From Clostridia bacterium (GTDB lineage: Bacteria; Bacillota; Clostridia; Oscillospirales; CAG-272): 64,000 nt of DNA. A program made the translations under genes and the position numbers. This document shows positions 1-64,000 of the stretch, piece after piece; position 1 is the stretch's first letter, and each line of letters begins with the position of its first letter. Location of the stretch: contig JAFYBN010000089.1 in NCBI GenBank assembly GCA_017540175.1, forward strand, positions 33,203-97,202. The letters run 5' to 3'. The notes under the pieces are model-generated. The model ran no database searches. It saw only the letters and a list, made by a program, of their open reading frames with translations, and had not been told where the DNA came from.

Positions 1-359
1 AGCTCCAGCGCTTTTGCCTCCGCCTGCTCCTCAGGGATGTTCTTGAGCATCACGGGCGCGACGGTCAGATTCTTCATCACGGACATATGCGGGAACAGAT
101 TGAACTGCTGGAACACCATGCCCATCTTTTGACGGTGACGGTTCAGATCGATCTTCTTGTCGGTCAGATCGTCGCCTTCGAAGATGATCTGTCCGCCGGT
201 CGGTTTTTCGAGCATGTTGAGACAGCGCAGAAAGGTCGATTTGCCGCCCCCCGACGGTCCGATCACGCAGACGACGTCGCCCTTGTCGATCTCGCAGTTG
301 ATGCCCTTCAGGACCTCGATGTTTCCGAAGCTCTTGCACAGGTTTTTAACGCTTATCAT
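1..359 (-). CDS. Polar amino-acid ABC transporter ATP-binding protein (3' part missing)
   Basis: Cytoplasmic ATPase of an amino-acid importer, of the GlnQ/HisP type. The visible 119 residues begin MISVKNLCKSFG and include the Walker A motif GPSGGGKST at about residues 33-41 and the Q-loop region MVFQQFNLFPHMSV, typical of polar amino-acid importers. The window edge removes the signature motif, Walker B and H-loop. The start at 359 lies inside the permease gene, overlapping it by 14 bases, which suggests translational coupling. It is the last gene of a binding protein-permease-ATPase operon. The substrate cannot be read from the sequence. Confidence 0.93.
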   Translation of the reverse strand, partial: MISVKNLCKSFGNIEVLKGINCEIDKGDVVCVIGPSGGGKSTFLRCLNMLEKPTGGQIIFEGDDLTDKKIDLNRHRQKMGMVFQQFNLFPHMSVMKNLTVAPVMLKNIPEEQAEAKALE

Positions 360-1077
360 TCTTTCCCAACCTCCTTTCCAGTCTTCTGAGTATTCTCGTA
401 AGGAAAACGACGAGCAGGAGGTAGACTAAAGCGACAAGCAGGAAGGTGTTGGGCGCGTCGTAGGTATTATCCCGGATGGTTCTGGCAGCGTATGTCAAGT
501 CGATAACCGTCACATATCCGGCAACGGAGGTCTCCTTGAGCAGAGCAATCATTTCATTAAAGATGGCGGGTAGGATATAGCGGATCGCCTGGGGCAGAAT
601 GATGACGCGCATAGCCTGCAGGCGGCTCATGCCGAGGGAGCGGCCCGCTTCCATCTGACCTGAATCTACCGCGTTGATGCCGGAACGAATCAGTTCTGCC
701 ATATACGCGCCCGAGTTGATGCCGAAAGCAATGATGGCGACCAGCGTACCGTCCGAGGCACTCGTGAAGATAATATAGTAAAAGATGAGAAGCGTGACGA
801 CCATCGGGATGCCGCGGACAACCGTCAGATAGACGTCGCAGAGCCATGCCAACGGTTTCAGAGCACGTGAATCCTCCGCGAGATATTTGATGATCGCAAT
901 CAGCGTACCGATGATCACGCCGATGCAAAGAGCGCCGAGAGTGATCAGGATCGTGTTCAGAAATCCCGTGATCAGTTCTTTATAGCGATCATTCGTCAGA
1001 AAGGTATCTTTCAGTTTGGCGATCCATGCCGACAGAGGATTCACGGCGGATGCGGCGTATAGAACGGTCAATGTCAT
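346..1077 (-). CDS. Amino-acid ABC transporter permease (HisM/GlnP type)
   Basis: Inner-membrane permease of the polar amino-acid importer, 243 residues. It has about five hydrophobic segments, starting with one around residues 38-64 and ending with LLVALVYLLLVVFL near the C-terminus. The cytoplasmic EAA loop that contacts the ATPase is seen as AGRSLGMSRLQAMRVIILPQA-like sequence around residues 144-164. Length and layout fit the His/Glu/Gln/Arg permease family. It lies 25 bases after the binding-protein gene and overlaps the ATPase gene. The ribosome site before the ATG at 1077 is poor, so translation may depend on the upstream gene. Only one permease gene is present, so the channel is presumably a homodimer. 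Confidence 0.92.
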   Translation of the reverse strand: MTLTVLYAASAVNPLSAWIAKLKDTFLTNDRYKELITGFLNTILITLGALCIGVIIGTLIAIIKYLAEDSRALKPLAWLCDVYLTVVRGIPMVVTLLIFYYIIFTSASDGTLVAIIAFGINSGAYMAELIRSGINAVDSGQMEAGRSLGMSRLQAMRVIILPQAIRYILPAIFNEMIALLKETSVAGYVTVIDLTYAARTIRDNTYDAPNTFLLVALVYLLLVVFLTRILRRLERRLGKNDKR

Positions 1078-1102
1078 AGCGATAATTCGTGGGATACCCG
1101 TC

Positions 1103-1900
1103 TCAGTTCACCGGCGAGGTATAAGGAGCGCCGTATTTTTCAAACAGAGAGGCGATGGTTCCGTCGGCAATCATCTCATTGAGGACTTTGTTGATTTCCG
1201 CGCAGAGTTCATCGGAACCGAGTTTCATGGCGAAAGCGTAGGGTTCGTTCGTCATGGCTTCGGGAAGAATGATAAGAGCTTCTTTGCCCTGATCCTCGTT
1301 ATACTGCTTGACCATTTCGACGGCAGTCAGGTCATCGATGACCCAGGCGTCGACTTTTCCGGACGTGAGCGCAAGCTCAGCTTCGGTATTGCCCGAGAAA
1401 GCTTTGACGGTATAACCTTGGGCGCTGCAGAAAATATCGGCGGTGGTACCCTTCTGAACGGATACGGTCTTATTCTCGAGATCGGCCTTGCTGGCAATGG
1501 CGCTGTCCGCGGTCACGACGATAGCTTGCTGGGCAAGGCAGTAGGGAACGGTAAACAGAACATTCTTCGCCCGCTCTTCGGTAATGGTTATACCGGAAAC
1601 GCCGACGTCGTATTTACCTGAGGTAACGCCGGGAATGACGGATTCGAAATCCATACGTTTGATGGTAAGCTTCACGCCGAGTTTTTCGCAGACGGCATTC
1701 AGGATGTCGATTTCGATGCCTACGACTTCATTGCCTTCACCGAGTGACTCAAACGGCGGGAAGTCGGGGGATGTCGCGATCACAAGCTCGCCGGCAGCCT
1801 TAACGTCAGCGAGCGTCTTGACCTTCGAGCTGCAGCCGGTCGCAGAGACACAGAGCGCGAGCATCAGGATGGCGAGTGTGAGAGAAATCAGTTTTTTCAT
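1103..1900 (-). CDS. Amino-acid ABC transporter substrate-binding lipoprotein
   Basis: Extracellular receptor of the importer, 265 residues. It has a lipoprotein signal (MKKLISLTLAILMLALCVSATGC) with the lipidated cysteine at residue 23. It then shows the family 3 solute-binding pattern: LVIATSPDFPPFESLGEG, VGIEIDILNAV, DVGVSGITITEERAKNVLFTVPY, and the hinge region AWVIDDLTAVEMV. A clear AGAAAGGA ribosome site precedes the ATG. It is the first gene of the operon and sits directly behind the promoter and palindrome upstream. Family and role are firm. The ligand is unknown; the adjacent histidine operon makes histidine or another cationic amino acid possible, which is inference only. Confidence 0.94.
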   Translation of the reverse strand: MKKLISLTLAILMLALCVSATGCSSKVKTLADVKAAGELVIATSPDFPPFESLGEGNEVVGIEIDILNAVCEKLGVKLTIKRMDFESVIPGVTSGKYDVGVSGITITEERAKNVLFTVPYCLAQQAIVVTADSAIASKADLENKTVSVQKGTTADIFCSAQGYTVKAFSGNTEAELALTSGKVDAWVIDDLTAVEMVKQYNEDQGKEALIILPEAMTNEPYAFAMKLGSDELCAEINKVLNEMIADGTIASLFEKYGAPYTSPVN

Positions 1901-1942
1901 GATGAGTTCCTTTCTGAATTCTGATAAAAAATGAAGAGCTCG

Positions 1943-1978
1943 GTGTATTTATTCGGCGTTGCGAGAATAAATATACAC
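1943..1978 (-). promoter_or_regulatory. Candidate operator of the amino-acid transporter operon (inverted repeat)
   Basis: GTGTATTTATTC at 1943-1954 and GAATAAATATACAC at 1965-1978 form an inverted repeat just downstream of the -10 box, covering the expected transcription start. The AT-rich arms around GAATAAAT recall ArgR boxes, but the match is only visual. Repression by roadblock or by polymerase exclusion would fit the position. Confidence 0.5.
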
Positions 1979-1980
1979 AC

Positions 1981-2009
1981 ATTATAGAATAAACAAATCC
2001 CCGTGTCAA
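1981..2009 (-). promoter_or_regulatory. Housekeeping sigma promoter of the amino-acid transporter
   Basis: On the minus strand TTGACA (2004-2009) and TATAAT (1981-1986) are separated by exactly 17 bases, a perfect consensus. Confidence 0.85.
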
Positions 2010-2102
2010 GAGGTTCACGGGAATTTGTTAAAAATTCATGCAATTTATCTTTACGGGTACTTTTTCCCGAGGCCGTTTTGTGGGTTTTGCCGGGGGAGGC
2101 GC

Positions 2103-2750
2103 TTACTGCGTCATCTTTTCCTGTTTGACCTTATGGTCAATGACATGCCGGGAGGCGAGCTCCGCGCGGATATCCTCGAGAGAGATCCCCGCTTCGATCA
2201 TGAGAACCATGATATGGTACGTCAGATCGGCAATTTCGTAAACCGTTTCCGCCTTGTCCTTGTCCTTCGCGGCGATGATGACCTCGGTGCTTTCTTCGCC
2301 GACCTTCTTCAAGATCTTGTCGAGCCCTTTCTCGAAAAGATAGGTCGTATAAGAGCCCTCCTTCTTTTCGGTCTTGCGTCCGCGGATCAGCTCCATGAGC
2401 ATTTCGAGATTGAATTCATGAAGCTCTTCGCTCTCGTGAAGCGTGTTCTCGAAGCAGGAGGTCGTTCCGAGGTGGCAGGCGGGTCCGTCCGCTTCGACCT
2501 TGACAAGCAGCGAGTCGCCGTCGCAGTCCGCCGTGATCGAGACGATGTGCTGGTAGTTTCCGCTCGTCTCACCCTTGATCCAGAGCTTGTCGCGCGAACG
2601 GCTCCAGAAGCAGGTCAGCCCCTGCTGCATCGAGAGGCGAAGGCTTTCCTTGTTCATGTAGGCGAGCGTCAGCACCCGCCCGGTCTTCGCGTCCTGTATG
2701 ATGGCGGGGATGAGCCCGCGCTCGTCGAATTTGAGATCCTTGATTTCCAT
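2103..2750 (-). CDS. hisIE: Bifunctional phosphoribosyl-AMP cyclohydrolase / phosphoribosyl-ATP pyrophosphohydrolase
   Basis: Catalyses steps 2 and 3 of histidine synthesis in the cytoplasm, 215 residues. The N-terminal HisI part shows [18 protein letters not shown], the metal-binding DCDGDSLL and [12 protein letters not shown]. The C-terminal HisE part shows [21 protein letters not shown] and the acidic [11 protein letters not shown] segment. Order and length match fused HisIE enzymes. It is the last gene of the his operon, 11 bases after hisF, with a GGAGGA ribosome site in the gap. No convincing terminator follows before the transporter promoter, so some readthrough is possible. Confidence 0.96.
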
Positions 2751-2761
2751 ATCGTCCTCCT

Positions 2762-3520
2762 TTAGAGGCGTGCGGGGATGCCCGCCTTCGCCATGCTTTC
2801 TTTCAGATCGCGGATTTTGACTTCACCGAAGTGGAAAATCGACGCGGCAAGTCCCGCGTCCACGCCGTCCAGGGTTTTGAAAAGCTCGATAAAGTGATCG
2901 ATAGAGCCCGCGCCGCCCGAGGCGATCACGGGAACGGAAACCGCGCGGCAGACGGCGTCGAGCATTTCCAGATCGAAGCCGTTTTTCACGCCGTCCGTGT
3001 CGATGGAGTTGAGTACGATCTCGCCCGCGCCCATGTCGACGCAGCGCTTGATCCATTCGACCGCCTCCATGCTGGTGTTTTCGCGTCCTCCTTTGGCGAA
3101 CACGCGGAAGACGCCGTCCACGCGCTTCACGTCAGCCGACAGCACGACGCATTGGTCGCCGTAAAGCCGCGCCGCCTCGCGCACGAGGGAAGGGTTCTTG
3201 ATCGCGCCGGAATTGACGCTGACCTTGTCCGCGCCGCATCCGAGGACCCTCTCGAAATCCGCGGTCGTATTGATGCCGCCGCCGACGGTCAGGGGAATGA
3301 AGACGCGCCGCGCCGTCTCCGTCAGGATATCGGTGAACAGCCGCCGTCCCTCGGCGGACGCCGTGATGTCGTAAAAGACCAGCTCGTCCGCCCCCGCGCC
3401 GCTGTAGTATTCCGCAAGCTCCACGGGGGACGCCACGTCGCCGAGTCCGGCGAAGTTCACGCCTTTTACGACCCGTCCGTCCTTGACGTCAAGACAGGGA
3501 ATGATTCGTTTGGTGATCAT
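2762..3520 (-). CDS. hisF: Imidazole glycerol phosphate synthase, cyclase subunit
   Basis: TIM-barrel subunit that combines ammonia from HisH with PRFAR to give IGP and AICAR, 252 residues. The catalytic aspartates are visible in [18 protein letters not shown] (D11) and [13 protein letters not shown] (near residue 130). VGGGI and SGGAGS phosphate-binding loops are present. Length is standard. Its start overlaps the hisA stop by 4 bases. Confidence 0.97.
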
Positions 3521-4233
3521 AGTGCCGCCTCCGCCGCTTCCTTCAGATTCAGCGCGCCGGTGTAGTACGCTTTGCCGATGATCGCTCCGTAGAGCCCCAT
3601 ATCCCGCAGTTTCCGGATGTCGTCGAGCGTGGAGACGCCGCCGGACGCGGTGATGTTCACGCGGTATTTTTCGGCAAGCGACGCGTACAGTCCGAGATTT
3701 GTGCCCCGCATCGCGCCGTCGCGGGAAATATCCGTGCAGATCACGGTGCCGACGCCGATTTTCTGCATTTTCTCAAAGAATTCTTCCGCGGACACGTCGG
3801 AGACGGAGAGCCAGCCCTTCGTCGCGACGTACCCGTTTTTGAGATCGCATCCGACGGCGATTTTGTCTCCGTACCGATCCGCGGCGCGAAGCAGAAGCTC
3901 TTCGTCCGCGACCGCGGCGGTCCCGAGGATCACCCGGTCCAGTCCGGCGGACAGATAGCGTTCGATCACGTCCATGGAGCGCACGCCGCCTCCGATCTCG
4001 CAGAACGCGCCGCCGCTTTTTTCCTTGATGCGCAGAACCGCGTCGAGATTGGGCGTTCCGCCGTCCCGGGCGCCTTCCAGATCGACGACGTGCACGGCGC
4101 GCATGCCTGAGGCCGAAAAATCGGCGGCGATCTCTTCCGGGTGCTCGCTGTACACGGTCATTGCGTCATAACGGCCCTGATAGAGGCGAACCGCCTTGCC
4201 CTCATACAGGTCGATTGCGGGAAAGAGAATCAT
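3517..4233 (-). CDS. hisA: ProFAR isomerase, 1-(5-phosphoribosyl)-5-[(5-phosphoribosylamino)methylideneamino]imidazole-4-carboxamide isomerase
   Basis: TIM-barrel isomerase for the fourth step of histidine synthesis, 238 residues. FPAIDLYEGKAVRLYQG carries the first catalytic aspartate (D8), and VICTDISRDGAMRGTN carries the second. GGGVRSMD and ASGGVS are the phosphate-binding loops. It overlaps hisH and hisF by 4 bases each, indicating coupled translation. No TrpF-like (PriA) adaptation was looked for beyond these motifs. Confidence 0.97.
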   Translation of the reverse strand: MILFPAIDLYEGKAVRLYQGRYDAMTVYSEHPEEIAADFSASGMRAVHVVDLEGARDGGTPNLDAVLRIKEKSGGAFCEIGGGVRSMDVIERYLSAGLDRVILGTAAVADEELLLRAADRYGDKIAVGCDLKNGYVATKGWLSVSDVSAEEFFEKMQKIGVGTVICTDISRDGAMRGTNLGLYASLAEKYRVNITASGGVSTLDDIRKLRDMGLYGAIIGKAYYTGALNLKEAAEAAL

Positions 4234-4847
4234 ACGGGGACCTCACAGAACGCGCGGAGGATGGACAGTCCGACCGCTCCGCTTTTTTCGGGATGGAACT
4301 GACAGCCGAAGACGTTGTCCTTCCAGACAGCCGCCGTCAGGTCCGCGCCGTATTCCGCGGACGCCGAAAGGCAGTCCCCGGACGGCACGGCGTAATAGGA
4401 ATGTACGAAATAAACGTAGTCCCCCTCGCGGATATACTTCCAAAGCGGGCAGTCCGGTCTTTCGAATTTCAAAGCGTTCCAGCCGATGTGGGGGATCTTG
4501 TAATGCGCCGGGATCACGTCGCGTATGGGACGGATCTCACCGGCGAGCAAACCGAGGCCGGAGTGTTCGCCGTATTCATAGCTCTTCTCGAACAGCATCT
4601 GCATTCCGAGGCAGATGCCGAGCAGGGGTTTTCCTTGGTTCACACCTTCGAGCAGCGCCTGATCGAGGCCGCTCTTTCTCAGCTTTTCCGCCGCATCCTC
4701 AAACGCTCCGACGCCGGGCAGCAGAAGCCGGTCGGCGTCCTTCAAAGCGTCGGGATCCGAAATCACCGCGGCGTCCTCGCCGATGGCGGCGAACGAGGAT
4801 TTCAGGGAAAAGAGATTGCCCACGCCATAGTCGATGATGGCGATCAT
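4230..4847 (-). CDS. hisH: Imidazole glycerol phosphate synthase, glutamine amidotransferase subunit
   Basis: Class I glutaminase that delivers ammonia to HisF, 205 residues. The nucleophile elbow GICLGMQMLFE, the family segment YFVHSYYA, and the His-Glu pair in GCQFHPEKS are all present, so the Cys-His-Glu triad is complete. The N-terminus IAIIDYGVGNLFSLKSS is typical. It overlaps both neighbours by 4 bases. Confidence 0.97.
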   Translation of the reverse strand: MIAIIDYGVGNLFSLKSSFAAIGEDAAVISDPDALKDADRLLLPGVGAFEDAAEKLRKSGLDQALLEGVNQGKPLLGICLGMQMLFEKSYEYGEHSGLGLLAGEIRPIRDVIPAHYKIPHIGWNALKFERPDCPLWKYIREGDYVYFVHSYYAVPSGDCLSASAEYGADLTAAVWKDNVFGCQFHPEKSGAVGLSILRAFCEVPV

Positions 4848-5434
4848 TCGAGCACCCCTTTCGTCGAGGGGATCTCGCCGCCGAGCGCGGGATCGGTCGA
4901 AACGGCTTCTCTCAGAGTACGGGCGGCGGATTTGAACGCCCCTTCAATGATGTGGTGCGAATTCGATCCCGCGAGCTTTCTGATGTGGAGGGAACAGCGG
5001 GCTTCGCGCACGAACGCCGCCCAGAATTCTTCCACAAGCTCCGTGTCGAACGTGCCGACCTTTTCCGTCGGGATCGGGAGCTCATAGCCGAGATAAGCTC
5101 TGCCGGAGAGATCGACCGCTGTGAGGATCAGCGCCTCGTCCATCGGAAGGATCGTGTCTCCGTAGCGGCGGATGCCGCGCTTTTCGCCGAGCGCCTGCGC
5201 GAACGCCTGCCCGAGCGCGATTCCGATGTCCTCAGCGCTGTGATGGTCGTCGACCTGAGTGTCGCCGCTGCAGACGAGCGAGAGATCAAATCTCCCGTGC
5301 TTCGCAAACAGCGTCAGCATGTGATCGAGAAAACCGACGCCGGAGTTGATCTCGCTCTGTCCGCTCCCGTCGAGGTCAAGCGTCAGGCGGATATCGGTTT
5401 CCGCTGTTTTTCGGTTGATTACAGCCTGTCTCAT
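4844..5434 (-). CDS. hisB: Imidazoleglycerol-phosphate dehydratase
   Basis: Manganese-dependent dehydratase of histidine synthesis, 196 residues. The paired histidine metal motifs DDHHSAEDIGIALG and NSHHIIEGAFKSAARTL are intact. It is the single-function form; there is no fused histidinol-phosphatase domain. No histidinol-phosphatase gene is visible in this operon, so that step must be encoded elsewhere. Confidence 0.97.
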   Translation of the reverse strand: MRQAVINRKTAETDIRLTLDLDGSGQSEINSGVGFLDHMLTLFAKHGRFDLSLVCSGDTQVDDHHSAEDIGIALGQAFAQALGEKRGIRRYGDTILPMDEALILTAVDLSGRAYLGYELPIPTEKVGTFDTELVEEFWAAFVREARCSLHIRKLAGSNSHHIIEGAFKSAARTLREAVSTDPALGGEIPSTKGVLE

Positions 5435-6495
5435 TTTGTCTCCTCCACGAGTTCGCGCACGGCGGCGACGAGCGCGTCCATCTCTTCCGCGGACCCGACC
5501 GTGATGCGGTTATAATCCGCGATGCGGGGCAGGGAGAAGTGGCGCACGAGTATGCCGCGCTGTTTCAGCTTCCGATAGAGTTCTTCGCCGGGAATGGACG
5601 GATGGCGGGCAAACAGGAAGTTCGCACACGATGGGGTGAGCTCGAAACTGAGCCCGGCGAGCGCCTTTGCCGTCCGTTCACGGGTGTTTTTAATGATTTC
5701 GACGTGCGCGTGGTTCAGCTCGTCCTCGGCGAGGGACGCCGCGCCCGCTGCTTCGGTCATGCGGTTGACGTTGTAGGGATTGGTCGAATAGCGGATTGTG
5801 TGCAGATCGGCGATCAGGGACGCCTGAGCAAGCCCGAAGCCGAGCCTCGCCCCCGCGAGCGACCGCGATTTTGAAAAGGTCCGCACAACAAGCAGGTTTT
5901 CGTATTGCGGGATCAGCCTCACGGCGCTCTCCCCGCCAAAATCGACGTATGCCTCGTCCACTACCACGACCCGGTCCGGGTCGGCGGCGACGATCCGCTC
6001 GATCATGCAAAGGGGAAGGGCGATGCCCGTCGGGGCGTTCGGATTGGCGAGGAAGACCGTGCCCTCCGAACGGATATAATCCTCCGGATCGATCGTGAAA
6101 TCATCACGGAGCGGGATCTCACGGAACGGAACGCCGTTCAGCGCGGCGAAAACCGGATAAAAGCCGTAGGTGATATCCGGGAAGATTGCCGGGCGCTTCT
6201 CGTCGCAGAACGCCATGAAGGCGAAGTTCAGCACCTCGTCCGAGCCGTTCGTGACGATGGTTTCATTGAAATCCACGCCGTAGGCTTCGGCGAGCGCGCG
6301 GCGCAGAACGACGGATTCGGGATCGGAATAAAGCTCGAGCGAACGGGCTTCCTTCTCCGCCGCGCGGACGACCGCCTCGGACGGGGGGAAGGGCGATTCG
6401 TTGGTATTGAGCTTGATGTAGCTCCTGTCCTTCGGCTGTTCTCCCGGCGTGTAGGGGGTGAGCGCGCTGTATTTCGCGCTGAACCAGCGGCTCAT
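5431..6495 (-). CDS. hisC: Histidinol-phosphate aminotransferase
   Basis: PLP-dependent class II aminotransferase, 354 residues. Visible motifs are the N-terminal LNTNESPFPPS, the PNAPTG loop, DEAYVDF, and the PLP lysine in VRTFSKSRSLAGARLGF. It converts imidazole-acetol phosphate and glutamate to histidinol phosphate and 2-oxoglutarate. Coupled by 4-base overlaps to hisD and hisB. Confidence 0.96.
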   Translation of the reverse strand: MSRWFSAKYSALTPYTPGEQPKDRSYIKLNTNESPFPPSEAVVRAAEKEARSLELYSDPESVVLRRALAEAYGVDFNETIVTNGSDEVLNFAFMAFCDEKRPAIFPDITYGFYPVFAALNGVPFREIPLRDDFTIDPEDYIRSEGTVFLANPNAPTGIALPLCMIERIVAADPDRVVVVDEAYVDFGGESAVRLIPQYENLLVVRTFSKSRSLAGARLGFGLAQASLIADLHTIRYSTNPYNVNRMTEAAGAASLAEDELNHAHVEIIKNTRERTAKALAGLSFELTPSCANFLFARHPSIPGEELYRKLKQRGILVRHFSLPRIADYNRITVGSAEEMDALVAAVRELVEETK

Positions 6496-7772
6496 TCCGT
6501 GACCTCCCGTCTGACAAGCGCGCTTTTCGCGTGCCCGGTCAAACCTTCCTTCCGCGCGAAAGCGGCGACGTCGTCCGCAGCCTTGTCAAGCGCCGCGGCG
6601 GAATAGTAAATGAACTGGGTTTTCTTCACAAAGTCGTCCACGGACAGGGGGCTTGAAAACCGGGCGGTGCCTCCCGTGGGCAGGGTGTGGTTCGGCCCCG
6701 CGAAATAATCGCCGAGCGCTTCCGGACAGTTTTTGCCGAGGAAGACCGAGCCCGCGTGACGGATCCGGTCGAGATAATCAAAAGGATGCTCGACGGAGAG
6801 CTCGAGGTGCTCCGGCGCGATCTCGTTCGCGATGTCGATCGCGGAGATGAGGTCGTCCGCGACGATGATTTTGCCGTTCTGGTCGATCGAAGCGCGCGCG
6901 ATCTCGGCGCGCTCGAGCAGGGGGATCTGTTTTTCAAGCTCGTCCCGGACCGCTTCGGCAAGGGTCAGGGAATCGGTCACGAGGACCGCGCTCGCCATTT
7001 TATCGTGTTCCGCCTGGGAGAGCAGATCGGCGGCGAGCACTGCCGGATTTGACGCGCTGTCCGCGACGATCAGGATTTCGCTCGGACCTGCAATCATGTC
7101 GATGGAGACCTGACCGTACACCTGTTTTTTCGCCTCGGCGACATATGCGTTGCCGGGACCGACGATCTTGTCCACGCGCGGCACGGTCTCGGTGCCGTAC
7201 GCCAACGCCGCGATCGCCTGCGCGCCGCCGATTTTGAAAATCCGGTCCACTCCGGCGACCGATGCCGCGGCGAGAATGGCGGGATTGATCTTTCCGTCCC
7301 TTCCGGGAGGCGTCGTCATCACGACGTCGCGCACCCCTGCGATCTTCGCGGGGATCGCATCCATCAGCACGGTCGAAGGATAGGCGGCCGTTCCGCCGGG
7401 TACATACAGCCCCGCGCGGTCGACCGGCGTGATCTTCTGTCCGAGAACCGTGCCCTCTCCCTCGTTCAGAATAAAGCCCGTGCGGACCTGCTTTTCATGG
7501 AAGAGGCGGATGTTCGCGGCAGAGTGCTCGAGGATCGCAAGAAACTCGGGCTCGACAAGGGAGCGGGCTTCTTCGATTTCCTCCGGGGTCACGACGAGCG
7601 ATTCGAGCTTTACACGATCGAATGCTTCGGTATAGGCGTAAAGGGCGGCGTCCCCGTGCTTCCGGACCTCACGGATGATTTCGGAGACAGCCGCGTCGAC
7701 TTTCTTTCCGATGTCGGTGCGGGCAAATACGTCCTCCGGCTTCATTTCGCTGAATTTGAACAGACGGATCAT
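6492..7772 (-). CDS. hisD: Histidinol dehydrogenase
   Basis: Zinc- and NAD-dependent enzyme of the last two steps of histidine synthesis, 426 residues. The motifs VGPGNAYVAEAKKQV, IAGPSEILIVAD, the zinc-site LLSQAEHDKMA, the catalytic Glu-His pair in APEHLEL, and the substrate loop AGPNHTLPTGG are in normal order and spacing. Overlaps hisG and hisC by 4 bases each. Confidence 0.97.
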   Translation of the reverse strand: MIRLFKFSEMKPEDVFARTDIGKKVDAAVSEIIREVRKHGDAALYAYTEAFDRVKLESLVVTPEEIEEARSLVEPEFLAILEHSAANIRLFHEKQVRTGFILNEGEGTVLGQKITPVDRAGLYVPGGTAAYPSTVLMDAIPAKIAGVRDVVMTTPPGRDGKINPAILAAASVAGVDRIFKIGGAQAIAALAYGTETVPRVDKIVGPGNAYVAEAKKQVYGQVSIDMIAGPSEILIVADSASNPAVLAADLLSQAEHDKMASAVLVTDSLTLAEAVRDELEKQIPLLERAEIARASIDQNGKIIVADDLISAIDIANEIAPEHLELSVEHPFDYLDRIRHAGSVFLGKNCPEALGDYFAGPNHTLPTGGTARFSSPLSVDDFVKKTQFIYYSAAALDKAADDVAAFARKEGLTGHAKSALVRREVTE

Positions 7773-8401
7773 ACCGACCCTCCCTTCACGATTTCACGCG
7801 CGATCTTCTCGATCGCGTCCGTTTTGAATTTCATGCTTGCCTTGTTCGCGATGAGACGCGCGCTGATGGGAACCACGGTGTCGCGGACCTCAAGATTGTT
7901 TTCTCTCAGCGTCGTTCCGGTTTCCACGATGTCCACGATGACGTCGGTCAGACCGAGGATCGGCGCGATCTCGATGGAACCGTTCAGATGAACGATATCG
8001 ATTTCCCGCCCGATCGAGGCATAGTACCGGCTCGCGATCCGAGCGAATTTGGTCGCGACGCGAAGTGTCCTCCGCGTATCGTCGCGGAATCCGGCGGGAG
8101 CGGCGACCGCCATGCGGCATTTTCCGATCCCGAGATCTCGAAGCTCATAGACGTCCGGTTCGTATTCGAGCAGGATGTCCTTGCCCGCGACGCCGATGTC
8201 CGCCGCGCCGCGCTCCACATAGATCGCGACGTCGGACGGCTTCACCCAGAAATACCGTACGCCCGCGTCTTCGTTCTCGAAAATCAGCCGGCGTCCCGGC
8301 TCGAGCAGCGCGTCGCACGGAAAACCCGCGCGCGCGAAGATTTCATAGGACTTTTCGCCGAGCCTGCCCTTCGGAAGAGCAACGTTCAGAAAATCATTCA
8401 A
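7769..8401 (-). CDS. hisG: ATP phosphoribosyltransferase, catalytic subunit (short form)
   Basis: First enzyme of histidine synthesis, joining ATP and PRPP, 210 residues. The N-terminus VALPKGRLGEKSYEIFARAG, the segment GAADIGVAGKDILLEYEPDVYELRDLG, and the PRPP-binding IVDIVETGTTLREN are present. The protein ends where long forms continue into an ACT-like regulatory domain, so it is the short form that needs HisZ for activity and feedback control. hisZ is the immediately upstream gene, overlapping by 8 bases. Confidence 0.96.
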   Translation of the reverse strand: MNDFLNVALPKGRLGEKSYEIFARAGFPCDALLEPGRRLIFENEDAGVRYFWVKPSDVAIYVERGAADIGVAGKDILLEYEPDVYELRDLGIGKCRMAVAAPAGFRDDTRRTLRVATKFARIASRYYASIGREIDIVHLNGSIEIAPILGLTDVIVDIVETGTTLRENNLEVRDTVVPISARLIANKASMKFKTDAIEKIAREIVKGGSV

Positions 8402-9506
8402 GAGGGATCACCTCCCCGTTTTCGAGCTTCGCGACGGACTTGGCGCGGAATTCCGGATCGACCTTTTCCGCGGTGCGCACGGTTTTGCCTTCGCCGATCA
8501 GACGGTCCAAGGTCCGGCGCAGAACGGCGGGATCGGTGTCCGGCGGACAGATCAGCATGAGATCCGCGTCAAAGGGCTGCGCGTCGTCGTACAGGCGCTC
8601 CAGCATATCGAGATACACGGCAAAGCCGATTGCCTTTGAGGAACGCTTCATCTTTTTCATAAGCCGATCGTACTGCCCGCCCGAGAGAACGCTGCCCGGC
8701 GCGCCGCGCAAAAAGCCCTTGAAAACGATGCCGTTGTAATAATTCATGTCCGAAATCACGGATGCGTCGACGTGGATCCTGTCCTCAAATCCGCTTCCGT
8801 CAAATACGCGAAGCGTCCGCTTCAGTTCTTCGACCGCGTCCCGCGCTCCGAAGACCTCAGCGAGCGCTTCCAGCTCGGCAATGGCTTCGGCGGCGGGAGA
8901 GGACACGGAAATCAGCTCGAGAAGCGCGTTTTTCTTTTCCTCCGGAGCGCCGCTTTCGGAACAAAGCGCGGCGATCTCGTGGGTATTCTTTTCGCCGATG
9001 CATTTGAGCAGGGAGTCGCGGACGTCGTCCGCGACGGAGAGAGAATCCAGCGCCGCCGCGGTCAGCCCGAGATGGGAAACGTCGAGCACGAAATCCGGCA
9101 GGATCGCGTCGAGACTGTTTGCCGCAAGCCACAGGACTTCACAGATATCGCATTGGGTAAGCTCCCCGATGCACTCGAGCCCGACCTGCATGATCTCCCG
9201 GAATGCGTGCGCGCCCTTGGGGACGCGGTAAACGTTTTCATTATAATAGAGCTTGTGGCCGTCGCCGTCCCTCGTGTTCTTCACGATCGACAGGGTGACG
9301 TCGGGTTTGAGCGCCATGAGTTTTCCGCCCACATCCGTGAACGCGATCACGCTGTCCGATACAAGAAACTCCTTGTTTTTGCCGTAGAGGTCGTACTCCT
9401 CGAATTTGCTCATCCGGTAGGGCATATAGCCGTACCGCGCGTACAGCGAACGCAGGGTAAAAATGATCCGCTCGTCGCCGGTGAGAGCGCTTGTCCAATC
9501 GGTCAT
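8394..9506 (-). CDS. hisZ: ATP phosphoribosyltransferase regulatory subunit
   Basis: A histidyl-tRNA synthetase-like protein of 370 residues that activates short HisG and senses histidine. The class II synthetase core is seen in RMSKFEEYDLYGKN, FTDVGGKLMALKPDVTLSIVKN and AFREIMQVGLECIG. It lacks the C-terminal anticodon-binding domain of true HisRS, as HisZ does. It is the first gene of the his operon, with GAGGGGAGAAG as ribosome site. Confidence 0.94.
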   Translation of the reverse strand: MTDWTSALTGDERIIFTLRSLYARYGYMPYRMSKFEEYDLYGKNKEFLVSDSVIAFTDVGGKLMALKPDVTLSIVKNTRDGDGHKLYYNENVYRVPKGAHAFREIMQVGLECIGELTQCDICEVLWLAANSLDAILPDFVLDVSHLGLTAAALDSLSVADDVRDSLLKCIGEKNTHEIAALCSESGAPEEKKNALLELISVSSPAAEAIAELEALAEVFGARDAVEELKRTLRVFDGSGFEDRIHVDASVISDMNYYNGIVFKGFLRGAPGSVLSGGQYDRLMKKMKRSSKAIGFAVYLDMLERLYDDAQPFDADLMLICPPDTDPAVLRRTLDRLIGEGKTVRTAEKVDPEFRAKSVAKLENGEVIPLE

Positions 9507-9543
9507 AATCTTCTCCCCTCGCAGGGTTTTTGAATTCAGTGAT

Positions 9544-9572
9544 ATTTTAGCACGTTAAAGCGCTAAAGTCAA
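9544..9572 (-). promoter_or_regulatory. his operon promoter
   Basis: Minus-strand TTGACT (9567-9572) and TAAAAT (9544-9549), spacing exactly 17. It lies about 40 bases upstream of the hisZ start. Confidence 0.8.
9547..9566 (-). promoter_or_regulatory. Candidate histidine-responsive operator
   Basis: The 20-base inverted repeat TTAGCRC-N6-GYGCTAA fills the spacer between the his -35 and -10 boxes. Repressor binding here would block polymerase. A TrpR-family HisR/YerC repressor is a plausible binder in Firmicutes, but the regulator is not in the window and the match is unverified. Confidence 0.55.
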
Positions 9573-9632
9573 TGGGGAATTCCACGGAAATACAGGCATG
9601 GGGACTTGCCGCTATGGTGAGAATGTACGGTT

Positions 9633-10703
9633 TCACTCGATCACGCCGCCGCCGAGCACTTCGTCCCCGTCGTAGAGAACGGCAGCCTGTCCCGGGGACG
9701 CGGCGCGCCGGTCTTCGTCAAAGACAAGGCGTACCCGGTTGTTCGCGAGCGGATGAACCGTTACCGCCGCCTCGCGCTGATGGTAGCGCGTCACGCCGGT
9801 ACAGCGGAAGGGCTCGGTTGGCGCTTTTCCTGAGATCCAGTTGAACTCCTTCGCGTACACTTCCCGCGTCGCGAGCTCCTTTTCGGTGCAGAGCAGGATC
9901 GTGTTGTCTGCGAGGTTCTTGCTTCTCACGTAGAGGGGCTCCGACCACGCGACGCCGAGTCCCCGCCGCTGCCCGACCGTGTAATTCACGATTCCGTGGT
10001 GTCGGCCGACGACACGTCCGTCCGAAAGAACAAAGTCGCCTGAAGGGTAGTCCCGTCCGGTCGTGCGTCGGAGAAAAGCGGCATAGTCCCCGTCCGGCAC
10101 GAAGCAGATGTCCTGACTGTCACGTTTTTTGGCGTTGAGGAAGCCGTGTTCCCCGGCGATTTTCCGTACTTCGTCCTTCGTCATGCGTCCGAGAGGGAAG
10201 AGCACGCGGGAAAGCTGCTCCTGCGTCAGACAGGACAGGAAATAACTCTGATCCTTCGCGGCGTCCGGAGCCTTCTTCAAGTGGAATCGTCCTTCCGATT
10301 CTTCTATGACGGCATAATGTCCCGTGACGATATACCGGTATCCGAGCTCGTCCGCACGGCGCATCAAACGGTCGAATTTCAGATACCGGTTGCAGTCGAG
10401 ACAGGGGTTGGGCGTGCCGCCGTTTTCATAACAGGCGATAAAGGGCTCGATGACGTCCCGGCGGAAATCCTCGGTGAAATTGAAGACGCGGAAAGGGATG
10501 CCGAGCCGGTAAGCAACGGAGCGCGCGTCTTCCACGTCGTCGAGGGAACAGCAGGTTTTCTCCCCGCCGCTTTGTTCCTGATCCTCGTTTGCCGCGAGCC
10601 GCATGGTACAGCCGAGGCAGGAATAACCGGCTTCCTTTGTCAAAAGCGCCGCGACGCTCGAATCCACTCCGCCGCTCATGGCGATAAGCGCCGTCTTCTC
10701 CAT
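9633..10703 (-). CDS. mnmA: tRNA-specific 2-thiouridylase
   Basis: Adds sulfur to U34 of Lys, Glu and Gln tRNAs, 356 residues. The ATP-pyrophosphatase loop AMSGGVDSSVAALL starts the protein, the first catalytic cysteine lies in TPNPCLDCNRYLKF, and the second in KRDSQDICFVPDG. The C-terminal part (NYTVGQRRGLGVAWSEPLYV and the beta-barrel) is complete. Ribosome site GAGGTG. No promoter was seen between it and the tRNA-Val terminator upstream, so its transcription start is unclear. It is a substrate-related neighbour of tRNA genes but not in an obvious operon. Confidence 0.97.
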   Translation of the reverse strand: MEKTALIAMSGGVDSSVAALLTKEAGYSCLGCTMRLAANEDQEQSGGEKTCCSLDDVEDARSVAYRLGIPFRVFNFTEDFRRDVIEPFIACYENGGTPNPCLDCNRYLKFDRLMRRADELGYRYIVTGHYAVIEESEGRFHLKKAPDAAKDQSYFLSCLTQEQLSRVLFPLGRMTKDEVRKIAGEHGFLNAKKRDSQDICFVPDGDYAAFLRRTTGRDYPSGDFVLSDGRVVGRHHGIVNYTVGQRRGLGVAWSEPLYVRSKNLADNTILLCTEKELATREVYAKEFNWISGKAPTEPFRCTGVTRYHQREAAVTVHPLANNRVRLVFDEDRRAASPGQAAVLYDGDEVLGGGVIE

Positions 10704-10736
10704 AGAACACCTCGCTGAAACTCCGAAAAAGTAAAG

Positions 10737-10764
10737 AAAAAATGCCGATCATGCGAACGGCATT
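10737..10764 (-). terminator. Intrinsic terminator after tRNA-Val
   Basis: Stem AATGCCG/CGGCATT (10741-10747 with 10758-10764) followed on the minus strand by a T run. Confidence 0.75.
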
Positions 10765-10796
10765 TCGTATACCCATGTGATCGCTCGACATCGGTA

Positions 10797-10870
10797 TGGG
10801 GACGGTAGGAATCGGACCTATGACCTTCTGCATGTCACGCAGACGCTCTAACCAGCTGAGCTACGCCCCC
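10797..10870 (-). tRNA. tRNA-Val (anticodon GAC)
   Basis: A 74-base cloverleaf: acceptor GGGGGCG with CGTCCCC, anticodon stem TCTGC/GCAGA with loop GTGACAT (anticodon GAC), and T-loop TCCGATT-like sequence. Discriminator A; the CCA tail is not encoded. Confidence 0.93.
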
Positions 10871-10882
10871 GAAAGTGACGAT

Positions 10883-10911
10883 ATTATATCACAAGTTTTT
10901 CTGGATTGCAA
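10883..10911 (-). promoter_or_regulatory. tRNA-Val promoter
   Basis: Minus-strand TTGCAA (10906-10911), 17-base spacer, TATAAT (10883-10888), 12 bases upstream of the mature tRNA. Confidence 0.75.
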
Positions 10912-11070
10912 GGGGTTTTCTGAAATTTCACAAAAAAAATTGCACGGATTTTCCGCCTGCATCCGGACGATTTTCGTTCCGCACGGAAAAACTCGCTCGG
11001 AAACCGTCAAATTGTATAATTTCAGACGCCAATTTTATGAAAATCGTGTATGGAAATCCGCGCGGTTCTT

Positions 11071-11079
11071 TGATATAAT
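11071..11079 (+). promoter_or_regulatory. Extended -10 promoter of solute-binding protein 1
   Basis: TGATATAAT is an extended -10 box; the -35 region is weak (TGGAAA at 11051-11056, 17-base spacing). Confidence 0.55.
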
Positions 11080-11133
11080 TTATCTTAATAATCAATTCCG
11101 CTCACGATGCGCGGAAAAAAGTAAGGAGAAAAA

Positions 11134-12639
11134 ATGAAAAAGCGCATTCTTGCCATGTTTCTTCTGCTCGTCCTGCTCGGCACGGTCATCGCAGGCTGCT
11201 CCGAGGGAACGCAAAACACCGACGATAAGACCGAAACTCCCGCTGCGACACCGGAGGTTACAGGAACCGAAGGCCAGGAAGAGACCGAACTCTCCCGCGC
11301 CGACGTGAAGGACGATTTGCCGGACGATCTGAATTACAACGGTCAGTCCTTGAACATCCTCGCACGCTCCAAGGCTTGGTTCGACGGGGAAATGTATGTG
11401 GAAGAACTCAACGGTGAAACCCTGAACGACGCGGTCTTCAACCGCGACATTTCCGTTGAGAACCGCCTCAACGTTACGATCGATTACACGCTCGAGGGCG
11501 ATACGAACGCCATCATCAACAAGAACGTTACGGCGGGCGCGGACGAATATGCCATCCATGTCGGTTCCGCGGTCGATACGGTTCAGTACGGCGTGAAGGG
11601 CAATTACTACAACCTCCTCGGCGAATACCCCGAATACCTCAATCTGTCCCAGCCGTGGTGGAGCCAGTACTATACCGAACAGGGAAGCGTCGGCGGCAAG
11701 GTCTTCTTCGCGCTGGGCGATCTCTTCACCTCCCGCATCAAGCTCGCGTTCGTAACCTACGTCAACATGCAGATGATCGCCGACTACGGCTTTGATAATC
11801 CCTATGAAATCGTTCGCGCCGGCGAGTGGACCTTCGACAAGGAAATGGAAATGGCGACGCAGGTCTATACCGACAAGAACATGAACGGCAAGGAAGACGA
11901 CGGCGACGTCTACGGTATGTCGATGGGCGGTATGATCGGTCTCGACGTGTATTGGAGCGCGTTCGACCTCACCATCTGCACGAAAGATGAAAACGATATC
12001 CCGTCCTTCAACGTCGACGTCGAAAAAATGTCCGCTGTCATCGATAAGCTCTATACCTATTATATCGACAACAAGAGCGTCTTCACGCCTCTGAACAACT
12101 CCGACGGCGAACAGGACGTCATCGCGCAGATGCTTTCCGAAAACCGCATGCTCTTCTCCCCGCTGCGCATCATGCACACCGACCAGATCCGCGATATGGA
12201 GAGCGTTTACGGTCTGATCCCGCTTCCGAAGTGGAACGCGGAGCAGGAGCACTATTATACCTTCCTGCATGACCAGTATTCCATCGGCGGCATTCCGGTT
12301 TCCGTTCAGGATCCCTCGATGACAAGCGCGGTGTTAGAGGCGCTCGCTTCCGAATCCTATCGCTACGTCACGCCGGCTTATTACGACCTCGTGCTGAACG
12401 GCAAGTATCTCCGTGACCGCGACTCCTCCGAAATGCTCGAGATCTGCATGGACGGCATCAAGATCGACTTCGGCTGGATCCACACCTACAGCCTCTCCTC
12501 CTGCTCGCAGGCGCTGATCCGTGATATTCTTTACAACACGAAGAGCAACAACTTTACCTCTGTCTTCGCGGCAAGACAGAAGATGTACGCGAAAGTCATG
12601 TCGAAGCTGATCGAAAACGTCGATAAGATCGATCACTGA
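11134..12639 (+). CDS. Extracellular solute-binding lipoprotein 1 (no permease nearby)
   Basis: A 501-residue exported lipoprotein with signal MKKRILAMFLLLVLLGTVIAGC and lipidated cysteine at residue 22, followed by a Thr/Glu-rich linker. The body resembles sugar-type ABC solute-binding proteins of Clostridia: FNRDISVENRLNVTIDY, an EF-hand-like DKNMNGKEDDGDVYG, and a C-terminal ALASESYRYVTPAYYD. It is clearly paralogous to the gene at 30446-31975. Neither copy has transporter subunits beside it; each has its own promoter and terminator region. A GH5 lipoprotein gene follows about 280 bases later, so glycan capture is a reasonable inference. Substrate unknown. Confidence 0.85.
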   Translation: MKKRILAMFLLLVLLGTVIAGCSEGTQNTDDKTETPAATPEVTGTEGQEETELSRADVKDDLPDDLNYNGQSLNILARSKAWFDGEMYVEELNGETLNDAVFNRDISVENRLNVTIDYTLEGDTNAIINKNVTAGADEYAIHVGSAVDTVQYGVKGNYYNLLGEYPEYLNLSQPWWSQYYTEQGSVGGKVFFALGDLFTSRIKLAFVTYVNMQMIADYGFDNPYEIVRAGEWTFDKEMEMATQVYTDKNMNGKEDDGDVYGMSMGGMIGLDVYWSAFDLTICTKDENDIPSFNVDVEKMSAVIDKLYTYYIDNKSVFTPLNNSDGEQDVIAQMLSENRMLFSPLRIMHTDQIRDMESVYGLIPLPKWNAEQEHYYTFLHDQYSIGGIPVSVQDPSMTSAVLEALASESYRYVTPAYYDLVLNGKYLRDRDSSEMLEICMDGIKIDFGWIHTYSLSSCSQALIRDILYNTKSNNFTSVFAARQKMYAKVMSKLIENVDKIDH

Positions 12640-12699
12640 TCCATCCTGTCCGTCCAAAACAGTGAAATAGTTCACGGCGCCGCGGCGCTGTGACAGCCT

Positions 12700-12743
12700 C
12701 AGATCCGGTCGGATGCCAATGCATTCAGCCGGATCTGTTTTTT
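12700..12743 (+). terminator. Intrinsic terminator of solute-binding protein 1
   Basis: Perfect 9-base stem CAGATCCGG/CCGGATCTG followed by six T. Confidence 0.85.
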
Positions 12744-12853
12744 CTCCGCCCGGTATGGCTTGCCTTTTTAGCTGTGAGAAATTCCGAATTATCGGTTTTT
12801 TTGCTGAAAAGCACTTCCAGCCTCGAAAAAAACATGAAATCACAGCTTTCGCC

Positions 12854-12882
12854 TTGCAAATTCACGTGCAAAACGGTATAAT
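12854..12882 (+). promoter_or_regulatory. Promoter of the GH5 gene
   Basis: TTGCAA (12854-12859), 17-base spacer, TATAAT (12877-12882). Confidence 0.75.
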
Positions 12883-12917
12883 CAAAACAGAAGAGAATGA
12901 AAAGAAGGTGTGAAGTG

Positions 12918-14393
12918 ATGCACGCGCATGGCAAAAGCAGATTTGTTCCCGGAAAACCGTCTCGAAGATTTCTCCGGCTCATACGGTTCCTCGCGTGGCT
13001 TCTCGTCCTGTCCGCCGCCTTCACGTTATGGTCATGCGGAAGCCCGACTCCGGATGAGACACAACCGGGTGAGGAAAAGACCGGAGAAGAGCTGCTCGGA
13101 GAAGAGCAGTCCGCAAAGGAGCCGTCCGAAGAAGACGGATCCGATCCAACAGACACAGGAGAAAAAACCATGTCGGCTTTCTTTGATTACGAGTTACCCG
13201 CACCCCATGAGGCCAATCCGTCAAAACTCGGTCTGCACGTCGCGGACGGCGGCGAGATCAGGCTCGCCGGGAAACGCTTCTGCGGCTTCGGCGTGAATTA
13301 TTTCGGCGCGTTTGCCCATTATTGGTACGCCGATTACGACAACACCCCGTTCGTCGACGCGTTCGCCAAGCTGAAGGAATACGGCGTGGATTTCGTCCGC
13401 ATGCCCTTCGGCGGCTACTGGACGGACTATTACGAAGCGTTCGTAAAGGACCCCGACGCTGTCCTGCGCTATCTCGACCGCGTGGTGGAAGAGGCGGAGA
13501 AGGCACACATCGGGATCATCGTCTCCCTGTTCTGGCACGACACCGCCCTTCCGCTCTACCTCGGTGAGCACCGGTCCTCGATGGGCGATCCCGAGAGCAA
13601 AACGGTGAAATTCGCGCTCGACTACGCCGCCGCGATCGTCAGCCGGTATGCGGATTTTCCTGCCGTCTGGGCGTGGGAGATCGGGAACGAATACAATCTC
13701 TCCGCCGACCTGTGCGACACCGCCGACTGGAACTGGCTGAGCGGGTACCCCGGCGAGGAGCCGAGCGGCTTCGATTACTATTCCTCCGACGAGATGATCG
13801 CGTTCTATACCCTGATCGGTGAAAAGATCCGGGAATACGACGGCTGGCGCATGATCGAGACCGGGAACGGGGAAATGCGCCCCTTCGCAAAGGCGAGCGC
13901 CGAGCGCTCCCGTAAAATGATCAGGAACAAACACTCCTGGACGGTGGACTGGAAGACGAACACCCGGAGCGACTTCGACGAAATGAACGCGCGGATGACG
14001 CCCGATCCCCTCGACGGTCTGTGCTTCCATCTGCAGCATGGGACGGGTGACGGCAGCGGGAAATACGTCGAGACGATGGCTCCGTACGGGAAGACGATCT
14101 CACAGAGGGAGTATTTCACAGCATACAAGGAAGCCGCGGACGCCTGCGGGAAGGCGTGCGTCTTTGGCGAGATGGGCGATTTCATGGACATGAACAACGC
14201 CCCGGACCTCGAGGAGCACTTCCGCGGTCTGATCGACGACATCCGTGCCTCGGGCATCCAGATCGCCCTGACCTGGCAGTTCCAGGATTTCACCGACGCG
14301 GGGGCCGACGGCATGAAACTCCGCGTGCTCAGCGAGGCAAACCAAAGACTGCGGAACGAAGGAGTTTACTGCGCGGACGACGCGTGGAGCTGA
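12918..14393 (+). CDS. GH5-type glycoside hydrolase lipoprotein
   Basis: A 491-residue secreted, probably lipid-anchored hydrolase. The ATG at 12918 is chosen over the in-frame ATG at 12897 because GAAGGTG sits 7 bases before it. The N-terminus has a basic stretch, a hydrophobic segment and a cysteine near residue 40 (LWSCGS; a poor lipobox), then an acidic Pro/Glu linker to about residue 85. The catalytic domain shows family 5 features: FCGFGVNYFGAFAHYW, DFVRMPFGGYW, the acid/base Glu in WAWEIGNEYN (about E258), and a nucleophile candidate in CVFGEMGDF (about E418). Cellulase or mannanase activity is possible; the substrate is not readable. Confidence 0.85.
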   Translation: MHAHGKSRFVPGKPSRRFLRLIRFLAWLLVLSAAFTLWSCGSPTPDETQPGEEKTGEELLGEEQSAKEPSEEDGSDPTDTGEKTMSAFFDYELPAPHEANPSKLGLHVADGGEIRLAGKRFCGFGVNYFGAFAHYWYADYDNTPFVDAFAKLKEYGVDFVRMPFGGYWTDYYEAFVKDPDAVLRYLDRVVEEAEKAHIGIIVSLFWHDTALPLYLGEHRSSMGDPESKTVKFALDYAAAIVSRYADFPAVWAWEIGNEYNLSADLCDTADWNWLSGYPGEEPSGFDYYSSDEMIAFYTLIGEKIREYDGWRMIETGNGEMRPFAKASAERSRKMIRNKHSWTVDWKTNTRSDFDEMNARMTPDPLDGLCFHLQHGTGDGSGKYVETMAPYGKTISQREYFTAYKEAADACGKACVFGEMGDFMDMNNAPDLEEHFRGLIDDIRASGIQIALTWQFQDFTDAGADGMKLRVLSEANQRLRNEGVYCADDAWS

Positions 14394-14510
14394 GCGCGGG
14401 AATTTGCAGATTCTCCGGACAGCGCACGCAAAGATGCAAGATATTGACTCAAGATATTATGGATGGAAAGAGCCGATCCCTTTCAGAAGCCCATCCTTCT
14501 CCGTGTCATC

Positions 14511-14543
14511 GGGGCTGCCGCATTGTTGCGCCGGCCCCTTTTT
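14511..14543 (+). terminator. Terminator of the GH5 gene
   Basis: GC-rich 11-base stem (one mismatch) starting GGGGCTG and ending GGCCCC, followed by five T. Confidence 0.75.
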
Positions 14544-14548
14544 CATGC

Positions 14549-15526
14549 TCAGGTTTTATAACAGTACCGCACGTACCCGGTCCACGATACGCAAACGCCA
14601 AGCTCGCGGCACAGCGAAGCAAATCCGCTCTCGTCATGGTCCGTATCCCATCCGACGACTGCCTCGCTGTCGATCCGGCGGAATCCGGCGAGCACGGTTT
14701 CCTCATAGAGATCCTCGAACGCTTCCGGAAATTCCGAGCGCAGACGTTCTCGGGCCGTATCGGGGAGTGTGAGAAAAGTGTCACGCGAAACAAAGCCGCT
14801 GTACGACACGAAAAGCCCGTCGGATCTGAGCACACGGTGGATCTCCCGCAGCGCGCTCCGGCGGTCTCCGATGCAGTTGGCCAATCCCCCCGCATCGGAA
14901 ACGACGGAGAAGGATTGATCCGGAAAGGGCAGCGCGGTGAAATCGCACGCAGCGAACCAAAGATTGGGGGATCCGGTCTCCGCTTCAAGTAAATTGTGCC
15001 ACTCCTCCACAACGGCCGGGCATAGATCGGAGATAACGATCGACGCGTTCGGATCGGCCCGAAGGATGAAGGGCATGAAGCCGCCGCCGGGTCCGGCGCC
15101 GATTTCGAGGATCAGCCCGCCGATCTTTGCGATACGCCGTCCGATCGGGAGAAACGGATGCTCCCGGGACGTCCGGAATTTGTGCCAGTTCTGCGGGATC
15201 CATCCTTCCCGCCGCAGCGCATCGGCAAAGTCCTGCCGCTCCGGAGCCTCCGTACGAGGGACGAAGCAGTGCACGCCGTTCGAGAACTCTCCGCCGATGT
15301 TCATGGCTGTGATGGGATCGGCGTCTTCGAGAAGTTCGTTGATCGTCACCCCGAAAAGATGGGAGAGCGCAAGAAGAAGTTCAACGTCGGGGAGCGCCGA
15401 GCCGACCTCCCATTTGGAGACCGCCTGCGACGTCACGCAGAGCTTGTCCGCAAGCTCCGACTGTGAGAGCCCGAGACTGCGCCGCGCCGCCGCGACCCGC
15501 TTTCCGAAATGTACTTTGTGAATCAT
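14549..15526 (-). CDS. XRE-type regulator fused to a SAM methyltransferase domain
   Basis: A 325-residue two-domain protein. Residues 1-70 form a Cro/CI helix-turn-helix (AARRSLGLSQSELADKL, VTSQAVSKWEVGSALPD). The C-terminal part from about residue 125 is a class I methyltransferase: ILEIGAGPGGGFMPF (motif I), IVISDLCPAVVEEW, FTALPFPDQSFSVVSDAGGLANC, and REIHRVLRSDGLFVSY. The start at 15526 follows a GGAGG ribosome site and the promoter at 15557-15585; longer in-frame starts would lie upstream of that promoter. Such fusions occur in Clostridia; target DNA and methyl acceptor are unknown. It converges on the GH5 gene. Confidence 0.8.
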   Translation of the reverse strand: MIHKVHFGKRVAAARRSLGLSQSELADKLCVTSQAVSKWEVGSALPDVELLLALSHLFGVTINELLEDADPITAMNIGGEFSNGVHCFVPRTEAPERQDFADALRREGWIPQNWHKFRTSREHPFLPIGRRIAKIGGLILEIGAGPGGGFMPFILRADPNASIVISDLCPAVVEEWHNLLEAETGSPNLWFAACDFTALPFPDQSFSVVSDAGGLANCIGDRRSALREIHRVLRSDGLFVSYSGFVSRDTFLTLPDTARERLRSEFPEAFEDLYEETVLAGFRRIDSEAVVGWDTDHDESGFASLCRELGVCVSWTGYVRYCYKT

Positions 15527-15556
15527 GACGTCCTCCGGTGTTCTGATCGTGCTTCT

Positions 15557-15585
15557 ATTATACCGCGTCGTTACATGGATTGCAA
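15557..15585 (-). promoter_or_regulatory. Promoter of the regulator-methyltransferase gene
   Basis: Minus-strand TTGCAA (15580-15585), 17-base spacer, TATAAT (15557-15562). Confidence 0.75.
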
Positions 15586-15754
15586 GCGAAGCGTCGGCGA
15601 GATAACGAACGAAATCCCAACCGACGGTTGACGGGAAGCTGCGGTCAGTCTCATCCATATGCGGGAAAACACGATATTCTTTTAATTATGCTGTCTGGAG
15701 ACGAAATCATGATCGGGATCCGCGGGATGCTGCTGAATTTCTCCGTTTTACCTA

Positions 15755-15783
15755 TTGACACCTGCTCGGACAGCGAGTAAAAT
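15755..15783 (+). promoter_or_regulatory. Promoter of ABC exporter 1
   Basis: TTGACA (15755-15760), 17-base spacer, TAAAAT (15778-15783), about 30 bases before the first start codon. Confidence 0.8.
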
Positions 15784-15815
15784 AAGGAAAAGTTTTTTTC
15801 CGAAAGGACGCTTCA

Positions 15816-17576
15816 ATGCTGAAACGATTGATGCGATGTATCGGCGAGTACCGGTTCGCGACGATCATAACGCCCATATTCATGCTCGGAGAGGCCGCGA
15901 TCGAATGCATTATGCCGTTCATCATCGCAAACCTGATCAACGATATCGATCTCGGATACCGAATGAACAATCTCGAAATGGAGAAGATCGTCAAGAGCGG
16001 CGTGACCCTGCTCATTCTCGCGTTCATCTCCCTCGCCTGCGGCGGAGCCGCGGCATTTACCGCCGCGCGCGCGTCTTCGGGATTCGCAAAGAATCTCCGC
16101 CGCGACCTTTACGCGCAGGTGCAGGACTTCTCGTTCGAGAACATCGACCGCTTTTCCTCCGCCTCCCTAGTGACCCGCATGACCACGGATGTCGCCAACG
16201 TGCAGATGGCGTTCATGATGATCATACGCGGGGCGATCCGCTCTCCCCTCATGCTGATCTTCTCGGTCTTCATGGGGTTCTATATGGGCGGAGCGCTCGC
16301 GGGTACGTTCGTTGTGGTGATCCCCGTGCTCGTCGCGGGACTGCTTCTCATCGCGAAGAAAGCCATGCCGACCTTCCGTGCCGTCTTCCGCAAATATGAC
16401 CGTCTGAACGAGTCCATCGAAGAGAATGTGATGGCGATGCGCACGGTCAAGGGCTTCGTGCGCGAGGAGCACGAGAAAAAGAAATTCAACGCCGCCGCGG
16501 AGGACATCCGGAAGGATTTCACCCGCGCGGAACAGATCGTCGCGTGGAACAATCCGCTGATGCAGCTGTGTCTGTACTTCAACATGGTCTTCATCATGCT
16601 CGTCGGCTCGCGGATCATCGTTTCCACCCGCGGCGAGACGATCAACGTCGGCCAGCTTTCGGCCATGCTCACCTACGGCGTGCAGATCCTCATGTCCCTC
16701 ATGATGCTTTCGATGATCTACGTCATGATCACAATCTCCGCGGAATCCGTGAGGCGTATCTCTGAAGTGCTCGGCGAAGTTTCATCCTTAAAGAGCCCCG
16801 AAAACGCTCTTACGACCGTGGCCGACGGCTCGATCGATTTTGAGAACGTCGGCTTCAAGTATTCCGCATCCGCCGAGAAGTTCGCGCTCGAGGGCATCGA
16901 TCTGCATATCCGGTCCGGTGAGACCGTGGGCATCATCGGCGGAACGGGATCGGCGAAATCGACGCTCATTCAGCTCATCCCCCGTCTGTATGACACGACG
17001 GTCGGCACGGTGCGCCTCGGCGGGCGTGACGTCAAGGAATACGACCTCACCGTCCTGAGAGATTCCGTCGCGGTCGTGCTTCAGAAGAACGTTCTCTTTT
17101 CCGGCACGATCCGGGAGAACCTCCGCTGGGGCGATCCGGACGCGACGGACGAGGAACTGGAGGCGGCGTGCAGACTGGCGCAGGCGCATGATTTCGTCGT
17201 GTCCTTCCCGGACGGGTACGACACCATGATCGAGCAGGGCGGCACGAACGTTTCCGGCGGACAGAAGCAGCGGCTGTGCATCGCCCGCGCGCTGCTCAAG
17301 CGTCCGAAAGTCCTGATCCTCGACGACTCGACAAGCGCGGTCGACACAAGGACCGACGCGCTCATCCGCAAAGGCTTCGCGGAGTACATACCGGACACCA
17401 CGAAGATCATCATCGCCCAGCGGATCGCGTCGGTTGAGCACGCGGACCGTATCGTCGTGATGGACGGCGGAAGAATCGTCTCCGTCGGCACGCACGAAGA
17501 GTTGCTTGCGGGCAGCCAGATCTACCGCGAGGTGTACGAACAGCAGACGAGGGGAGGGAAGAGCGATGACGAATAA
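15816..17576 (+). CDS. Heterodimeric ABC exporter 1, subunit with degenerate ATP site
   Basis: A 586-residue fused transmembrane-ATPase half-transporter. Six hydrophobic segments occupy residues 15-310; the nucleotide-binding domain follows. The Walker A reads GTGSAKST, with Ala where Gly is usual. The signature VSGGQ is good. The Walker B is followed by Asp instead of the catalytic Glu (LILDDSTSAVD), and the H-loop His is Gln (IIAQRIAS). This is the pattern of the degenerate partner in heterodimeric exporters such as TM287/288 and BmrCD. It overlaps the partner gene by 11 bases. The substrate is probably a drug, lipid or peptide. Confidence 0.92.
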   Translation: MLKRLMRCIGEYRFATIITPIFMLGEAAIECIMPFIIANLINDIDLGYRMNNLEMEKIVKSGVTLLILAFISLACGGAAAFTAARASSGFAKNLRRDLYAQVQDFSFENIDRFSSASLVTRMTTDVANVQMAFMMIIRGAIRSPLMLIFSVFMGFYMGGALAGTFVVVIPVLVAGLLLIAKKAMPTFRAVFRKYDRLNESIEENVMAMRTVKGFVREEHEKKKFNAAAEDIRKDFTRAEQIVAWNNPLMQLCLYFNMVFIMLVGSRIIVSTRGETINVGQLSAMLTYGVQILMSLMMLSMIYVMITISAESVRRISEVLGEVSSLKSPENALTTVADGSIDFENVGFKYSASAEKFALEGIDLHIRSGETVGIIGGTGSAKSTLIQLIPRLYDTTVGTVRLGGRDVKEYDLTVLRDSVAVVLQKNVLFSGTIRENLRWGDPDATDEELEAACRLAQAHDFVVSFPDGYDTMIEQGGTNVSGGQKQRLCIARALLKRPKVLILDDSTSAVDTRTDALIRKGFAEYIPDTTKIIIAQRIASVEHADRIVVMDGGRIVSVGTHEELLAGSQIYREVYEQQTRGGKSDDE

Positions 17577-19467
17577 TCCCGAAAAGAAAAGCAAAAAAGG
17601 CGTGATCGGGCGGCTTGTCAAAATGCTTTTCAAATTCTTCCCGATACTCGCCCCGATCACGGTGTTCGGCATTCTGTTTTCCTCCGCTGTCTCATCCATT
17701 CCCGCGGTTTTCCAGCAGAAGATCATCGCGATCATCAAGATTCACGTGGATTCCGGTGACTGGACGGCGGCGCGCGCGGAGATCATGCCGCTCATTACGA
17801 TCCTGATTGTGCTGTACGCCCTCTCCATCGCGCTCATGACGGCGGATCAGCTCATTCTCGCCTACATCACGCAGGGCTTCCTCTATAAGCTGCGCCGCAC
17901 GATGTTCGATCACATGCAGGACCTCCCGATTCGGTATTTCGATACCCACCGGGCGGGCGACATCATGAGCTATTATACAAACGACATCGATACCATGCGT
18001 CAGCTCGTGTCCCAAGCGCTTCCGCAGATCCTTCGCTCCGGCGTTGTGATTCTCACGGTGCTCTCCATTATGATCTGGTACTGCGGATGGCTCACGCTTC
18101 TGATCCTGGTCGGCGTCGTCGCGATGATCCTCGTCTCGAAAAAGTTCGGCGGCGGCTCCGCCCGCTACTTCAAGCAGCAGCAGAAGACGATGGGAAAGAC
18201 CGAAGGGTATGTGCAGGAAATGATGAACGGTCAGAAGGTCGTCAAGGTTTTCTGCCGCGAGGAACAAAGCAAAAAGGACTTTGCGAAGCTCAATGAGGAG
18301 CTGTGCGAGGACGCCTTCCACGCGCATGCTTACGCGAACATGCTCGGTCCCGTGATCGGCAACATCGGCAATCTCTTGTATGTGCTCGTGGCGATCGTGG
18401 GCGGACTGCTCCTTCTCACAAAAGCCCCGAACTTCTCCCTGTCCGGGCTCCCGATCAGCATTTCGATCATCATTCCGTTTCTCAATATGGCGAAACAGTT
18501 CACGGGTAACGTCAACAACCTTTCCCAGCAGATCAATTCCATCGTGATGGGCATGGCGGGCGCGGACAGAGTCTTTGCCATGATCGACGAAGAGCCGGAG
18601 CAGGACGAGGGCTACGTAACGCTCGTCAACGCGAAGACCGGCGAGGACGGCGAAGTGACGGAAACCGACGAACGCACCGGGCACTGGGCTTGGAAGCATC
18701 CGCACGGCGACGGCACGGTCACCTATACGCCGCTTGCCGGAGACGTCCGTCTGTTCGACGTGGATTTCTCCTATGACGGGGAGAAGCAGGTTCTGACCGA
18801 CGTTTCGGTGTACGCCGAGCCGGGTCAGAAGGTGGCGTTCGTGGGAGCGACCGGAGCGGGGAAGACCACGATCACCAACCTGATCAACCGATTCTACGAC
18901 ATTGCCGACGGAAAGATCCGCTACGACGGCATCAACATCAACAAAATCAAAAAAGCGGATCTGCGCCGCTCCCTCGGGATCGTGCTGCAGGATACGAGCC
19001 TGTTCACGGGAACCGTGCTCGAAAACATCCGCTACGGCAGACTGGACGCGACGGATGAGGAATGCGTCGAAGCGGCAAAGCTCGCGGGCGCGGACGATTT
19101 CATCACGCGTCTGCCGGAGGGGTATCATACCCTGCTCACGGGCAACGGCGCAAACCTCTCCCAGGGTCAGCGGCAGCTGCTTGCCATCGCGCGCGCCGCC
19201 GTTGCCGATCCGCCCGTGCTGATCATGGATGAAGCGACCTCTTCCATCGACACGCGCACCGAGGCGATCGTCTCGCGCGGCATGGACTCGCTCATGGAGG
19301 GCAGGACCGTCTTCGTCATCGCGCACCGCCTGTCAACCGTCATGAATTCCGACGTCATCATGGTTCTCGATCACGGCCGGATCATCGAACGCGGCAGTCA
19401 CGAAAAGCTCATTGCGGAGAAGGGGACCTACTATCAGCTCTACACAGGCGCGTTCGAGCTTGAGTAA
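17566..19467 (+). CDS. Heterodimeric ABC exporter 1, catalytically competent subunit
   Basis: A 633-residue partner of the preceding gene. The start at 17566 follows a GGGGAGGG ribosome site. Six membrane segments lie in residues 25-330. Unlike the partner, it has an intact Walker A (GATGAGKTT), Walker B with catalytic Glu (LIMDEATSSID) and H-loop (VIAHRLST), but its signature is LSQGQ rather than LSGGQ. The two halves therefore combine one consensus and one degenerate ATP site. A segment of about 50 residues (ETDERTGHWAWKHPHGDG and flanks) between the membrane and ATPase domains is longer than usual. Confidence 0.92.
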   Translation: MTNNPEKKSKKGVIGRLVKMLFKFFPILAPITVFGILFSSAVSSIPAVFQQKIIAIIKIHVDSGDWTAARAEIMPLITILIVLYALSIALMTADQLILAYITQGFLYKLRRTMFDHMQDLPIRYFDTHRAGDIMSYYTNDIDTMRQLVSQALPQILRSGVVILTVLSIMIWYCGWLTLLILVGVVAMILVSKKFGGGSARYFKQQQKTMGKTEGYVQEMMNGQKVVKVFCREEQSKKDFAKLNEELCEDAFHAHAYANMLGPVIGNIGNLLYVLVAIVGGLLLLTKAPNFSLSGLPISISIIIPFLNMAKQFTGNVNNLSQQINSIVMGMAGADRVFAMIDEEPEQDEGYVTLVNAKTGEDGEVTETDERTGHWAWKHPHGDGTVTYTPLAGDVRLFDVDFSYDGEKQVLTDVSVYAEPGQKVAFVGATGAGKTTITNLINRFYDIADGKIRYDGININKIKKADLRRSLGIVLQDTSLFTGTVLENIRYGRLDATDEECVEAAKLAGADDFITRLPEGYHTLLTGNGANLSQGQRQLLAIARAAVADPPVLIMDEATSSIDTRTEAIVSRGMDSLMEGRTVFVIAHRLSTVMNSDVIMVLDHGRIIERGSHEKLIAEKGTYYQLYTGAFELE

Positions 19468-19556
19468 AACCTCCCGAGCCGTTCCGGATCAAGTTTTTCG
19501 GAGGCTGAACGAGATGACTGAATGGATGAACTGCTTTGCGCGGCGAACTGAAAATC

Positions 19557-19598
19557 AAAAAACAGGAGGCGGACGAGCATGTTCCGCTTCCTGTTTTT
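19557..19598. terminator. Bidirectional terminator between exporter 1 and exonuclease III
   Basis: Arms AAAAACAGGAGGCGGA and TCCGCTTCCTGTTTTT with one wobble pair; A and T runs serve both converging genes. Confidence 0.8.
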
Positions 19599-19635
19599 CA
19601 TACCGGTCCGGCGGCACACCGTGCCGCGCCTTCTT

Positions 19636-20385
19636 TTATTGCAGGACCAATCCCACCGGACAGTGGTCGCTGCCCGTCACGTCCGCGTAAATCATTGCGT
19701 CGGAGACGCGGGGGAAGAGTCGGTTTGAGGTGATGAAATAATCGATCCTCCATCCCGTATTCCGTTCACGGGACTTGAACATGTATGACCACCAGGTGTA
19801 GGCGTCCGTTTTGTCGGGATTGAGGCAGCGGTAGGTGTCCGTAAAGCCCGCCGCGAGCAGCTCGGTCATTTTGCCGCGTTCCTCATAGGTGAAGCCCGCG
19901 TTTCCGATATTGGACTTCGCGTTTTTCAGATCGATCTCCTCGTGCGCGACGTTGAGGTCGCCGCAGAGCACGACCGGTTTTGTTTTGTCAAGCTCGAGAA
20001 GATAGGCGCGGAGATCGTCTTCGTAAATCATGCGGTAATCGAGACGCGTCAGCTCTCTCTGCGCGTTCGGGGTATAGGAATTCACGAGGCGGAAATCCTC
20101 GAATTCAAGCGTGATGACGCGCCCCTCGTCGTTGTATTTCCCGTCGATGCCGTAAGAAACCGAGAGCGGCTTCACGCGCGTGAAAACAGCCGTGCCGGAA
20201 TAGCCCTTTTTCTCGGCGCTCGAGAAATAGGCGTCGTAGCCCGCTCGCTCGAATTCTGCTTGCCCGGGCTGCATCTTCGTCTCCTGAATACAGAAGACGT
20301 CGGCGTCCGCGCGGTCGAAAAACTCCCCGAAGCCTTTAGTCAGCACGGAGCGGAACCCGTTGACATTCCAGGAAATCAGCTTCAT
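19636..20385 (-). CDS. xth: Exodeoxyribonuclease III / AP endonuclease
   Basis: Cytoplasmic DNA repair nuclease of the EEP superfamily, 249 residues. Visible active-site segments are LISWNVNGFRS, CIQETKMQ (metal Glu), YTPNAQRELTRLDYR, CGDLNVAHEEIDL (Asp/Asn pair) and SDHCPVGLVL (catalytic His). Length fits ExoA/Xth. It is monocistronic, with a promoter just upstream. Confidence 0.96.
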   Translation of the reverse strand: MKLISWNVNGFRSVLTKGFGEFFDRADADVFCIQETKMQPGQAEFERAGYDAYFSSAEKKGYSGTAVFTRVKPLSVSYGIDGKYNDEGRVITLEFEDFRLVNSYTPNAQRELTRLDYRMIYEDDLRAYLLELDKTKPVVLCGDLNVAHEEIDLKNAKSNIGNAGFTYEERGKMTELLAAGFTDTYRCLNPDKTDAYTWWSYMFKSRERNTGWRIDYFITSNRLFPRVSDAMIYADVTGSDHCPVGLVLQ

Positions 20386-20414
20386 TTCAAAACCCCCGTT
20401 CGCTTGTTTGATCC

Positions 20415-20443
20415 ATCATAACACAAAAAAACGTGAAAATCAA
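20415..20443 (-). promoter_or_regulatory. Promoter of exonuclease III gene
   Basis: Minus-strand TTGATT (20438-20443), 17-base spacer, TATGAT (20415-20420). Confidence 0.65.
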
Positions 20444-20516
20444 GTGCGGGTCATAAAACCTGTCAAAAAACGACGATTTTTTCTGACGTATTTACCGGAA
20501 ATCATGAAAAATATCC

Positions 20517-20545
20517 TTGACAATTCCACACGTTTCCTGTATAAT
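20517..20545 (+). promoter_or_regulatory. Strong promoter of the FPGA-repeat secreted protein
   Basis: TTGACA (20517-20522), exactly 17 bases, TATAAT (20540-20545): full consensus. Confidence 0.88.
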
Positions 20546-20584
20546 GGTAATCGGGTAAATTATATCTCGAAAGGACATGTCATC

Positions 20585-21907
20585 ATGAAAAAACACATCC
20601 GGGCGATTTCCGCTTTTCTGCTTGTCGCCCTTCTCGCCGGGCTGGCTGCCGCCCCCGCCTCCGCTACCACGATCTTCGTGAATCAGGAGACGGCTTCATC
20701 CGTCGGCTCTCCTTGCGATCCCTGCGTTCCCGCCGCTCCCGCTCAGACCGGAAACAATGCGGCTGCCAATCCTCTGGGCGGCATTCCCGTTTATCCGCGC
20801 TGTGAGGTTCCCTCTTACGGCTATGGCTGCGGCTACGGCTGCTTCCCGCAGTTTGGTGCTCCCGCGTTCCCCGGCGCGTTCCCCGGAGCATTTCCCGGAG
20901 CATTTCCCGGCGCCGCGTGCGGGACTTACTTCCCGTACCGTATGCCCCAGCCCTATGACATCATCAATTCCGGCAAATTCTTCACCTGTGCGAACGCGAA
21001 GGATGAAATCGCGAAATACCTCGCTGCCAACACCTATCAGGTCAGCGTCCTTGCCGGCGACAGCCGTTCCTACGGTTCCGGCATCTATATGGTGTCCGAA
21101 AACCCGCGCGTCGCAAGCTTCAACGTGAAAACCGGAAAGCTGACGGCGAACTCCTTCGGCTCCACCAAGGTTTATGTCTATACCCTGGGTGGAAGCCCGC
21201 TTGCCTGCCTTGACGTCGCGGTCCGCGCCGATATCTGTGGCGGTCTGAACCATTCCGACAGCCTGACGGTTACGGCCGACAACTGGAACCCGGCGATCAA
21301 CGAAAAGGTTACTCTCACCGTGAAGTCGAACAGCGGCAAGAAGTATGACGATATCCGCTACCGCATTATGCTCGGCAATCCGAACATCCTCCTCAACGAA
21401 TCCACCGGCGCTGTCACCGGCTATCAGGAAGGGCTCTCCGTCGTTCGCGCGTACTCCAAGTCTGACGACAACGTCTACGGCGACATCTTCATCTTTGTCG
21501 GTTCGATGAACGCCGCGGTCTACGACGGTTACTGGAACACCTGCAAGGGCGGTATTCAGGTCAGCAAGTGGGGCTATGACATCTGCGACATCTTCACGAG
21601 AGAAAACCTTTCGATCAAGGGTTGGATCCGTTCCACGAACGGTCTGTTCCTCCCCATCATCGGTCTCGTGAACGCTGAGGTCATCCAGAAGGACGGCACG
21701 CATGCCATTCGGACCATCCTGACCGGCGGCTCCCTCGTTTATCTGGATTCCCTGCGCGGATGCTACGGCTCGCGCGACAGCCTGAAGAGCGCGATCGCTC
21801 TTTATAACGCAAGCCGTTATCCGAACCGCTTCACTTACACGACGACCCTGACGTCCGATGAAAGCGCGGTTCTCTTCATGGCGCATCTGCTCGGTCTCAT
21901 CGGCTGA
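20585..21907 (+). CDS. Secreted Ig-like-domain protein with Cys/Gly/Pro-rich FPGA repeats
   Basis: A 440-residue exported protein of unknown function. The start at 20585 follows AAAGGA. The signal peptide MKKHIRAISAFLLVALLAGLAAAPASA is cleaved after ASA. Residues 40-115 are low complexity: CDPCVPAAP, GYGCGYGCFPQFG and four FPGA units. Two Big2-like stretches follow: SENPRVASFNVKTGKLTANSFGSTKVYVY and NPNILLNESTGAVTGYQEGLSVVRAYS. The C-terminal 130 residues, with ISKWGYDICDIF-like and SLVYLDSLRG segments, are not recognised. There is no anchor or sortase motif. Its full-consensus promoter and strong terminator suggest abundant expression; a surface or matrix role is inference. Confidence 0.75.
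   Translation: MKKHIRAISAFLLVALLAGLAAAPASATTIFVNQETASSVGSPCDPCVPAAPAQTGNNAAANPLGGIPVYPRCEVPSYGYGCGYGCFPQFGAPAFPGAFPGAFPGAFPGAACGTYFPYRMPQPYDIINSGKFFTCANAKDEIAKYLAANTYQVSVLAGDSRSYGSGIYMVSENPRVASFNVKTGKLTANSFGSTKVYVYTLGGSPLACLDVAVRADICGGLNHSDSLTVTADNWNPAINEKVTLTVKSNSGKKYDDIRYRIMLGNPNILLNESTGAVTGYQEGLSVVRAYSKSDDNVYGDIFIFVGSMNAAVYDGYWNTCKGGIQVSKWGYDICDIFTRENLSIKGWIRSTNGLFLPIIGLVNAEVIQKDGTHAIRTILTGGSLVYLDSLRGCYGSRDSLKSAIALYNASRYPNRFTYTTTLTSDESAVLFMAHLLGLIG
20864..20911 (+). repeat. Four tandem 12-base units encoding AFPG
   Basis: Units of the form GCGTTCCCCGGC / GCATTTCCCGGA differ mostly at synonymous third positions, so the peptide repeat is conserved while the DNA has drifted. Confidence 0.9.
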
Positions 21908-21922
21908 TTCTCATGATTCCCC

Positions 21923-21953
21923 GGAGGAGGTTTTTAAAGCCTCCTCCTTTTTT
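21923..21953 (+). terminator. Terminator of the FPGA-repeat gene
   Basis: Perfect 8-base stem GGAGGAGG/CCTCCTCC followed by six T. Confidence 0.88.
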
Positions 21954-21994
21954 CATTCTTTTGACGTTTTTTTTCAAAATTCACAGATTCCGTC

Positions 21995-22023
21995 TTGACA
22001 AGAATAGCGAAAAGGTAGATAAT
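21995..22023 (+). promoter_or_regulatory. Promoter of the M16C protease gene
   Basis: TTGACA (21995-22000), 17-base spacer, GATAAT (22018-22023). Confidence 0.75.
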
Positions 22024-22117
22024 AGTCCGAACTCATCTCGTACCGGCCCGACCTCGAAGCATCCCGCACGGAACAAAGGGGGAGGGGAGACGGTATCTGC
22101 AAGTGAAAGGAAATCGT

Positions 22118-25066
22118 ATGGCTCTCATCAAATCTTATTCCGATCTGTCGCCGAACTGTGCATATGAGCTTCAATATGAGGAATATCTCGACGACATCAA
22201 GTCCTCGGGCATTATTCTGCGGCATAAGAAATCCGGCGCGCGTGTCGCCGTGCTTTCGAACGAAGACGAAAATAAGCTGTTCTGCGCCGCGTTCCGCACT
22301 CCTCCGAAGGATTCCACGGGCGTACCGCACATCATTGAGCATACCGTTCTCTGCGGCTCGAAGAATTTCCCGTCCCGCGATCCGTTCATGCAGCTCGCGA
22401 AAGGTTCCCTCAATACCTTCCTCAACGCGATGACTTACCCGGACAAGACTCTCTATCCCGTCGCTTCCTGCAACGACAAGGATTTTAAAAACCTCATGAA
22501 CGTCTATATGGACGCGGTCTTCTATCCGAACATTTACCGCTACCGCCAGATCTTCATGCAGGAAGGATGGCATTACGAGCTTGAAAATCCGGAGGACGAA
22601 CTGAAAATCAACGGCGTCGTTTATTCCGAAATGAAGGGCGCGATGTCCTCTCCCGACCGTTCGATCTGGGATGAAATGAACAACTGCCTCCTGCCCGACA
22701 CCACCTACGGCGTCAATTCCGGCGGCGATCCGGAAATCATCCCCCAGCTGAGCTACGAGGATTATCTCGAATTCCACCGCACGCATTATCATCCCTCGAA
22801 CTCCTATATCTTCCTTTACGGGAACTGCGATATGGACGAGCGGCTCAAATGGATGGACGAGAACTATCTCTCCGCGTTTGACGCGATCCCCCCGTCCCCC
22901 GAGGTCACGACGCAGCCGCGCTTCGGCGAAGCGGCTCCACGCCGCGTGACGAAGTCTTATTCGGTCGGGGAAAACGATCCCGTGGACGGAAAAGCGTTTC
23001 TCGCCTATGCCGTACTCGGCGGATCGAACCTTGACGTGCTCGACTGCCGTGCGTGGGGCATTCTTTCCTCCGTTCTTTTGAACGACGACGGCGCGCCGCT
23101 CAAGAAGGCGCTGCTCGAAGCCGGTATCGGCGAGGATGTGTACGGCGGCTACGACTCCCATATGATCGAAGACAGCTTCTCCGTCGTCGCGAAGAACGCA
23201 GACGAAAAAGATCTCGACCGTTTCTGGAAAATCATTCGGGACACCCTGAAAGAGGAGGTCGAAAAGGGCTTCAACGAGAAAGCCATTCTCGCCGCTCTGA
23301 ACATCCGCGAATTCCATTTCCGCGAGGCGAATTACGGCGGCTATCCGCGCGGTCTTGACATCGCGTCGGATATGCTTCAGTCCTGGCTGTACGATGAAAA
23401 AGCCGCGTTCACTTATATGCACGTGCTCGACGATTTCGCTGAGCTGAAGAAGAGAATCGGCACCGGTTATTACGAGGACCTCGTCAAGAAGGTCATCCTC
23501 GAGTCCGACCACTCCATCCTTCTCACGCTTACGCCGGAGCGTGGACTCGTCGACAAAAACAACGAGGCCCTGAAGCAGAAGCTCGAGAACTATAAGAAAT
23601 CCCTTTCTGCCGAGGAAATCGACCATATCGTTGAAGAGACCCGTCTCCTGCGCGAATATCAGTCCCATGAGCCGACCGAGGAAGAACAGAACTGCATTCC
23701 TACGCTCGCCCGTTCCGATATTTCCCGCGATACGATCCCGTTCTACAACGAGGAACGGACGATCGGCGGGGTCAAAACCGTTTTCCATCCGGTCGAGACC
23801 AACGGCATCACCTACGCGAACCTCTTCTTCGACGTCGGAAAGATGCCGAAGAAATACGTGCCGTATTACGGCTTGCTCGGCAGCATCCTCGGTCGCGTTG
23901 ACACGGCGGAGCACACCTATGACGACCTCGCCATCGACATCAGAATGTACACGGGGAACGTTTCCTTCTGGTATTATGTCGTGAGCAAGTTCGGAAAACT
24001 CGACGATTACCGTCCCATGTTCGCCGTATGGACGAAGGAACTGCCCGAAAACATCCCGTTCGCGCTGAAAACCGCTCTCGAAGTGGCGACGACTTCCGTC
24101 TTTTCCGATAAGAAGCGGATCAAAACCATTCTCGCGGAACTGAAGTCCGACCGCCAGCGCGCGATCATGAACAACGGAAATTCCGTGGCGACCGCGCGAG
24201 CCCGCTCCTACTACTCCAAAGCCGGATGCTTCGATCAGGCGGTAAACGGTCTCGACTTCTATTACTTCATCAAGGATCTGTGCGATCATTTTGACGAGCG
24301 CGCGGATGAGATCGTCGAAAACCTCGGGAAGGTCGCTGCCGCGATTTTCGATCCCGACAAGATGATTCTGAGCCTTGCCGCCGATGAGAAGGGCATCGCC
24401 GCGATGGAAGCGGAGCTGCCGAAACTCGTGGATGGCCTCAGATCGTTCCCGCACGAATCCCTCGGCGAAGGCGAGGAATTCGAACCGGTCAACAAAAAGG
24501 AAGGAGTTCTCATCCCCTCCCAGGTTCAGTACGTCGGGCGCGTGGGGTATCTCGGGTTCGACGGCATGTCCTACACCGGAGCGATGCAGGTCGTGAAGAC
24601 CGCTGTGAATACGGACTGGCTCTATCAGCAGATCCGCGTCAAGGGCGGCGCGTACGGCTGCGGCTGCGGTTTCTCGCCGAACGGCAACGTCGCCTTCTCC
24701 TCCTACCGCGATCCCAAACTCGGCGAGACGGACGAGGTTTATAAGGGAACGGGGAACTGGGTCAGAAACGCGAAATTCGACGAGAAGGAACTGACCCGCT
24801 ACATCATCGGCACGTTCTCCGGCTACGAAAGACCGATCTCCCCCGCCGGGCGCGCGTCCCGCTCGTTCGACGCGTATATGAGCGAGCGTACCTACGAGGA
24901 CGTCGTGAAGGAACGCTCGGAAATGCTCGACATCACCGAGGAACAGTTCCGCGCGGTCGCGGAAGTCTTCGATAAGATCTGCGCGCAGGACTATTTCTGC
25001 GCCGTAGGATGTGAGAAAACGCTCAAGGATAACGCCGAACTCTTCGACAATCTTCTGACGATCTGA
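22118..25066 (+). CDS. M16C-family zinc metalloprotease (PreP/CymI-like)
   Basis: A 982-residue oligopeptide-degrading protease of the presequence-protease type. The ATG at 22118 is preferred over an upstream GTG at 22103 because GAAAGGA is well spaced. The inverted zinc motif HIIEH lies in GVPHIIEHTVLCGSKNFPSRDPF (about residues 70-90), and the third ligand Glu in NGVVYSEMKGAM. The central M16C linker and the inactive C-terminal half with YGCGCGFSPNG are present, so the clamshell is complete. No signal peptide, hence probably cytoplasmic peptide turnover. It stands alone between a promoter and a terminator; PepT converges on it. Confidence 0.94.
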   Translation: MALIKSYSDLSPNCAYELQYEEYLDDIKSSGIILRHKKSGARVAVLSNEDENKLFCAAFRTPPKDSTGVPHIIEHTVLCGSKNFPSRDPFMQLAKGSLNTFLNAMTYPDKTLYPVASCNDKDFKNLMNVYMDAVFYPNIYRYRQIFMQEGWHYELENPEDELKINGVVYSEMKGAMSSPDRSIWDEMNNCLLPDTTYGVNSGGDPEIIPQLSYEDYLEFHRTHYHPSNSYIFLYGNCDMDERLKWMDENYLSAFDAIPPSPEVTTQPRFGEAAPRRVTKSYSVGENDPVDGKAFLAYAVLGGSNLDVLDCRAWGILSSVLLNDDGAPLKKALLEAGIGEDVYGGYDSHMIEDSFSVVAKNADEKDLDRFWKIIRDTLKEEVEKGFNEKAILAALNIREFHFREANYGGYPRGLDIASDMLQSWLYDEKAAFTYMHVLDDFAELKKRIGTGYYEDLVKKVILESDHSILLTLTPERGLVDKNNEALKQKLENYKKSLSAEEIDHIVEETRLLREYQSHEPTEEEQNCIPTLARSDISRDTIPFYNEERTIGGVKTVFHPVETNGITYANLFFDVGKMPKKYVPYYGLLGSILGRVDTAEHTYDDLAIDIRMYTGNVSFWYYVVSKFGKLDDYRPMFAVWTKELPENIPFALKTALEVATTSVFSDKKRIKTILAELKSDRQRAIMNNGNSVATARARSYYSKAGCFDQAVNGLDFYYFIKDLCDHFDERADEIVENLGKVAAAIFDPDKMILSLAADEKGIAAMEAELPKLVDGLRSFPHESLGEGEEFEPVNKKEGVLIPSQVQYVGRVGYLGFDGMSYTGAMQVVKTAVNTDWLYQQIRVKGGAYGCGCGFSPNGNVAFSSYRDPKLGETDEVYKGTGNWVRNAKFDEKELTRYIIGTFSGYERPISPAGRASRSFDAYMSERTYEDVVKERSEMLDITEEQFRAVAEVFDKICAQDYFCAVGCEKTLKDNAELFDNLLTI

Positions 25067-25089
25067 TCATTCATCAAACATCACCGAGA

Positions 25090-25128
25090 AAAACCGCCGA
25101 CCCGGACAGCGTTCGGATCGGCGGTTTT
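25090..25128. terminator. Bidirectional terminator between the M16C protease and pepT
   Basis: Arms AAAACCGCCGA (25090-25100) and TCGGCGGTTTT (25118-25128), perfectly complementary. Confidence 0.8.
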
Positions 25129-25138
25129 CCGTCAGAGC

Positions 25139-26359
25139 TTATTCTTTCGCGTAAAGCGCAATGATGTTTCCGATGATCTCAGCGACCTTTTCCATCCCCT
25201 CGACCGTGATGTGCTCGTACGGTCCGTGGAAGGCGTATCCGCCCGTGCCGAGGTTCGGGCAGGGAAGACCCATGAAGGACAGCCGCGCGCCGTCCGTGCC
25301 GCCACGGATGGGGTCGTGGATCGGCTCAAGTCCCGCCATCCGCGTCGCCTCGTCGGCGATTTCGACTACCCGGAAGACCGGACGGATCATCTCCTCCATA
25401 TTCCGGTAGGAATCGCGCAGGGTAAGCGTGACGGTTCCCGGACCGTATTTCTCGTTGATCAGCTTTTCGATGTGTCTGAGCGTCGCTTTCCGCGCGTCGA
25501 ACATCGCTGCGGAGTGATCGCGGACGATGTAGCACAGACGCGCCTTTTCGCAGTCGCCCTGCATTTCGGTCAGGTGATAAAAGCCCTCGTATCCTTCCGT
25601 ATGACGCGGCGTGTCGCCTGCGGGAAGCATCGAATTGATCTCCATCGCAACGAGTGAGGCGTTGATCATTCTGTTCTTCGCGTCGCCGGGATGAATGTTG
25701 TAACCTTTTACGTCAAAAACGGCGGAGCAGGCGTTGAAGTTTTCGAACACAACCTCGCCCTCGCGGCTGCCGTCGACCGTGTAAGCGAAATCTGCGCCGA
25801 ATTTCTTGAGATCAAAATGATTGGCGGAGGTGCCGATTTCCTCGTCAGGCGTGAAGGCGATCGAAATCGCGCCATGGGGAAGGTCCAGCTTCAAGAGGCG
25901 GTCCACGGCGTGCAGGATCTCCGAGACACCCGCTTTGTCGTCCGCGCCGAGCAGGGTATGACCGTCCGTAGTGAGAAGCGTCCGTCCCCTGAGCGTTTCA
26001 AGATGCGGGAAATTCGCCTTTGTGATCGTCCGCCCGCTGTCCGAAAGCGTGATTTCGCCGCCGTCGTAGTTTTCATGGATCTGAACGTTCATCGGAGCGT
26101 CGGCAAAATCGGGGGACGTATCGAGATGGGCGATAAAGCCGATCTTCGGGCATTTCTCATAACCCGGTGACGCGGGAATATGTCCGTAAACATAGCACAG
26201 CGCGTCGACCTGCGCGTCCGCGATCCCGATCTGCTTCATATCCTCGGCGAGCTTTTCTGCGAGGACGAATTCCTTTTTTGCGGACGGGATGGTATCGGAG
26301 CGATCGTCGCTGGACGTCGGGATATTGACATAAGAGAGAAAACGTTCGAGAAGTGTCAT
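25139..26359 (-). CDS. pepT: Tripeptide aminopeptidase (peptidase T)
   Basis: Cytoplasmic M20B di-zinc aminopeptidase that removes the N-terminal residue of tripeptides, 406 residues. Metal-site segments are GFIAHLDTSPD, LLGADDKAGVSEIL, TPDEEIGTSANHFD (catalytic Glu pair) and GTDGARLSFMGLPCPNLGTGGYAFHGPYE-like C-terminal sequence. It lies 16 bases downstream of the GH78-like gene on the same strand, with AAAGGAG as ribosome site, so the two are probably cotranscribed. Confidence 0.96.
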   Translation of the reverse strand: MTLLERFLSYVNIPTSSDDRSDTIPSAKKEFVLAEKLAEDMKQIGIADAQVDALCYVYGHIPASPGYEKCPKIGFIAHLDTSPDFADAPMNVQIHENYDGGEITLSDSGRTITKANFPHLETLRGRTLLTTDGHTLLGADDKAGVSEILHAVDRLLKLDLPHGAISIAFTPDEEIGTSANHFDLKKFGADFAYTVDGSREGEVVFENFNACSAVFDVKGYNIHPGDAKNRMINASLVAMEINSMLPAGDTPRHTEGYEGFYHLTEMQGDCEKARLCYIVRDHSAAMFDARKATLRHIEKLINEKYGPGTVTLTLRDSYRNMEEMIRPVFRVVEIADEATRMAGLEPIHDPIRGGTDGARLSFMGLPCPNLGTGGYAFHGPYEHITVEGMEKVAEIIGNIIALYAKE

Positions 26360-26375
26360 TTTTCGCTCTCCTTTT

Positions 26376-28043
26376 TCATTCGCTTATGATTTCGACGCCC
26401 TTCGGAGCCTTGCACAGCGCGCCGGATTTTGTGAGCTCTATTTCGATTTCGCCATACGGCGTCGGATACAGCCCTCTCGCCCATTCAAGTCCGGACAGAT
26501 GCGGCGCGAAGCGCATCACGCGGCATCCCGGCTCGACCGTCGTGAGTCCGAGAACGTGCGCCGCGAGATAGGGAGCGGGCCCTGACGCCCAGCCGTGGCA
26601 GAGACTGTGGCGCAGGCCGAGGTAGCAGTGGGCTCCGAAATCCCCGTGAATGTCGATCCCGCCTTCGGGGACGACCTGATCGATCCCGGTCGCACCCGGC
26701 ATCCAGTCCACATTGAAGTCTTCCCAGAACGTCGTCGCGCCGAGCTTCAGCATCCCGCCCCAGTATTCGCGCATGACGTCAAGCGCTTCGTCGTAATTGC
26801 CCGCCGCGGCGATCGCCGTAAGCGTATAATAGCCGAGGAAGGTCGACAGCCCCTTCGCGCCGCCTTTTCCGATGCAGTTTTCATACGCGTCCTTCGGATC
26901 GACGATGCCTCCCAGCGCGAGCAGAGCGGCGGGCTGTTTCCATTCGCCCAACGGAGGCTTGTGAGCAGTCAGTTTTTGTGCGGCAGCAAAGCACGCTTCG
27001 GCGGCGGCAGGCTCCGCGAGGATTTTCAGAAGTTCGCCTCCCGCGAGCATCGCCATCCGCGAAAGTCCCTGGAGTCCCGCGTGTTTCGCGTCCGGGTAGT
27101 TCTGCGTGGGCCAGTCGAAGAAGCGTCCCTCGGGCAGGCATTCCGAGCCGTCCTCGTTCACATACGCGGCGTAACGGAGGAGCATTTCGGTGAGGTAGTC
27201 CTTCTGCTCGCGGAGATAGTTGATGTTCCCGGTGCCGCGGTACCATGCCTCATGGCAGAGCATCCACCAGAGATTGTAGGCGGAAATGCCGTTCATGGAG
27301 GAGTCCACGGGCGTGACGTCGCGGACAAGATCGAGCGATTTCGGAACAACCTCGTTTTCACCGAAGACCGCGAGAATGGTGGCGACTTCGGTGTTCATGT
27401 CGCCCGCCCATACCAGCCGGTCCCGCTTGATGCCATCCCAGAGATACCGCTGCATATTGAGATGAACGGTATAGGCTGCGGTGTTGTAGATCCGGTCGAT
27501 CAGGGGATCGCTCGACTCGAATTTGCCGCGGTATTCGATATCCCGGTAAATGAGCGCGGCGGTCACACAGCGCAGTTCCATGAACATGTCGGGAGAGGTG
27601 AGCTCGACATAGGCGAAGCGGAATCCGGATTCATTCGTTTCGTTCGAGCTCCATGGACCGCTTCCGGTCGGAAAATCGCGGTTGGCGTGATCGTTCGTCG
27701 CGTTTTTCTCTCCGACCGGGGTCAGAGCTTCGGAGATGCTTTCACCGAGACGGACTCTGAAATTCGCGTACGCTCCGTTCATGTTCCAGACGGAAACGGT
27801 GAGGGTCCCGTGCAGCTCCCGTCCGAAATCAAGGAGCACGCCGGCGCGCTCGTCGGACCCGCGGTTGTCCAGTATGCATGCGTCGTGATAGGGATAGATC
27901 GCGACCTGAGCGGGCTTGTATTCCGTCAGATGGGACGCGCCCTTCACCTTGCCACGTGTCAAAACGACACGTGAAGGAAACAGGGTGAGTCTTTTTCTCT
28001 CGTCCGTGATCCCGTAAAGTGAATCCTTTTCATTCAGTTTCAT
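26376..28043 (-). CDS. Alpha-L-rhamnosidase-like glycoside hydrolase (GH78 type)
   Basis: A 555-residue protein without signal peptide, so probably intracellular. The start at 28043 follows GGGAGGT. The C-terminal alpha/alpha barrel shows the GH78 hallmark LWDGIKRDRLVWAGDM at about residues 220-235, then AYNLWWMLCHEAWYRGTG, FFDWPT and TTFWEDF. The N-terminal part has beta-sandwich features (GVLLDFGRELHGTLTV, NESGFRFAYVEL). It is shorter than most GH78 enzymes, which usually exceed 850 residues, so it may be a compact or divergent member. Substrates may be rhamnosyl oligosaccharides or glycosides. Confidence 0.82.
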   Translation of the reverse strand: MKLNEKDSLYGITDERKRLTLFPSRVVLTRGKVKGASHLTEYKPAQVAIYPYHDACILDNRGSDERAGVLLDFGRELHGTLTVSVWNMNGAYANFRVRLGESISEALTPVGEKNATNDHANRDFPTGSGPWSSNETNESGFRFAYVELTSPDMFMELRCVTAALIYRDIEYRGKFESSDPLIDRIYNTAAYTVHLNMQRYLWDGIKRDRLVWAGDMNTEVATILAVFGENEVVPKSLDLVRDVTPVDSSMNGISAYNLWWMLCHEAWYRGTGNINYLREQKDYLTEMLLRYAAYVNEDGSECLPEGRFFDWPTQNYPDAKHAGLQGLSRMAMLAGGELLKILAEPAAAEACFAAAQKLTAHKPPLGEWKQPAALLALGGIVDPKDAYENCIGKGGAKGLSTFLGYYTLTAIAAAGNYDEALDVMREYWGGMLKLGATTFWEDFNVDWMPGATGIDQVVPEGGIDIHGDFGAHCYLGLRHSLCHGWASGPAPYLAAHVLGLTTVEPGCRVMRFAPHLSGLEWARGLYPTPYGEIEIELTKSGALCKAPKGVEIISE

Positions 28044-28081
28044 GAAAAACCTCCCAGAGAAGCGGTTTGTTTTCAAGCAAT

Positions 28082-28110
28082 AGTATAAAACAAGCGCACG
28101 AATTTGTCAA
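28082..28110 (-). promoter_or_regulatory. Promoter of the rhamnosidase-like/pepT operon
   Basis: Minus-strand TTGACA (28105-28110), 17-base spacer, TATACT (28082-28087). Confidence 0.78.
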
Positions 28111-28147
28111 GAAGGAAAAGAGAATCCTGAAAGTTAATAAAATTCCC

Positions 28148-28176
28148 TTGAAATCCTTGCCCTTTCATATTATAAT
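28148..28176 (+). promoter_or_regulatory. Promoter of the nitroreductase operon
   Basis: TTGAAA (28148-28153), 17-base spacer, TATAAT (28171-28176). Confidence 0.78.
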
Positions 28177-28208
28177 AACGGTATCATCCATCATCCACGA
28201 GGTGCGCC

Positions 28209-28787
28209 ATGCTACGAGACCTTGTCATCCAATCGCGCAGTTATCGCAGCTTTGACGAATCGAGAAGAGTCGGCAGGGAAGAGCTTCTTGAGTTCATCGA
28301 TACCGCCCGCTGCTGTCCGAGCTCAGTCAATCTCCAGCCTTTGAAATATCGGATCGTTTACGAACCGGACGAGGTGGAAGAGCTGCTCGGCATGACCCAT
28401 TGGGCTGGTCTTCTCCCCGACGTCAAGCTTCCCCCGGACGGTCATCATCCGACGGCGTTCATCGCGGTATGCGCCGATACCTCCGTCACCTCCAATCTGG
28501 ACAACGCGCGTTTTGACGCGGGTACCGCGAGCCAGACCATCCTGCTCGCGGCGACGGAAGCAGGATTCGGCGGCTGTCTTATCGGCGCGTTCCGGGAAGA
28601 AGAAGTCGCACCCTTTTTGCGCCTTCCGAAGAAGCTCAAGCCCATCGTCCTGATCGCGCTCGGCGTACCGGACGAGTTCGTGATCCTCTGCGATCTTCCC
28701 GCCTCCGGAAGCACGAAGTATTACCGCGACAAAGCGAACGTCCATTACGTCCCGAAACGCTCCCTCAAAGAGATCGTGATCGAATGA
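28209..28787 (+). CDS. Nitroreductase-family flavoprotein
   Basis: A 192-residue FMN-dependent oxidoreductase. The FMN phosphate site is seen at VIQSRSYRSFDESRRV, and PSSVNLQPLKYRIV is the usual second segment. GTASQTILLAATEAGFGGCLIGAF is the core family motif. It is the first gene of a three-gene operon whose other members are membrane proteins, each overlapping by 4 bases. The natural electron acceptor is not known. It carries no fused ferredoxin domain. Confidence 0.92.
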   Translation: MLRDLVIQSRSYRSFDESRRVGREELLEFIDTARCCPSSVNLQPLKYRIVYEPDEVEELLGMTHWAGLLPDVKLPPDGHHPTAFIAVCADTSVTSNLDNARFDAGTASQTILLAATEAGFGGCLIGAFREEEVAPFLRLPKKLKPIVLIALGVPDEFVILCDLPASGSTKYYRDKANVHYVPKRSLKEIVIE

Positions 28788-29308
28788 AAATCTATTGGTT
28801 CGCTGCTGTTGTTCTTGTCGTTCTGTACCTCTTTCTGACGTTCGGAAAGACGGGGGACAAGAACACGCTCATTCGTCTGAACCGGCTTGCCGGACTCTGC
28901 GGCGCAGGCGTCCTCGTCCTGTCCTTCGCCGTCGGCGCGTTTTTGATCGTTTTTCGCGGCGGAGAGGTCCGATCATGGGCTTGGGACGTCTATCTCGGCT
29001 TCTATACCGTGACGATTCCGTTTTCCGCTATTGTTGCCGCGGCTGTTCTGATCTCTGTTTTCGCCTCGAGAAAGGGGAACGGCGCCGGAAAACTCACGCG
29101 CCATCTTCGCATCGCCTCCGTGCTTGCGCTCGAGATCGTGCTTCTCATCCTTGCGCCCATCTTTGCCGCGCTTGCTTCCAATCAGGTGATTCCTCTGTAT
29201 ATTCCGATCCTCATTTCCGGCGCGGGCGAGTCGCTGTGTCTGCGGCTTCTGCTCCTGCCCGACCTCACCGGACAAGCTACCACATCACAAGAAAGGTCGA
29301 ATCCATGA
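28784..29308 (+). CDS. Four-helix membrane protein of unknown function
   Basis: 174 residues with four hydrophobic segments at about residues 4-20, 36-57, 69-94 and 109-130, and a further weakly hydrophobic stretch at 135-160. I do not recognise the family. The start ATGA overlaps the stop of the nitroreductase gene, and its own stop overlaps the next start, so translation is coupled. The context suggests a membrane-linked redox or envelope role, which is inference. Confidence 0.75.
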   Translation: MKIYWFAAVVLVVLYLFLTFGKTGDKNTLIRLNRLAGLCGAGVLVLSFAVGAFLIVFRGGEVRSWAWDVYLGFYTVTIPFSAIVAAAVLISVFASRKGNGAGKLTRHLRIASVLALEIVLLILAPIFAALASNQVIPLYIPILISGAGESLCLRLLLLPDLTGQATTSQERSNP

Positions 29309-30267
29309 AAAGCATCCGTTCCATAGCCCCCGTTCTTCTGACCCTCTTTCTGATCGCGCTTTTCGTCTGCCTGCTTCCGACCGCGGCTTCAGCCGCAACG
29401 ATCACCACCACCGTGAACATTGCCGCGGCCAATAAAAACGAAAGAGGCGACGGTTATTATTGGGCAAACCGCACCGATACCCTCACGCTGACCAATATGC
29501 ACATCGACACCGAAGAACCCTACGGCCTGCGCCTGCCGAAGGACTGCGAAGTGATCCTGCAGGGGAACAATACGGTCAAAGCGGCGAAATACGGCGTTTC
29601 CTGCTCCGGGACCGTCGTTTTCAAGGGAACGGGATCGCTGACCGTCGAAGCGGGAGAAATCGGCTTTTACCTGATTTCGCAGGATAAAACCCAGAAGATC
29701 CGTCTGATCGACGGAAAATACACGATCAAGGCGGGAACCTACGGCGTCTACAGCGACGCCGCGGACTTCTCGTTCGTCGGACAATCCCTCGACATCGACA
29801 TGGCAAGTCCGGACGCCTACGCGATCAGCGGCCGGTGCGTGAATCTGCTCGGCGGCACATTCAAGTCCAATACCCCCGTCGTCTCCTCCCAGCAGCTTGT
29901 CGTGAACGGCGTCACCCTCGATATCAACGCAAACCGCCCGGCAATTTCCTCGAAGAACCTCGAGATCAAAAACATCGCGCTCACAGGCGGCGGTGAATAC
30001 GACGGCGGCAATTCCATTTCGGCGAAGGGCCTCGCGAGAAGCGGTTCCAGCTGGTTTTTCAAGACGGTTTTCGATAAAGAGCTTCCGATTTTTCTTGACT
30101 TTGTCTTGCTCTTTATCGTCCTCGGCGGGATCTTCGCGCTGATTTTCGTCCCCGTTCTTCGGAAAAAGAAAAAGACCCGCGAGCTGTACGAAAGACTGAG
30201 CGAGGAAGGCTTCGACGTCGCGAACGAAGAACCGGTCGAGAAACAGAAAACGAAGCCGACGAAGTAA
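29305..30267 (+). CDS. Exported, C-terminally anchored beta-solenoid-like protein
   Basis: 320 residues with an N-terminal signal (LTLFLIALFVCLLPTAASA), a repetitive beta-rich ectodomain, a C-terminal membrane helix (LDFVLLFIVLGGIFALIFVPVL, about residues 260-282), and a basic cytoplasmic tail (KKKKTRELYERLSEEG). The ectodomain has short repeats of the kind LTLTNMHIDTEEPYGLRL, VVFKGTGSLTVEAGEIGFYL and SLDIDMASPDAYAI, as in right-handed beta-helix or carbohydrate-binding-like folds. The topology would display the solenoid outside the cell. The family is not recognised. It ends the nitroreductase operon. Confidence 0.75.
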   Translation: MKSIRSIAPVLLTLFLIALFVCLLPTAASAATITTTVNIAAANKNERGDGYYWANRTDTLTLTNMHIDTEEPYGLRLPKDCEVILQGNNTVKAAKYGVSCSGTVVFKGTGSLTVEAGEIGFYLISQDKTQKIRLIDGKYTIKAGTYGVYSDAADFSFVGQSLDIDMASPDAYAISGRCVNLLGGTFKSNTPVVSSQQLVVNGVTLDINANRPAISSKNLEIKNIALTGGGEYDGGNSISAKGLARSGSSWFFKTVFDKELPIFLDFVLLFIVLGGIFALIFVPVLRKKKKTRELYERLSEEGFDVANEEPVEKQKTKPTK

Positions 30268-30348
30268 TAAACCCGCGGTGCATGAGACCTCAAAGTCCGA
30301 TCTGCGGATCGGCGTTCTTAAACACAAACAACCGAAGCGAAAACAAAT

Positions 30349-30394
30349 CCGCCGCCCTCTTCCGAATGTAGTGGAAATGGGCGGCGGTTCTTTT
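30349..30394 (+). terminator. Terminator of the nitroreductase operon
   Basis: Perfect 9-base stem CCGCCGCCC/GGGCGGCGG followed by TTCTTTT. Confidence 0.8.
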
Positions 30395-30445
30395 ACGCGG
30401 TTGACTCGAGATCAAACCCGGCGGCCTGCGTTTTCGAAATCCTTA

Positions 30446-31975
30446 TCAGTCGTTTTCAGAGGCCTTTTCAAGCTGGCTGAAGAGCTTTTCCATCGATTTG
30501 TCCCAGACCTTCTTGTTCTTCGCGATCGAAGAGGCGATGGCGGTATCCTTCGCGTCGGCGCGTCCGCGGAAGAAGTGGTTGATGTTGCCGATCTTGTTTG
30601 ACCACTGAGCGGCGAAATCGATGTTGACGTTTTCGTGCACGAGCTCGATCATACGGCCGGAGTCGGAGTCACGGGTGAACTTCACCTTGAGAGCGACTTC
30701 GTAGTAAGCGGGAGTCACGACCTTGGCGCTCTCGGAGGCAAGGGCTTCGAGAGTGGCGGATATGCACTCCGTATCGCTGACGGTGATCGGAACGCCGAAC
30801 AGCGTGCAGGAGTCGTGGATTCTCGTGTTGTAGTGATCCTGTGCGACGTCAAGCTTCGGAAGCGGCAGGATGTAGAAATTGTCTTCCATCTCGCGCAGGT
30901 AGATGGCGGACTGGTAGAGCTTGTTGCAGGTCATCATGAACTGGCCCGCGCTGAAGTTCGTCATGCTGGTGACGGAGTCGTCGGTCGAGGGATTGAGCAT
31001 GGTGCCCGGATTCTCAAACATCAGAGCGTAATACTTTTCCCAGAACGTATAGGTGTGTTCGTTGTCGAGCGTGAGGTAGGGAAGACCGTTCTCATCGCGC
31101 GAGGAGAAGTCGACCATACAGCCTGCGGCAAAGCCGTCCGTCAGGTCGTTGGACTGAAGAATGAAGCCGTAGAGATCGGAGCTGTCCTTGCTGCCGTTGC
31201 CGTTGAGGTCCTGATACACGCCGGACGCGTATTCGCTGACCTTGTCGACCGTCCATTCACCCTCGTCCACGACGGAGTAGAGATTGACGTCGTTGTAATA
31301 ATTCGTAAAGAGCGTGGAGTTGACGTAAGTGACGTACATGCCGCCCGTGTAGCGGAGCGCCATATCGCCGGTCGCCCAGTAATACGAGTTCCCGTCATAG
31401 GACATGCTCTTCATGTACTGGGTGCCCCAGTATTCGCGCTCGAAATCGTTGTACGGGAAGCGGGTCTTGTTGTTGAGGTTGAACAGGATGCCTTCGGCTG
31501 CGACGACGATGCCGTAGTACTGATAGGTACCCGCGATATCGAAATCGGACGTGCCGGACTTGACGGCGGTACGCAGGGGCTCGTTGCAGCCCGAGAAGTC
31601 CGTGAACAGATCAACAAGCTCGATGGCGACGTTGAGACGATCGCATACGGTCAGGTTGCGGTTGAACACCGCGTCCTCAACGACGTCGCCGGAGTTCTCC
31701 TCAGCGCGGATGGAAAGCTCGGTGATGTTGCCGTTGGAGCCTTCGGTCGCGATGAATTTGACGGTGCGGCCCTGGAAATCCATGGTTTCGGGCATATCGT
31801 CCAGGAACTTCCTTGTCTCTTCTTCTCCCTCGGCATCGGTCGCGCCGGGGGTTTGGCCCTGCGTGGTCTGGGACGGATTCGCGTCATTGCCCGAGTTCAC
31901 TTTGCTGTCGGAGCATGCGGCAAAGGTCATGAGAACGAACAATCCCGCAAGCAGAGCGGTCAGGATTCTCTTCAT
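30446..31975 (-). CDS. Extracellular solute-binding lipoprotein 2 (no permease nearby)
   Basis: 509-residue exported lipoprotein; signal MKRILTALLAGLFVLMTFAAC with lipidated Cys at residue 21. The start at 31975 follows AGAAAGG and lies downstream of the promoter, ruling out longer starts. It is a paralogue of the protein encoded at 11134-12639: both share VVEDAVFNRNLTVCDRLNV-like and EALASES..VTPAYY segments, a Ca-binding-like DLNGNGSKDSSDLYG, and a similar linker. No permease or ATPase adjoins it. It may feed a transporter encoded elsewhere or act as a surface glycan binder; the ligand is unknown. Confidence 0.85.
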   Translation of the reverse strand: MKRILTALLAGLFVLMTFAACSDSKVNSGNDANPSQTTQGQTPGATDAEGEEETRKFLDDMPETMDFQGRTVKFIATEGSNGNITELSIRAEENSGDVVEDAVFNRNLTVCDRLNVAIELVDLFTDFSGCNEPLRTAVKSGTSDFDIAGTYQYYGIVVAAEGILFNLNNKTRFPYNDFEREYWGTQYMKSMSYDGNSYYWATGDMALRYTGGMYVTYVNSTLFTNYYNDVNLYSVVDEGEWTVDKVSEYASGVYQDLNGNGSKDSSDLYGFILQSNDLTDGFAAGCMVDFSSRDENGLPYLTLDNEHTYTFWEKYYALMFENPGTMLNPSTDDSVTSMTNFSAGQFMMTCNKLYQSAIYLREMEDNFYILPLPKLDVAQDHYNTRIHDSCTLFGVPITVSDTECISATLEALASESAKVVTPAYYEVALKVKFTRDSDSGRMIELVHENVNIDFAAQWSNKIGNINHFFRGRADAKDTAIASSIAKNKKVWDKSMEKLFSQLEKASEND

Positions 31976-32039
31976 AAATAAAAAACCTTTCTGTAAAGTA
32001 TTCTGACGGACCGTTCGTGACCCATCAGAAAGATATTGT

Positions 32040-32068
32040 ATTATAGCACAAATTGAGAATGATTTCAA
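32040..32068 (-). promoter_or_regulatory. Promoter of solute-binding protein 2
   Basis: Minus-strand TTGAAA (32063-32068), 17-base spacer, TATAAT (32040-32045). Confidence 0.78.
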
Positions 32069-32178
32069 TATAAATTTGAAAAAACTGAATGCATTTTTTC
32101 GGATGTCCAAAAGCCTGCCGTCAAAGGATCGATCGGCGCTGCCGTACCGCCTGCCTCGAAGAATTTACATCTCCTCCG

Positions 32179-32207
32179 TTGCTTTTTCATCGTGCATGGC
32201 TTATAAT
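32179..32207 (+). promoter_or_regulatory. Promoter of the alarmone synthetase operon
   Basis: TTGCTT (32179-32184), 17-base spacer, TATAAT (32202-32207). Confidence 0.68.
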
Positions 32208-32253
32208 ATTCTCGACAGGACGAACCGGGCTTTTCTGCCGAAGGGAGGACGAG

Positions 32254-32913
32254 ATGAACCAGAACCGCATACTTGAAGAAGCGGGCGCGATCGATCCGGG
32301 ACGCTTTCTCGAGGATTACCGCGAGCTTGCCGCGCTCGAACACCTGTATAACGCTGCGATTCGTCAGCTCACCATCAAATTCGAAATCCTGAACGACGAG
32401 TTCAAGGTCAAATACGAACGCAGCCCCATCCACCATGTGGAATCCCGTGTGAAATCCACGGAAAGCATTGTCAACAAGCTTTTGAAGCGTGGGCTTGAGA
32501 TCTCCACGGAATCCGCCCGGGAGCACGTCAACGACATCGCCGGGGTCCGCGTGGTCTGCTGTTACATCGACGACGTGTATTCCGTCGCGGACATGCTGCT
32601 CCGTCAGTCGGATATCAAGCTGCTGAAGGAGCAGGATTATATTCGCGAGCCGAATTACAACGGTTACCGATCCCTCCATCTTGACATCGAAATGCCGATC
32701 TACCTTTCCGACAAAACGGAAATGGTCAAAGCGGAGGTTCAGCTCCGCACGGTCGCGATGGATTTCTGGGCGAGTCTCGAGCACGATCTCCGCTATAAAT
32801 CGGACAAGACGATCCCCGCGGGGATCCAGGACGAAATGCTGTCCTGCGCGAACGAAATCGCGGAAATCGACCGGCGCATGCAGGAGATTTACAAGAGGAT
32901 CCAGGCGATCTGA
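32254..32913 (+). CDS. Small alarmone synthetase (RelQ/YjbM-type GTP pyrophosphokinase)
   Basis: A 219-residue synthetase that transfers pyrophosphate from ATP to GDP or GTP to give (p)ppGpp. It contains only the RelA/SpoT synthetase domain: SPIHHVESRVKSTESIVNKL, DIAGVRVVCCYIDDVY, the GTP-site PNYNGYRSLHLDIE, and EVQLRTVAMDFWASLEHDLRYK. There is no HD hydrolase, TGS or ACT domain. The start at 32254 follows GGGAGGAC. It precedes a Nudix fusion gene by 9 bases, which is notable because some Nudix enzymes degrade alarmones. Confidence 0.93.
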   Translation: MNQNRILEEAGAIDPGRFLEDYRELAALEHLYNAAIRQLTIKFEILNDEFKVKYERSPIHHVESRVKSTESIVNKLLKRGLEISTESAREHVNDIAGVRVVCCYIDDVYSVADMLLRQSDIKLLKEQDYIREPNYNGYRSLHLDIEMPIYLSDKTEMVKAEVQLRTVAMDFWASLEHDLRYKSDKTIPAGIQDEMLSCANEIAEIDRRMQEIYKRIQAI

Positions 32914-32922
32914 GGGTATGAT

Positions 32923-33984
32923 ATGGAAAAGATTACCGACGTAGTCGCCGCGCTCATTTGGAAGGGAGACAGATTTCTCATCTGCCGCCGCCCCGCGAAC
33001 AAAAAGCGGGCGCTTCTATGGGAGTTTGTCGGCGGGAAGGTCGAGCAAGGGGAGAGCGGGGAAGAGGCCCTCATACGGGAATGCAGGGAAGAGCTCGGGA
33101 TCGAAATCGGCGTCGGCGGACTGTTCTGCTCCGTCGTGCACGAGTATCCCGACATCACCGTCCGGCTGAGCCTCTATTTTGCAGAGATCCGGAGCGGGGA
33201 ACCGAAGCTGCTCGAGCACAGCAAAATGGCATGGATCCGCGCGGACGAAGCGGAAAACTACGATTTCTGCCCGGCCGACTACCCGATCCTCAGGCAGATC
33301 CGGGAAGCGGTCGGACAAACGAAAACCGTCTCGGTCGGGAAACTCACGGCAGCTGCGCTTCTTCCCGGGGAGCCGTCCGATACGGCGGTTTACATCCACG
33401 GGGATTTCGAAACGGCGCTTCGTCTGACCACTCTGCTGCCCGAGCCGAAACCCGTGCTCGTCGCGATCGACGGCGCGGATTGGGACGACGATCTCTCTCC
33501 GTGGGAAGCGGAGGGCGTATTTCGCGGCAGACGCTTCGGCGGTCACGCGGACGAATATCTGAAGACTCTGACAAACAAACTGATCCCCGCGGTCGAGCGG
33601 GAGATCGGAACCCCTCTCAAAAGGCGCATTCTCGCGGGATATTCCCTCGCGGGGTTGTTCGCCCTCTGGGCGGCGTACCGGACGGATCTGTTCGACGCGG
33701 TCGCGTCCGTTTCCGGCTCCCTGTGGTATGAAGGCTTTCTCGATTTCATCCGTGACAAAACGCCCGCCGCGTCCGCCGTTTATCTCTCCCTCGGCGACCG
33801 CGAGGAGTTTTCGAAAAATCCCCGTCTTCGCACGGTGGCGGCGGCAACGGACGAAGCTGCCGCGATCCTTGAGTCGGCAGGGATCAACGTTATAAACGAA
33901 CGCAATCCCGGGGGACACTTTCAAGAACCGGACAAACGCCTTGCGAAAGGGATCGCATGGCTTCTGAAAGGAGAAGAAGCATGA
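32923..33984 (+). CDS. Nudix hydrolase fused to an alpha/beta-hydrolase (esterase-like) domain
   Basis: A 353-residue two-domain protein. Residues 1-130 are a MutT-type Nudix domain with a perfect Nudix box from G38 to I60 (GKVEQGE, then RECREELGI). Residues 150-353 form an alpha/beta hydrolase resembling IroE/Fes-type esterases: VYIHGD, the nucleophile elbow GYSLAG (S241), a candidate acid in GDREEF (D292), and His in PGGHFQEP (H332). The reading frame is continuous with no sign of assembly fusion. The Nudix half resembles 8-oxo-dGTP or CTP pyrophosphohydrolases; the combined substrate is unknown. It overlaps the next gene by 4 bases. Confidence 0.88.
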   Translation: MEKITDVVAALIWKGDRFLICRRPANKKRALLWEFVGGKVEQGESGEEALIRECREELGIEIGVGGLFCSVVHEYPDITVRLSLYFAEIRSGEPKLLEHSKMAWIRADEAENYDFCPADYPILRQIREAVGQTKTVSVGKLTAAALLPGEPSDTAVYIHGDFETALRLTTLLPEPKPVLVAIDGADWDDDLSPWEAEGVFRGRRFGGHADEYLKTLTNKLIPAVEREIGTPLKRRILAGYSLAGLFALWAAYRTDLFDAVASVSGSLWYEGFLDFIRDKTPAASAVYLSLGDREEFSKNPRLRTVAAATDEAAAILESAGINVINERNPGGHFQEPDKRLAKGIAWLLKGEEA

Positions 33985-34340
33985 TTTTCATCGAATATCC
34001 GCCGTGCGGCACCTGCCGGAAAGCAAAAAAGTGGCTGGACGAAAAGGGCGTGTCCTATGACAGCCGCCACATCAAAAACGACAATCCCTCGGCTGAGGAA
34101 ATCGCCGCATGGCATAAAAAAAGCGGACTGCCGCTGAAAAAGTTCTTCAACACAAGCGGCAGACTGTACCAGTCCATGAATCTGAAGGACAAGCTTCCCG
34201 AAATGAGCGAAGAAGAGCAGATCGCTCTTCTCGCCTCGGACGGGATGCTTGTGAAGCGTCCAATCCTTTTGACGGACTCCGCCGTGCTCGTCGGCTTCCG
34301 GGAAGCCGAATGGGAAAAAGCCGTCGCGGGCACCGTTTGA
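33981..34340 (+). CDS. ArsC/Spx-family protein
   Basis: 119 residues of the arsenate reductase-related thioredoxin-like family. PPCGTCRKAKKWLDEKGV contains a CxxC (C9, C12), and the family KRPIL motif is in MLVKRPILLTD. The CxxC and length resemble Spx/YffB-like proteins as much as true arsenate reductase, and no arsenic genes are near. The start ATGA overlaps the Nudix-esterase stop, so it is the third gene of the alarmone synthetase operon. A redox or stress role is inferred. Confidence 0.88.
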   Translation: MIFIEYPPCGTCRKAKKWLDEKGVSYDSRHIKNDNPSAEEIAAWHKKSGLPLKKFFNTSGRLYQSMNLKDKLPEMSEEEQIALLASDGMLVKRPILLTDSAVLVGFREAEWEKAVAGTV

Positions 34341-34366
34341 CTTCCTGAGCGGATTGGCGAAAACCC

Positions 34367-34395
34367 TTGCAAAAAACTCCCCGTTGTGATACAAT
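34367..34395 (+). promoter_or_regulatory. Promoter of the glycerophosphate genes
   Basis: TTGCAA (34367-34372), 17-base spacer, TACAAT (34390-34395). Confidence 0.68.
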
Positions 34396-34425
34396 AAGGA
34401 AAATCACAGAAGGGAGTTTTTGTTG

Positions 34426-35226
34426 ATGGAAAAGCTGCCTTACCGAAATCCCGTGAGCGTCGCTGCCCACCGGGGAAACTCGAAATTCTGCCCGGAGAAT
34501 ACGATGGCCTCCTTCCGCTCCGCCGTTGAGCTGAAGCCGGATATGCTCGAGATCGATCTCCATATGACGAAGGACGGCGAGATCGTGATGATGCACGATC
34601 ACAAGGTGGATCGGACCACGAACGGGACGGGGCTGGTACGCGAACACACGCTTGCCGGGATCCGCTCTCTGGACGCCGGAAGCTGGAAGGGAGAGGAATT
34701 CGAGGGTGAAAAAGTCCCGACGTTTCACGAGTTTCTCGAATTCATGCGCGATTATCCCGAAATCATGCTCAACGTCGAACTGAAGGATTATCCCGCCGAC
34801 TCCGGCGCGTTCGCGTATGAATCCGCTGAAAAAGCCATTGCCATGATGGACGCCTTCGGCGTGACCGAGCGGAGCACCGTCAATACCTGGAGCGGCGAGC
34901 TGAACGAATGGATCGACGAGAAGTATGGAAAGCGGATCAAAATCCATGCCTACCATCCGCAGGAGCTGATGGGGAAGAATCAGAAGCGCTTCGTCTACGA
35001 CTACGCCTACTGCGTCTGCCTCTTCAGCACATGGGAGGGCACGAAGGTCGTCCCGAAGCGGATGTTCGATTTCACGCGCGCCATGGGAGTCGAGCCGTGG
35101 GTGTATTATCCCGTCGACACGCCCGAGGTGTATGACGCTTCCATCGCGAACGGCGCGGTCCTCTTTACTTCGAACGACCCGGCATGGGCGCTTGATTATC
35201 TCAGAAAAAAAGGTCTGCACGACTGA
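34426..35226 (+). CDS. Glycerophosphodiester phosphodiesterase
   Basis: Hydrolyses glycerophosphodiesters to glycerol phosphate and an alcohol, 266 residues. The catalytic HRGN and ENTMASF pair, EIDLHMTKDGEIVMMHDHKVDRTTNG, and LNVELKD are present. No signal peptide, so it is the cytoplasmic UgpQ-like form. The ATG at 34426 is used; an in-frame TTG lies 6 bases earlier. The next gene, 10 bases on, encodes a glycerol-3-phosphate dehydrogenase, so its product is probably oxidised directly. Confidence 0.95.
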   Translation: MEKLPYRNPVSVAAHRGNSKFCPENTMASFRSAVELKPDMLEIDLHMTKDGEIVMMHDHKVDRTTNGTGLVREHTLAGIRSLDAGSWKGEEFEGEKVPTFHEFLEFMRDYPEIMLNVELKDYPADSGAFAYESAEKAIAMMDAFGVTERSTVNTWSGELNEWIDEKYGKRIKIHAYHPQELMGKNQKRFVYDYAYCVCLFSTWEGTKVVPKRMFDFTRAMGVEPWVYYPVDTPEVYDASIANGAVLFTSNDPAWALDYLRKKGLHD

Positions 35227-35236
35227 GGAGGAGAAT

Positions 35237-36286
35237 ATGGCGATCATTACGATTGTGGGCTCCGGCATGATGGGGTCCGCGCTGGCATATCCGTCAAGGG
35301 AGAACGGACATACGACAAGGCTCGTGGGAACCCACCTTGACCGGGAGATCATCGATGCCTGCCGCCGCACGAACCGTCATCCGAAATTCACGAAGGATTT
35401 TCCGCTCGGCGTAGAGTTTTATCAGATCGAGGAAATGAAAGAAGCGCTGTGTGGAGCCGATCTCGTGATCGGCGGCGTTTCCTCGTTCGGCGTGGACTGG
35501 TTCGGGGAACACGTCCTCCCGGCAGTCCCGGAAGACGTCCCCGTGCTCACCGTGACCAAGGGGCTTCTCGATACCGAGGACGGCGAGCTTCTGCCCTATC
35601 CCGTCGTATGGGAAAAGTGGCTCGCGGAAAAAGGACTCCGCCGCGATCTGAACGCGGTCGGCGGTCCCTGCACAAGCTACGAGCTTGTCGCGCACGATCA
35701 GACCGAGGTCGCGTTCTGCGGGAAGAATCCCGAAACCCTTCGTACAATCAGGGACCTGATGCGGACGGATTACTATCACATCAGCCTTTCTACGGACGTC
35801 GTCGGGATCGAAAGCGCGGTCGCGCTCAAAAACGGCTACGCGCTCGGCATCGCCCTCACCGTCGGTCTCAATCAGAAGGAATTCGGACTTGACAGCGAAC
35901 TGCATTACAATTCTCAGGCCGCCGTCTTCGGACAGGCAGTCCGTGAAATGTCGAAGCTGCTTGACTTACAGGGTGCGGGAACACTTGACAATCTGGCAGT
36001 CGGAGCCGGGGACCTCTATGTGACCGTTTACGGCGGCAGAACGCGGCTTGTCGGCATCCTGCTCGGGCGCGGTCTTGACATCGACGAGGCGAAGGCGGAG
36101 CTGAACGGCGTCACGCTCGAATCCCTTGTCGTAGCGGTCCGCGTTGCGCGCGCCGTCCGTGTGCTTGCCTCAAAGGGTTTGGTTAATCCCGCCGAATTTC
36201 CGCTGCTCATGCATGTGGACGACATTCTCGAAAAGAAGGTTCCCGTCGAAATCCCGTGGGAGAAATTCACTTTCGAGAAATTCTGA
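35237..36286 (+). CDS. NAD(P)-dependent glycerol-3-phosphate dehydrogenase family protein
   Basis: 349 residues, interconverting glycerol-3-phosphate and dihydroxyacetone phosphate. The Rossmann loop is VGSGMMGSALAYP; later motifs are VTKGLL, GPCTSYELVA, the catalytic-lysine region GIESAVALKNGYALGIA, and GAGDLYVTVYGGRTR. It is related to GpsA but differs from the textbook sequence (GxGxxG is GSGMMG, and the GPS/A segment is GPCTSY), so it may be a dedicated paralogue. GGAGGAG ribosome site; same operon as the phosphodiesterase. Confidence 0.88.
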   Translation: MAIITIVGSGMMGSALAYPSRENGHTTRLVGTHLDREIIDACRRTNRHPKFTKDFPLGVEFYQIEEMKEALCGADLVIGGVSSFGVDWFGEHVLPAVPEDVPVLTVTKGLLDTEDGELLPYPVVWEKWLAEKGLRRDLNAVGGPCTSYELVAHDQTEVAFCGKNPETLRTIRDLMRTDYYHISLSTDVVGIESAVALKNGYALGIALTVGLNQKEFGLDSELHYNSQAAVFGQAVREMSKLLDLQGAGTLDNLAVGAGDLYVTVYGGRTRLVGILLGRGLDIDEAKAELNGVTLESLVVAVRVARAVRVLASKGLVNPAEFPLLMHVDDILEKKVPVEIPWEKFTFEKF

Positions 36287-36293
36287 ACGTTGC

Positions 36294-36785
36294 TTATTTC
36301 TCCGGCCTCTCGAAGCCGTGAATGAAGCCTGTCACGTCCGAAGAGCACAGGTCCCCTCCGATCACCTTGTTCCGATAGACGATGACGTTCGCCATGACCG
36401 TTCCCTTATAGTTCGGATAGTTCGTCACCTTCATGGTGTACCGGGTGACCTCCTTTCCGCGGTAACGGGAAAGATCGAGCCCCTGCGACCGCTGCAGCTC
36501 GTTGTAGGACTTCATCACCTTGTCAAACTCCGACGGTATTTTGATCTTCGCCGTCTCAAGCGGCTCCGATTCCGTTTCCCAGCCGAACTGGGCGAGGAAT
36601 TTCTGAACGTCCTCCGGCGTCTTTACCTTTTTATAGCTGTATTTCTCCGCCGCCGCGGTGATCGCCTTGGTCGAAGTCGGAACGTATTCCGGCACGGCGA
36701 GGATGACGGCGCAGAGCACGGCGAGCGAGACGGCAATGATGCCGAAAAACTTGAGCGTATTCGCGCGAACGGTCCAGATAAACAT
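36294..36785 (-). CDS. DUF4830 membrane-anchored protein
   Basis: 163 residues. The start at 36785 is chosen because GGAGG lies 5 bases upstream; an in-frame ATG 21 bases earlier has no ribosome site. One N-terminal membrane helix (FFGIIAVSLAVLCAVILAVPEYV) is followed by an extracytoplasmic domain with the family pattern VQKFLAQFGWETESEP, IPSEFDKVMKSYNELQRSQGLDLSRYRGKEVTRYT-like sequence and VIVYRNKVIGGDL. I recognise this as DUF4830, common in Clostridia and of unknown function. It is transcribed against both neighbours. Confidence 0.8.
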   Translation of the reverse strand: MFIWTVRANTLKFFGIIAVSLAVLCAVILAVPEYVPTSTKAITAAAEKYSYKKVKTPEDVQKFLAQFGWETESEPLETAKIKIPSEFDKVMKSYNELQRSQGLDLSRYRGKEVTRYTMKVTNYPNYKGTVMANVIVYRNKVIGGDLCSSDVTGFIHGFERPEK

Positions 36786-36861
36786 ATGAGCCTCCGTGTT
36801 TTTCATGTTGTCACATCCTATGCGACGCGCGTGCCGCTCAGAACCATCCGGGAGGTGCCCA

Positions 36862-38136
36862 ATGTTTCAAAATGTGCTTGCCATTCATTCCGCCTGCTCC
36901 TGCGGCAAAAAGCATCCGCTTCTGACGAAGGAATGCGTCGTTTCAAAGGAAGCGGCGCTTGCCATGCGGGATTATATCGCGGCCAATAACTTCCGCCGTC
37001 CCCTGATCGTCGCGGATGAGAACACCGTCGTCTTCGCCGAAAACCTGCTCGCCCGTTTTCCCGCCGCGAAGGCGGTCGTGGACGGGCACGCGCACGCGAC
37101 GGAGGTTTACGTCGCCGAGGTCGAAAGTGTGATCGACGCCGAAAAGCCCGATGTGCTGATCGCGTGCGGCTCCGGCTCGGTTCACGATATCACCCGCTAC
37201 TGCGCGAAGGAAAAGGGACTGCCGTTTCTGTCCTACCCGACGGCGGCGAGCGTCGACGGATTCGTCTCCGGCGTCGCCGCGATGACGTGGCACGGGCAGA
37301 AGCTCACGTTTCCCTCCGTCCCGCCGCTCGCCTGCTTTGCCGATCCGGAGGTCTTCAGCTCCGCGCCGGAGAGGCTCACCGCGTCCGGCGTCGGGGATGT
37401 GCTCGGCAAGTGGGTCTCGCTGTTTGACTGGCGCGTCGGACAAATCCTGACGGGTGAGCCGGTGTGCGAGGAGATTTTCGCGCTCGAAGCCGAGGCCGTA
37501 TCCGAAGCCGCGGATGCCGTGCGTTCGCGTTCGGTCATGAGCAGGGAAGCCTACACCGAGAAGATCATGAACGCGCTTCTGATATCCGGACTCACGATCC
37601 AGCTCAATGAAACGTCCCGCCCGGCGTCGGGAGCCGAGCATCACCTGTCCCATCTATGGGAGATGCACCGAATCAACGAGAAAAACGACGGTCTGCACGG
37701 CGAGCAGGTGGCGGTCGGAATGCTCGCGGCGGTGAGACGCTACGACGCAGAGCTCTCAAAGGGCATCGATTACGAAAAGCTCGCATCTCCGGATCTTGCA
37801 AAAACTATGTGCAGGGAAGATCTTCTGCCCGTCTTCCGCGAACTGACGGACGGCATCCTGCGTGAAAATCTGCCGGACGGGACACTCGCATCCTCAAGCC
37901 TCGCGAAGATCCGCGTGACCGGCGATACCGACGAGAGGATCCGCCGCGCCGCGGAAGAGGTTCCGAAGCCGGAGGAGATCGAAGCTCTTCTGCACGCCGC
38001 CGGGACGCCGACGTCCCCCGCGGACATCGGACTGGACGACTCGCCGGAATTCATCGAAAAATCGCTCCGCTACGCGCCGTATGTCCGAAACCGGCTGACA
38101 CTCCTCAAAGCGCTGACCGCGGCAAAGAAGCTTTAA
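36862..38136 (+). CDS. sn-Glycerol-1-phosphate dehydrogenase (AraM/EgsA family)
   Basis: Reduces dihydroxyacetone phosphate to sn-glycerol-1-phosphate, 424 residues. Family motifs are GSGSVHDITRYCA (nucleotide loop), PTAASVDGFVSGVAAMT (metal Asp), SGVGDVLGKWVSLFDWR, GAEHHLSHLWEM (metal His) and LHGEQVAVGMLA (second metal His). Start after GGGAGGTG. In Bacillus the homologue AraM supplies the glycerophosphate for heptaprenylglyceryl phosphate made by PcrB. The gene follows a phosphodiesterase and a glycerol-3-phosphate dehydrogenase, forming a glycerophosphate group interrupted only by the opposing DUF4830 gene. No prenyltransferase is visible here. Confidence 0.9.
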   Translation: MFQNVLAIHSACSCGKKHPLLTKECVVSKEAALAMRDYIAANNFRRPLIVADENTVVFAENLLARFPAAKAVVDGHAHATEVYVAEVESVIDAEKPDVLIACGSGSVHDITRYCAKEKGLPFLSYPTAASVDGFVSGVAAMTWHGQKLTFPSVPPLACFADPEVFSSAPERLTASGVGDVLGKWVSLFDWRVGQILTGEPVCEEIFALEAEAVSEAADAVRSRSVMSREAYTEKIMNALLISGLTIQLNETSRPASGAEHHLSHLWEMHRINEKNDGLHGEQVAVGMLAAVRRYDAELSKGIDYEKLASPDLAKTMCREDLLPVFRELTDGILRENLPDGTLASSSLAKIRVTGDTDERIRRAAEEVPKPEEIEALLHAAGTPTSPADIGLDDSPEFIEKSLRYAPYVRNRLTLLKALTAAKKL

Positions 38137-38155
38137 AGAAATTCAGAGAACGATC

Positions 38156-38198
38156 AAAAGCGCCCGCCTCCCGAGAGACCGAGAGACGAGCGCTTTTT
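38156..38198. terminator. Bidirectional terminator between glycerol-1-phosphate dehydrogenase and greA
   Basis: Arms AAAAGCGC (38156-38163) and GCGCTTTT (38190-38197) serve the two converging genes. Confidence 0.7.
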
Positions 38199-38210
38199 CA
38201 GTACGGTGAT

Positions 38211-38708
38211 TCAGTTGATGGTAAGGCTGCTGTCGTCCTCGCCCTTTTCCAGGTCGCGGATGGTGACGAAATACGCGCTGTTTTCGTTGACCTGAACCCG
38301 GATGCGGTCGCCGATCCTGTGTCCCATCAGCGCCTGCCCGAGCGGGGAATCCTTGCTGATGCGGTCGTTCAGAATGTCGGCGCGGAGATGGGTCACGAGC
38401 GTGACGATCCTCTCCTCCTCGTAATCCTCGTCCCAGAGCGTGACTTTGTCGAAAAGCCCGACGGTGTCCTCGTCCGAACTGTATTCCACCATCACGCCGT
38501 GTTCGAGCAGATTTTTCAGATAACGGATGCGGGAATAATTGCGGTTCAGTTCCCGTTTTGCGCTGCGGTATTCGTCGTTTTCCGAGAGGTCGCCGAAAGC
38601 GCGTGTCCTCTGCACCTCGGCGATGCACTGCGGCGTGACGACAGTCTGGCGGTGTTCGATCTCTTCCTTGATTTTTGCGATCTCAACTGCTGTGAGTTCA
38701 TGTGCCAT
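38211..38708 (-). CDS. greA: GreA/GreB-family transcription elongation factor
   Basis: Rescues backtracked RNA polymerase by stimulating transcript cleavage, 165 residues. The N-terminal coiled coil carries the acidic tip GDLSENDEYRSAKRE; the C-terminal FKBP-like domain includes SKDSPLGQALMGHRIGDRIRV. The start at 38708 follows AAGGAGA. It lies 99 bases downstream of the E1 gene on the same strand, and the gap holds a large inverted repeat but no recognisable promoter. Confidence 0.9.
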   Translation of the reverse strand: MAHELTAVEIAKIKEEIEHRQTVVTPQCIAEVQRTRAFGDLSENDEYRSAKRELNRNYSRIRYLKNLLEHGVMVEYSSDEDTVGLFDKVTLWDEDYEEERIVTLVTHLRADILNDRISKDSPLGQALMGHRIGDRIRVQVNENSAYFVTIRDLEKGEDDSSLTIN

Positions 38709-38736
38709 GAGTGTTCTCCTTGCGTTTGAAGTGTGT

Positions 38737-38786
38737 CCGCGCGGCGCGGAACACATGACTCAGCGGATCATGCCGCTGCCGCGCGG
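38737..38786 (-). promoter_or_regulatory. Nested inverted repeat in the greA leader
   Basis: Outer arms CCGCGCGGC (38737-38745) and GCCGCGCGG (38778-38786) enclose a second stem AGCGG/CCGCT (38762-38766 with 38773-38777). There is no T run, so it is not a normal terminator. It could be an RNA stability or attenuator structure between the E1 and greA genes. Confidence 0.45.
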
Positions 38787-38807
38787 ATACGCCGATAAAA
38801 ATCGGAA

Positions 38808-41294
38808 TCAGACGCCCTTCTTCGCTCTTTCGATGTGCTCGAGCTCGGTCTCGTTATAAGTCGGAACATAGCCCGGGATCGGCATGAGCTTTTCGTGGAT
38901 GACGTCGATGATGCCGTCCGGCTGCGGGAAGTAGTACTTCTCGAGCTCAAAGGCGGGCGTGATCCAGTTGCGGGAGCCGAAGACTGCCGGCGGCGCGTCG
39001 AGGTAGTCGAACGCCATTTCGGTGATGTTGGAGGCGAGGTCGCGCATGACGGAGCAGCGGTCGACCGCGTCGCCGACGATGACGATCTTGCCGGTCTTCT
39101 TGACGGATTCGATCACTTTGGAATAATCGAACGGAACGAGCGTGCGCGCGTCGATGACTTCCGCGGAAATGCCGTAATCCTTTTCGAGCTTCTTCGCGGC
39201 ATCCAGAGCACGGTAGAGGACCGCGCCGATGGAGAGAATGGTCACATCCTTGCCCTCGCGCTTGACGTCCGGTTCGCCGATGTTGACTTCATAATATCCT
39301 TCGGGAACGCCTTCCTTGTGGAATTCCTCGCCCTTGTCGTAAATTCTCTGGGATTCGAAGAAGACGACGGGGTCGGTTCCGTTCAGAGCCTGATTCATAA
39401 GACCCTTCGCGTCGTAAGGCGTAGCGGGGAAGCAGACCTTCAGACCCGGGATATGGGAGCAGAGCGCCGTCCAGTCCTGAGAGTGCTGCGCGCCGTATTT
39501 CGAACCGACGGAAACGCGGAGCACGACCGGCATCTTCAGAATACCGGCGGACATCGCCTGCCACTTCGAAAGCTGGTTGAAGATTTCGTCGCCCGCGCAG
39601 CCGATGAAGTCCGCGTACATGAGCTCGACGATGGCACGGCCGCCCGCGACCGCGTAACCGACGGCGGAGCCGACGATGGCGGATTCCGAAATCGGGGCGT
39701 TGAAGAAGCGGTGGTAGGGAAGGGCTTCGGTCAGACCGCGGTAAACGGCGAACGCGCCGCCCCAGTCACGGTTGTCCTCGCCGTAGGCGATGGTCGTCGG
39801 GTCTTCGTAGAACTTGTCGATGATGGCTTCGAAGAGACCGTCGCGGATGTTGTAGAGCTTCATCTTCGGGATCATCTCGCCCTTGTCGTCAAAGGCGTAG
39901 CGCGCCTTGGAAGCGATCTGCTTGACGCGGGGATCTTCTTCCTTCGGGATGAGGACCTCGGGCTCGCGCGTCGTGTCCATGGACTTGACGTGGCCGTTCG
40001 AATACATGATCGAGGAGATCATGTCGGGCTGCTTCGAGAGATCCATGCGCGGAGAAATCTCGTCGTCGATGGCGAGCTTGATGATCTTCACGGTGCGGTT
40101 CACGATCTCTTCGTCGATCGCGGCAAATTCCTCGTCCTTCGCGATACCGGCGGCAACGAGCTTTCTGCGGTAAGCGGGGATCGGATCGGCGTCCTTCCAC
40201 GCTTCGATTTCCTCGGGCGTGCGGTAAGTGGAGGAGTCGGACGGAGAGTGACCGGAAACGCGGTAGGTGGCGACTTCGAGGAACGCCGGACCCTGACCGT
40301 TCAGAAGGAGTTCCTTCTTGCGGGTCGTGGCGTCGATCACGGCGAGAGGATCGTAGCCGTTGACCTTTTCGGCGTGCATGGCGGAAGGCGTGAAGCCGGC
40401 GGGAAGTCTGGCGGGATAGGTGTAGCCCATCGTTTCGCCGAGGGTCTGACCGCCCATGCCGTAGAAGTTGTTGAACACGTTGAAGAGGATCGGCATGCCG
40501 TCGTCCGGATACTTGCCGCCCATGCCCCAGAGCTTGGTGATCTGATCCATGGAAGCGAAGTTTAAGGCTTCAAGCACGGGACCGCGGCCGAGCGCGCCGT
40601 CGCCGGAGTTGGCAACGACGATGCCCTTCTTGTGGTTGGCTCTCTTATAGAGCGCCGCGCCGAGCGCGATGGGAGCCGCGCCGCCGACGATTGCGTTGTT
40701 CGGGAAAATGCCGAAGGGGATGAAGAAGGCGTGCATCGAGCCGCCGAGCCCCTTGTTGAAGCCGGTCGTCCGCGCGAAGATTTCGGCGAGCGCGCCGTAG
40801 AGAAGGAAGTCTTTCGCGAGGTCTTTTACGCTGCCGGGATTTGCCTGCTTGCCTTCGACGACTTTCAGGATCGCGCCGTCGAGGAATTCCTTCATGATGT
40901 CATAGAGTTCGGTGTCGTCCAGCTTGTTGATGGAGGAAAGACCCTTCGCGAGGATCTCGCCGTGGCTGCGGTGGGAGCCGAACTGGAAGTCGTTGATGTC
41001 CATGCAGTAAGCCTGACCGACGGCGGAGGCTTCCTGACCGATGGAGAGGTGGGCGGGACCGGGGTTGTTGTACTTGACGCCGTTGTATTCGGATTTGACC
41101 TTGATCTCGTTCAGCATCGTCTCGAATTCACGGATGGTGCGCATGTCGTGATAAATGCGCATGAAATCCGATTTCGAGTAGATCTGCTTTTCTTCTTCGA
41201 TCGTTTTGTTGTAACGGCAGAGCGGAATGCTGTCGAAGTCGATGTAGCCGGGTTCAAAGACTTTACCGGGATCAATATATTGGGATTTCGGCAT
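38808..41294 (-). CDS. Fused alpha-beta E1 component of a 2-oxoacid (pyruvate/acetoin-type) dehydrogenase
   Basis: An 828-residue thiamine-diphosphate enzyme in which the usually separate alpha and beta chains are one polypeptide. The alpha half (to about residue 430) has HRSHGEILAKG, the ThDP motif GDGALGRGPVLEALNFASM (231-249) with its NN at 275-276 (a longer gap than usual), and GHSPSDSSTYRTPEE. A segment at 120-165 is also extended. The beta half from about residue 485 has IAYGEDNRDWGGAF, FNAPISESAIVGSAVGYAVAGG and YGAQHSQDWTALCSHIPGLKV. It works with the E2 and E3 encoded upstream. Substrate may be pyruvate, acetoin or a branched oxoacid. Confidence 0.92.
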   Translation of the reverse strand: MPKSQYIDPGKVFEPGYIDFDSIPLCRYNKTIEEEKQIYSKSDFMRIYHDMRTIREFETMLNEIKVKSEYNGVKYNNPGPAHLSIGQEASAVGQAYCMDINDFQFGSHRSHGEILAKGLSSINKLDDTELYDIMKEFLDGAILKVVEGKQANPGSVKDLAKDFLLYGALAEIFARTTGFNKGLGGSMHAFFIPFGIFPNNAIVGGAAPIALGAALYKRANHKKGIVVANSGDGALGRGPVLEALNFASMDQITKLWGMGGKYPDDGMPILFNVFNNFYGMGGQTLGETMGYTYPARLPAGFTPSAMHAEKVNGYDPLAVIDATTRKKELLLNGQGPAFLEVATYRVSGHSPSDSSTYRTPEEIEAWKDADPIPAYRRKLVAAGIAKDEEFAAIDEEIVNRTVKIIKLAIDDEISPRMDLSKQPDMISSIMYSNGHVKSMDTTREPEVLIPKEEDPRVKQIASKARYAFDDKGEMIPKMKLYNIRDGLFEAIIDKFYEDPTTIAYGEDNRDWGGAFAVYRGLTEALPYHRFFNAPISESAIVGSAVGYAVAGGRAIVELMYADFIGCAGDEIFNQLSKWQAMSAGILKMPVVLRVSVGSKYGAQHSQDWTALCSHIPGLKVCFPATPYDAKGLMNQALNGTDPVVFFESQRIYDKGEEFHKEGVPEGYYEVNIGEPDVKREGKDVTILSIGAVLYRALDAAKKLEKDYGISAEVIDARTLVPFDYSKVIESVKKTGKIVIVGDAVDRCSVMRDLASNITEMAFDYLDAPPAVFGSRNWITPAFELEKYYFPQPDGIIDVIHEKLMPIPGYVPTYNETELEHIERAKKGV

Positions 41295-41364
41295 GATGAT
41301 TTCTCCTTTTTATTGAAAGTGGATTGAATTCATATGAGAGGGGAGTTTTCCCCGGATCAGAGTC

Positions 41365-42753
41365 TCAGGAAATGTGGAACATCGCTTCGCGGATCGCTTC
41401 GCAAACGGTGGGATGAGGGAAGACGAGCTTTTCGACATCTTCGATCCGCTGCTTCTTCGCGACCATGGCGGCGGCCCCGTAAATGATTTCGGAGGCGTAG
41501 GAGCCGATCATGTGAACGCCGAGGATCTCGCGGTGCTGTTTGCCGTAGACGATCTTGACGATGCCGTCGCCGTTTTCGTTTTCCGCGACGTACCGTCCGC
41601 TGTACTGGAGGGGAAGGGTGAATTCGGCGGCATCGATCCCGGCGGCCTTGGCCGATTCGACGGTCTCGCCGACGGACGCGACTTCGGGATTCGTATAGAT
41701 GACGGAAGGAATGGAGCGGTAGTCCACGCGGTCCGCCTTGCCGAGCATATCGGAAACGGCGACTTCGCCTTCCCGGTACGCGGTGTGCGCGAGCATCAGC
41801 TTGCCGTTGACGTCTCCCGCCGCCCAGATGCCGGGTACGGAGGTTCTGCCGCGCTCATCCGTCACGACCGCGCCGCGGTTGAGCTGAACACCGACTGCGT
41901 CGAGACCGATGCCCGCGGTTCTGGCGCGTCTGCCGACCGAGATCAGGGCGAGGTCGCAGGGTAGCTCCACGGTCTTGCCGTCCTTCTCATAGCGGACGAC
42001 GCCCGCGCCGGGCTTGCCCTCGACCGCAGTGACCTTCGCGCCGAGCAGGAATTTCACGCCGCGCTTTTCGTAGCTCTTCTGTAAGATCGCGGAGATATCC
42101 TTTTCCGTCGGACCGGCGATCTTGTCGAGCATTTCGACAACGGTGACTTCGGAGCCGATGGAGTTGAAGTAGGACGCCATCTCGAGCCCGATCACGCCGC
42201 CGCCGATCACGGCGAGGCGCTTCGGAGCCGTGGTGAGATCCAGGATCTCGCGGTTGGTGACGGCAAAGGATGCCGAGTAGGATTCTTTCAGGCCGGGGAT
42301 CGGGGGCATGGCCGCCTCGGAACCCGTGCAGACGAGGATCTTCGCGCCTTCATAGGTCTTGCCGTCCGCTTCGACGGTGAAGCCGGAAGAAGTCTTGCCG
42401 GTGATTCTCGCGGAGGCGGAAACGACCGTCACGCCCGCGCCGCGCATCTTCGCGCCGACGCCGGAGACGAGCTTCTTCACGACCTTGTCCTTGCGGGCAA
42501 CGACTTTCGCGTGATCGATCGAAGCGCCGGTCACGGTCACGCCGTATGCGTCGCCGTGATGCGCGTAATCGAGGATCTTCGCGGAATAGAGCAGGGTTTT
42601 CGTCGGGATGCAGCCTTCGTTGAGGCACACGCCGCCGAGCGCTCTTTCTTCGAAAACGGCGGTTTTGAGTCCGCCCTCCGCTGCGCGCTCCGCCGCGTTG
42701 TAGCCCGCGGGACCGCCGCCGAGAATGAGGAGATCGAATTTCATTTCAGCCAT
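41365..42753 (-). CDS. lpdA: Dihydrolipoyl dehydrogenase (E3)
   Basis: Flavoprotein that reoxidises dihydrolipoamide with NAD, 462 residues. FAD site LLILGGGPAGYNAAERAAEGG, redox disulfide GGVCLNEGCIPTKTLL, NAD site VIGGGVIGLEMASYFNSIGSEVTVVE-like stretch, and the C-terminal catalytic HPTVCEAIREAMF are intact. The ATG at 42753 follows GTGAGG; an upstream in-frame GTG at 42765 would overlap the E2 stop. No lipoyl domain is fused. The middle gene of the E2-E3-E1 operon. Confidence 0.95.
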   Translation of the reverse strand: MAEMKFDLLILGGGPAGYNAAERAAEGGLKTAVFEERALGGVCLNEGCIPTKTLLYSAKILDYAHHGDAYGVTVTGASIDHAKVVARKDKVVKKLVSGVGAKMRGAGVTVVSASARITGKTSSGFTVEADGKTYEGAKILVCTGSEAAMPPIPGLKESYSASFAVTNREILDLTTAPKRLAVIGGGVIGLEMASYFNSIGSEVTVVEMLDKIAGPTEKDISAILQKSYEKRGVKFLLGAKVTAVEGKPGAGVVRYEKDGKTVELPCDLALISVGRRARTAGIGLDAVGVQLNRGAVVTDERGRTSVPGIWAAGDVNGKLMLAHTAYREGEVAVSDMLGKADRVDYRSIPSVIYTNPEVASVGETVESAKAAGIDAAEFTLPLQYSGRYVAENENGDGIVKIVYGKQHREILGVHMIGSYASEIIYGAAAMVAKKQRIEDVEKLVFPHPTVCEAIREAMFHIS

Positions 42754-42761
42754 ATCGCGCC

Positions 42762-44078
42762 TCACTTTGCGAGCAGAAGGTCAAAGTTTTCGAGCGCCGT
42801 GGAGAGCTCCTTCAGGAACTTCGCGGCAGGCGCGCCGTCCACGGCTCTGTGGTCGAACGTGAGGGAAAGCCCCATCGCCGGGTAGACCGAGCCGTCCGCC
42901 TTGACGCGGTTGACCGTCGCGCAGACGCCGAGGATGGCAGTCTCCGGCGGGTTGATGACGGGCGTGAAGCTCTCGACGCCGAGGGAGCCGAGGTTCGAGA
43001 CGGTGAAGCTGCCGCCGTGCATTTCGTCCGGAGTCAGCTTGCCTTCGCGCGCCTTGGCGGCTTTCGCTTTCGCGAGAGCGGAGAGGTCGGCGAGGCTGAG
43101 CTTTTCAGCGCCGAACAGCACGGGAACCAGAAGTCCGCGGTCGGTGTCGACAGCCATGCCGATGTTCGCGTGACGGAACTTGCGGAACGCGCCGTTCACG
43201 AGATTTGCGTTGATTTCGGGGAATTTCGGGAGCACGCGGGAAACGGCGAAGAGAACCATATCGTTGATGGTGATCTTCGAAAGCCCGAGTTCCTCGCCCG
43301 CGGCCTTGAGCTTGGCGCGGTACGCGAGCAGGTTCGTCGCGTCGAAGGAGGTGTTCAGCGTGAGCTGAGCCATTTCACTGAGCGACGCGCACATTGCCTT
43401 CGCGATCGCCTTGCGCACGGCGGACATCGGCTCCTCGTCGTAGGCGAGCAGATCGTCCGCGGCGACAGCGGCGGCAGCGGGAGCTGCCTGAGCGGGCTGC
43501 TGTTCGGCCTTGGCGGCTTCGGGTTCTTCTGCGGGCATGGGTTTGCCGGCAAGGAAGGATTCGACCGCGGCGGTCGTTGCGGTATAGCCGAGGTCGAGCG
43601 CCTTGTCTACGTCGCGTTCTATGATGCGGCCGTGAGGACCGGTGGGCTTGACCTTCGTAAGATCAACGCCGGTTTCAAGGGAAAGACGGCGCGCTCTCGG
43701 GGAAATGAAGATCCGTTCGCCGGTCGATTCGGTTGCGGTCGGCTCGGCCTCCTGAGCAGGCGCGGCTTTTTCCTCGGCTGCGGGCGCGGCGGCTTCAGCC
43801 GCGTCGTCCTTCTTCGCGATGAGCGCGGAAATGTCTTCGCCGGGCTCTCCGATGACGCAGACCGGGTCGAGGCAGGGAATCACGTCCCCTTCCTCGGCAA
43901 GGACGGCAAGCAGCGTTCCGGCGACCTGAGCCGGTTCGTCAAACGCGCTCTTGTCCGTCTCGTAGGAGAAGAGGATGTCGCCGATCTCGACACGGTCCCC
44001 CTTCTTCTTTTGCCACGCCGTGATGATGCAGGACTCGACGCTCTGACCCTGGCGGGGCATGATGACAATGTTCGCCAT
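42762..44078 (-). CDS. Dihydrolipoamide acyltransferase (E2)
   Basis: 438-residue core of the complex. Residues 1-76 are a lipoyl domain with the lipoylated lysine in YETDKSAFDE (K43). An Ala/Glu/Pro-rich linker leads to the subunit-binding domain ISPRARRLSLETGVDLTKVKPTGPHGRIIERDV-like segment (about 125-158). A second Ala/Pro linker precedes the catalytic domain, which ends with FDHRAVDGAPA (catalytic H410 and D414). It is the first structural gene of the operon, 75 bases after the DeoR gene, with AAAGGAAG as ribosome site. Confidence 0.95.
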   Translation of the reverse strand: MANIVIMPRQGQSVESCIITAWQKKKGDRVEIGDILFSYETDKSAFDEPAQVAGTLLAVLAEEGDVIPCLDPVCVIGEPGEDISALIAKKDDAAEAAAPAAEEKAAPAQEAEPTATESTGERIFISPRARRLSLETGVDLTKVKPTGPHGRIIERDVDKALDLGYTATTAAVESFLAGKPMPAEEPEAAKAEQQPAQAAPAAAAVAADDLLAYDEEPMSAVRKAIAKAMCASLSEMAQLTLNTSFDATNLLAYRAKLKAAGEELGLSKITINDMVLFAVSRVLPKFPEINANLVNGAFRKFRHANIGMAVDTDRGLLVPVLFGAEKLSLADLSALAKAKAAKAREGKLTPDEMHGGSFTVSNLGSLGVESFTPVINPPETAILGVCATVNRVKADGSVYPAMGLSLTFDHRAVDGAPAAKFLKELSTALENFDLLLAK

Positions 44079-44153
44079 GGATATATGCTTCCTTTCGTGG
44101 AAATGATAAACAGATGTGGAGGGATGCCGTCCCGCGGAGTACGCGCGGCGGAC

Positions 44154-44924
44154 TTATTCGGATACGTTGATCACTCGGACGTTCTTGCGCGCCGCTTCCT
44201 CGGCGAGGGCGGCGGGCAGGGGCGCGTTCGTGATGAGAACATGGATGTTATCAAAGGTCGCGAAGGTGTAGGGAAGGGAACGGTCGATTTTCGACGCGTC
44301 CATCAGAATCACGGAGAGCCGCGCTTTTTCAACGACCAGACGCTTCAGCTCGCATTCGGAATAATTGCCGACGGTGAAACCGCTCCGCTCGGACAGGCCG
44401 GAGGGAGCAAGAAACGCGATGTCAATGTTGATGTCCGAGAGAAAACGGGTCGCCTGCGCGCCGGTCACGGTCTGGTTGTCGTGATCGAGACGGCCGCCCA
44501 CAATGTTCACGATCGGCATGCCGATCTTGCACAGCTCGAGCGCCGCGGCGGGATCGGTCGTCGTGAAGGAAAAGCGGTCGTTCGGCACATAGCGCACGAT
44601 GTGCTGCAGGGTCGAGCCGGAGTCGATGAAAATCGAGCGGCCGGTCTCAAGCAGTTCCGCCGCGCGCTGCGCGATGGAGTCCTTAGAGCGGACGTTTTCG
44701 TTCTTCCGCGTGGCGATCGAACCGTCGGTCTGCGTGGTGATGAATTTCATGCTCCGAGCGCCGCCGCGGACCTTGATCGCCTCATGAATGGATTCAAAAT
44801 ACTCGATGTCGCGTCTCAGCGTCATGCCGGAGACTTCGGGAAACATGGCTTCAAGTTCCTTGATGGAGACAAAGGGTTTGGACTGCAGAAGCGCCCGGAC
44901 CTGTTCGCGTCTTTCGTTGTACAT
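44154..44924 (-). CDS. DeoR-family transcriptional regulator
   Basis: 256 residues: N-terminal winged helix (NERREQVRALLQSKPFVSIKELEAMFPEVSGMTLRRDIEYFE), then a sugar-phosphate-sensing DeoR domain with LETGRSIFIDSGSTLQHIV, GGRLDHDNQTVTG and DIAFLAPSGLSERSGFTVGN. The ATG at 44924 is used; a TTG 12 bases upstream is an alternative. It heads the 2-oxoacid dehydrogenase operon and a perfect inverted repeat covers its own -35 box, which suggests autoregulation and control of the operon by a phosphorylated sugar-like ligand. Confidence 0.9.
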   Translation of the reverse strand: MYNERREQVRALLQSKPFVSIKELEAMFPEVSGMTLRRDIEYFESIHEAIKVRGGARSMKFITTQTDGSIATRKNENVRSKDSIAQRAAELLETGRSIFIDSGSTLQHIVRYVPNDRFSFTTTDPAAALELCKIGMPIVNIVGGRLDHDNQTVTGAQATRFLSDINIDIAFLAPSGLSERSGFTVGNYSECELKRLVVEKARLSVILMDASKIDRSLPYTFATFDNIHVLITNAPLPAALAEEAARKNVRVINVSE

Positions 44925-44956
44925 AAGCCCATCCAAATAAACATCATTTGCGTCTT

Positions 44957-44998
44957 ATTTTAACACACATCGTGTGAAAAAGTCAAGACTTCACACGA
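44957..44998 (-). promoter_or_regulatory. DeoR/2-oxoacid dehydrogenase promoter with operator
   Basis: Minus-strand TTGACT (44981-44986), 18-base spacer, TAAAAT (44957-44962). The -35 box sits within a perfect 9-base inverted repeat TCGTGTGAA (44970-44978) and TTCACACGA (44990-44998). A further CACAC/GTGTG near-palindrome overlaps the spacer at 44964-44976. Confidence 0.72.
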
Positions 44999-45030
44999 AA
45001 AAAACCGGATCATCTTGAAGAATCCGGTTT
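44998..45030 (-). terminator. Terminator of murC
   Basis: Stem AAACCGGAT/ATCCGGTTT (45002-45010 with 45022-45030) followed on the minus strand by about seven T. It abuts the DeoR operator. Confidence 0.85.
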
Positions 45031-45037
45031 ACAATAC

Positions 45038-46471
45038 TTATTGTTTATCTCCTCCGCGGCCGACGAGCATGTTCGAAATCTTTACGACGTCGCCGGCGCC
45101 CATGACGATGATCATGTCGCCTTCTTCGGAATCGGCGGCGAGACGGTCAGCCGCCTCCTCAAAGTCCGCGGCGGCAAAGGCGGGCTTACCAAGCTTTGCG
45201 ACGGCCCCGGCGAGATCGGCGGAGCTGACGCCGTAGGTGTTAATTTCGCGCGCCGCGTAAATATCGCAGAGAAGAACTTCATCGACGGCCGAATCCGCGA
45301 ACGCGGCGGTAAAATCGTCGAACAGCGCTGCGGTACGGGAATAGGTGTGGGGCTGGAATACGACCCGCAGGCGTTTTGTGCCCTTCATCGCCCCCGCGGC
45401 TTTGAGCGTCGCCCGGATCTCGGAAGGGTGGTGCGCGTAATCGGTATAAATCAGCGCGCCGCGCGCGGTCTCCCCGATTTTTTCCATTCTGCGCCCGATT
45501 CCCGAGAAGCGCGAAAGGCCTCCGGCGATCTCTTCCGGTCCGATCCCATTCAGGGAACAGGCGGCGAACGCGGCGAGCGCGTTTGAGATATTGTGCTCCC
45601 CCGGGATCGAAAGCCGCACTCTTGCCAGCTTTTTCCCGTCGTGCATCACGTCAAAGGAAGCGAATCCTCCCCCGATTTCCTCGTTCGCGGAGGAGTAATC
45701 CGCGGGATTCTTTCTGCCGAACGTCACGACGTTCGTTTTGATCCCGTCACGGAGCCGCGCCGTGCCCGGGTCGTCTGCGTTGACGACGGCATATCCGTCA
45801 TCCCCGGCGAGATTGAGAAAACGGCAGCAGGACGCCGAGAGCGCGTCGATATCCGGGAAATAATCCACGTGATCGAGCTCGACGTTGAGCAAAATCGCGG
45901 TGGTAGGGCGGAAATTCAAAAAGGAATCCATGTACTCGCAGGCTTCAAATGCGTAGTATTCCTTGCCGCCGAGCCGGTCGCACATGCCGGTGTCCTTCAT
46001 CGGCGCGCCGCCCATGACGGTGGATTCTACGCCGGCGAAGCGGAAAACGGAGTCGAGCAGACCGGTCGTGGTGCTCTTGCCGTGCGTCCCCGCTACGCCG
46101 ATGCGGCGGCGGTAATCCATCATCAGATAACCGAGAAAATCGGCGCGGGAAACGCAGGGGATGCCGAGCTCACGTGCGCGGATGTATTCCGGATTATCCG
46201 CGCTCATGGCATTGGTATAGACGACGGCGGCGCAGTTCTCGACGTGAGAGGCGTCCGAGTCGTAATAAACCGTTATTCCGTTGTTTTCGAGTTTTTCCGT
46301 GATCGACGAGGGCGTGCGGTCGTAACCGGCGACGTCAAATCCGCGCTCGTGGGAGAGATGGGCAAGCGAATTCATCGAAACGCCGCCGATCCCGAGGAAA
46401 AACAGCTTTTTGCCTTTTTCGAGCATCCCTAGGATGGAGTCGGGACCGAAATGCGTATTGGGAAGGGACAT
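45038..46471 (-). CDS. murC: UDP-N-acetylmuramate--L-alanine ligase
   Basis: Adds L-alanine to UDP-MurNAc in peptidoglycan precursor synthesis, cytoplasmic, 477 residues. Mur ligase features: FFLGIGGVSMNSLAHLS, the ATP loop GVAGTHGKSTTTGLL, NVELDHVDYF, and DYAHHPSEIRATL in the C-terminal domain. It is not in a dcw cluster; it stands alone with its own terminator and diverges from spoVG. Confidence 0.96.
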   Translation of the reverse strand: MSLPNTHFGPDSILGMLEKGKKLFFLGIGGVSMNSLAHLSHERGFDVAGYDRTPSSITEKLENNGITVYYDSDASHVENCAAVVYTNAMSADNPEYIRARELGIPCVSRADFLGYLMMDYRRRIGVAGTHGKSTTTGLLDSVFRFAGVESTVMGGAPMKDTGMCDRLGGKEYYAFEACEYMDSFLNFRPTTAILLNVELDHVDYFPDIDALSASCCRFLNLAGDDGYAVVNADDPGTARLRDGIKTNVVTFGRKNPADYSSANEEIGGGFASFDVMHDGKKLARVRLSIPGEHNISNALAAFAACSLNGIGPEEIAGGLSRFSGIGRRMEKIGETARGALIYTDYAHHPSEIRATLKAAGAMKGTKRLRVVFQPHTYSRTAALFDDFTAAFADSAVDEVLLCDIYAAREINTYGVSSADLAGAVAKLGKPAFAAADFEEAADRLAADSEEGDMIIVMGAGDVVKISNMLVGRGGDKQ

Positions 46472-46563
46472 ATTCCGCCTTCTTTCTATTCCGCTGCCGG
46501 AGGAGTGTGGAGCGCTGTCCGGTGCGGATTCAGCTAATTTATAAAATTAAAATGTTAAATTTA

Positions 46564-46592
46564 ATTAAATATTCACTAATTTACCGTGTAAA
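46564..46592 (-). promoter_or_regulatory. Possible murC promoter
   Basis: Minus-strand TTTACA (46587-46592), 17-base spacer, TTTAAT (46564-46569), in a very AT-rich divergent region. Confidence 0.4.
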
Positions 46593-46608
46593 ATTCATAG
46601 ACGCACTG

Positions 46609-46614
46609 TATAAT
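46609..46614 (+). promoter_or_regulatory. spoVG -10 element
   Basis: TATAAT with no good -35 box. In Bacillus spoVG is transcribed by sigma-H, but no clear sigma-H boxes were seen. Confidence 0.4.
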
Positions 46615-46649
46615 ATTGCACGACACAAAAATAATAATCAGAGGTAACT

Positions 46650-46967
46650 ATGACCATCAGCGACATCAAAGTCAGAAAGCTCTTCGATGACGGTCCGATG
46701 AAAGCGATCGTTTCCGTGACGTTCGACGATCAGCTCGTGCTGCACGACATCAAAGTCATCAGCGTGCGGGAGAAGGATTTCATCGTCATGCCGAGCCGCA
46801 AAAAATCCGACGGCACATACCGCGACATCGTCCACCCGATCAACGCGGATTTCAGAGGGATGCTCGAAGAAGCGATTCTTCGCGCGTACGAAGAAGAACG
46901 CGCGAGAGCGGAAGTGGAAAACGAGATCGAAGCCATCGAATCCGGCGAGTACGCCGCAGAAATCTGA
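46650..46967 (+). CDS. spoVG: SpoVG-family RNA/DNA-binding regulator
   Basis: 105 residues matching SpoVG: TISDIKVRKLFDDGPMKAIVSVTFDDQLVLHDIKV, VMPSRKKSDGTYRDIVHPIN and an acidic alpha-helical C-terminus. SpoVG binds nucleic acid and affects septation and sporulation or virulence genes in Firmicutes. The strong family match is a main argument for the host phylum. GAGG ribosome site before the ATG. Alone, between divergent murC and its terminator. Confidence 0.94.
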   Translation: MTISDIKVRKLFDDGPMKAIVSVTFDDQLVLHDIKVISVREKDFIVMPSRKKSDGTYRDIVHPINADFRGMLEEAILRAYEEERARAEVENEIEAIESGEYAAEI

Positions 46968-47027
46968 ACGAACCGCAATTTCTTCTATGACGAATTCTGA
47001 TCTGACTTTTGAGTGCCATGAATGGGG

Positions 47028-47075
47028 GCTGTTGTGTTTACTCCGATCACGGAGAAACGCCGCAGCTCGTTTTTT
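47028..47075 (+). terminator. spoVG terminator
   Basis: Imperfect long hairpin from GCTG to CAGC enclosing CTCCG/CGGAG, followed by six T. Confidence 0.65.
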
Positions 47076-47117
47076 ATGCCGCTGAACAGGGATGAGCGTT
47101 CATCCGGTCCAACTCGC

Positions 47118-47148
47118 AAAAAAAGCCGCAGCCTCGGAAGGATACGGC
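47118..47148 (-). terminator. tRNA-Gly terminator
   Basis: Hairpin with stems GCCG/CGGC and CCT/AGG just downstream of the tRNA on the minus strand, followed by seven T. Confidence 0.7.
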
Positions 47149-47156
47149 GATGAATC

Positions 47157-47227
47157 AGCGGATGGGGGGAATCGAACCCCTAACTCAAGCTTGGGAAGCT
47201 GGCGTTTTACCACTAAACTACATCCGC
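47157..47227 (-). tRNA. tRNA-Gly (anticodon CCC)
   Basis: 71-base cloverleaf: acceptor GCGGATG/CATCCGC, anticodon loop TTCCCAA (CCC), T-loop TTCGATT, discriminator U, no encoded CCA. Two mismatches are seen by eye, C28-U42 in the anticodon stem and A49-C65 in the T stem. Confidence 0.88.
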
Positions 47228-47237
47228 GCGTGAACGT

Positions 47238-47266
47238 ATTATAGCACATCGGCGAGCCGCTGTCAA
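47238..47266 (-). promoter_or_regulatory. tRNA-Gly promoter
   Basis: Minus-strand TTGACA (47261-47266), 17-base spacer, TATAAT (47238-47243): full consensus. Confidence 0.88.
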
Positions 47267-47326
47267 GAGAGAAACGGAAAGTTTTTGCCGTCGTAAACGA
47301 AAATAAAATCGTGAGAAAGGCTCTCC

Positions 47327-47446
47327 GAATTCTCGCCTGCGGGCTCGGTCAGGGCAGGGTCTGACAGTCCACAGGACAGTCCTTGTAGATCTGCACGTAC
47401 AAGTCCGGTTCGTCAGAAAATAAAAAAAGTGCGGGTGAAAGGACTT
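47327..47446 (-). repeat. Structured tRNA-linked repeat, distal copy (120 bases)
   Basis: First of two tandem units, both starting on the plus strand with GAATTCTCGCCTGCGGGC and ending with a copy of the tRNA-Leu 3' tail plus its T run. The central hairpin GACAGTCC-ACA-GGACAGTC (47363-47370, 47374-47381) differs in sequence but not position from that of the other copy. Small ORFs across it are not genes. Confidence 0.85.
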
Positions 47447-47569
47447 GAATTCTCGCCTGCGGGCTCGGTCAGGGTCGGCTCTGACAACCCACAGGGTTGT
47501 CATTCACTACCGACCCGTTCAAGTCCCGGTTAGTTCGGAGAAATAAAAAAAGTGCGGGTGAAAGGACTT
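47447..47569 (-). repeat. Structured tRNA-linked repeat, proximal copy (123 bases, runs into tRNA-Leu)
   Basis: Second unit, sharing 28 bases at its start (47447-47474 with 47327-47354) and 32 bases at its end (47541-47572 with 47418-47449). Nested stems: GGACTTGAA/TTCAAGTCC (47441-47449, 47518-47526), GGGTCGG/CCGACCC (47472-47478, 47510-47516) and GACAACCC/GGGTTGTC (47483-47490, 47494-47501). Confidence 0.85.
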
Positions 47570-47636
47570 GAACCTTCATGAAGTTGCCCCCACAAGAACC
47601 TGAATCTTGCGCGTCTGCCAATTCCGCCACACCCGC
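47553..47636 (-). tRNA. tRNA-Leu (anticodon CAG)
   Basis: 84-base class II tRNA with long variable arm: acceptor GCGGGTG/CACCCGC, anticodon stem CAAGA/TCTTG with loop TTCAGGT (CAG), T-loop TTCAAGT. Discriminator A; CCA not encoded. A run of seven T follows. Confidence 0.94.
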
Positions 47637-47661
47637 GTGTGTTGTTCTCTCGAACGACATG

Positions 47662-47690
47662 ATTATACCGCACGCGGATGGTTTTGTCAA
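47662..47690 (-). promoter_or_regulatory. tRNA-Leu promoter
   Basis: Minus-strand TTGACA (47685-47690), 17-base spacer, TATAAT (47662-47667): full consensus. Confidence 0.88.
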
Positions 47691-47716
47691 GAGGTTTTTG
47701 AAAAAAATCTCAAAAT

Positions 47717-47746
47717 GAGTTAGGGGTTCGATTCCCCCGCCCGGAA
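47717..47746 (+). other. Orphan tRNA 3'-end fragment
   Basis: Plus-strand bases 47717-47738 are identical to the T-arm part of the neighbouring tRNA-Gly and are followed by GCCCGGAA, like an acceptor strand. No 5' half is present. It may be a tRNA remnant or an old integration-site scar. The rest of 47637-47996 holds the two promoters and no gene. Confidence 0.6.
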
Positions 47747-47844
47747 CCGGTTTGGCTCCCCGCGCATTTACCTTGCGGGAAAGGCCTAAAAACTGCGCGG
47801 CTTTGCCGAACATTACAGCTTTGTTACATCTTGGCCTCTCCCCT

Positions 47845-47873
47845 TGCCCGCGTTGATCTTTTGTGATATAATA
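47845..47873 (+). promoter_or_regulatory. Promoter of ABC exporter 2 operon
   Basis: TTGCCC (47845-47850), 17-base spacer, extended -10 TGATATAAT ending at 47873. Confidence 0.65.
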
Positions 47874-47996
47874 TCATGGGTTTGTCCGGTTTTCTGTGTC
47901 AGCCGGATTCTCCGCCCGCAGAGCGACCTTCGGACCGCTTCCCACTCCGCGGTTTCAAGGACTTTATCAAGACTCATCTCCAGCAATGAAAGAAAA

Positions 47997-49847
47997 ATGA
48001 AAAAAGAGAAGAAAATCAAAAAGCAAAACAAAACGGAGTCCGATCTCTCGCTTTTGGCAGGCTTTATGAAGGGATCGGCGCGTTTTTTCGTTTTCTGCAT
48101 CCTATCCTCCATGCTCGCGTCCCTGTTTGAGCTGATCTGTCCGAAAATCATCAGCTTCACGGTGGACTCCCTGCTCGGGGGCAAAACACTTCCGGCGTAC
48201 GCGGAAAAAATCGTGTCCGCGCTCGGCGGCACGGAATACCTCGGCTCCCATCTCTGGATCATCGCGGGGATGATCCTCGCCGCCGCGCTTCTGATGGGCA
48301 TTTTCAAATACGGGGAAGCGGTGTTCAACCGCAAAGGTTCCGAAACCCTCGTCGAGACCATGCGGAACCGTCTGTTCTCCCACCTCGAGCGGCTCCCCGC
48401 TTCGTGGTATATGAAAAACAAGACCGGCGACATCATCCAGCGGTGCACCTCGGACGTGGAAACGCTCAAGACCTTCCTGTCCGAACAGTTCACGCAGGTG
48501 GTTTCAACACTCCTGCTCATCGTGCTGTCCCTTGTGTTCATGTACACGGTCAACACGGTGCTCGCGACGATCGCCCTTGTCTCAATCCCGATCATCGTGA
48601 TCTATTCCGCCGTCTTCCACGGAAAGATCGGAAAGGGATTTGAGTACTGCGACGAGAACGAGGGAAAGCTATCCGCCATCGCGCAGGAAAACCTGACCGG
48701 CATCCGGGTCGTTCGCGCCTTCGGCAGGGAAAGATCGGAGGTCGAGAAGTTTTCGAAACAGAACGACCTATACGCCAATGCGTGGATCAAGCTCGGCAGG
48801 CTCATGTCGGCGTTCTGGGCGGCAGGCGATCTGATTTCCGGACTCCAGCAGCTGACCATTCTCGTCTGGGGCACCGTCCTTGCCGTCAGAGGCAGCCTTT
48901 CCGTCGGCGAACTCATCGCTGCGCTTTCCTACAACGCCATTCTGATCTGGCCGGTGCGCGAGCTCGGCAGAACCATCTCCGAAATGTCAAAGGCGGGGAT
49001 CTCCATCGGAAGGATCGGCGCGATCATGCGCGCCGAGGAAGAAAAGGACGCACCCGGCGCGGTGGACTGCGATCCGAACGGGGACATCGTTTTCGAGGAC
49101 GTAACGTTCACCTATGAAAACCAAAGCGAACCGGCGCTGAAGCATGTGAACCTTACGGTGAAAAAGGGCGAAACGCTCGGCATCATCGGCATGACGGGCA
49201 GCGGAAAATCTACGCTGGCCGCGCTGCTCTGCCGCCTGTACGAGCTGCCGGAGGAATGCGGGCGCATCACAATGGCGGGCACGGACATCCGCCAGATCCG
49301 CGCGCGGTCGCTGAGAGAGAAGATCGGCGTCGTCCTGCAGGAGCCCTATCTTTTCAGCCGGACTCTCCGTGACAACATCGGCATCGTCTACGAGAAGCCC
49401 GGGGAGCATGAGCGGGAGATCCGCGAGGCTGCCCGCGCCGCATGTCTGGACGAGACGATCACCGGATTTACGGACGGTTACGACACCATGGTCGGCGAAC
49501 GGGGCGTCACCCTGTCCGGCGGGCAGAAACAGCGCGCCGCCATTGCCCGGATGCTGACGGAAAACCCGCCCGTCATGATCTTCGACGATTCGCTCTCCGC
49601 CGTGGACAGCGAGACTGACGCAAAGATCCGCCGCGCGCTCAGGGAGAAGACCTCGGACGCCACGGTGATCCTCATTTCTCATAGGATCCAGACCCTCATG
49701 TCGGCGAACCATATTCTTGTCATGGCGGCCGGGGAAATCGTTGAGGAAGGAAGTCACGAGGATCTTCTGAAGCTCGGCGGCATTTACAAAAAAATCTATG
49801 ACATCCAGACCGGCACGGACACGGACGGGGAAGGAGGTGAGGAATGA
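47997..49847 (+). CDS. Heterodimeric ABC exporter 2, degenerate-site subunit
   Basis: 616-residue half-transporter. The ATG at 47997 is chosen because the promoter lies downstream of the longer in-frame starts; its ribosome site is weak. A lysine-rich cytoplasmic N-terminus (KKEKKIKKQNK) is followed by six membrane segments and the ATPase domain. Walker A is GMTGSGKST and the signature LSGGQKQR is canonical, but Walker B is followed by Asp (MIFDDSLSAVD). The H-loop His is kept (ISHRIQ). Partner of the next gene, with which it overlaps by 4 bases. Substrate unknown. Confidence 0.9.
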   Translation: MKKEKKIKKQNKTESDLSLLAGFMKGSARFFVFCILSSMLASLFELICPKIISFTVDSLLGGKTLPAYAEKIVSALGGTEYLGSHLWIIAGMILAAALLMGIFKYGEAVFNRKGSETLVETMRNRLFSHLERLPASWYMKNKTGDIIQRCTSDVETLKTFLSEQFTQVVSTLLLIVLSLVFMYTVNTVLATIALVSIPIIVIYSAVFHGKIGKGFEYCDENEGKLSAIAQENLTGIRVVRAFGRERSEVEKFSKQNDLYANAWIKLGRLMSAFWAAGDLISGLQQLTILVWGTVLAVRGSLSVGELIAALSYNAILIWPVRELGRTISEMSKAGISIGRIGAIMRAEEEKDAPGAVDCDPNGDIVFEDVTFTYENQSEPALKHVNLTVKKGETLGIIGMTGSGKSTLAALLCRLYELPEECGRITMAGTDIRQIRARSLREKIGVVLQEPYLFSRTLRDNIGIVYEKPGEHEREIREAARAACLDETITGFTDGYDTMVGERGVTLSGGQKQRAAIARMLTENPPVMIFDDSLSAVDSETDAKIRRALREKTSDATVILISHRIQTLMSANHILVMAAGEIVEEGSHEDLLKLGGIYKKIYDIQTGTDTDGEGGEE

Positions 49848-51694
49848 TGGAGGAGGAATACACCAAGATCAACCATCTGCGCTTCTTCGGAATTCCGAAG
49901 ATCCTGCCCCATCTGAAACCCTATGTCGGCCCCATGATCTTTATGATGGCGTTCGCGCTTGCGGGCTCCCTCATCGATATCGTGTACCCGAAGTTTCAGG
50001 AATATGCCATCAACCACTACATAGCCGACGAAACCCTCGATACCGTCGTACCGTTCGCGATCTTATACGCATCCCTCCTGATTTTTCAGGTGATCGTCAA
50101 CTTCACGGCGACCTACCTCGGCATGCGGATGGAGATGATCGTCGGCAGGGACCTCAAAAAGAAGGCCTTCGACCATCTCCAGACCCTGTCCTTCTCCTAT
50201 TTTAACCGCAATTCCGTCGGATACGTCCACTCGCGCGTCATGAGCGATACGGGACGCATCGGGACGCTGATTTCGTGGTACCTGCTCGACTGTATCTGGA
50301 ACGGAGCGTACATGATCGGCGCGATCGTCGTGATGTTCCGTACCAACTGGAAGCTGACGCTTCTCGTGCTCACGGTCATCCCCGTCGTCACCGCGATCGT
50401 CGGCTTCATGCAGAAGAAGCTGACGGACGCGAACCGCCGGATCCGCGAACTCAATTCCCGCATCACAGGATCCTTCAACGAGGGGATCACGGGCTCGAAA
50501 ACCGTGAAGACCCTCGGAACGGAAGACCGACTGGATACGGAATTCCGGAAGAAGACGGGTGAGATGAAGCGGGTGTCGGTGCTTGAATCAAGGTTCCGCG
50601 GCACGCTGTGGACCTCCCTCTCCGTCGCGTCCTATATCGCGCTCGCCCTTGTGCTCAAGCTCGGCGGCGATCTCACGCGGGAAAAGATCATGGCGGTCGG
50701 AACCCTCTCGCTCTTCATGTCCTACTCCATGGGCATCATGCACCCCATCCGCTGGATCGTGAATTCCGTGTCCCAGCTCATCACGGTTCAGGTGAACATC
50801 GAACGCCTGACCGGACTGCTCGAAACCGAGTCCGACGTGTCCGACTCTCCCGAGGTCGTCGAAAAATACGGCGACATGTTTGATCCCAAGCGCGAAAACT
50901 GGGAAGAGCTGAAGGGCGACATCGAATTCGACGACGTGAGCTTCCGCTATCCGGACGGCGACGAGATGATCCTCGAGCACTTTTCTCTGAAGGTTCCCGA
51001 GGGAACGAACGTCGCCATCGTCGGGGAGACGGGCGCGGGAAAATCCACGCTCGTGAATCTGGTCTGCCGCTTCTTCGAGCCGACGGAGGGCAGAATTCTG
51101 ATCGACGGCAGGGACGCCCGCGAACGCTCCCAGCTTTGGCTGCATTCCGGCATCGGCTATGTGCTTCAGACGCCCCATCTCTTCTCCGGCACGATCCGCG
51201 ACAACCTGAAATACGGTGCTCCTGACGCGACGGATGAAGAAATCATGGACGCCCTGCGGCTCGTTTCGGCCGACGGCATCGTCGAAAAAAGCGAAAAGGG
51301 CCTCGATACTGAGGTCGGAGAGGGCGGCGATCTGCTCTCGACCGGCGAAAAACAGCTCCTCAGCTTCGCGCGCGCGATTCTCTGCGACCCGCGGATCCTC
51401 GTGCTGGACGAAGCGACCTCGTCCGTCGATACCTTTACCGAGCAGGTCATTCAAAACGCTATCGGGAAGGTGATCGAAGGCCGGACGACCTTCATGATCG
51501 CCCATCGGCTTTCCACGATCCGCAGCGCGGACGTGATCCTCGTTGTGCGAGACGGAAAAATCGTCGAATCCGGCGCGCACCGCGAACTGCTCGCGAAGCA
51601 CGGGTACTATTACAATCTCTATACGCGCCAATATGAGGCCGAAGCGACCGAAGCCGCGTTTCAGGCGGTGATGGAAGGGGGAGCGAGCTCTTGA
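49844..51694 (+). CDS. Heterodimeric ABC exporter 2, catalytic subunit
   Basis: 616 residues: six membrane segments and an ATPase domain with intact Walker A (GETGAGKST), catalytic Glu (LVLDEATSSVD) and H-loop (IAHRLST), but a degenerate signature LSTGEKQL. With its partner this makes one good and one poor ATP site, as in BmrCD. GGAGGTGAGG precedes the start. The following pcp gene begins within its stop codon, so exporter and peptidase are coupled. Confidence 0.92.
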   Translation: MMEEEYTKINHLRFFGIPKILPHLKPYVGPMIFMMAFALAGSLIDIVYPKFQEYAINHYIADETLDTVVPFAILYASLLIFQVIVNFTATYLGMRMEMIVGRDLKKKAFDHLQTLSFSYFNRNSVGYVHSRVMSDTGRIGTLISWYLLDCIWNGAYMIGAIVVMFRTNWKLTLLVLTVIPVVTAIVGFMQKKLTDANRRIRELNSRITGSFNEGITGSKTVKTLGTEDRLDTEFRKKTGEMKRVSVLESRFRGTLWTSLSVASYIALALVLKLGGDLTREKIMAVGTLSLFMSYSMGIMHPIRWIVNSVSQLITVQVNIERLTGLLETESDVSDSPEVVEKYGDMFDPKRENWEELKGDIEFDDVSFRYPDGDEMILEHFSLKVPEGTNVAIVGETGAGKSTLVNLVCRFFEPTEGRILIDGRDARERSQLWLHSGIGYVLQTPHLFSGTIRDNLKYGAPDATDEEIMDALRLVSADGIVEKSEKGLDTEVGEGGDLLSTGEKQLLSFARAILCDPRILVLDEATSSVDTFTEQVIQNAIGKVIEGRTTFMIAHRLSTIRSADVILVVRDGKIVESGAHRELLAKHGYYYNLYTRQYEAEATEAAFQAVMEGGASS

Positions 51695-52302
51695 GAACCG
51701 TCCTAGTCACGGCGTTTGAGCCCTTCGGCGGAAGCGGGAGAAACTCCTCCCTCGACACGCTCCGCGCTCTGCCTGCCGTGATCGCCGATGCGGAGATCCG
51801 AAAATGTGTCCTGCCGGTCGAATACGACCGCGCGCGGGAACTGCTCGCGGAGCGGGTGCGTGAAACGGAAGAACTCGCAGCGCTCCTCTGCCTCGGACAG
51901 GCGGAGGGGCGGGGAGTTATTTCGCCGGAATACATTGCGGTGAACGTGATGAACGGCACGATTCCCGACAATGCCGGCCACCTTGCCGTTTTCGAGCCGA
52001 TCGTCCCGGGCGGCGCGGATGGGATTTTTGCGACGCTGCCCGTGCGCAGGATCGCGGAGCGGCTGAAAGAGCTGGGGATCCCCTCATCCGTGTCGTTCAC
52101 GGCGGGCACTTACGTCTGCAACTGTGTAATGTACGCGGCATTGATCCTGGCGAAGCCCCTCGGCATCCCCGCGGGATTCATCCATCTGCCCCTGTCGGAG
52201 GAAATCGCCGCGGCGGAGGGCAAAACGGGAAAGACTCCCGCTTTGCCGCAGAAAGTTCTCACGTCCGGAATCACGGAGGCGCTGCGCATCATTCTTGCGT
52301 AA
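51691..52302 (+). CDS. pcp: Pyroglutamyl peptidase I
   Basis: Cytoplasmic C15 cysteine peptidase that removes N-terminal pyroglutamate, 203 residues. The triad is complete: Glu in VISPEYIAVN (E80), Cys in AGTYVCNCVMY (C143) and His in GFIHLPL (H165). It starts with TTG at 51691 inside the exporter stop (TTGA), with GGGGGAG as ribosome site. Confidence 0.95.
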   Translation: MRTVLVTAFEPFGGSGRNSSLDTLRALPAVIADAEIRKCVLPVEYDRARELLAERVRETEELAALLCLGQAEGRGVISPEYIAVNVMNGTIPDNAGHLAVFEPIVPGGADGIFATLPVRRIAERLKELGIPSSVSFTAGTYVCNCVMYAALILAKPLGIPAGFIHLPLSEEIAAAEGKTGKTPALPQKVLTSGITEALRIILA

Positions 52303-52315
52303 AGCTTAAATCAGC

Positions 52316-52354
52316 AAAAGCGGCTTGGATCGGAAGCACCGGTCAGCCGCTTTT
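52316..52354. terminator. Bidirectional terminator after pcp
   Basis: Arms AAAAGCGGCT (52316-52325) and AGCCGCTTTT (52345-52354) between converging genes. Confidence 0.75.
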
Positions 52355-52399
52355 GAGCTTTTTGTAAGTATTCTTCCGGATTTTCGATCCAGAGCTTCT

Positions 52400-53689
52400 T
52401 CATGATTTCCTTCCGAGCGGCGTGCGGCACTCCCGGCATTTGCTGAAACCGCGGGTATTCATATAGGCGCATTTCGGGCAGAAGACGCGGTCGAGCTCGT
52501 CGAAATCGCACGGTACAGGATAGGAATACGCGCCGAGCCGGAAGACGTGATCCCCTTTCGCGTAGAGAAGATGTGTTCCGGCGCGAAACAGAATTTCCTC
52601 GCTGTCCCCCATGTTTGATCGCAGCACGAGCCGCGGCGTCTCCTTCTGAGAACGCCCCGACCGCACACTGCTGTTCGGTCCGCCGAAAGCCCGCGCGACG
52701 GTCGTATGTTTCACTTCCACGACCGTGACCTCGCCGTAATGAGCGCGGCGCAGCAGCTTCTCGTGCAGCCTGAGCGGATAGAAAGGCGGAATGAGCAGGG
52801 CGGTGAAGGCGATGGAATACGGGGAGAAAACGCCGCGCCCGGTCTTTGCGACATACAGCGCCCAGATTCCGAGATCAAGCAGGATCCAGCCAGCGATTAA
52901 CAGAGAGATTTTGATTTTCCCGTTTCGGTCGAGACGGCGGAAAAAGGCCTCCGTCTCCGGTCGGAGCGTCCTTCGCTTTTCCTTCGGCGCGCTTATGTCG
53001 ATCTTCTGATCCACATAAACGGCCGTTTCGTCCTCGCGCGACCACACCTTTGTTTCCCTCTGATCCGCGCGCGTCCTCGCTTCCTTTTCCTCAATTTCCC
53101 CGATCCGTTTTTTGAAGCCGAACAGATAGCCCGCACCGACGGCGAACAGGAAAAAGAAGAGGTAAAAGAGGATCGCGAGCAGACGATTCTGCACGGAAAT
53201 CGGATCGAGCATGTCCTCCGCGAAGATGGAGTTCTCCACCTTCGCGAGAAAGCGGGCGAGATAGAGAACGGGTCCCGCGAAAAACAAATAGGAAAACAAC
53301 CTCACCGCGACAAAAGCGCAGAGCGCACCATGCGCCGCGCCGCCGAGCAGAACGGTCATGAGCATGGAGGGAACGTCCGGTTTTCTCTCCTGTCCGTTCG
53401 CCGCGCGGTATTCCGCCGCGGGGAAACCGATGAATCGCGCGAAGTAAAATCCGACTCCCATGCAGATGAGCATGGCCGCGGCAAAAAACATCAGCCAGAT
53501 GCCCTGCTGTTCGGAAACTGTTTTTTCTCCGGTGCCGAAGAGGGGCGTCGCCAAATAACTGACGAGAAGGAGCACGACATTGGACGCCATGCCCACAACG
53601 GTCATGAGGACGAAGACAAGCAGCCCTCCGACGAGGATTTCCCTTGCGCTCCGTCCCTTTCTCTGATCAGATGATGAAATGGATTTCAT
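52400..53689 (-). CDS. Multi-spanning membrane protein with C-terminal zinc ribbon
   Basis: 429 residues from the ATG at 53689 (GAGGTG 5 bases before). About four membrane segments lie in the first 200 residues, then a charged cytoplasmic region (about 205-250), two more segments (LLIAGWILLDLGIWALYVA, YSIAFTALLIPPFYPL), and a soluble C-terminal domain ending in a zinc ribbon with CPKCAY and CRECRTPL near residues 405-425. The family is not recognised. It has its own consensus promoter. The soluble domain resembles no enzyme I know. Confidence 0.78.
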   Translation of the reverse strand: MKSISSSDQRKGRSAREILVGGLLVFVLMTVVGMASNVVLLLVSYLATPLFGTGEKTVSEQQGIWLMFFAAAMLICMGVGFYFARFIGFPAAEYRAANGQERKPDVPSMLMTVLLGGAAHGALCAFVAVRLFSYLFFAGPVLYLARFLAKVENSIFAEDMLDPISVQNRLLAILFYLFFFLFAVGAGYLFGFKKRIGEIEEKEARTRADQRETKVWSREDETAVYVDQKIDISAPKEKRRTLRPETEAFFRRLDRNGKIKISLLIAGWILLDLGIWALYVAKTGRGVFSPYSIAFTALLIPPFYPLRLHEKLLRRAHYGEVTVVEVKHTTVARAFGGPNSSVRSGRSQKETPRLVLRSNMGDSEEILFRAGTHLLYAKGDHVFRLGAYSYPVPCDFDELDRVFCPKCAYMNTRGFSKCRECRTPLGRKS

Positions 53690-53725
53690 GTACACCTCTC
53701 AGGTTCGCGTGAACTTGTTGATTCA

Positions 53726-53754
53726 ATTATACCATACCCTGCCTGTGATGTCAA
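53726..53754 (-). promoter_or_regulatory. Promoter of the zinc-ribbon membrane protein
   Basis: Minus-strand TTGACA (53749-53754), 17-base spacer, TATAAT (53726-53731): full consensus. Confidence 0.88.
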
Positions 53755-53850
53755 TATTTCGGGCGATTATTTTCGGATTCGGTAACTCTACAATTCCCAC
53801 CTGCTCTTTTTGTGCAAATCGACAAAAGCAGAAATATGACCGCCAAACAC

Positions 53851-53879
53851 TTGACAAACCGAAAAATGTAATATATAAT
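53851..53879 (+). promoter_or_regulatory. Promoter of the 537-residue lipoprotein
   Basis: TTGACA (53851-53856), 17-base spacer, TATAAT (53874-53879): full consensus, divergent from the previous one. Confidence 0.88.
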
Positions 53880-53932
53880 CATTGAAAAAGTATCCGGAGC
53901 AGACACGACATTGTTTCACGGGATCGGTTGTT

Positions 53933-55546
53933 ATGAAGAAAAGCACGATATTCTTTCTTCTCATCCTCGCTCTGTTCCTTTTCACCGGATGCAGTGAAAT
54001 GGGAGTGGATGAGGACGATCAAAAGGATTCCATAAAGATCCCTGTCGATACGGAGCGTTATCGGGAAGAATACCTCGAGCGGGAAGATCAGCAGGGTTAC
54101 GTCCCGTATGACAGCAAATACGGGTACGACATTCCCGAGATCACAAAATACCACGACGGCTTCGTCGATTATCTCGGTACGTCCGTCACATTTACCGCAC
54201 AGTTTGAAGACGCAAATCGGGATTTTCTCGACGACGGAGAGGGCGGCGTTTTCGTCTTCCGTACCATCCGCACACAATCCGGTGAAAACACCTATCGGAA
54301 TATGTACGACGGGATCGTTTATTACGATCCGGAGGGAAACCCGTCCCGCGTCTGTATCGATCCCGAATGCGCTGTTGACAAGTATTGTACGCACGGGATG
54401 GAACTGAACGGTTCCTTTGTAGAGTACTGGGAAGGGAATCTGTATTTTATCGGATACCGTGAGGAAGCGGAAGAACGAAAAGAAACCGTCGGAATTCAGG
54501 AGACGCCGCTCAGAAGCTACGTGATTCGGTATGACATCGAAACGAGGACTTTCCGCAAGCTGATCGAATTCTTCGACCGAACCGCCTATATGCTCGTGAT
54601 CCACGACGGCGTGCTCTTTCTCGTGAGCGGGGACGAGAGGGAGGAGGGCAAGCTCCTTGTGACAAAATACCTCTCCTCCGTCGATCTCAGGACCGGGGAG
54701 GCATCCAGAATCTGCATCGGAGAAAGCGACGTGTACGGGATCTGTGAGGGAAAGCTCGTGCTGCAGTCCCCGGAATACGGAAAGGGATGGAACGAGGCGG
54801 AATACAAAGTAGAGCTCATGGACCCGGAGGACGGCTCCCGTCGGACGATCGGGATCTATACCGCCGCTTTCTGCGGCGCTGCCGGGAAGTATGTGCTCTA
54901 CCTCGGGCGATGGGAGACCGGCTTGAGCTACGATCTGTTCCGGCGCGATCCGAACGCGGAGACGCCGGAGGTCCTCGGTCGGAATGTCGTGAAGTTCCGA
55001 ACGAGAGGGGAAGTCTGCGTCTGGCTGTGCAGCGACGGCGGGCTCTGGCGTTCGGACGTCACGGCGTACGAACCGCACAAGATCGCGTCGAAGGTTGCGG
55101 ACTTCAAGATCCAACACGATGGACGGATCGTCTATTTTCAGCAGAAGAGTCCCATGAAAGTGAAGACAAGCGGATTTGGGGTCGACACGCTCGGCGACGG
55201 AAGCCTCTGGGTGACGACGGGACTCTCTCAGCGGGAGAAGATCTGGGAAGCGTCCGGTTCGACCCGCTGGCTCGGGACCTGCGCCGTAGGAAAGAGCGTC
55301 GCGTTCGTCACCGCGATGTATTACGAGATTTTATATCAGGATATGCGGTATCAGTACCGGGAAACCCGGATCATCAAAAAGGAACTGAACGGCGATCCGC
55401 CCGAGATCCTGTACCGACGCATTTACAACATGAGCGACGAGGAATGGCGCAGCCATCAAAGTTTCGTCCATGAACAGTACGTCGAGCGGAGAGGGTACTG
55501 GTTCGTCGACTATTGGTTCTGGTATTATCCGCAGAGACCGGAATGA
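53933..55546 (+). CDS. Lipoprotein of unknown function, possibly a beta-propeller
   Basis: 537 residues. The start at 53933 is chosen because the promoter ends at 53879 and the signal MKKSTIFFLLILALFLFTGC follows, with lipidated cysteine at residue 20. The mature protein is rich in short beta-type repeats with Tyr/Asp motifs (NMYDGIVYYDPEGN, WEGNLYFIGY, DVYGICEGKLVLQS, GKYVLYLGRWETG, DGRIVYFQQKSP), suggesting a beta-propeller. The cysteine pattern CIDPECAVDKYCTHG near residues 140-155 may form disulfides or bind a metal. No family recognised. The ribosome site is weak. Confidence 0.8.
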   Translation: MKKSTIFFLLILALFLFTGCSEMGVDEDDQKDSIKIPVDTERYREEYLEREDQQGYVPYDSKYGYDIPEITKYHDGFVDYLGTSVTFTAQFEDANRDFLDDGEGGVFVFRTIRTQSGENTYRNMYDGIVYYDPEGNPSRVCIDPECAVDKYCTHGMELNGSFVEYWEGNLYFIGYREEAEERKETVGIQETPLRSYVIRYDIETRTFRKLIEFFDRTAYMLVIHDGVLFLVSGDEREEGKLLVTKYLSSVDLRTGEASRICIGESDVYGICEGKLVLQSPEYGKGWNEAEYKVELMDPEDGSRRTIGIYTAAFCGAAGKYVLYLGRWETGLSYDLFRRDPNAETPEVLGRNVVKFRTRGEVCVWLCSDGGLWRSDVTAYEPHKIASKVADFKIQHDGRIVYFQQKSPMKVKTSGFGVDTLGDGSLWVTTGLSQREKIWEASGSTRWLGTCAVGKSVAFVTAMYYEILYQDMRYQYRETRIIKKELNGDPPEILYRRIYNMSDEEWRSHQSFVHEQYVERRGYWFVDYWFWYYPQRPE

Positions 55547-55591
55547 GAGCGCGCAGACTCTGAGATCGACTAAAAGCAAAATCAGGCGCTT

Positions 55592-55611
55592 CGAATGAAT
55601 CATGTCATTCG
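55592..55611. repeat. Short inverted repeat CGAATGA-N6-TCATTCG
   Basis: Seven-base arms with a six-base loop and no T run, in the gap between the lipoprotein and the small ORFs. It may be an operator or an RNA stem. Confidence 0.45.
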
Positions 55612-55659
55612 GAACACCCGGTTTTACGGGAAACAGCCCACTGGTCAAAGGAAGAGCTT

Positions 55660-55860
55660 ATGCAAGCTGATCGGTGGTCAGGAAAAGGCTGCATCATAGA
55701 CGGTGCGTACAGGCAGGCAACAGATGTAGGTTCTGTGGTAAGTACTTTTGTTGACACCGATAACTCAAAAACGTTGACAACCCGGATTGAGATCATCTAT
55801 TCAGATATTCAGAGAGCAGGTATCACATGGTTCCTGCCGACTTGGGATTATGAGGTGTAA
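55660..55860 (+). CDS. Small hypothetical protein (66 residues)
   Basis: An ORF with a good AAAGGAAG ribosome site before ATG 55660, ending one base before the next start. The product MQADRWSGKGCIIDGAYRQ and onward has no signal or recognised domain and could be the C-terminal remnant of a longer gene. Base composition is lower in GC than the neighbours. Confidence 0.4.
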   Translation: MQADRWSGKGCIIDGAYRQATDVGSVVSTFVDTDNSKTLTTRIEIIYSDIQRAGITWFLPTWDYEV

Positions 55861-55861
55861 A

Positions 55862-56215
55862 ATGGGAAAGATTGACATTGAAAAGAGGTATGGCAGTTTA
55901 CGTCTCGACGATAATTGGGCTGATGCTCTCGAGGCTTACATTAGAGACGGCGAGCCGGATTTTGAAGATGAAGATGATGAAGAGCCAATCAATCATCCGG
56001 ATACCGGTATGGAACGAAAAATGTCAAAGGCGAGAGGACACAGAGTGAAACTTCAACTCGTGACCGGGCAAAAGTTGTTCGGTCGGGTTTGTGGGTTTCA
56101 AACCAGAACGAATGCATATGCTGATGGATGGGCAATCCTATACTTCACTTCGAATGAAGGCACGAACTACGGCTTTCGTGAAGATGAGATCAGCGATATA
56201 AAAACTGTAGACTGA
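55862..56215 (+). CDS. Small acidic hypothetical protein (117 residues)
   Basis: Starts at ATG 55862 after GAGGTG. The N-terminal 55 residues are acidic (EPDFEDEDDEEP); the C-terminal part is a small beta-rich domain (GHRVKLQLVTGQKLFGRVCGFQTR, GWAILYFTSNEGTNYGFREDEISDI), whose shape recalls Sm-like or SH3-like barrels, though I cannot assign a family. It is AT-richer than the flanking genes and has its own terminator, suggesting acquisition. Probably cotranscribed with the preceding small ORF. Confidence 0.65.
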   Translation: MGKIDIEKRYGSLRLDDNWADALEAYIRDGEPDFEDEDDEEPINHPDTGMERKMSKARGHRVKLQLVTGQKLFGRVCGFQTRTNAYADGWAILYFTSNEGTNYGFREDEISDIKTVD

Positions 56216-56237
56216 CGCAGGGAATCGAGCATCAGAA

Positions 56238-56260
56238 GGGCGGAACCTCCGTCCTTTTTT
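56238..56260 (+). terminator. Terminator of the small-ORF pair
   Basis: Stem GGGCGGA/TCCGTCC (one GU pair) with a 3-base loop, followed by six T. Confidence 0.7.
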
Positions 56261-56395
56261 CGTGCCTTCGTAACACCCTCCAGAAGCCCACAGCAAGAGG
56301 TTAACCCATGAACGATAAACACCCATCCGAATAAGAAAAGAAGGCTACAGAAGCCCTGCACGGCTCACAATATTGGTGAGGAGGGAATGGAAAAG

Positions 56396-56440
56396 AAAAA
56401 GCGCACACTCGAACGAAAGACGGATCGTTCGGATGTGCGC
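56396..56440 (-). terminator. tRNA-Gln terminator
   Basis: Arms of 15 bases, GCGCACATCCGAACG with CGTTCGAGTGTGCGC on the minus strand (one mismatch), followed by five T. Confidence 0.85.
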
Positions 56441-56447
56441 GTCATAG

Positions 56448-56519
56448 CTGGGGTAGCTGGACTCGAACCAGCGAATGAAGCAGTCAAAGTGCTTTGTCTT
56501 ACCGCTTGACGATACCCCA
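56448..56519 (-). tRNA. tRNA-Gln (anticodon TTG)
   Basis: 72-base cloverleaf: acceptor TGGGGTA/TACCCCA, anticodon stem AAGCA/TGCTT with loop CTTTGAC (TTG), T-loop TTCGAGT. Discriminator G; CCA not encoded. UUG is a substrate of the MnmA encoded at 9633-10703. Confidence 0.94.
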
Positions 56520-56530
56520 ATCTGACACGT

Positions 56531-56559
56531 ATTATAACACAGAATCATCGGTTCGTCAA
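56531..56559 (-). promoter_or_regulatory. tRNA-Gln promoter
   Basis: Minus-strand TTGACG (56554-56559), 17-base spacer, TATAAT (56531-56536). Confidence 0.82.
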
Positions 56560-56689
56560 GAGATTTTTTGCGAATCGCCGGGGAATGCCGATGCCGATCA
56601 AGTATCGTTCAAAACAGAGAAGAGGGAAGAATGGGACGGACTGCGCTGCGAATTCACTTACATCTTTTCTCCGTTAGGGGACACGTTCT

Positions 56690-57007
56690 TTATCTTTGCC
56701 TCCTTTTCTTCGGCTCGGGCAAATCGTCCGCGACAGCCGGAATGAGGCGGCAGAGCAGTTCACGATCATCCACATCCGCCGCGAGCATTTCTTTTCCACC
56801 GGGGTAGGGAAGCTCGAACGCGGCGTCCGGCATCATACTTTTCGCGCTCTGTGTCGGCTTGACGAGCAGGCAGTCGTCGTAGATCCCGCCGACGACCTTT
56901 CCGCGATAATACAAAACATACTCCCCCATCATGGGACGGAAGGAAACGCCGTCCAGATCGGAAAGCTGTTCTGCCGCATAAGTGAGAAATTCCTTGTTTG
57001 ACGCCAT
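56690..57007 (-). CDS. TfoX N-terminal domain protein
   Basis: 105 residues: YAAEQLSDLDGVSFRPMMGEYVLYYRGKVVGGIYDDCLLVKPT matches the TfoX/Sxy N-terminal domain, with a short basic tail (PKKRRQR). The C-terminal TfoX domain of competence regulators is missing, as in many stand-alone Firmicute copies whose function is unknown. It starts one base after the AlkD stop codon and is probably cotranscribed with it. Confidence 0.88.
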   Translation of the reverse strand: MASNKEFLTYAAEQLSDLDGVSFRPMMGEYVLYYRGKVVGGIYDDCLLVKPTQSAKSMMPDAAFELPYPGGKEMLAADVDDRELLCRLIPAVADDLPEPKKRRQR

Positions 57008-57008
57008 T

Positions 57009-57704
57009 TTATCCCTCTTTCCTGATTTTCAGAGATTTGAGATACGCCTTGCGATCTGCCGGAATCCGATAACTCTCCGCCGCTTTCTGGATCGCCTTGT
57101 TGTGCGTCCACGGATCAAGACTCCTGTTTTCGATGATCGGCAGAGCGGAGTCGTACTGCTTCGCGAGCGCGGTCGCGAAATACCACGCGATCATCATTTT
57201 CACATAGTATTCTTCGGATCGGATCGACGCGACGATCCTCAAACAGTCCGGATCGAAATCCTCGTCAAGAAAATGCTCCATCAGCATACCCACACCGAAG
57301 CGGATCGTATAGGTCCTGTCGGAGCGGATCCATCGCATAATTTCGGAAAACAGCTCTTGCCGGTGCTTCCGAAACACCTTCGGAGACATTTGATCGCAGG
57401 TCGCCCAGTTGTCGACGAACGGAAGGAACCGGTTCACTTGCTTGATACAGGTCGGATAATCCTTCATGCCGGAGACGATAAACGCATGAAGCTGATTCTC
57501 TTCGAAATACCGATGGGGAAGGTCTCCGAGAAATTCCTCGTATCCGCCCGCTTTGAGAAGCTCGGCGGCAAGCGAGCGAAGCGCGGGCGTCCGGACGCCG
57601 ATGATCGAATCCGGTCCTATGTTGGGAATGAGCTTGATCTGAAAAGCGCGGTATTGTGCATCCTGCAGAGAAAACAAGGATTTCGTGATTTCGGGTGTTG
57701 TCAT
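57009..57704 (-). CDS. AlkD-like DNA alkylation repair protein
   Basis: 231 residues built of HEAT-like helical repeats, as in the AlkD family of DNA glycosylases that remove positively charged alkylated bases. Recognisable segments are GVRTPALRSLAAELLK, LPFVDNWATCDQMSP (catalytic Asp region), YYVKMMIAWYFATALAKQYD and WTHNKAIQKAAESYRI. AGGAGAGG serves as ribosome site, preceded by a small hairpin with a TTCG loop at 57720-57735. Confidence 0.9.
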   Translation of the reverse strand: MTTPEITKSLFSLQDAQYRAFQIKLIPNIGPDSIIGVRTPALRSLAAELLKAGGYEEFLGDLPHRYFEENQLHAFIVSGMKDYPTCIKQVNRFLPFVDNWATCDQMSPKVFRKHRQELFSEIMRWIRSDRTYTIRFGVGMLMEHFLDEDFDPDCLRIVASIRSEEYYVKMMIAWYFATALAKQYDSALPIIENRSLDPWTHNKAIQKAAESYRIPADRKAYLKSLKIRKEG

Positions 57705-57762
57705 GGCCGATCCTCTCCTTGATGACGAATCATCATTGTTTTGGAGGTTGTTTCCACCTCAC

Positions 57763-58491
57763 TCAGCGACGCGCCTTGCCCCCGGATTCTTCACGATCCT
57801 TCTCTATTCCACCGTGCTGAGCCGGGTCGTACGTCCAGATGGAATAGGACTGCGGATAGCGCGAGATCCTCAGACCGTGTATCCTCCCCACAACCTCGCG
57901 AAACTGCATGGACCATCCGGGATGCCCGCGAAGAAGATGGCCGCTTTCCGATTCAAACCAGTAAACCAGCGTGATCGGGTGCGTCAGCGTGTTCTCCAAT
58001 TTTTCGACGAACCGAAGAAAAGTCACGGGCAGAAAGCTTCTTGCAAGGGACAGGATCGTATAATTGTTATAATCCTGTTCGAAGGCGTCTCCGATGATCA
58101 CCGATGCCTGCGGATAGCGTTGTGTCCATTCGACAGCGATCCGACCGACCTCTTCGTTGTGTTCGATCCCATAGATCGCGCAGGGACATTTTGAATGGAG
58201 CAAAAAGGCAAGAACGCGGCCTTTCCCGCATCCGACGTCGATGAACGTGTCCGACTCGGTGATCCGTACATGGGAAAAAATGCGTTTCAGAAAAATGTAG
58301 TGGGTGGATTGTGATCCCGTGCCGCCAAGACCGTTTTGATCGTCCCTGTCAACGCTGCGCACATATTTGACAAGGCTCCGCCCGCAGATGCGCCGATCCT
58401 TTCTGCTGTCCGCAAATTCGAGGAGCATTGCGCTGATCTTCGAACACACCTTCTGTATAAAAACTCTCATCCTTTTGAAGAGATTTTTCAT
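57763..58491 (-). CDS. Class I SAM-dependent methyltransferase
   Basis: 242 residues. Motif I is FIDVGCGKGRVLAFLL (around 88-103), followed by YGIEHNEEVGRIA and VIIGDAFEQD, typical of the class I fold. The acceptor is unknown. The N-terminus is basic and amphipathic (MKNLFKRMRVFIQKV) but not a signal peptide. The ribosome site is poor. Confidence 0.8.
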   Translation of the reverse strand: MKNLFKRMRVFIQKVCSKISAMLLEFADSRKDRRICGRSLVKYVRSVDRDDQNGLGGTGSQSTHYIFLKRIFSHVRITESDTFIDVGCGKGRVLAFLLHSKCPCAIYGIEHNEEVGRIAVEWTQRYPQASVIIGDAFEQDYNNYTILSLARSFLPVTFLRFVEKLENTLTHPITLVYWFESESGHLLRGHPGWSMQFREVVGRIHGLRISRYPQSYSIWTYDPAQHGGIEKDREESGGKARR

Positions 58492-58598
58492 GCCCGGTCC
58501 GTCATCCTTTTTTAAACTCCGTCTACAAAAAACGCTTCGTCAAGCTCCGCGGTCCGTTTCGTACAGAAAAGCTGTTTATCTGAGCCGGGTTATGTCCG

Positions 58599-59123
58599 TC
58601 AGGAATCGAAGAACGTCTGCTCGTCTTCCAGCTTGAGTCTTTCCGTTTTCGGATACGAGAAAATGACGTTCTGATCCGCGGTCTCAAGATATTTCACAAA
58701 TCTGTCGGCTTCCCATTTCGCCATCGGAAGATTGTGCATCAGATAGTTTCCGCAGTTTGCGGGCGTTGCGCCCGGGACCTCTCCTTCGTAATCCCTCATA
58801 TAACGGAACGCTTCAAGCAGGATCGGATACATCTCGGCAGCGGCGGGACGGCCCTTCACAATGATGTAAAAGCCCGTCAGGCATCCCATCGGACCCCAGT
58901 AAACGAGTTCGTTTTTCCAAAACGGATGATTTCTGAGGTACGTGGCGACGACATGCTCGATGGTGTGCATGGCGGCGGGGGAGATCGCAGGCTCGCTGTT
59001 CGGCCTTGTCAGCCGGACATCAAAGGTCGTGACGAACGCGTCTCCAACCGTGTCAACGCGGCTTTCGTAAATGCCGGGGACGATCTTGGTGTGGTCTACG
59101 GTAAAGCTGGGAATCAGGTCCAT
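58599..59123 (-). CDS. luxS: S-ribosylhomocysteine lyase (autoinducer-2 synthase)
   Basis: Cleaves S-ribosylhomocysteine to homocysteine and the AI-2 precursor DPD. From the second ATG (59123), which is better spaced from AAAGGAG than the first at 59129, the protein has 174 residues. SFTVDHTKIVPGIYESR begins it; the metal ligands are HTIEH (H53, H57) and C124 in NCGNYLMHNL; the catalytic cysteine is in GPMGCLTGFY (C81). All key residues are intact. No pfs/mtnN gene is adjacent. Confidence 0.96.
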   Translation of the reverse strand: MDLIPSFTVDHTKIVPGIYESRVDTVGDAFVTTFDVRLTRPNSEPAISPAAMHTIEHVVATYLRNHPFWKNELVYWGPMGCLTGFYIIVKGRPAAAEMYPILLEAFRYMRDYEGEVPGATPANCGNYLMHNLPMAKWEADRFVKYLETADQNVIFSYPKTERLKLEDEQTFFDS

Positions 59124-59198
59124 TTTCATTTCTCCTTTGTGTTATCGCAATGAGTTTGTTTTCGGTATGATCATACGAATCGGATGAGAGGGTATCCC

Positions 59199-59648
59199 TC
59201 ACAGCTTTTTGAAGAGTCTTGCGCTCCAGAACTGCATGTCCAGCTCATCCAGATAAAAGTGAAAGATCGCTTTCCAATTCTTTGTCGCCGTACTCAGAAC
59301 GATATACTCGGCTTCCCCTTTTACCGCGTCTTCCGCGAAGCGGAATAAGGCTTCTCCGATCCCCTGCGACCGTTTCTCAGAGATCACATAGATCTCTTCC
59401 ACCTCAAAATACGGCGTTCCTTCCGGCATAACGGATTTCATCTGCTCGGACTTACAGACCTTCCCGAACAGATATCCGACAACTCCGTCACAGTCTTCGG
59501 CGAGGAAAATGCGATTGCCTTCGATGTCTGAGCGTTCATTGGCCCTGTAACCGTAGCAGCTGTTCTCCGCGGCCCAGAGCTCTGACAATTCGATCAATTC
59601 TGCCAATACGGCATCATTCAGTTCGACTTCTGATATTTTCATATACAC
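59199..59648 (-). CDS. GNAT-family N-acetyltransferase
   Basis: 149 residues. The acetyl-CoA loop is EKRSQGIGEALFRFAEDAV, after the strand YFEVEEIYVIS. GTG at 59648 has the best-spaced ribosome site (GGAGG, 5 bases); ATG at 59642 is the alternative. Substrate unknown. Confidence 0.85.
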   Translation of the reverse strand: MYMKISEVELNDAVLAELIELSELWAAENSCYGYRANERSDIEGNRIFLAEDCDGVVGYLFGKVCKSEQMKSVMPEGTPYFEVEEIYVISEKRSQGIGEALFRFAEDAVKGEAEYIVLSTATKNWKAIFHFYLDELDMQFWSARLFKKL

Positions 59649-59672
59649 TTATGCCTCCATGGTATGGTCGGT

Positions 59673-59772
59673 TATTCATTCGGAGCATCGCACCGCTCGA
59701 TCTTTCGGAGTTCACCGGGAACTGAGAGATAGTCCTCTTGGACGCGCAGAGGGCATAGCGTCCGAATGAATA
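59673..59772. repeat. 100-base segment bounded by perfect 12-base inverted repeats
   Basis: TATTCATTCGGA (59673-59684) and TCCGAATGAATA (59761-59772) are exact inverted copies. The 76 bases between contain AGTCC/GGAC and GTTC/GAAC small stems and no ORF. It may be a miniature element or a structured RNA. Confidence 0.5.
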
Positions 59773-59812
59773 CCGGGTTTAGAAAACTATCGACAGTTTG
59801 AATGTCTTCGTC

Positions 59813-60643
59813 CTATGCCTGCTTGCGGCAAATATACAGAAGATGGTTTGCGGCGCCGAGCAATTCGCGTTTCTCCGCGAATGCCAGATACCACGCCGCA
59901 AACGCTTCAAAATCCTTGTCGGAAAGTTCAAAATCAGGACGTTTTTCGAGCGGCTGAAGCATACCGTCCGTACCGGCGGTCGTGATCCACTGAACGGGCT
60001 TGTCTTGAAACAGTTTTTCAAACTCCGTCACATCATAGCCGGTAAAGACCTGCTCTTTGAAGTGTCTTACCCGATAGTCGTCCGTGAAATTCTCCTCCTG
60101 TCCCGAAGCCCAGTTTCCATATAAGTATTCGGCGTACATGATGACATAGACGGATATGAAGGCAAAGAGTAGAACCCCGCCCCGTTTTGTGACCCGAACG
60201 GCTTCATCGATCGCCTTGCCGATCTCCTCGGGCTCGAACAGATGATACATGGGACCGAGGACCAGGGTCACGTCAAAAGAACTGTCCGAAAAACGCTCCA
60301 GATTTGCCGCGTCGCCCTGATATGAGCGGAGGTTTTCAAGGCCTTTTGCGTTTTCTCTTAAAGCAGCAAGATTGCTTTCGAGAAGCTCGACTGCCGTCAC
60401 ATCCATGCCTTCTTTTGCAAGCGCGACGGAATACCGGCCGGTTCCCGCACCGACTTCCAGCACTTTCGATTCTCTGTTCGCATAGCGGTGGATATAGCTC
60501 ATGGTGGTGAGATATTCGAGCTGTCCGTGCCTGGATCTGAGCAGGCGGCCGTCTTCGTTCGTCGGGTCATAGAAACCGTTCAGGATTTCTTTTCTGTCGC
60601 GGAAGCTGCGCGTGTCCGATTCATCCCGAAAATCATGATCCAT
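59813..60643 (-). CDS. Class I SAM-dependent methyltransferase
   Basis: 276 residues with motif I VLEVGAGTGRYSVALAKEG, acidic VTAVELLESNL, DAANLERFSDSSFDVTLVLGPMYHL and AVRVTKRGGVLLFAFI. The overall layout resembles the UbiE/SmtA-like small-molecule methyltransferases common in Firmicutes. The target is unknown. Confidence 0.88.
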   Translation of the reverse strand: MDHDFRDESDTRSFRDRKEILNGFYDPTNEDGRLLRSRHGQLEYLTTMSYIHRYANRESKVLEVGAGTGRYSVALAKEGMDVTAVELLESNLAALRENAKGLENLRSYQGDAANLERFSDSSFDVTLVLGPMYHLFEPEEIGKAIDEAVRVTKRGGVLLFAFISVYVIMYAEYLYGNWASGQEENFTDDYRVRHFKEQVFTGYDVTEFEKLFQDKPVQWITTAGTDGMLQPLEKRPDFELSDKDFEAFAAWYLAFAEKRELLGAANHLLYICRKQA

Positions 60644-60668
60644 GTGAGAACTCCTCTCTGAATATCGA

Positions 60669-61274
60669 TTATTCTGCTTTCGATGCCCGGATCGCTCCCA
60701 TGCAGTGGATCCTTACGACGCGGTTGTCGTCTGTCTCCGCGATTTGTCTCAGTTTTTCGAGGTACGGTCTGACAAATCCCGGTCTCAGTTTTCCGAGGAC
60801 GCGGAAAATCTCCGGGGCCTCCATCCTGACCCGGTCGTCCGTGTCGCAGAGGAGCTTTTCAAAGAACGGCATATGCGCCTCGTAAACATCCGGCGTGTTT
60901 GCGGCGATGTTTTCCGACGCCCAGATGAAGCTCAGTCTGACCTTCGCCGCATCGTCGGAGGCCAAGCGGAAGAGCCCCGCCCAGTACGGTTCGATCAGGG
61001 AATAGTCGGCGCGTCCGATCCTGCCGAGGGCGCAAGCCGCGCGCTCCCGCAAAAGAGGCGCAGGGCTGGAACAGAAGGACGCGACGACCGGGACTGCGTC
61101 GTGCACCGCCAAAGGATGAGCGAGTCCCATCTCTCCGAGCAGCCAGAGCGCTTTCGCCCGGATTTTCTCCGATTCATGGGAAAGGAGGGAAGAGACAAAG
61201 GGGATGTTCTCTCTCCATTGATCTCTGTTCTTTGTCAGGATCCCAAGCTCTTTGTATAGCTCCGATTCGGTCAA
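60669..61274 (-). CDS. HEAT-repeat protein paired with a radical SAM enzyme
   Basis: 201 residues of helical repeats (IRAKALWLLGEMG, LLRERAACALGRIG, RVRMEAPEIFRVLGKL, VVRIHCMGAIRASKA), with no catalytic motif. It starts with TTG at 61274 inside the stop of the radical SAM gene (TTGA), with AAAGGAGAG 6 bases before. Coupled translation suggests the two act together, perhaps as a scaffold or substrate-presenting subunit. Its relation to phycobilisome-lyase-type HEAT proteins is only structural. Confidence 0.85.
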   Translation of the reverse strand: MTESELYKELGILTKNRDQWRENIPFVSSLLSHESEKIRAKALWLLGEMGLAHPLAVHDAVPVVASFCSSPAPLLRERAACALGRIGRADYSLIEPYWAGLFRLASDDAAKVRLSFIWASENIAANTPDVYEAHMPFFEKLLCDTDDRVRMEAPEIFRVLGKLRPGFVRPYLEKLRQIAETDDNRVVRIHCMGAIRASKAE

Positions 61275-62296
61275 CTCGTTCTCTCCTTTGCCGGGAAACG
61301 CCGGCTCAGGTATTCGTTGAACAAATACATTTTATAGTCCTCCAAACCGAAAACTCTGTCCGACGAAGGATCGCCGTGTTCCCGCGTCAATTCGGACCAG
61401 GTACATTGCATTGCGGCGTTCAGAGCCGGCGTATTTCCGGACAGGATGCTCGGAACAAGTTCTCCCGGTTCATCGCTCTTCAGATTGCCGATCTTCCAGG
61501 GATCGGTCATATGAGTGAAATTGTAGAAAACATCAAATCGGTTCGAAATGTTGAGCGTTATTTCCGCTCCGATCTCAAAAAACGGAGAGGAAGAATCGTT
61601 GAGCAGCGTCCGGCAGCATTGTGCTTCCGAAAGGATATGATCATAATCCAGATACACCTCTTTCAGCTCGTCGGGGATGTGATGCTTCAGAATGCGGATC
61701 GGATACAGCTTCCTGTTTTCTCCCTCGCAGCTGCCTTCGTGGACAAAAAACTCAAGCTCCGGACAGCGATCCTTTTTGATTTCCATGGCCATTCGGAACA
61801 ACTGAACGATTTCATCGCGATTCTCTTCGTTGATGAAGCATTGCCAGCGCGGGACGATCCCGCCGCGGATCAGCAGTTCTCCGGCGAGCATCACTTCCCG
61901 ATAAGCGCCTTTTCTGCCGACGTATTTGTCCTGCGTGGATTCAAGCCCGAAAAAGGTCAGCTGCACCTTCTTCACACCGACGGATTTGAGAAAGGGAATA
62001 TACTTTTCGTCCCTGACGATGCGATAGAAACTCGCCAGCTCAAAGCGCTCCGGGACCGCGTTTTTGGAGATTTCAAGGTCTCTTTGCCAGCGTTCTTCGT
62101 AATGATCGCAATAGTCCGGTTCCCTCAGCCAACTGTAATAGGCGATCTTATCAAAATATGGCGAAAAGAAATCGACGATAAAACGGTCCGAGCCCTCTTC
62201 CATTCTCCTGTTTGGCATATGACCGAGCCAGCAATGAAGGCAGCGATTCGGGCAGCCGTACATGTCCACAACCAAATTCAGCGCTTTTTCTTCCAT
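61271..62296 (-). CDS. Radical SAM protein of unknown function
   Basis: 341 residues from the ATG at 62296 (GGAG 9 bases before); an ATG at 62311 is in frame but lacks a ribosome site. The 4Fe-4S cluster motif is YGCPNRCLHCWLGHMPN, a CxxxCxxC with Trp after the last Cys. The barrel shows VQLTFFGLESTQDKYVGRKGAYREVML, as in radical SAM enzymes that process a sorted substrate. A C-terminal SPASM domain is not evident, although there are extra cysteines (EGSCEG, AQCCRTL, MQCTW). Reaction unknown; coupled to the HEAT gene. Confidence 0.85.
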   Translation of the reverse strand: MEEKALNLVVDMYGCPNRCLHCWLGHMPNRRMEEGSDRFIVDFFSPYFDKIAYYSWLREPDYCDHYEERWQRDLEISKNAVPERFELASFYRIVRDEKYIPFLKSVGVKKVQLTFFGLESTQDKYVGRKGAYREVMLAGELLIRGGIVPRWQCFINEENRDEIVQLFRMAMEIKKDRCPELEFFVHEGSCEGENRKLYPIRILKHHIPDELKEVYLDYDHILSEAQCCRTLLNDSSSPFFEIGAEITLNISNRFDVFYNFTHMTDPWKIGNLKSDEPGELVPSILSGNTPALNAAMQCTWSELTREHGDPSSDRVFGLEDYKMYLFNEYLSRRFPAKERTS

Positions 62297-62464
62297 TCTC
62301 TCTTTCTCCATGAATTATTGCGGTTCAAAAAATCGGAACCGCTGTCATACTCCGTTGCAAGACAGCGATGCGACGGTCTCGCAATGCCTTGTCGCCTGAA
62401 ACGGATCAACCGGCACAACGCGGCGGACGGAACAGCGCGCCAAAAGGGAATTTGACGGTTTCGA

Positions 62465-62926
62465 TCATTCTATGTCGATCCAGATTCCGGTATCATGGAT
62501 CGACGCTCCTTCAACGCTATGATAAAACCTCTGCGCTTCGTCGTTGTTCGCCGTCAGTGCGATCAGCACGCCGACGCCTTGTTTTTTGCACGCATCTCTT
62601 AACGCTTTGAGCAAGGCTTGAGCAACCCGATTGTGCCTTTCGCTTTTCAAAACACAGATCCAGTCCATATAAGCACTGAAGCAGGAAGCGTCGCTTCTGC
62701 TGCTGACAAGGGACGCGTCGATTCTTCCGATCACTCTTTCGTTTTTAATGGCGATCAAGGATATCGCTGTGTTGAAGCGAGGGTCGGAAAAGCTTTGCAA
62801 CAGCTGCTTTCTGTACGTATCATCCGGCTCCCAGAAATACGTATCCGGTTCCTGTTTTCTGAGTTCCCGCTCAAAAGCAATCACTCTGTCGATGTCCTCT
62901 ATTTCAAAAGTCTTGATTTCAAACAT
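62465..62926 (-). CDS. GNAT-family N-acetyltransferase
   Basis: 153 residues with AISLIAIKNERVIGRIDASLV, the strand YMDWICVLKSERHNRVAQALLKALRDACKKQG-like CoA region, and ANNDEAQRFYHSVEG. Substrate unknown. Confidence 0.85.
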   Translation of the reverse strand: MFEIKTFEIEDIDRVIAFERELRKQEPDTYFWEPDDTYRKQLLQSFSDPRFNTAISLIAIKNERVIGRIDASLVSSRSDASCFSAYMDWICVLKSERHNRVAQALLKALRDACKKQGVGVLIALTANNDEAQRFYHSVEGASIHDTGIWIDIE

Positions 62927-62992
62927 GGTTTCTCCTAATCAAACAGGAATATGCCGATCTGAAAGGTTGCCGTCCCAACTGACTATGCGCAT

Positions 62993-63691
62993 TTATAAGT
63001 ATATTATTTTCTGTTCCCGTTTCTCAAGATTTCCCTCAACACATCTGATCATGTATGCCTTTGACAAAGCATCGGACGCAACAAAACTGACACATCCTCC
63101 GTTTTCCACAAAAGCAACATTGCTTTCCAGGGCTAACCCGGGAATTGTCTTTTCCTTCATCATCTCATCGAAGCTTTCAAGTCTTTCATCATAGTGAGGG
63201 CAAAAAGCATATGGAAAAAGATTGAGCAATCCGTTCACCCAGCCGTATCCGACTTTGTCGTCCTTCCAAAAAACCGAACTGTCGCTATGCCCGCAGTTAA
63301 ACCAACACATTGCGCCTGCGCTGATGCCCGATAAAACCGCCTGATCCGTCACGTACAGATCCTTCAGTTTTCGGTCCAGCCCATACTTTTTCCATGTTTC
63401 CATCATGAATGCGGTGTCTCCGCCGCCCACATAGATGATGTCCGCGCGGCTGAGCAGACAGTCTATTTCGTTCTCACTGTATCTCTTCGCTGCAACACTC
63501 AATTCATTCACTCTGCATCCAAGCGGCTCGAATTCACCATGAATATTGGAGATATATTCTTCGGCATCATGACTGGCAGTTCCGATAAAAAGAAAACTTG
63601 GATTCTCTTTCTTTGTTAAGGCAACAATGTACTGATTGATTCTGTGGGTGGTTTTTAAGTCACCGCCTGCTATTGCCACGATTCTTCCCAT
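62993..63691 (-). CDS. Peptidase E (S51-family dipeptidase E-like)
   Basis: 232 residues. The nucleophile elbow GISAGAMCWF carries the catalytic serine; YVGGGDTAFMMETWKK is the family glycine-rich segment, and FCPHYDERLESFDEM and LALESNVAFVENGG fit the S51 core. It resembles the cyanophycinase/peptidase E group. The gene is distinctly AT-richer than the rest of the window. Single gene. Confidence 0.9.
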   Translation of the reverse strand: MGRIVAIAGGDLKTTHRINQYIVALTKKENPSFLFIGTASHDAEEYISNIHGEFEPLGCRVNELSVAAKRYSENEIDCLLSRADIIYVGGGDTAFMMETWKKYGLDRKLKDLYVTDQAVLSGISAGAMCWFNCGHSDSSVFWKDDKVGYGWVNGLLNLFPYAFCPHYDERLESFDEMMKEKTIPGLALESNVAFVENGGCVSFVASDALSKAYMIRCVEGNLEKREQKIIYL

Positions 63692-63864
63692 TGATATCTC
63701 CTTTATCCAAGCAAATCACGATTTGCAAATCTCATTTCAGCTGCTTCGGATCGTGCGCATTCTTCGGCTCATATGGCACTGAAATGAAATCCTTCTTTTG
63801 GTGGTACAAGCAGCATACTGTTTCAATGAATTGTCGATTCGGAGACAAATCAACAAACTGAAAG

Positions 63865-64000
63865 TTATAGTTCCCACTTCAAATAACCGCATGTGAATGG
63901 GAAGAAATCAAACTTTTGGGTTCCGATATGGATGGCTCCGTTTTTTTCATACCACTTGCGAAGGACGGTGTTTTCTTCAACAATCCCAATATTCATTGTA
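63865..64000 (-). CDS. GNAT-family acetyltransferase, C-terminal end only
   Basis: The last 44 residues of a gene running off the window: NIGIVEENTVLRKWYEKNGAIHIGTQKFDFFPFTCGYLKWEL. The EENTVLRKWYEKNG motif followed by an aromatic-rich tail is typical of GNAT C-termini. The stop is at 63865-63867. The gap 63692-63864 shows no gene. Confidence 0.75.
   Translation of the reverse strand, partial: TMNIGIVEENTVLRKWYEKNGAIHIGTQKFDFFPFTCGYLKWEL

Follow-up and report, generated by a model that had tools for sequence, protein, structure and literature searches.

A putative non-coding hairpin element in tRNA and tmRNA genes of Clostridia, with an arm that matches its target

Two head-to-tail units follow a tRNA-Leu gene

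On the minus strand, the window (i.e., the whole stretch of 64,000 nt that was analysed) carries tRNA-Leu(CAG) (47636-47552), two head-to-tail units, and tRNA-Gly(CCC). The initial annotation had placed the units between two tRNA genes, which stands in the more specific form that they lie 3' of tRNA-Leu on the minus strand. The features of the locus are as follows.

47552..47636, minus strand: tRNA-Leu(CAG), read as the regenerated target gene (ARAGORN and Rfam RF00005, 52.9 bits)
47553..47570, minus strand: Y, the duplicated block, i.e., the tRNA-Leu 3' end from T-loop C56 to A73 (sequence, repeat D2)
47541..47551, minus strand: T-run 3' of tRNA-Leu, S of unit 1, without a hairpin
47517..47527, minus strand: arm X of unit 1, GGGACTTGAAC, the reverse complement of the tRNA-Leu T-loop/T-stem (sequence)
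47472..47516, minus strand: unit 1 stem P2 (47510-47516 with 47472-47478) around stem P3 (47494-47501 with 47483-47490) (RNAalifold on alignment A4; fold)
47455..47464, minus strand: unit 1 hairpin P4, GCC-CGCA-GGC, within the conserved block TGACCGAGCCCGCAGGCGAGA
47430..47447, minus strand: Y', a duplicate of the tRNA-Leu 3' end at the close of unit 1, forming the 3' arm of P1 (repeat D2, 32/32 nt)
47418..47428, minus strand: second copy of the T-run (repeat D2)
47397..47406, minus strand: arm X of unit 2, degenerate, GGACTTGTAC (sequence; 7-nt match to its own tRNA)
47363..47381, minus strand: unit 2 stem P3, with one mismatch (sequence)
47327..47354, minus strand: conserved block of unit 2 with P4 (47335-47344), without a subsequent tRNA 3' copy
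47157-47227: tRNA-Gly(CCC), after both units on the minus strand

The direct repeats reported earlier were recovered in full: positions 47327-47354 equal 47447-47474 over 28 nt, within an 80-nt repeat of 78% identity, and positions 47418-47449 equal 47541-47572 at 32 of 32 nt, the latter block being the 3' end of tRNA-Leu(CAG), a minus-strand gene, plus its T-run. Both of the reported hairpins are present, namely GACAACCC/GGGTTGTC (47483-47501) and, with one mismatch, GACAGTCC/GGACAGTC (47363-47381). Read in the tRNA sense, unit 1 runs from the T-run through a short spacer, arm X and P2 (GGGTCGG/CCGACCC) around P3 to TGACCGA, P4, GAGAATT, Y', and the copy of the T-run, and the longest match to its own tRNA is 10 nt for arm X and 21 nt for Y'. 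The outer pairing described for the proximal unit can be specified further, in that the outer stem, P1, joins an antisense T-arm to a tRNA 3' copy. When a segment containing the proximal unit was folded, it outperformed 199 of 200 shuffled versions (z -2.86), with X paired to the 3' end of the tRNA proper (a part of the segment) rather than to the unit's own copy; the fold of the distal unit is unremarkable (z -0.72). Unit 2 is decayed, as it has a degenerate arm X and lacks a tRNA 3' copy behind it.

Among Rfam covariance models, only those for tRNAs reached the gathering cut-off in the window, and a search over 47000-47900 placed nothing on the units at E values up to 10. A hammerhead-like ribozyme was considered and set aside: compared with the hammerhead catalytic core, CUGANGA..GAAA, the motif CUGACCGA..GAGA is the wrong core, it is absent from variants (by eye), and it has no Rfam match. 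Separately, positions 47716-47738 on the plus strand, upstream of tRNA-Leu and opposite in strand to tRNA-Gly itself, hold a 23-nt perfect inverted copy of a 3' portion of tRNA-Gly(CCC), from the anticodon stem to the T-arm, which is perhaps a displaced tDNA fragment.

The units are widespread and biased towards tRNA 3' ends

A DNA search found 15 matches in the window's genome, and a first covariance model, built from 15 own-genome units, found 17, of which 15 come 3' of a tRNA, sharing its strand and contig. Some stand alone and others form arrays, behind Leu(CAG) (two), Leu(GAG) (two), Leu(TAG), Val(CAC), Glu(CTC) (four), Glu(TTC) (three), and Tyr (two sites), while the remaining two matches lie near a contig end with no tRNA within 1.7 kb and have arms that resemble tRNA-Tyr arms. 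Because the same design recurs across these 17 matches and in relatives, the units of the window are not a chance arrangement. Matches at an E value of 0.001 were found in 25 of 59 genomes (the window's own included). A second covariance model, made from 47 units, was used to scan the order at an E value of 0.0001 and gave matches in 91 of 295 sampled genomes, 75 of 253 high-quality genomes, and 50 of 149 genera, with at most 14 candidates scored per genome, so that the copy numbers are minimum values. Sampling across the class gave matches in 16 of 293 genomes, 12 of them outside the order. The covariance search that had been proposed on first inspection of the locus thus recovered further copies in relatives, with their stems kept. 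One unit, at the tRNA-Leu(GAG) locus, is common to three species, and a syntenic tRNA-Glu(CTC) carries units in five species.

The exact 20-base core occurs in at least 117 stretches in named genomes. Among the 80 core matches listed, 79 were from Clostridia, mostly metagenome-assembled genomes and many from the guts of ruminants or other herbivores, and one was from Saccharibacillus, a copy without hairpins that looks like chance. Two IMG/VR contigs also contain the exact core, and phage and plasmid collections gave no match to one window unit. Nearly all of the genomes are drafts, and some units stand at the ends of contigs. The open-access literature searched contained no account of units of this kind, including the accessible portions of PMC8040213, PMC2864571, PMC4383910, PMC9897764, and PMC3146451. 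To judge from these copies, the units make up a large family, i.e., a non-coding hairpin element of about 100 bases in the tRNA and tmRNA genes of many gut bacteria.

The position of the copies relative to genes was counted for 126 distinct exact-core copies (L101-L217 without L160), with 200 nt of DNA on the left for 110 and on the right for 113 of them. At a distance of up to 200 nt, 36 copies have a tRNA or tmRNA gene upstream on their own strand and 2 have one downstream on that strand, and a gene in the opposite orientation is found on the left in 4 and on the right in none; the bias of the units for tRNA 3' ends is strong. The question raised initially of whether copies always follow tRNA genes is answered in the negative, as 139 of 266 distinct units have a tRNA or tmRNA gene within 700 nt upstream on the same strand in the available sequence, the remainder including truncated units at the ends of contigs and a related class that is intergenic. 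The genes followed by the 99 units at a distance of 80 nt or less are Ser (25), Leu (21), Glu (11), tmRNA (9), Arg (8), and Tyr (7), with Gln (6), Pro (6), Trp (2), Ala (2), and Met (2) as rarer hosts, all as raw counts.

Several variants and neighbouring repeats were also seen. A tRNA-less class (L106, L141, L113, L045, L089, and others) has a small hairpin instead of X, with a GAA or similar loop (e.g., GCGC-GAA-GCGC), and often lies within another palindromic repeat (GGCTTCCCCTTGAGGG..AAGCTGTCAG..). Copies in L108, L152, L207, and L346 are located in an apparent antisense partial tRNA-Leu, at the D-arm, and in L108 and L207 the partial tRNA-Leu fragment is repeated on the left too. Copies in L107, L194, L144, and L104 end in a tRNA-Cys acceptor end (GCGCCTCCA) and not in a T-loop, and in L135, L137, L161, L174, L213, and L293 the P3 stem or P4 harbours a second, nested palindrome (GGGGTTCCCCG..GGGG type). 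An IMG/VR contig (L218, 11846-12157) carries two tandem units behind a 3' fragment that resembles tmRNA; across 12 kb, this viral contig has no tRNA or tmRNA gene, and a phage-like element may use the same tmRNA gene as the units. Another multi-copy repeat, at about 1725-1825 of L035, has many matches in G012, G019, and G011, and short repeats of the L291 region (query 471-555 and 873-934) occur in dozens of places in G131, G168, G188, and G216.

Arm X and the 3' copy match the adjacent gene

A tRNA-linked unit has X (the reverse complement of the T-loop/T-stem of its own tRNA), P2/P3, P4, and a copy of the 3' end of that tRNA. Of the 266 distinct units, 139 have a gene upstream at no more than 700 nt. 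In these, the median length of the best match between X and the unit's own gene was 11 nt, versus a mean of 6.4 nt to other genes, and the corresponding values for the 3' copy were 19 and 5.8 nt. Units outside the loci used for the models (44 of 63 with a gene) gave 11 versus 6.5 nt for X and 21 versus 6.0 nt for the 3' copy, these 63 units being not fully independent in that the model that found them included P1 pairing. Nine pairs of units have cores no more than two edits apart and lie at different tRNAs, with different, matching arms; in G131, for example, the Ser(GCT) and Ser(GGA) cores are identical and the tmRNA core is two changes off (L291, L330, L329).

The fit of the arms seems not to be maintained. 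X is perfect across nine positions in only 52 of 99 units, a point against the insertion model described below, and is alone altered at 54 positions. The 3' copy and the tRNA disagree at 33 positions, and there X fits the tRNA in 30 cases, the altered copy in 1, and neither in 2. Because X fits the tRNA and not the changed copy, the covariation of P1 is explained by the target, and P1 looks to have been set at insertion and to decay thereafter. P1 as a helix kept by selection is unsupported by these differences and was rejected.

Empty and filled sites

The tmRNA gene of G168, followed directly by its terminator, provides an empty site. In the filled site of G131, the tmRNA gene is followed by a different terminator hairpin, a spacer, X, the core, a second copy of CGATTCCCCTCGCCTCCACCA, and a terminator, the last of which has the flanks seen in G168 and a different hairpin stem. 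The inserted sequence measures 132 nt, to which is added the 21-bp repeat CGATTCCCCTCGCCTCCACCA, a duplicate of the gene 3' end from T-loop C56 to A76. The tmRNA gene of G216 also has no unit, but its downstream sequence is different. A second comparison comes from a Gly-Arg-His-Gln-Lys operon, in which four of six species (G212, G246, G267, G239) have an Arg-His spacer of 26 nt, G184 has one of 142 nt (26+95+21), and G315 has one of 99 nt, where a decayed unit is left; the Gln-Lys spacer contains a unit in five of the six species and none in G239. The interval from tRNA-Leu(CAG) to tRNA-Gly in G002 and G024 holds an ordinary terminator and no unit, and the tRNA-Ser(GCT) locus of G131 gave no usable empty site, as the loci of three relatives have no tRNA. 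The duplicate from C56 to A76 corresponds to the 3' strand of the acceptor-T minihelix, which is 21 bp with CCA encoded.

As read from the paired sites, these comparisons demonstrate duplication of the block from C56 to the gene 3' end, so that the upstream gene stays whole, and, in the tmRNA case, apparent arrival of a terminator hairpin with the insert and displacement of the original terminator region downstream. The terminator had also been considered as part of the target duplication, which was dropped as the G131/G168 pair places it inside the insert. In some loci, among them L192 and L040, an identical terminator flanks the unit on either side (37 and 33 nt, respectively), which counts against a 21-bp duplication alone, unless a second unit was lost.

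Taken over the compared loci, the comparisons show an apparent entry at the T-loop, a doubled 3' block, a regenerated gene, a target-specific X, and spread between tRNAs. We consider it probable that the units are a non-autonomous mobile DNA element that inserts in the T-loop of tRNA and tmRNA genes (before C56) and regenerates the gene; in the two resolved cases its size is about 95-132 bp plus the 21-bp target duplication. The initial suggestion of a tRNA-targeting mobile repeat is thus well supported, both by the empty and filled sites with their 21-bp duplication and by the strong tRNA 3'-end bias. Units without a tRNA in reach, of which 35 of 107 have a flanking direct repeat of at least 12 nt, of mixed kinds, are not explained and count against the insertion model.

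The 3' copy could instead be an attP fragment, if the units were miniature islands, i.e., defective integrative elements reduced to their attachment region and moved by the tyrosine or serine integrase of resident islands or phages. Such an element would need the right 3' end for every tRNA, and we regard this origin as unlikely, as the near-identical cores at Ser(GCT), Ser(GGA), and tmRNA carry different, correct 3' ends, for which reason we read the duplicate as derived from the target and not from attP. Furthermore, att sites require no target-complementary arm, and the resolved inserts of 95 and 132 nt are without an integrase, with a helper in trans still conceivable. The signature itself, a regenerated gene and a displaced fragment, is shared with tDNA islands according to the accessible portion of the Islander report (PMC4383910), and the two units directly after a tmRNA-like 3' fragment in the viral contig would also suit a miniature island.

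The stems covary and contain few G-U pairs

RNAalifold, run on a MAFFT alignment of 47 units made without structure, found P1, P2, P3, and P4, with both sides changed in 19 of 25 pairs. In a model-fitted alignment of 113 rows, 92.9% of the cells pair, and there were 636 double-changed cells versus at most 117 in slid versions. Within P2-P4, G-U and A-C pairs accounted for 0.41% and 0.41% in alignment set A3, 0.95% and 0.72% in A4, 2.05% and 0.51% in A5, and 2.67% and 0.82% in A6, these sets being partly overlapping. For comparison, 170 tRNAs gave 8.28% and 1.32% in their acceptor and T-stems, so that G-U pairs are 3-20 times fewer in the unit stems. This scarcity favours DNA folding (or palindrome correction) more than selection on RNA. 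The initial annotation had seen selection on an RNA or DNA fold, and this holds for P2-P4, with DNA favoured more than RNA by the few G-U pairs, and fails for the outer stem P1, which fits the target tRNA and then decays uncompensated.

A role as a host-useful RNA, transcribed from the tRNA promoter and acting on tRNA 3' maturation, decay, or termination, is in our view quite unlikely, given the rarity of G-U pairs, the uncompensated decay of P1, and the patchy presence of units across many different tRNAs. In most of the loci inspected, moreover, a terminator-like hairpin separates the gene from the unit (by eye, uncounted), which leaves little support for the earlier idea of a 3'-processing element; the window itself has no such hairpin. 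Little also speaks for a tRNA-derived RNA, another of the initial proposals, as the core is not tRNA-derived. Observations that fit a host RNA are the strong covariation of the fold and two loci: the Gly-Arg-His-Gln-Lys operon in L348 (449-1203) has a unit after Arg and another after Gln, with no terminator-like site before either, and in L295 only about 2 nt separate the tRNA CCA from the start of the unit. In five of the six species compared at one operon site, the orthologous units have stems that are still paired despite changed sequence, with some G-U pairs, and these persistent stems, together with the units at the syntenic tRNA-Glu(CTC), could mean a host role, even as RNA. Palindrome correction at replication (template switching), which would perfect the stems with no structural selection while routine duplication and gene conversion beside tRNA genes spread the family, fits the almost exclusive Watson-Crick pairing and the equal G-U and A-C shares in A3 and is very improbable, in that it leaves the T-loop insertion, the 21-bp duplicate, and the target-specific X unaccounted for, G-U exceeds A-C in A5 and A6, and the unpaired GTGAAT, TGACCGAG, and the CGCA loop recur across many units.

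A possible mechanism and candidate enzymes

For a mobile element that inserts in the T-loop, the architecture of the unit suggests how insertion might proceed. The insert ends in the hairpins P2/P3 and P4, preceded by arm X. In a folded, probably single-stranded, DNA intermediate, X would pair with the T-arm of the target, and X, P2/P3, and P4 would meet in a three-way junction, placing the element's 3' end (..GAGA) at the T-loop cut. The duplicate would result from two staggered cuts, one in the T-loop and one at the gene 3' end, and X would be made complementary via copying or heteroduplex correction against the target, with X and the 3' copy drifting later. An enzyme would be needed and would presumably be supplied in trans. 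More tentatively, the units may represent a new mobile class, guided to its insertion site by the shape of a folded tRNA and by base pairing, in which a small single-stranded hairpin recognises the exposed T-loop and 3' end of a tRNA-like fold, duplicates precisely the C56-A76 strand of the acceptor-T minihelix, and gains a fresh complementary arm at each target.

No mobilising enzyme was found with the two families profiled, Y1_Tnp (PF01797) and RVT_1 (PF00078). Y1_Tnp is present in 21 of 59 genomes and in 4 of the 15 genomes with two or more unit matches (G007, G028, G037, G055), being absent from the other 11, including the window's own, in drafts for which absence is not proof. RVT_1 was detected in 23 of 59 genomes and in 3 of these 15 (one in the window's genome; G002; G037), and is absent from 12. 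Both families are absent from nine of the 15 (G003, G005, G012, G019, G035, G038, G041, G050, G054), of which G038, G041, G050, and G054 are 98-99% complete. Past movement, or the use of another mobile element's enzyme, is possible.

If the insertion reading is right, tRNA and tmRNA genes host very small insertions that an Islander-like size filter would discard, since Islander, in the accessible part of its description, drops candidates of <2 kb (PMC4383910). The units would then be a natural experiment in which a non-coding element enters an essential gene, keeps the gene whole, and fits an arm to each site, and the enzyme would cut and join DNA specifically at tRNA genes. Such insertions may also explain why gut Clostridia have arrays of partial tRNA 3' ends.

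Comparison with known systems

The closest likeness is to tDNA islands (the Islander set and the Dehalococcoides ssrA islands), which, in the accessible portions of their descriptions, split a gene and regenerate it, leave a displaced 3' fragment, and can stand in tandem, as the units do. A regenerated gene and a displaced 3' fragment bound the insert in both resolved cases (the G131/G168 tmRNA and the G184 Arg-His spacer). Islands carry an integrase, whereas these inserts hold no integrase and no gene, and the units are only 95-132 bp, have hairpins that are conserved and an arm complementary to the target, and carry a duplicate whose sequence varies with the target. REP and REPIN-BIME elements are short palindromic interspersed non-coding repeats moved by RAYT (Y1) transposases, and the units resemble them in being short, palindromic, interspersed, and non-coding; dependence on Y1_Tnp is unlike the units, as most genomes with two or more unit matches are without it (11/15), and we know of no REPs with a tRNA target and duplication. 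MITEs are small non-autonomous elements with target duplication, all of which applies to the units, but the latter differ by their 21-bp duplication and internal target-complementary arm, and no terminal inverted repeats of the MITE type were seen by eye at the ends of the two resolved inserts. TRE5-A-type retrotransposons insert near tRNA genes, not inside them. They are like the units in targeting tRNA genes and unlike them in being retrotransposons, and RVT_1 is absent from 12 of the 15 genomes with two or more unit matches; the accessible parts of two reports describe tRNA genes as the landing sites of such Dictyostelium elements (PMC5391098, PMC9012585). Each known kind considered fails a test or is without a target-fitted arm, though in effect the element behaves as a miniature tDNA island would.
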